Shown here in pieces: positions 1 to 13,616 of a DNA stretch of 13,616 bases. The DNA is from an uncultured Oscillospiraceae bacterium (lineage in GTDB: Bacteria > Bacillota > Clostridia > Oscillospirales > Oscillospiraceae). The notes under the pieces are model-generated. The model was not told the origin of the DNA, did no database searches, and saw only the letters and a program-made list of their open reading frames with translations. A program made the translations under genes and the position numbers. The stretch's first letter is position 1. Each line of letters starts with the position of its first letter. The stretch is taken from the NCBI GenBank assembly GCA_900752285.1, contig CAADUW010000147.1, forward strand, positions 1 to 13,616, read 5' to 3'.

Positions 1-12
1 CAGTCTCAGCGA

Positions 13-45
13 AGCTCTGCAAGCTGAAATTCAGCCTGCAGAGCT
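13..45. repeat. Hairpin downstream of the PHP gene
   Basis: Arms 13-21 (AGCTCTGCA) and 37-45 (TGCAGAGCT) pair perfectly over 9 bp. After one mismatch the inner arms 23-27 (GCTGA) and 31-35 (TCAGC) pair over 5 bp around a 3-nt loop. It lies 14 bases past the stop codon of the minus-strand PHP gene, so it could end or protect that transcript. No T-tract follows on the minus strand inside the window, so it is not a standard intrinsic terminator as far as can be seen; the sequence is cut off 12 bases further on. Confidence 0.55.
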
Positions 46-58
46 GCGCTTCCGTGTA

Positions 59-724
59 TCAAAGAAGTTCAAATCTTCTGGAGCGGATCAGACGGGTCAT
101 GCTGAGGACGTCGCTGGGAAGGTAGTTGGTCACGATGCCGCCAAGTCCGATATCCTCGGTGCGGTGACAGTCGGAGCCGCTGGTGCGGATGAGTCCGTAT
201 TCCTCGGCATAGGCCTCCGCCCGGTCATTGTGGCTGTCGTGACGGGGATTCATGTTCCGGACCTCCACGCCGTCCAGATACCGGGCAATGGCAGGGGTGC
301 AGGAGCGGCGGTAGGGGTGGGCCTGAATGATGAGCCCGCCGGCGGCTCTTGCCATGGGGGCAAAGCCCGCGATCCCCATCCGGAAAACCTCCTCCGGCTC
401 TGCCAGAACATCATCCAGCCAGCCGTAGAACAGATAGTCGTTGTCGCATTCATCGAAGCGGAGCTCCGCGCCCCGGAACACCCGGATGCCAACCTTTTCC
501 GCTTCCTCCCGAACCCGCCGGTAACCATCCAGAAAGGGTGTCAGCTTGTCCCCCGGGGCGGCGGGGTCAATACCGAGGAAATCAAAGGTAGTGCGGTTGT
601 AGTGGTCCGTGACAATGAGCGCACTGTACCCGGCATCCGCGTAGCCCTTCACGATTTCCGCCGCGCTCAGGTGTCCGCATTTGCTGACATGGTTGGTATG
701 CAGATGTGTTTCGATCTTGTACAT
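59..724 (-). CDS. PHP-domain metal-dependent hydrolase (phosphoesterase-like)
   Basis: This 221-residue protein has the PHP-fold metal motifs in order: HLH (H7, H9), TDH (D40, H41), GAE (E87), QAHP (H136) and GSDCH (D185, H187). These usually bind two or three metal ions and hydrolyse phosphoesters, as in histidinol phosphatase or the TrpH/YciV type. It is a stand-alone domain, without signal peptide or membrane segment, so probably cytosolic. I chose the ATG at 722-724 because AGAGGAG lies just upstream on the minus strand; an in-frame extension up to 817 has no such site and its residues do not look like PHP protein. It follows the DeoR gene after a 101-bp gap and is probably transcribed with it. 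The substrate is unknown. Beside an inositol operon, a sugar phosphate or inositol phosphate is possible, but nothing in the sequence shows that. Confidence 0.85.
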   Translation of the reverse strand: MYKIETHLHTNHVSKCGHLSAAEIVKGYADAGYSALIVTDHYNRTTFDFLGIDPAAPGDKLTPFLDGYRRVREEAEKVGIRVFRGAELRFDECDNDYLFYGWLDDVLAEPEEVFRMGIAGFAPMARAAGGLIIQAHPYRRSCTPAIARYLDGVEVRNMNPRHDSHNDRAEAYAEEYGLIRTSGSDCHRTEDIGLGGIVTNYLPSDVLSMTRLIRSRRFELL

Positions 725-825
725 AATATATCTCCTCTCGGTTGATGTAAAAACGGAACGTTGGTGGGAAATCGGAACGACTGCGCGTTCACTGTGCGCA
801 CACGGATGCGCAGCCAAACGGCAAT

Positions 826-1593
826 TTATTCTTCCTCGTCCACAATGGTGAGCTTGACGCCCTCCTGGGCGCAGAGCTCCCGGGCGAAGGCGGGGCAGGT
901 GCTGTCGGTGACGATCTCGTTGATCTCCGAAACCTCGCCGTAGGCCATGAGGCTTTCCTTGCCGAACTTGCTGCCGTCCGCCAGCAGAAAGGTCTGGACG
1001 CTCTGGCCGATGGCAAGCTTCTTGATCTCATATTCAATGTAGGTCGAAACGTTCAGCTTTCCCGCCGGGGAAACACCGGTGGCGGCAAGAAAAGCCTTGG
1101 CGCACCGGTAGCGCCCCAGAAATTCCAATGTGCTTACATCGGAAACGGAGTTGGTCCGCCGGTTCAGAAGCCCCGGCAGAACAATCAGTTCCACATTGGG
1201 AAACGCGGGGGCCCGGGACACGATGGAGAGGTTCCCGGTAATGATGGTCACATGCTTTCCGGGATCCAGAAAATTCATCAGCTGCATGGTGGTGGTGCCG
1301 GAGTCTATGTACAGGGTATCCTTGTCCTGAATCAGATTCTGGGCATAGCGGGCGATCCGCTGCTTGGCATCGGCGTGCAGGTCCGACCGGTGGGTGAACA
1401 GCGGCACCTCCTGGGTGCTGCGGATCCGGACGCCGCCGTAAATCTTTTCCACCGTACCGGAGGACACCAGCTTCGCCACGTCGGCGCGGACGGTGTTCAT
1501 GGAGGTCCCAAAGGTTTTCTGCAGTTCCTCCATGGAAATACTGCCCCGCTGGGCAATGAGGGCAAGCATCTGCTTCTGTCTGACTTCCTTCAC
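826..1593 (-). CDS. DeoR-family transcriptional regulator, likely controls the divergent inositol operon
   Basis: A 255-residue DeoR-family regulator. Residues 1-57 form the winged helix-turn-helix (recognition region around TSMNTVRADVAKL, ending with the family's EKIYGGV segment). The C-terminal half is the sugar-phosphate sensing domain, with the signatures YIDSGTTT, TGNLSIV, a LLNRRTNS segment and LLADGSKFGK. Length matches the family (about 250). It starts with GTG at 1593-1591, preceded by AAAGGAG at a 9-base spacing; no better ATG exists. DeoR proteins are normally repressors released by a phosphorylated sugar. Bacillus subtilis IolR, the inositol repressor, is a DeoR protein whose inducer is 2-deoxy-5-keto-gluconate-6-phosphate. 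That compound needs IolC, which is not in this operon, so the inducer here may differ. It is divergent to the operon and has its own promoter at 1693-1721. Family assignment is certain; its target is inferred from position. Confidence 0.93.
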   Translation of the reverse strand: MKEVRQKQMLALIAQRGSISMEELQKTFGTSMNTVRADVAKLVSSGTVEKIYGGVRIRSTQEVPLFTHRSDLHADAKQRIARYAQNLIQDKDTLYIDSGTTTMQLMNFLDPGKHVTIITGNLSIVSRAPAFPNVELIVLPGLLNRRTNSVSDVSTLEFLGRYRCAKAFLAATGVSPAGKLNVSTYIEYEIKKLAIGQSVQTFLLADGSKFGKESLMAYGEVSEINEIVTDSTCPAFARELCAQEGVKLTIVDEEE

Positions 1594-1692
1594 GGCGGGT
1601 CACTCCTTTCGGCACGGCGGCTGCCCATGGATTTTCCGGTTTCCATTCGGATTCTGAGATGTTTTCATGCTTCGGAGCCGCAATTCAAGTTT

Positions 1693-1721
1693 ACTATATC
1701 CTGTTTGCACCGGCTTGTCAA
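1693..1721 (-). promoter_or_regulatory. Sigma-A promoter for the DeoR-PHP unit
   Basis: On the minus strand, a perfect -35 TTGACA (1721-1716) and a -10 TATAGT (1698-1693) are separated by exactly 17 bp. Transcription should start near 1686, giving a leader of about 93 nt before the GTG start of the regulator. A short inverted repeat, GTTTT-GT-AAAAC (1724-1735), abuts the -35 box on its upstream side. Confidence 0.8.
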
Positions 1722-1749
1722 CTGTTTTGTAAAACTGGTAACTTCAAAT

Positions 1750-1772
1750 TTGTGATTATGGAAATATCACAA
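1750..1772. promoter_or_regulatory. Palindromic operator candidate between the divergent promoters
   Basis: TTGTGAT (1750-1756) and ATCACAA (1766-1772) are perfect 7-bp inverted arms around a 9-bp A+T-rich spacer. The palindrome lies between the two divergent -35 boxes, about 64 bp upstream of the expected operon start and about 75 bp from the expected start of the regulator. The inner TGTGA/TCACA half-sites resemble CRP half-sites, but the spacer is 11 bp instead of 6, so it is not a CRP site. It could be bound by the adjacent DeoR protein or by a global carbon regulator. Confidence 0.45.
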
Positions 1773-1790
1773 GAAAATGACAGGTAATCG

Positions 1791-1819
1791 TTGACAGCTT
1801 GTGTAGAGTATGGTATAAT
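1791..1819 (+). promoter_or_regulatory. Consensus sigma-A promoter of the operon
   Basis: A perfect -35 TTGACA (1791-1796) and a perfect extended -10 TGGTATAAT (hexamer 1814-1819) are 17 bp apart. Transcription should start near 1825-1827. A promoter this close to consensus is strong unless repressed, which fits an operon under a divergent DeoR repressor. Confidence 0.9.
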
Positions 1820-1833
1820 CCGGGATGAAAAAG

Positions 1834-1853
1834 TCTGCCCGTCTCCGGGCGGA
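1834..1853 (+). other. 5'-leader stem-loop of the operon mRNA
   Basis: TCTGCCCG (1834-1841) pairs with CGGGCGGA (1846-1853), 8 bp with one G-U pair and a 4-nt loop, within 10 nt of the expected transcript 5' end. No U-tract follows, so it is not a terminator. It may protect the 5' end of a mRNA of about 11.5 kb. The AGGAGG of the first gene is 25 bases further down and remains free. Confidence 0.5.
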
Positions 1854-1891
1854 TGAAACACTTCACAATTTTATTTAGGAGGATATTGATT

Positions 1892-2953
1892 ATGGCTAAG
1901 GTAAGAGTAGGCGTCGCGGGTTACGGCACCATCGGTCAGCGTCTGGCAGACGGCGTTGCCATGCAGGAGGATATGGAGCTGGTCGGTATTGCCGATCTGG
2001 CTCCCACTCTGGCGATCCGGGCGCTGCGGGAAAATGACATGATCGGCGCCAACGGCGTCAAGTATAACCTCTATCTGGTAAACGGCGCAGACAAGGCTGC
2101 TTTCGACGCCCATGACATTCCCGTTGCCGGTACCTTCGAGGAACTGTGCAGCAAGGTGGACATCATGCTCGACTCCGCTCCCGGCGGCGTGGGCGCCAAG
2201 AACAAGGTCATCTATGAGAAGATGGGCGTGAAGGCCATCTTCCAGGGCGGCGAGAAAAACAGCGTTGCCGATGTGTTCTTCCACGGCTATGCCAACTATG
2301 AAAAGGGCCTGGGCCAGAACTATCTGAAGCTGACCTCCTGCAACACCACAGGTCTGATCCGTACCGTGGACTGCCTGGACCGTGCCTATGGCATTGACAA
2401 AGTCGCCATCACCATCATCCGCCGTGTTGCCGACCCCGGTGATTACCATCGCGGACTGACCAACGCCCTGCAGATTGACAAGGCTCCCTCCCATCAGGCC
2501 GTTGACCTGATGACCATCATGCCTCATGTGCAGGCTACCGGTATTCTGGTACATACCCCTGTGACCCACGGCCACATCATCACCGTTCTGGCCTCCGGCA
2601 AGGATGGCCGGAAGATCACCCGGGAAGAGGCTCTGGCAGCCTTCCGCGCTCATCCCCGTATCCGCACCGTCACCATCGACGAGGGCTTCATGGGCAACGC
2701 TTCCTTCTTCAAGTACGGCCGTGACCTGGGTAACCGCCGGGGCGACATCTATGAGATTGGCCTGTGGGAAGACTCCGTGGTAGAGAGCGGCAACGACATC
2801 ATGTATGCCATCCACATCCCGCAGGAGTCCGTCACCATTCCCGAGACCATGGACGCCATCCGTGCCGCCATGAAGATGCAGCTGACCCGGGAAGAGGGCA
2901 CTGCCATGACCAACAAGTATCTGAAGATCGGTCGCTTCAAGAAGCAGCAGTAA
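1892..2953 (+). CDS. Type II (archaeal-type) glyceraldehyde-3-phosphate dehydrogenase homologue; proposed D-malate-semialdehyde dehydrogenase (phosphorylating)
   Basis: A 353-residue protein of the type II GAPDH family found mainly in archaea (usual length about 335-345), unlike the usual bacterial GapA. The Rossmann motif is GYGTIG (10-15). The catalytic cysteine is C150 in SCNTTGL, and an HGH motif (H226, H228) matches the archaeal catalytic-histidine region. D35 ends the second beta strand, which suggests NAD rather than NADP. The start at 1892 follows AGGAGG (1878-1883); an in-frame ATG at 1853 lacks a site. The family makes an acyl phosphate from an aldehyde, NAD(P)+ and phosphate. As the first gene of an inositol operon beside a PGK homologue, I infer that it oxidises D-malate semialdehyde to malyl phosphate. 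The segment I recall as PSHHGPD in archaeal enzymes reads PSHQAVD here (199-205), which may mark a changed substrate site. Ordinary GAPDH activity remains possible. Confidence 0.9.
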   Translation: MAKVRVGVAGYGTIGQRLADGVAMQEDMELVGIADLAPTLAIRALRENDMIGANGVKYNLYLVNGADKAAFDAHDIPVAGTFEELCSKVDIMLDSAPGGVGAKNKVIYEKMGVKAIFQGGEKNSVADVFFHGYANYEKGLGQNYLKLTSCNTTGLIRTVDCLDRAYGIDKVAITIIRRVADPGDYHRGLTNALQIDKAPSHQAVDLMTIMPHVQATGILVHTPVTHGHIITVLASGKDGRKITREEALAAFRAHPRIRTVTIDEGFMGNASFFKYGRDLGNRRGDIYEIGLWEDSVVESGNDIMYAIHIPQESVTIPETMDAIRAAMKMQLTREEGTAMTNKYLKIGRFKKQQ

Positions 2954-2972
2954 TTGATTTAAGGAGAAGCTT

Positions 2973-4226
2973 ATGCGATTCGGGATCAAAACGCTGGACG
3001 AGGCGGAGCTGAAGGGCAAGACCGTCCTGTGCCGGGTGGACATGAACCAGCCGGTGGATCGGGAAAAAGGCACCCTGAAGAGCACCAACCGCATCGCCGC
3101 CTGCGCGCCCACTGTCCGGGAGCTCAGCGACCGGGGAGCAAGAGTGGTGCTGCTGGCCCATCAGGGCAGCGATATTGAGTACAAGAATTTCTACTGCACG
3201 AAGCCCCATGCCGCCGTACTGGAAAAGCTTCTGGGGCGGGAAGTCAAGTGGATCGACGACGTGTGCGGTCCGGCTGCCCGGCAGGCGATCAAAAGCCTGC
3301 GGGACGGAGAGATTCTCCTGCTGGATAACGTGCGCTACGTGTCCGAGGAACAGACCCTCTTCGAAATGAAGCTGAAACTGACCCACGAACAGCAGGCAAA
3401 AACGCTCCTCGTGGAAAAGCTGGCGCCCCTTGCGGATCTGTACGTGTGCGACGCCTTCGCGGCTGCCCACCGGGATCAGCCCAGCCTCTGCGGCTTTGAG
3501 CAGGTGCTGCCCTCCTACATGGGCAGGCTCTTCGAGAAGGAATACTGCACCGTGTCTCAGGTCATGGAGGCTCCGGTCCGTCCCTGCGTATTCGTACTGG
3601 GCGGCGCCAAGATTTCCGACGCCTTCCTGATGATGAACACCGTTCTCAGCCGGGGTGTGGCGGATAAGATCCTCACCGGCGGCCTGGTTGGCAACATCTT
3701 CCTGACCGCACTGGGGAAGGAAATCGGCAGCGGCAGCGTGAACTTCATTCTGAAATCCAACTACGGTGAGTATATTGACAAGGCAAAGGAGCTGTACGCC
3801 CGGTACGGTGAAAAGATCATTCTGCCTGTGGATCTTGCGTGGGTGGAGGACGGCGTGCGGAAGGAAGCCGTGCTGGGTCAGGTGCCCGGAGACATTACCT
3901 CTCTGGACATCGGCAGCCGGACGGCGGAAGCTTACCGGAACGAGATCCTTGCGGCAAAGACCGTGTTCGTCAACGGCCCCATGGGCGTGTTTGAGCAGGA
4001 ACCCAGCGAGCTGGGCACAAAGGCCGTCTGGCAGGCGCTGGCGGATACGGACGGCTTTACCGTCCTGGGCGGCGGCGACAGCATCACCGCTACGGAGAAG
4101 TATCAGCTGGCCTCCCGGATGGGTTACATCTGCACCGGCGGCGGCGCGCTGATCCGGTTCCTGACCGGCGAGGAGCTGCCCGTCGTGAAGGCACTCCGCC
4201 ACGGCGCGGGACTTTGCAAAGACTGA
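2973..4226 (+). CDS. Archaeal-type phosphoglycerate kinase homologue with altered phosphate site; proposed malyl-phosphate:ADP phosphotransferase
   Basis: A 417-residue PGK fold closest in pattern to archaeal PGKs (VLGGAKISD, TGGLVGN, VNGPMGVFE and a TGGGAL-RFLTGEELPV end). The ADP/ATP-side motifs are intact, so it should still move phosphate from an acyl phosphate to ADP. On the other side, D23 and N25 (RVDMN), R40, H63, the R of NVRY and the R of AAAHR are present. However, the HLGRP / HQSRP / HQGKP loop reads HQGSD (63-67), so the Arg/Lys that contacts the 3-phosphate of phosphoglycerate is S66. That fits a substrate with a carboxylate instead of a phosphate, such as malyl phosphate. AAGGAG precedes the ATG, 19 bp after the GAPDH gene; the two form the usual acyl-phosphate relay. 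The family is certain; the substrate is inferred. Confidence 0.9.
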   Translation: MRFGIKTLDEAELKGKTVLCRVDMNQPVDREKGTLKSTNRIAACAPTVRELSDRGARVVLLAHQGSDIEYKNFYCTKPHAAVLEKLLGREVKWIDDVCGPAARQAIKSLRDGEILLLDNVRYVSEEQTLFEMKLKLTHEQQAKTLLVEKLAPLADLYVCDAFAAAHRDQPSLCGFEQVLPSYMGRLFEKEYCTVSQVMEAPVRPCVFVLGGAKISDAFLMMNTVLSRGVADKILTGGLVGNIFLTALGKEIGSGSVNFILKSNYGEYIDKAKELYARYGEKIILPVDLAWVEDGVRKEAVLGQVPGDITSLDIGSRTAEAYRNEILAAKTVFVNGPMGVFEQEPSELGTKAVWQALADTDGFTVLGGGDSITATEKYQLASRMGYICTGGGALIRFLTGEELPVVKALRHGAGLCKD

Positions 4227-4239
4227 TTGAGGTGAAAAA

Positions 4240-5082
4240 ATGGATATTTCCAAGAAAAATGAACTGAACGCGCTGGCAGTGCAGATTCGTATGGCGCTGC
4301 TGGAGGCAATCCATTCTCTGGGCTCCGGACACATCGGCGGTGCACTGAGCATTGCGGATGTTCTGGCAGTGCTCTACGGCGGCGAAATGCGGGTGGATCC
4401 CAGGAATCCCCAGTGGCCCGAGCGGGACAAGCTGGTGGTTTCCAAGGGACACGCCGGCCCTGCGGTCTACGGAACGCTGGCGGTGAAGGGCTTTTTCCCC
4501 TATGAGGAGCTGAAGACCCTGAACCGGCCCCACACCCGTCTGCCCAGCCACTGCGACCGGAACAAGACCCCCGGCGTGGATATGACCACCGGCTCTCTGG
4601 GGCAGGGCACCTCCCTTGCCTGCGGCATGGCCATGGGCGACAAGCTGAAGGGCCGGGACAGCCGGATCTTCCTGATCGTCGGCGACGGTGAAAGCGACGA
4701 GGGACAGGTCTGGGAAGCCTTCTCCTTTGCAGCTGCCAAAAAACTGGACAATCTGGTGGTGCTGCTGGACTGGAACAAGCGGCAGCTGGACGGCTGGACC
4801 GACGACGTGATGCCCATGGGCGATTACGTGGAGAAGTTCCGTGCCTTCGGCTTTGACACCGTGAAGGTGGACGGCAACGATGTGGAGGCTCTGTCCGAAG
4901 CACTGGCCCACACCCGGACGGGCAACGGAAAGCCCTTTGCCATCGTCATGGACACCGTGAAGGGCTACGGAATCAAGGACGTGGCGGAAACCGTCATGAA
5001 CCACTCCCTGCCGGTAAGCGATGAGCAGTACGCAAAATGGATGGCCGAGCTGAAATCCGAGCTCGCCGCGCTGGAGGGCTGA
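4240..5082 (+). CDS. Split transketolase, N-terminal (thiamin diphosphate-binding) subunit
   Basis: A 280-residue protein with the pyrophosphate-binding half of transketolase. The thiamin-diphosphate motif GDGE (148-151) ends at N179 in LDWNK. H31 (GSGH), H71 (SKGHAG) and the GSLGQG loop (118-123) are the conserved active-site parts. A late histidine (NHSLPVS) takes the place of the conserved histidine of a WHG-type motif. Two-gene transketolases are common in Clostridia and archaea, and this half is inactive without the next gene. GAGGTG lies 6 bases before the ATG, 13 bp after the PGK stop. Transketolase moves a two-carbon glycolaldehyde unit from a D-threo ketose to an aldose. In this operon the likely donor is 5-dehydro-2-deoxy-D-gluconate, the product of IolB, with glyceraldehyde-3-phosphate or another sugar phosphate as acceptor. 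The substrate is inferred; apulose-4-phosphate-type transketolases are another two-gene group. Confidence 0.93.
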   Translation: MDISKKNELNALAVQIRMALLEAIHSLGSGHIGGALSIADVLAVLYGGEMRVDPRNPQWPERDKLVVSKGHAGPAVYGTLAVKGFFPYEELKTLNRPHTRLPSHCDRNKTPGVDMTTGSLGQGTSLACGMAMGDKLKGRDSRIFLIVGDGESDEGQVWEAFSFAAAKKLDNLVVLLDWNKRQLDGWTDDVMPMGDYVEKFRAFGFDTVKVDGNDVEALSEALAHTRTGNGKPFAIVMDTVKGYGIKDVAETVMNHSLPVSDEQYAKWMAELKSELAALEG

Positions 5083-5085
5083 GCT

Positions 5086-6051
5086 ATGATGGAAATTGTT
5101 TACAACGGTGAGATGGATAAGCGGGCCTGCAAAGAGGTTCTGGGCAGAGTCATCCCCGCTCTGGTGAAGGAAAATCCCGACATTGTGTATCTGGACGCGG
5201 ATCTCATGAGCTGCATCGGCACCCTGAAGGGGACCCGGGATGTGGCGGACCGTGCCATTAACTGCGGCATTGCCGAGGCAAACATGATCGGTGTGGCCTG
5301 CGGTCTGGCTTCTGCCGGCTTCAAGCCCATTGTCCATACCTTCGGCCCCTTCGCCTCCCGGCGCTGCTTCGATCAGGTGTTCCTGAGCGCGGGCTATGCC
5401 AAAAACGATATTACCATCATCGGTACCGACCCCGGCGTCATGGCTGCCATGAACGGCGGCACCCATATGCCCTTTGAGGATATGGCGCTGTACAACACCA
5501 TTCCCGGCGCCACCGTCATCGACGTGACCGACCCCACCCTGCTGGAGTCCGCCATCCGTCAGTGCATCGACCGTCCCGGCGTCAAATACATCCGGGTGGG
5601 ACGGAAGAACTATGCAAAGGTCTACGCCGAGGGAAGCCTAATTCCCATCGGCAAGGCAGTCACCCTCCGGGAGGGCAAGGACGCGGTGGTCTTTGCTTCC
5701 GGCATTCTGGTTCACGAGGCCATGAAGGCGGCGGACCTGCTGGCAAAGGAGGGCGTGGAGATTTCCGTCCTCGACATGTTCTCCGTGAAGCCGCTGGACG
5801 AGGAAGCGGTAGTTTCCTATGCGAAGAAAACCGGCGCGGTGGTCGTAGCGGAGAACCACAACCGGCACGGTGGCCTGTACGGCTCCATCGCCGAGGTTCT
5901 GGTGGAGAAATGCCCCGTTCCCGCTGCCTGCGTGGCGGTTGAGGATGAGTTCGGCGAAGTCGGCCCCCAGAGCTATCTGCAGGAGCGCTTCGGCCTGACC
6001 GCGGAGCACATTGTCAGCCAGGTCAGGGCGGTTCTTGCCAGAAAGGGCTGA
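5086..6051 (+). CDS. Split transketolase, C-terminal subunit
   Basis: A 321-residue partner of the preceding gene, with the pyrimidine-binding domain (about 10-175) and the C-terminal domain (about 190-320). E64 in GIAEANM is the glutamate that activates thiamin diphosphate. ASRRCFDQ, GGTHMPFEDMAL and YIRVGRKNY are further family segments. Where split transketolases usually show a DLSxSTxT-like strand, this one has DLMSCIGT (39-46), a change in the region that helps bind the donor's phosphate group; this rests on memory of the family. The ATG is 3 bp past the previous stop with GGAGGG inside the end of that gene, so the two halves are probably translationally coupled, as expected for a 1:1 complex. 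A second ATG follows directly (5089) and could also be used. Cytosolic. Confidence 0.92.
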   Translation: MMEIVYNGEMDKRACKEVLGRVIPALVKENPDIVYLDADLMSCIGTLKGTRDVADRAINCGIAEANMIGVACGLASAGFKPIVHTFGPFASRRCFDQVFLSAGYAKNDITIIGTDPGVMAAMNGGTHMPFEDMALYNTIPGATVIDVTDPTLLESAIRQCIDRPGVKYIRVGRKNYAKVYAEGSLIPIGKAVTLREGKDAVVFASGILVHEAMKAADLLAKEGVEISVLDMFSVKPLDEEAVVSYAKKTGAVVVAENHNRHGGLYGSIAEVLVEKCPVPAACVAVEDEFGEVGPQSYLQERFGLTAEHIVSQVRAVLARKG

Positions 6052-6054
6052 GCC

Positions 6055-7308
6055 ATGCATTTGAGCTTCGGCTTCGGGACCTCCACCCAGGAGGTGGAGG
6101 TTCCGGAACAAAATCTGATGGGCGTGCTCCACGCAAACGAGGTCCCCACGGGACTTGTGGGGGAAGCGGAGGTGCGCAGAGCGCTGGAAAACCCCATCGG
6201 CACCCACCGTCTGCGGGAGATCGTAAAGCCCGGTGAGAAGATTGCCATTGTGACCAGCGACATTACCCGCCCCATGCCCACCTATAAGGTCATGCCCGCC
6301 CTGCTGGACGAGCTGTATGCCGCGGGGGCCCGGCGGGAGGACATTACGCTGGTGTTTGCGCTGGGCTCCCACCGGCACCATTCCGAAGAGGAAAAGCGGA
6401 AGCTGGCAGGGGATCGTGCCTTCGGGGAGATCGCCTGCGTGGACTCCGATCCTGCCGACTGCGTGCACATGGGACGCACAAAGGCCGGAACCCCCGTGGA
6501 TATTACCCGGGTGGTGGCGGAAGCGGACCGGCGGATCTGCCTCGGCAATATCGAGTACCACTATTTCGCGGGCTACTCCGGCGGCGCCAAAGCGATTATG
6601 CCCGGCGTTTCCACCCGGAACGCCATCCAGTGCAACCATTCCATGATGGTTCGCCCGGAGGCCTGTGCCGGTGCGCTGGAAACCAACCCTCTGCGGATGG
6701 ACATTGAGGAAGCGGGTGCGATCTGCGGCATTGACTTTATCGTCAACGTGGTGCTCAGCGAGCACAAGGAGATCCTCCGTGCCGTGGCGGGCGACCCGGT
6801 GAAGGCGCACCGGGAGGGCTGCGCGTTCCTCGATACCCTGTATCTGAAAAAGCTGCCCCACGGGGCGGACATCGTCCTCGTCAGTCAGGGCGGCGCGCCC
6901 AAGGATCTGAACCTGTATCAGACCCAGAAGGCGCTGGATAACGCCCGGCACGCGGTCAATCCGGGGGGCATCATCATTCTCATCGGCTCCTGCAAGGAGG
7001 GGCTGGGAGAAAAGGTGTTTGAGGAGTGGATGACAAAGTCCCCTACCCCGGAGTCCATGATCGAGCGGATCGGCCGGGACTTCCAACTGGGCGGCCACAA
7101 GGCTGCCGCCATTGCCATGACGCTGCAAAAGGCGGATGTATGGCTGGTGTCGGATATGGAGCCGGACTTTGTAAAGTCCATCTTCCTGACCCCGAAGGAA
7201 AGTGTCCAGCAGGCGCTGGATGATGCTTTCCGGAAGCTTGGAAAGGACGCAACCGTCCTCGCCATGCCCTACGGCGGCTCTACCCTGCCGCGAATTGTGC
7301 ATAACTGA
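6055..7308 (+). CDS. LarA-family nickel-pincer 2-hydroxyacid racemase; proposed malate racemase
   Basis: A 417-residue LarA homologue (Lactiplantibacillus LarA is 424). The catalytic set is complete: D69 and R72 (TSDITRP), H106 in GSHRHH, H169 (EYHYF), K179 (GGAKAIMPG), H195 (CNHSMM), and Y288, Q289, K292 (YQTQK). In LarA the lysine equivalent to K179 carries the nickel-pincer nucleotide and two histidines act as acid and base. Relatives racemise lactate, malate, phenyllactate and similar acids, or epimerise gluconate. Between transketolase and malic enzyme, D-malate to L-malate is the most economical reading. The cofactor-building LarB, LarC and LarE are not in the window and must be supplied from elsewhere. 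It starts 3 bp after the transketolase gene with GAAAGGG upstream. The family is certain; substrate malate is inferred. Confidence 0.9.
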   Translation: MHLSFGFGTSTQEVEVPEQNLMGVLHANEVPTGLVGEAEVRRALENPIGTHRLREIVKPGEKIAIVTSDITRPMPTYKVMPALLDELYAAGARREDITLVFALGSHRHHSEEEKRKLAGDRAFGEIACVDSDPADCVHMGRTKAGTPVDITRVVAEADRRICLGNIEYHYFAGYSGGAKAIMPGVSTRNAIQCNHSMMVRPEACAGALETNPLRMDIEEAGAICGIDFIVNVVLSEHKEILRAVAGDPVKAHREGCAFLDTLYLKKLPHGADIVLVSQGGAPKDLNLYQTQKALDNARHAVNPGGIIILIGSCKEGLGEKVFEEWMTKSPTPESMIERIGRDFQLGGHKAAAIAMTLQKADVWLVSDMEPDFVKSIFLTPKESVQQALDDAFRKLGKDATVLAMPYGGSTLPRIVHN

Positions 7309-7310
7309 CG

Positions 7311-7342
7311 GGAAACGGGGCCGCAGACGGCCGACCGTTTCC
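7311..7342 (+). other. Stem-loop inside the operon, between racemase and malic enzyme genes
   Basis: GGAAACGG (7311-7318) pairs with CCGTTTCC (7335-7342). Inside it GGCCG (7319-7323) pairs with CGGCC (7328-7332) around a 4-nt loop, with a 2-nt bulge. It lies in the longest gap of the operon (68 bp), between the racemase stop and AGGAGG (7363-7368) of the malic enzyme gene. No T-tract follows, so it should not terminate. It is more likely a processing or stability element that sets different levels for the two halves of the mRNA. Confidence 0.6.
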
Positions 7343-7376
7343 ATCGCATCGCGAAAATATCAAGGAGGAAAAACCA

Positions 7377-8549
7377 ATGGATTACGCAAAGGAATCCCTG
7401 CGGCTCCACGGCGAGTGGAAGGGCAAGATCGAGGTGCGGGCTACCGTGCCCGTAGAGACAAAGGACGACCTGTCTCTGGCATATACCCCCGGCGTTGCCC
7501 AGCCCTGTCTGGAGATCCAGAAGGACATCAATAAATCTTACGAACTGACCCGGCGGCACAACCTGTGCGCCGTTATCACCGACGGCTCCGCCGTCCTGGG
7601 CCTGGGCGACATCGGCCCCGAGGCCGGCATGCCCGTTATGGAAGGCAAGTGCGTGCTGTTCAAGGCCTTCGGCGATGTGGACGCCTTCCCTCTGTGCGTC
7701 AAGACCAAGGACGTGGACGAGTTCGTCAACGCCGTTTACCTGATTTCCGGTTCCTTCGGCGGCATCAATCTGGAGGATATTTCTGCCCCCCGGTGCTTTG
7801 AGATTGAGCGGAAGCTGAAGGAAAAGTGCGACATTCCCATCTTCCACGATGACCAGCACGGCACCGCCGTCATTACGCTGGCAGGTCTGACCAACGCGCT
7901 GAAGGTAGTCGGCAAGAAGAAGGAGGACGTGAAGGTGGTCACCTCCGGCGCGGGCGCCGCTGCTATCTCCATTGTGAAGCTCCTGCTGTCTGCCGGTTTC
8001 AGGAACATCGTCATGACCGACCGGAAGGGCGCCATCTATGAAGGGCGGGACGGTCTGAACTGGATCAAGGAAGAAATGGCTCAGGTTACCAACCGGAACA
8101 TGGAGAAGGGCACTCTTGCCGACGTTATCAAGGGCGCGGATGTGTTCATCGGCGTTTCCGCTCCCGGAACCCTGACCACCGACATGGTTCGTACCATGAA
8201 CAAGGACGCCATTGTCTTTGCCTGCGCCAACCCCACCCCCGAGATTTTCCCGGACGATGCCAAGGCCGGCGGCGCAGCCGTGGTCTCCACCGGACGGAGC
8301 GACTACCCCAACCAGATCAATAACGTGCTGGCGTTCCCCGGCATTTTCCGGGGTGCGTTCGACGTGCGCGCTTCCGACATTAACGAGGAAATGAAGATGG
8401 CCGCTGCCAGGGCGCTGGCCGAGCTGATTTCCGATGACGAACTCTCCGCGGATTACATCATTCCCAAGGCATTTGATAAGCGTGTCGGCCCCGCCGTTGC
8501 CAAGGCGGTTGCACAGGCTGCCCGGGATTCCGGCGTAGCCAGAATCTGA
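7377..8549 (+). CDS. Malic enzyme (L-malate to pyruvate + CO2), short bacterial type
   Basis: A 390-residue oxidative decarboxylase of the short bacterial NAD(P)-malic enzyme type (about 390-410, without the phosphotransacetylase tail). Catalytic Y36 (AYTPGVAQP) and K91 (MEGK) are present, as are the metal ligands E133/D134 and D158 in FHDDQHGTA. The cofactor loop SGAGAAA is followed by MTDRKG, where the aspartate suggests NAD. CANPTPEI and a QINNVLAFPG segment are further signatures. AGGAGG lies 8 bases before the ATG. It forms pyruvate, CO2 and NAD(P)H from L-malate. Such genes are normally near organic-acid transporters; here it sits between a LarA racemase and inositol genes. I infer that it finishes the C4 branch of inositol breakdown. 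It does not use D-malate in known cases, which explains the racemase. Oxaloacetate decarboxylation is a possible side activity. Confidence 0.94.
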   Translation: MDYAKESLRLHGEWKGKIEVRATVPVETKDDLSLAYTPGVAQPCLEIQKDINKSYELTRRHNLCAVITDGSAVLGLGDIGPEAGMPVMEGKCVLFKAFGDVDAFPLCVKTKDVDEFVNAVYLISGSFGGINLEDISAPRCFEIERKLKEKCDIPIFHDDQHGTAVITLAGLTNALKVVGKKKEDVKVVTSGAGAAAISIVKLLLSAGFRNIVMTDRKGAIYEGRDGLNWIKEEMAQVTNRNMEKGTLADVIKGADVFIGVSAPGTLTTDMVRTMNKDAIVFACANPTPEIFPDDAKAGGAAVVSTGRSDYPNQINNVLAFPGIFRGAFDVRASDINEEMKMAAARALAELISDDELSADYIIPKAFDKRVGPAVAKAVAQAARDSGVARI

Positions 8550-8564
8550 AAGGAGAAATGAAAA

Positions 8565-9473
8565 ATGGCCATGTTTGATGCCGCCAAGGTAAAGCTGGGC
8601 ATTGCGCCCATTGGCTGGTGCAACGATGACATGCCCGAGCTGGGCGCCGAGAATACCTTCCGCCAGACCGTCAGCGAAATGGCGCTGGCAGGGTTCACCG
8701 GCTGCGAGATCGGCAACAAATACCCCAGCGACCCGAAGGAACTGAAACATCAGCTGGATCTGCGGGGCATGCGGATCGCCAGCCGCTGGTTCTCTTCTTT
8801 CCTGCTGGCCAAGCCCTACGAAGAGGTAGAGGCGGACTTTATCGCGAATCTGGATTTCCTGGCTGCCGTGGGTGCTGACCGGATCAATGTCAGCGAGCAG
8901 AGCGGTTCCATTCAGGGCAAGCTGGATGTGCCCATTCTGACGGGCAACCACAAGCCCGTCATGGACGACGCCCAGTGGGCGCGGTTCTGCGACGGCCTCA
9001 ACAGACTGGGCAAGGTGGCGTCGGACCGGGGCTTCAAGCTTTGCTTCCATCATCACATGGGCACCGTGGTGCAGACCGCGGCGGAAACCGACCGGATGAT
9101 GGCAAACACCGACCCCCGGTATGTGTTCCTGTGCTATGACACCGGTCACTTCACCTTCGCCGGTGAGGATCCCCTCGCCATGCTGAAAAAGTATTCCGAC
9201 CGGATTGGACACGTGCACCTGAAGGATATGCGGCTGCCGGTAGTTGCCGAGGCCCGGGAGCACAACTGGAGCTTCCTGCAGGCTGTCCGCAACGGCGCCT
9301 TCACGGTTCCCGGCGACGGCGGCGTGGACTTTGACTCCGTGTTCGAGATTCTGTCCCAGTCCCACTACGAGGGCTGGCTGCTGGTGGAAGCCGAGCAGGA
9401 TCCCGCCAAGGCGGATCCTCTGGAGTACGCCCAGAAGGCACGGGCTTATATCCGCGCCCATACGGGCCTGTAA
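8565..9473 (+). CDS. iolE: Inosose dehydratase (2-keto-myo-inositol dehydratase)
   Basis: A 302-residue TIM-barrel protein of the xylose-isomerase-like superfamily; Bacillus subtilis IolE is of similar length (about 297). The opening LGIAPIGWCNDDMPELG and the EIGNKYP segment are IolE signatures. Later come FHHHMGTVVQ, CYDTGHF and HVHLKD, which hold the metal-binding histidine and acidic residues of the fold. It dehydrates scyllo-inosose, the product of IolG, to 3D-(3,5/4)-trihydroxycyclohexane-1,2-dione, the substrate of IolD. AGGAG stands 9 bases before the ATG at 8565; an ATG at 8558 reads only six codons before a stop. It lies 15 bp after malic enzyme and 12 bp before iolB, within one transcript. 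Cytosolic. Confidence 0.95.
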   Translation: MAMFDAAKVKLGIAPIGWCNDDMPELGAENTFRQTVSEMALAGFTGCEIGNKYPSDPKELKHQLDLRGMRIASRWFSSFLLAKPYEEVEADFIANLDFLAAVGADRINVSEQSGSIQGKLDVPILTGNHKPVMDDAQWARFCDGLNRLGKVASDRGFKLCFHHHMGTVVQTAAETDRMMANTDPRYVFLCYDTGHFTFAGEDPLAMLKKYSDRIGHVHLKDMRLPVVAEAREHNWSFLQAVRNGAFTVPGDGGVDFDSVFEILSQSHYEGWLLVEAEQDPAKADPLEYAQKARAYIRAHTGL

Positions 9474-9485
9474 GAGGGTGTGACC

Positions 9486-10304
9486 ATGACCTATTTCTCC
9501 AAAAACGACAGCCTGAAAGCAGGCTACAACGCCTATATTGACGCGGCTGCCGATGATATGGGCACTCAGATGGACGTGGGTCTGCTGGTACTGGAGCCGG
9601 GCGATACATACAGGATCGAGGAAGTCGAAAAGGAGTGCGCCGTATTGCTGTTTTCCGGCGACGTGACCTTCGGCTGGAACGGTGAAGCCGTCCGGGGCGC
9701 CCGCCCCGACTGCTTCCGGTATGAGGCTTACTGCCTGCTGGCACCCCGGAAAACGCCCATCACCCTGACCGCTCACAGCCACAGTGAGCTGTACATTCAG
9801 AAAACCCTCAATGACCGGGACTACACCCCCGTGCTCTACACCCCCGAAACCGTTCAGACCCAGCATGCGGGCGCAAACGGCGAACTGATGGGCTGTATGC
9901 GCCGGGAGATCAAGACCTTTTTCGACTATGACAATATGCCCCAGTCCAATATGGTGCTGGGCGAGGTGCTGAACTTCCCCGGCAAATGGTCCTCCTACCC
10001 GCCTCACCACCATCCCCAGCCCGAGGTCTACTTCTACCGGTTTGACCATCCCCAGGGCTTTGGCGCGGGCTTTGCCAATGGCGAAATCTACAAGACGGGA
10101 CATAACGGCCTTGCGGTGATCACCAGCGGCTTCCATTCCCAGACCGCCGCACCCGGCTACGCCATGTGCTATGCCTGGGGTATCCGGCATCTGGACGGCG
10201 ACCCCTGGAAAAAGACCCGGATCGACGATCCGGAGCACGAGTGGCTCTGGAAGCGTGACGCCAACGAACACATTTTCAAAATGGAAGGGGAGCAAACAAA
10301 ATGA
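9486..10304 (+). CDS. iolB: 5-deoxy-glucuronate isomerase
   Basis: A 272-residue bicupin; Bacillus subtilis IolB has about 271. The metal site is HHH (174-176) with E180 (HHHPQPEVYFYRF) and H217 (GFHSQ). It converts 5-deoxy-D-glucuronate to the ketose 5-dehydro-2-deoxy-D-gluconate, the branch point where this operon seems to leave the known route. I chose ATG 9486 because GAGGG ends 7 bases before it; an in-frame GTG at 9480 would be too close to that site. The last codons overlap the iolD start by 4 bp (ATGA), indicating translational coupling. KduI, a related cupin isomerase, is less likely given the IolD/IolE neighbours and the sequence pattern. Confidence 0.95.
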   Translation: MTYFSKNDSLKAGYNAYIDAAADDMGTQMDVGLLVLEPGDTYRIEEVEKECAVLLFSGDVTFGWNGEAVRGARPDCFRYEAYCLLAPRKTPITLTAHSHSELYIQKTLNDRDYTPVLYTPETVQTQHAGANGELMGCMRREIKTFFDYDNMPQSNMVLGEVLNFPGKWSSYPPHHHPQPEVYFYRFDHPQGFGAGFANGEIYKTGHNGLAVITSGFHSQTAAPGYAMCYAWGIRHLDGDPWKKTRIDDPEHEWLWKRDANEHIFKMEGEQTK

Positions 10305-12235
10305 TTGAGACCATCCGTCTGACCATGGCCCAGGCTCTGGTTCGCTTTCTGGAAAATCAGTACATCGATGTGGACGGCGTGGTGACCCCCTTCGTCCGCG
10401 GTGTGTTCATCATCCCCGGTCACGGCAATGTGGTGGGCCTGGGACAGGCAATGACCCAGGAGGCCCACCGGCTGGAAGTGTATCAGGGAAAGAACGAGCA
10501 GGGCATGGCGCAGGCTGCCGTTGCCTTTGCCAAGCAGATGAAGCGTAAGCAGATCTGCGTTGCCACCTCCTCCATCGGTCCCGGCGCTGCCAATATGGTT
10601 ACTGCCTGCGGCACTGCAACCTCCAATAATATTCCTCTGCTGGTGCTGCCCGGCGATACCTATGCCTGCCGCCAGCCCGACCCTGTGCTGCAGCAGGTGG
10701 AGCACATCAATTCCATGGCAACCACCACCAATGACGCGTTCAAGGCGGTTTGCCGCTACTGGGATCGGATCGTCCGCCCCGAGCAGCTCATGAGTGCCTG
10801 CCTGAACGCATTCCGCACGCTGACTGACCCCGCCAATACCGGCGCCGTCTGCCTTGCCATGCCGCAGGACGTGGAGGGCGAGGCTTACGACTACCCTGTG
10901 ACCTTCCTGCAGAAGCGGGTGTGGCGGCTGGAGCGCCGCCCGGCAACCGAGGCTGCTCTGGAGGAAGCTGCCGCTGCCATCCGTGCCGCGAAGAAGCCTA
11001 TGCTGATCTGCGGCGGCGGCGTCCGCTATTCCGAGGCACATCGGGAGTTCCGGGAGTTTGCCGAGAAAACCGGCATCCCCTTTGGCGAAACTCAGGCGGG
11101 CAAGAGCGCCATTGAGTGGACGCACCCCCTGAATCTGGGCGGTCTGGGCGTTACCGGCTGCTCCGCCGCCAATGAAATCGCCGTGGACGCGGATCTGATC
11201 ATCGGCGTGGGCACCCGTTACACGGACTTCACCACCGCTTCCCGGTGGCTGTTCCGGCACGATGCCAAATTCGTCAATATCAACGTTTCCGAGTTCCAGG
11301 CGCTGAAGCTGGACGCGGTGCCCGTGATTGCCGACGCGAAGGACGCTCTGCCCCGGCTGCTGGCAAAGCTGGATGGCTACAAGCCTGCCTATGCCGGGCA
11401 GATCGAAGCCGCCCGGCAGAAGTGGGCGAAGGAGCTGGTTCGTCTGGACGGCGTGGAGTTTGAGGATACGGACGAGTGGCGCCCCATTATCAACGACGCC
11501 AACTATGCCTCCGCCCGGAAGTTTGCCCACGACGTGAACGCTCAGCTTTGCCAGACTACCGCTCTCGGTGCCATCAATGCCATGATGGAAGAGGGAGATG
11601 TAGCCATTGGCGCGGCGGGCAGTCTGCCCGGCGACATGCAGCGGATGTTCCGCCCCACCGGCATCGATACCTATAACATGGAGTACGGCTACTCCACCAT
11701 GGGTTACGAGGTGGCAGGCGCACTGGGCGTGAAGCTGGCCATCGGTGAAGACCACGAAGTCTATTCCTTCTGCGGCGACGGCAGCTTCAACATGCTTCAT
11801 GGGGAGCTGATCACCGCCGTGCAGGAGCACAAAAAGGTCAACATCTGCGTGTTTGACAACGCCAGCTTCGGCTGCATCAACAACCTGCAGGTGGGCCACG
11901 GCAACGCTACTCTCTGCACCGAGCTGCGGGCACGGGGAGAGGACGGACTCCTGTCCGGAAGCTTCCTGAACATCGATTACGCCAAGGTGGCGGAGGCTTA
12001 CGGCTGCAAGGCTTACTCCGTCCGCACCATGGGTGAGCTGAAGGCCGCCGTGGAGGACGCCAAAACCGTGAAGGATCAGCCGGTTCTCTTTGACATCAAG
12101 GTACTGCCCAAGACCATGACCGACGGCTACGGCTCCTGGTGGCGGGTCGGCGACACGGAGGTTTCCGAGAATCCCGCCAACCTGAAAGCCTACGAAGATC
12201 ATCTGGCGCATCTGAAGGACGCCAGAAAATATTAA
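10301..12235 (+). CDS. iolD: 3D-(3,5/4)-trihydroxycyclohexane-1,2-dione hydrolase, ring opening
   Basis: A 644-residue thiamin-diphosphate enzyme of the acetolactate-synthase superfamily, matching IolD length (about 637-645). E66 (KNEQGM) activates the cofactor. The binding motif starts at GDGS (492-495) and ends in DNASFGCINN. The long N-terminal start TIRLTMAQALVRFLENQY and the VLPKTMTDGYGSWWRVG end are IolD signatures that acetolactate synthases lack. It hydrolyses the cyclic dione to 5-deoxy-D-glucuronate. It overlaps iolB by 4 bp and is followed by iolG after 19 bp. No signal peptide; cytosolic. A second thiamin-dependent enzyme in the same operon, beside transketolase, means that the pathway depends heavily on thiamin. 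Confidence 0.96.
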   Translation: MIETIRLTMAQALVRFLENQYIDVDGVVTPFVRGVFIIPGHGNVVGLGQAMTQEAHRLEVYQGKNEQGMAQAAVAFAKQMKRKQICVATSSIGPGAANMVTACGTATSNNIPLLVLPGDTYACRQPDPVLQQVEHINSMATTTNDAFKAVCRYWDRIVRPEQLMSACLNAFRTLTDPANTGAVCLAMPQDVEGEAYDYPVTFLQKRVWRLERRPATEAALEEAAAAIRAAKKPMLICGGGVRYSEAHREFREFAEKTGIPFGETQAGKSAIEWTHPLNLGGLGVTGCSAANEIAVDADLIIGVGTRYTDFTTASRWLFRHDAKFVNINVSEFQALKLDAVPVIADAKDALPRLLAKLDGYKPAYAGQIEAARQKWAKELVRLDGVEFEDTDEWRPIINDANYASARKFAHDVNAQLCQTTALGAINAMMEEGDVAIGAAGSLPGDMQRMFRPTGIDTYNMEYGYSTMGYEVAGALGVKLAIGEDHEVYSFCGDGSFNMLHGELITAVQEHKKVNICVFDNASFGCINNLQVGHGNATLCTELRARGEDGLLSGSFLNIDYAKVAEAYGCKAYSVRTMGELKAAVEDAKTVKDQPVLFDIKVLPKTMTDGYGSWWRVGDTEVSENPANLKAYEDHLAHLKDARKY

Positions 12236-12254
12236 AATTACGGGGGAAAACGAC

Positions 12255-13292
12255 ATGGAGAAGATTCTGAAAATCGGTATTATCGGCTGCGGCGCCATCG
12301 GTAAGGATCACTGCCGCCGAATCATGGACACCGTTCCCGGCGCCACTGTGGTTGCGGTTTCCGACTATGTGCCCGCTGCTGCCGACGCGGTTGCGGAAAA
12401 GTACGGCATCCGTTCCTTCGGCAACGACTGCGACGGCATGATCAAAGATCCCGAGGTGGAGGCTGTGGTCATTACCTCCATTGACCCCACCCATCACGAT
12501 TACGTGATGAAGACCCTCGCCGAGAAGAAGTGGTGCTTCTGTGAGAAGCCCCTGAGCCTGAACGGCAAGGACTGCGAGGAGATCATCAACAAGGAGCTGG
12601 AGATCGGTCACCGTCTGGTGCAGGTCGGCTTCATGCGCCGCTATGACCGGGGCTATGCCGAGATGAAGCGGATCATCGAGTCCGGCGAGCTGGGCGCTCC
12701 CCTCGTCATCAAGGCCTGCCACCGGAACGTTTCTCAGGGTCCCGGCTTCAAGACCGAGAACGGCGTCACCAACGTGGCCATTCACGAGCTGGATATCTGC
12801 CGCTGGCTGCTGGGCGATGAATACGCCGACGTGCAGTGCGTGAAGGTCCGCCAGAGCGCCAACTCCACCAAGGGCTACGATAACCCTCAGGTCATGCTGA
12901 TGCGGACGAAGAAGGGCTGCTTCATTGACGTGGAGGTTCAGGTCGCCGATGGTTACGGCTACGACATCCAGTGCGAGGTGGTCTGCGAGAACGGCACCGT
13001 CAAGCTGCCCGATCCCTACGCCGTGGTTCGCCGCTCCCGCCCCGCCGGCTGGGACAAGCTGAACCCCGCCGAGAGCATGCCCATCATGACCGACTGGAAG
13101 GAGCGCTTCATCGAAGCCTACGACATTGAGCTGTGCAAGTGGGTGGAGAGCGTCCACAACGGCAAGCTGACCGGCCCCTCCGCCTGGGACGGCTACGTGG
13201 CATGCGTAGCGGGCGACGCCCTGAATGCCTCCCGCGGCACCTCCCAGTTCCGCCCGGTGGAAACCATGGAAAAGCCCGAAATGTACAAATAA
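12255..13292 (+). CDS. iolG: Inositol 2-dehydrogenase (Gfo/Idh/MocA family)
   Basis: A 345-residue NAD-dependent dehydrogenase matching Bacillus IolG in length and in many segments, such as CEKPL, RLVQVGFMRRYD, GYDIQCE and GPTAWDGY-like GPSAWDGY. The Rossmann motif is GCGAIG (11-16), and D37 after the second strand fits NAD. K98 (EKPL) and H177 (AIHELD) match the catalytic Lys and His. The Asp four residues before that His in B. subtilis IolG (D172) is N173 here. It oxidises myo-inositol to scyllo-inosose, the first step. GGGGG precedes the ATG by 8 bases. It is the last gene, 15 bp before the terminator stem. It could also accept scyllo- or D-chiro-inositol, and the Asn may mark such a shift; iolG is still the best name given its neighbours. 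Confidence 0.92.
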   Translation: MEKILKIGIIGCGAIGKDHCRRIMDTVPGATVVAVSDYVPAAADAVAEKYGIRSFGNDCDGMIKDPEVEAVVITSIDPTHHDYVMKTLAEKKWCFCEKPLSLNGKDCEEIINKELEIGHRLVQVGFMRRYDRGYAEMKRIIESGELGAPLVIKACHRNVSQGPGFKTENGVTNVAIHELDICRWLLGDEYADVQCVKVRQSANSTKGYDNPQVMLMRTKKGCFIDVEVQVADGYGYDIQCEVVCENGTVKLPDPYAVVRRSRPAGWDKLNPAESMPIMTDWKERFIEAYDIELCKWVESVHNGKLTGPSAWDGYVACVAGDALNASRGTSQFRPVETMEKPEMYK

Positions 13293-13307
13293 TCCCCCAA
13301 AAACCGC

Positions 13308-13338
13308 AAATGAGCCGCCCGAAAGGGCGGCTCATTTT
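13308..13338 (+). terminator. Intrinsic terminator of the operon
   Basis: A 13-bp perfect stem (13308-13320 with 13325-13337; core TGAGCCGCCC / GGGCGGCTCA) carries a GAAA tetraloop and is followed by TTTT (13335-13338). It begins 15 bp past the iolG stop. The A-run before and the T-run after it would let it act in both directions. Confidence 0.92.
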
Positions 13339-13431
13339 GTGTCCGGAAGGGATGGAAAATGCAGATAAATTGCTGTTTAGCGCACGGCACAAAGCGCTCT
13401 TGGCTCTCCCTCTGAGGGTAAGCGAAGCGCA

Positions 13432-13516
13432 GTCGCGGGAGTGAATGACATGATAAGTGGCATGTCAGAGCCGCGACCGGGTTGTCCGCAGGCAACCTGT
13501 CACGGCGAATGCCGTG
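13432..13516. repeat. Cluster of stem-loops, probable palindromic intergenic repeat
   Basis: Three hairpins follow each other. First, GTCGCGG (13432-13438) pairs with CCGCGAC (13471-13477), enclosing TGACATG (13446-13452) with CATGTCA (13461-13467). Second, GGTTGTC (13480-13486) pairs with GGCAACC (13491-13497), with one G-U pair. Third, CACGGC (13501-13506) pairs with GCCGTG (13511-13516). The final GTCACGGC...GCCGTGACTGAG resembles a palindromic repeat that I remember as frequent between genes in gut Oscillospiraceae; I could not verify this here. It could also be a small structured RNA. Confidence 0.5.
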
Positions 13517-13524
13517 ACTGAGAC

Positions 13525-13555
13525 TGTCAAAAAAGGGCTTTGCCCTTTTTTGACA
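13525..13555. terminator. Bidirectional intrinsic terminator
   Basis: A perfect 14-bp stem (13525-13538 with 13542-13555) has a 3-nt TTT loop and contains AAAAAAGGGC / GCCCTTTTTT. The A6/T6 tracts lie in the stem, so it could stop transcripts from both sides. On the plus strand it backs up the terminator at 13308-13338; on the minus strand it would end a gene beyond the right edge. Confidence 0.75.
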
Positions 13556-13616
13556 AAAGGATTGCAGTCTGCTGCGCGCACACTTTCAGCCTGAGTTGTA
13601 TTTTCTGTCAGGTACA

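Follow-up and report, generated by a model that had tools for sequence, protein, structure and literature searches.

A ten-gene operon of an uncultured Oscillospiraceae bacterium probably encodes a myo-inositol pathway in which 5-dehydro-2-deoxy-D-gluconate is split by a transketolase instead of a kinase and an aldolase, with no ATP spent. As predicted from the genes, its output is likely malate, then pyruvate. An earlier note on this DNA had proposed such a kinase-free, transketolase-dependent pathway, and several computational results support it: the score of LarA over its cut-off, the rarity of IolC and IolA, a second PGK and GAPDH elsewhere in related genomes, changed phosphate sites, and the replacement of malic enzyme by Ldh_2 at some loci.

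Gene content and control elements of the operon

The window (the whole 13,616-nucleotide stretch that was analysed) holds ten plus-strand genes, packed into a single operon with intergenic gaps of -4 to 68 bases and preceded by a consensus promoter. The ORF list, Pfam and NCBIfam agree with the gene content and coordinates first reported for it:

59-727, minus strand: PHP-domain phosphoesterase-like protein, no assigned role (PF02811, PF13263)
826-1593, minus strand: DeoR-family regulator, divergent (PF00455/PF08220)
1791-1819, plus strand: promoter-like site TTGACA-17-TATAAT, consensus match only (12/12), TG before the second hexamer
1892-2953, plus strand: GAPDH-II, further open start at 1853
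2973-4226, plus strand: PGK homologue (PF00162, 384.5 bits)
4240-5082, plus strand: transketolase N half (PF00456)
5086-6051, plus strand: transketolase C half (PF02779, PF02780)
6055-7308, plus strand: LarA homologue, putative malate racemase of LarAH6 type (NF052593)
7377-8549, plus strand: malic enzyme (PF00390, PF03949)
8565-9473, plus strand: IolE, inosose dehydratase (TIGR04379)
9480-10304, plus strand: IolB/KduI family isomerase, diverged IolB (PF04962, 156.8 bits)
10301-12235, plus strand: IolD, ring-opening hydrolase (TIGR04377)
12255-13292, plus strand: IolG-like inositol dehydrogenase (NF052679, below cut-off)
13308-13337, no strand assigned: hairpin of 13 pairs 3' of IolG, weak as a plus-strand terminator

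Three promoter-like sites fall within 1560-1960, against a mean of 0.5 in shuffles. The divergent regulator likely controls the operon; among the best 80 of at least 562 confirmed loci, all retrieved via GAPDH-II, it recurs at ≥38% identity in 18 and the PHP-domain protein in 19. A scan scored the hairpin as terminator-like on the minus strand only, the plus-strand stem having no subsequent T run.

Family support is uneven across the operon. The dehydratase IolE (404.8 bits against a cut-off of 290) and the hydrolase IolD (867.9 against 715), both enzymes of the classical Iol pathway, score over their curated thresholds; IolB falls under its own (TIGR04378, 95.9 against 205), as does IolG under both of its cut-offs (364.5 against 540 for NF052679; 190.7 against 355). 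We therefore read the identities of IolG and IolB as family resemblance. For PGK, malic enzyme and the two transketolase halves, the matches were to Pfam families or, below cut-off, to NCBIfam models. Profile searches of the window's 12 larger, family-named genes returned no IolC, IolJ or IolA, in keeping with the original reading of the operon.

Proposed route from inositol to pyruvate

The classical myo-inositol pathway (IolG, IolE, IolD, IolB, IolC, IolJ or a DUF2090 domain, and IolA) reaches 5-dehydro-2-deoxy-D-gluconate by the same steps of oxidation, dehydration, ring opening and isomerisation. The operon differs in having no kinase, aldolase or semialdehyde dehydrogenase genes, and whereas the classical products are DHAP and malonate semialdehyde, it is predicted to give a C2 unit and a C4 acid. 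The Thermotoga-type route (IolM, IolN, IolO) shares kinase-free ring opening and continues through tagaturonate; the window, in contrast, employs IolE, IolD and IolB.

In the proposed mechanism, IolG, IolE, IolD and IolB would open the inositol ring to 5-dehydro-2-deoxy-D-gluconate, from which transketolase would take C5-C6 as a C2 ketol unit and likely hand it to a phosphorylated aldehyde. As a first guess we assume that this acceptor is glyceraldehyde-3-phosphate, which would become xylulose-5-phosphate. The remainder would be (R)-malate semialdehyde, whose shape resembles that of glyceraldehyde-3-phosphate, with CH2-COO- replacing CH2-O-PO3. GAPDH-II, acting with phosphate as a phosphorylating malate-semialdehyde dehydrogenase, would convert it to D-malyl phosphate, and PGK would move the acyl phosphate to ADP (the phosphoryl transfer yielding ATP and D-malate). 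LarA would then turn D-malate into L-malate, which malic enzyme, or an Ldh_2 dehydrogenase in some relatives, would take onward. The stereochemical argument of the earlier note holds on paper: a D-threo ketose end would lead to D-malate, so that a racemase would be needed ahead of malic enzyme.

LarA and malic enzyme

LarA scores 571.3 bits against the cut-off of 500 of the NCBI malate-racemase model NF052593, and its closest solved chain is Mar2 (6d6z, 412.6 bits); Mar2/LarAH6 is thus both its closest solved and its curated family (PMC7583248). Lys349 of the window protein aligns with K351 in the GHK motif of Mar2, a residue that probably binds the second carboxylate of malate (PMC7583248, in extract), and the motif around it occurs in 55 of 59 LarA proteins among the best 80 of at least 562 loci. 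We predict that LarA is a malate racemase, a family marked by a nickel-pincer cofactor and activity on malate. The available extract of the same paper leaves the in vivo role of Mar2 open, whereas the operon LarA is given a predicted pathway role. Malic enzyme is closest to the solved NAD-dependent malic enzyme 5cee (458.9 bits). Five of the best 80 of at least 562 loci carry Ldh_2, of the malate/lactate dehydrogenase family, in its place, all five without malic enzyme.

The phosphate site of transketolase

Both transketolase halves contain thiamine-diphosphate domains (Pfam), and the solved chain closest to the N half, 6yak, is itself a split transketolase. Residues were compared in an IOL group (n = 48) picked by identity, comprising the window, copies >50% identical in L001-L080 and five copies lying elsewhere in such genomes, and in a sister group (n = 11) picked by place; the comparison excluded duplicate loci L113 and L114 and matches with fewer than about 200 aligned residues. 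The catalytic Glu is kept, with Glu64 of the window type at the human Glu366 position in 48/48 IOL transketolases. The C half bears the signature Asp115/Asn123/GTHMP/Lys174, in which Asp115 and Asn123 stand where human transketolase has His416 and Asp424, which we take to be the phosphate-site His and the hydroxyl-site Asp. At these two positions the window protein departs from transketolases acting on phosphorylated ketoses, which suggests that the phosphate site is changed in the operon enzymes; the same change may also hinder a phosphorylated acceptor. Our literature search for these residues found no paper.

In the tree, the 76 tips with this signature form one clade with no other tip within (support 0.913). 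Transketolases without a demonstrated inositol connection (L120 at 5937, L121 at 12907, and L035) bear it as well; the first two were labelled housekeeping in the comparison and are that group's 2/20 Asp rows. Fourteen genomes have no transketolase at the operon locus. Loss of the enzyme there was considered and rejected, as 12 of the 14 carry a copy elsewhere, eight 61-73% identical to the window N half and four with a signature C half; in two (L120, L121) the copy is found together with malic enzyme. One genome (G030) holds GAPDH-II with IolE/B/D but has no second PGK and gave no transketolase match at E 1e-40, and in another (G038) only non-signature copies were seen.

GAPDH-II and a PGK with an altered 3-phosphate site

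GAPDH-II exceeds both curated cut-offs (NF003251, 387.9 bits; TIGR01546, 290.8 bits), and these scores together with the active-site Cys place it among type II GAPDHs. The SCNT active-site stretch is present in 79/79 homologues longer than 330 residues from the best 80 of at least 562 loci. The closest solved chain to PGK is 2cun. In pig PGK, Arg65, Arg122 and Arg170 hold the 3-phosphate (PMC7729029, in extract); the window PGK keeps Arg122 and Arg170 and has Ser66 at the Arg65 position, so the arginine triad of glycolytic PGK is incomplete. Among PGKs longer than 380 residues, those of operons have 68 Ser, 2 Asp and 1 gap at this position (n = 71), and housekeeping PGKs have Lys or Arg in 20/20.

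A housekeeping PGK was found in 20/20 related genomes, with a second PGK besides it in 19/20, and a separate ordinary GAPDH in 19/20. That the operon PGK and GAPDH are the cell's sole glycolytic pair was therefore rejected.

Conservation of the gene set and scarcity of IolC

GAPDH-II, PGK, LarA, both transketolase halves and IolE/B/D occur together in 25 of the best 80 of at least 562 loci, in seven gene arrangements. This recurrence argues that the gene set is more than chance, and the counts are conditional on GAPDH-II because the loci were retrieved by it. For whole-genome searches, 50 genomes were hand-picked from these best 80 loci: 27 with a fuller cluster, 14 with iol genes and no transketolase at the locus, and 9 with no IolE at the locus. 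Over cut-off, IolE is present in 44, IolC in 1 and IolA in 3; at E 1e-60, IolE was not found in 5/50. Phosphoketolase was found in only 2 of these 50 genomes, which makes the ordinary pentose phosphate route the likelier fate of xylulose-5-phosphate.

A sample of 297 genomes from one order was built around a centre picked for having the operon (G006). GAPDH-II (E 1e-30) occurs in seven of them, centre included, and IolE in 31/297. All seven GAPDH-II genomes have IolE and none has IolC, which is present in 12 of the 31 IolE genomes. Hypergeometric probabilities, which ignore kinship, are 7e-8 for co-occurrence with IolE and 0.019 for absence of IolC (7e-7 and 0.031 without the centre). Completeness ≥90 was requested but values were not reported, so absences in this sample may be MAG gaps. 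The full operon is found in only two of the seven (G006, G011); in the other five GAPDH-II is 61-70% identical and lies away from IolE.

These data bear on a conventional explanation, namely that the inositol part is classical, with kinase and aldolase elsewhere in the genome, and that central metabolism supplies a linked helper set made up of transketolase, GAPDH, PGK and malic enzyme. The absence of IolC, IolJ and IolA from the window covers the window only, one genome carries IolC alongside the module (G049), and in a rumen clade phosphoglycerate mutase adjoins the operon, an arrangement also compatible with GAPDH and PGK working in glycolysis. We nevertheless consider this explanation very improbable, given the counts of IolC and IolA in the 50 genomes, the housekeeping PGK and ordinary GAPDH found besides, the altered phosphate sites of PGK and transketolase, and a malate racemase for which the classical route has no place.

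A sister architecture and possible other substrates

Twelve IolE genomes of the 297-genome sample have neither IolC nor GAPDH-II, and in seven of them transketolase, malic enzyme and IolE/B/D occur together without GAPDH-II, PGK and LarA. This sister architecture, IolD-IolB / transketolase-malic enzyme-IolE, has transketolases bearing the same signature. It favors a reading in which the transketolase cut is the core and GAPDH-II, PGK and LarA are an optional ATP-saving add-on, with other enzymes oxidising malate semialdehyde. An aldehyde dehydrogenase was not found at E 1e-50 in those seven genomes; across 17 sister-type genomes, 9 gave none at this threshold. Inspected by eye, the sister regions show no candidate oxidation enzyme in the stretch that separates transketolase from malic enzyme. 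Such genomes, with no evident means of oxidising malate semialdehyde, count against both the pathway preferred here and the add-on reading. We regard the add-on reading as possible but doubtful; it overlaps with the pathway preferred here, and for the window both can hold. Three IolC genomes (G222, G246, G318) also hold the sister cluster, which may therefore serve another substrate there.

The substrate of the transketolase might instead be some other keto acid, derived from a sugar acid or a further inositol isomer, with a C4 product such as tartrate semialdehyde. IolB and IolG lie below their family cut-offs, IolN, IolO-like and IolM-like genes accompany the GAPDH-II/PGK/transketolase set at two loci (L023, L042), and malate racemases also use tartrate (PMC11770544, in extract). 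Against this, IolE and IolD exceed theirs and malate suits both LarAH6 and malic enzyme, and we judge a different substrate improbable. An IolN-type gene adjoins GAPDH-II in three loci. Genes of the IolN/IolO/IolM type would give a 5-ketohexonate bearing an extra hydroxyl.

More broadly, we favor, with some reserve, the idea of a "carboxylate glycolysis", in which a dedicated transketolase/GAPDH/PGK/racemase set would handle acid sugars in the place of sugar phosphates and gain ATP through a new intermediate, D-malyl phosphate. With this set plugged onto two ring-opening chemistries (IolE/D/B and IolN-type), inositol use in many gut Clostridia, as well as in some spirochaetes and Chloroflexi, would involve no phosphorylation of inositol at any stage.

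Relation to known systems and implications

Our literature searches, with subscription papers mostly outside their scope and no bioRxiv preprints, found no description of this pathway. A precedent for the transketolase cut is SqwGH, for which glyceraldehyde-3-phosphate is the acceptor of a C2 unit taken from a sulfonated ketose (PMC11659671, in extract), and we count it in favor of the proposed step: in the sulfoquinovose transketolase pathway, too, the ketose that donates C2 bears an acid group where phosphate would be. That pathway differs in its sulfonate, its two cutting rounds and its end product sulfoacetaldehyde, and the available extract describes no GAPDH/PGK/LarA module. Carnitine degradation likewise runs from malic semialdehyde through D-malate to pyruvate and CO2 (PMC11353897, in extract). 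Its source, however, is carnitine, its malic semialdehyde dehydrogenase works without ATP, and it uses a D-malate dehydrogenase in place of the operon's racemase and malic enzyme.

A 2022 survey of inositol clusters demanded at least three of iolB, iolC, iolD and iolE and listed 1,024 genomes with only three, the fourth lying elsewhere in 810; incomplete sequence, assembly error and frameshift were offered as possible reasons for a missing gene (PMC9430895, in extract). Kinase-free inositol users could hide among these three-gene cases. Plant food commonly contains inositol and phytate. If true, the route saves the ATP of IolC and gains one from malate semialdehyde. Bacterial homologues of type II GAPDH and of PGK, and a malate racemase, would thereby acquire a concrete substrate. 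For many uncultured gut Clostridia the pathway makes a prediction that can be tested.

Architecture and conservation of the operon

The ten plus-strand genes of the window are separated by gaps of -4 to 68 bases and run in the order type II GAPDH (GAPDH-II), PGK, split transketolase, LarA, malic enzyme, IolE, IolB, IolD and IolG. The gene set described in the earlier note was recovered, and family searches of the window proteins placed no IolC, IolJ or IolA among the named genes. IolE and IolD score above the NCBIfam cut-offs; IolB and IolG fall under them and are named by family resemblance. A predicted sigma-70-type promoter (12-of-12 consensus match) ends 72 bases 5′ of the GAPDH start, and a hairpin lies 3′ of IolG, with no T run after the stem on the plus strand. 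Divergent from the run are a DeoR regulator and one further gene, kept beside the DeoR gene in many relatives, whose family scores point to no function:

59-727, minus strand, PHP-domain protein

With a GAPDH-II alignment as query, a scan across species genomes confirmed at least 562 relatives, and the best 80 of these loci were kept. By record title they are mostly Clostridia MAGs, many from gut or rumen, with some Spirochaetales, Treponema, Chloroflexi and Planctomycetaceae. Many clusters are truncated by contig ends, and in these best 80 loci (tblastn, ≥38% identity) we found PGK in 72 and LarA in 58. The two transketolase halves occur in 46 loci each; IolD is present in 42, IolE in 41 and IolB in 37, and malic enzyme was found in 28. 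GAPDH-II, PGK, LarA, both transketolase halves and IolE/IolB/IolD occur together in 25 of the 80, in seven arrangements, the window's own accounting for 16 of the 25. Genes kept together through changes of order usually share a functional tie.

At 15 loci (L006-L012, L015-L017, L019, L026, L033, L040, L051) two kinds of gene adjoin the operon: HAD phosphatases, up to four consecutive, and a metalloenzyme of the phosphoglycerate mutase type. A PHP protein and a LacI regulator frequently accompany them. These enzymes could remove phosphate from phytate-derived inositol phosphates; alternatively, the mutase-type enzyme may be a glycolytic mutase.

Co-distribution with inositol genes

The sample comprised 297 genomes taken evenly from across one order, with the operon-bearing genome G006 at its centre. 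IolE exceeded its cut-off in 31. GAPDH-II (E 1e-30) was present in seven, every one among those 31, and none of the seven was among the 12 IolE genomes with IolC over cut-off. Uncorrected for kinship, the chance of the first pattern is 7e-8 and of the second 0.019; leaving out G006 gives 7e-7 and 0.031, so both depend partly on the centre genome. The full operon occurs in two of the seven (G006 and G011, 87-89% identity). Four others carry a GAPDH-II 68-70% identical to the window's, apart from IolE, and G228 has a fragment (61-63%) at contig ends, also apart from IolE. Among 50 GAPDH-II-carrying genomes, IolE exceeded its cut-off in 44, IolA in three and IolC in just one, as the proposed pathway would require. 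One carrier with a strain name, Lachnospiraceae bacterium FE2018 (L077), combines GAPDH-II, PGK, LarA, malic enzyme and the transketolase halves; its genome encodes IolE and showed no IolC over cut-off.

Substrate sites of transketolase and PGK

In the proposed route, transketolase would cut 5-dehydro-2-deoxy-D-gluconate. The human transketolase residues His416 and Asp424 are replaced by Asp and Asn in 48 of 48 transketolases of the GAPDH-II group and in all 11 from a sister architecture (below); the split transketolase of Carboxydothermus, like the human enzyme, has His and Asp at these positions. A tree built from 101 sequences places the 76 Asp/Asn transketolases, among them some for which no tie to inositol was seen, in one clade (support 0.913) that contains no other tips. 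In ordinary transketolases, His416 belongs to the phosphate site and Asp424 to the hydroxyl site. The change suggests, at the level of sequence, that the phosphate site has been reshaped to take a shorter ketose ending in a carboxylate, and it may also hinder a phosphorylated acceptor. Lys174, next to Arg173, is a candidate carboxylate binder (47/48 in the GAPDH-II group, 11/11 in the sister group). Further split transketolases with Asp/Asn have GTHMS in place of GTHMP (L120:5937-7298, L121:12907-13848, L035:5542-6510) and possibly act on a different acid-sugar substrate.

Fourteen genomes whose locus has iol genes and no transketolase were searched genome-wide. Twelve have transketolase elsewhere; eight of these copies are 61-73% identical to the window N half, and four genomes have a C half with the Asp/Asn signature. 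G030 gave none at E 1e-40, and G038 only other types.

The operon PGK appears alongside a housekeeping enzyme. All 20 genomes tested have a housekeeping PGK (≥510 bits). All except G030 have a second PGK scoring 350-399 bits, and all except G021 an ordinary GAPDH besides GAPDH-II (the G018 copy is in two fragments). Operon PGKs keep Asn25, Arg40, His63, Arg121, Arg167, Lys213 and Gly366-Asp369 in 71 of 71 sequences and Asp23 in 70. In the pig enzyme, the substrate's 3-phosphate is held by Arg65, Arg122 and Arg170 (PMC7729029). The Arg65 place is Ser in 68 operon PGKs, Asp in two and a gap in one; in the 20 housekeeping PGKs it is Lys (11) or Arg (9). The closest solved PGK, 2cun, has Lys there, so the change is not simply common to that relative.

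Malate stereochemistry and the last oxidation

On paper, loss of C5-C6 from 5-dehydro-2-deoxy-D-gluconate (3R,4S) would leave (R)-malate semialdehyde, to be oxidised to D-malate. Malic enzymes use L-malate, so the route requires a racemase, as the earlier note had reasoned. The operon LarA scores above the cut-off of the NCBI malate racemase model LarAH6, and its closest solved relative is Mar2. In Mar2, K351 is the probable binder of malate's second carboxylate (PMC7583248). This residue aligns with Lys349 of the window LarA, and the surrounding motif is present in 55 of 59 LarA proteins; of the exceptions, L027 and L036 are without it, L071 is one residue off (GYHK) and L018 lies at a contig end.

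The different LarA of L027 (14643-15902) and L036 (9377-10615) is encoded in inositol operons, labelled as spirochaete, that include GAPDH-II and PGK; L027 also has an Fe-ADH, nearest to glycerol-1-phosphate dehydrogenase and under its cut-off.

At five loci, all without malic enzyme, its place between LarA and IolE is taken by an Ldh_2 (malate/L-lactate dehydrogenase family) gene, for which the nearest NCBIfam models score under cut-off.

A sister architecture

The main difficulty comes from clusters that lack GAPDH-II, PGK and LarA and are usually ordered as IolD-IolB, DeoR, the two transketolase halves (N, then C), malic enzyme and IolE; the oxidation and any racemisation of malate semialdehyde, if it is made there, are unexplained. 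We read 20 IolE neighbourhoods from 17 sample genomes with neither IolC nor the full operon. Both transketolase halves lie inside the IolE region in 11 of the 17, and transketolase, malic enzyme, IolE, IolB and IolD share a single region in eight; in G270, G323 and G333 the halves are a few kb from another IolE copy. Malic enzyme is present at most sister loci (L093, L095-L100, L105, L108-L110, L217-L221). GAPDH-II is elsewhere in the genome in five of the 17, beside PGK (40-66% identity) in the four read. No aldehyde dehydrogenase was found at E 1e-50 in nine, including seven without GAPDH-II, and none of the 17 has a LarAH6 LarA over cut-off (five have a weaker-scoring LarA). In sister-type genomes, L125, L126, L127 and L129 pair a GAPDH-II of about 67-68% identity with a PGK (40-66%), and the stretch read matched no further gene of the window.

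Three IolC genomes carry a sister-type cluster too. Of the nine IolC genomes where none was seen, eight have an aldehyde dehydrogenase of ~450 bits, which by coordinates directly adjoins IolE in five, as expected for IolA. For Faecalibacterium prausnitzii, two studies report a response of A2-165 to inositol and, in a survey, absence of inositol clusters from the species (PMC10051675, PMC9430895).

A second ring-opening chemistry and the overall reading

Two Clostridia-labelled loci (L023:159-9924, L042:205-9005) have GAPDH-II, PGK and transketolase directly behind IolM/IolN/IolO-like clusters, L023 with LarA and malic enzyme in addition. Upstream come genes for an ABC transporter and two zinc dehydrogenases, together with a hydrolase of the IolN family (L042, 275.8 bits against a cut-off of 245; the L023 copy shares 92% identity with it) and an epimerase resembling IolO (L042, 272.9 bits, under the cut-off of 300). 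IolE was not found at E 1e-60 in either genome. At L059 an IolN-type gene lies 3′ of GAPDH-II, and PGK and transketolase are absent from the locus. Given its position behind IolN-type clusters, the set seems able to follow inositol-derived ketoacids in general.

On paper, the balance would be inositol + acceptor + 3 NAD(P)+ + ADP + Pi to pyruvate + CO2 + ketose phosphate + 3 NAD(P)H + ATP. Phosphoketolase occurs in just two of 50 genomes, making the pentose phosphate route the likelier fate of the C2 unit; this would cost ATP later if hexose phosphates were rephosphorylated. The earlier claim that no ATP is spent thus stands for the operon's own steps, and later processing of the C2 unit may carry a cost.

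The conserved set, the rarity of IolC and IolA, the changed PGK and transketolase sites and the malate-racemase LarA together favour the pathway first proposed in that note: a transketolase-dependent, kinase-free route for inositol is their best reading and, judging from sequence comparisons, a probable one. We found no description of it in the literature searched, which omits most subscription journals. The kinase and semialdehyde dehydrogenase of the classical inositol pathway are missing among the named genes here and rare in the related genomes searched, and we therefore do not class the route with it. It would instead work like the sulfoquinovose transketolase pathway, attached to the front part of the classical inositol pathway.
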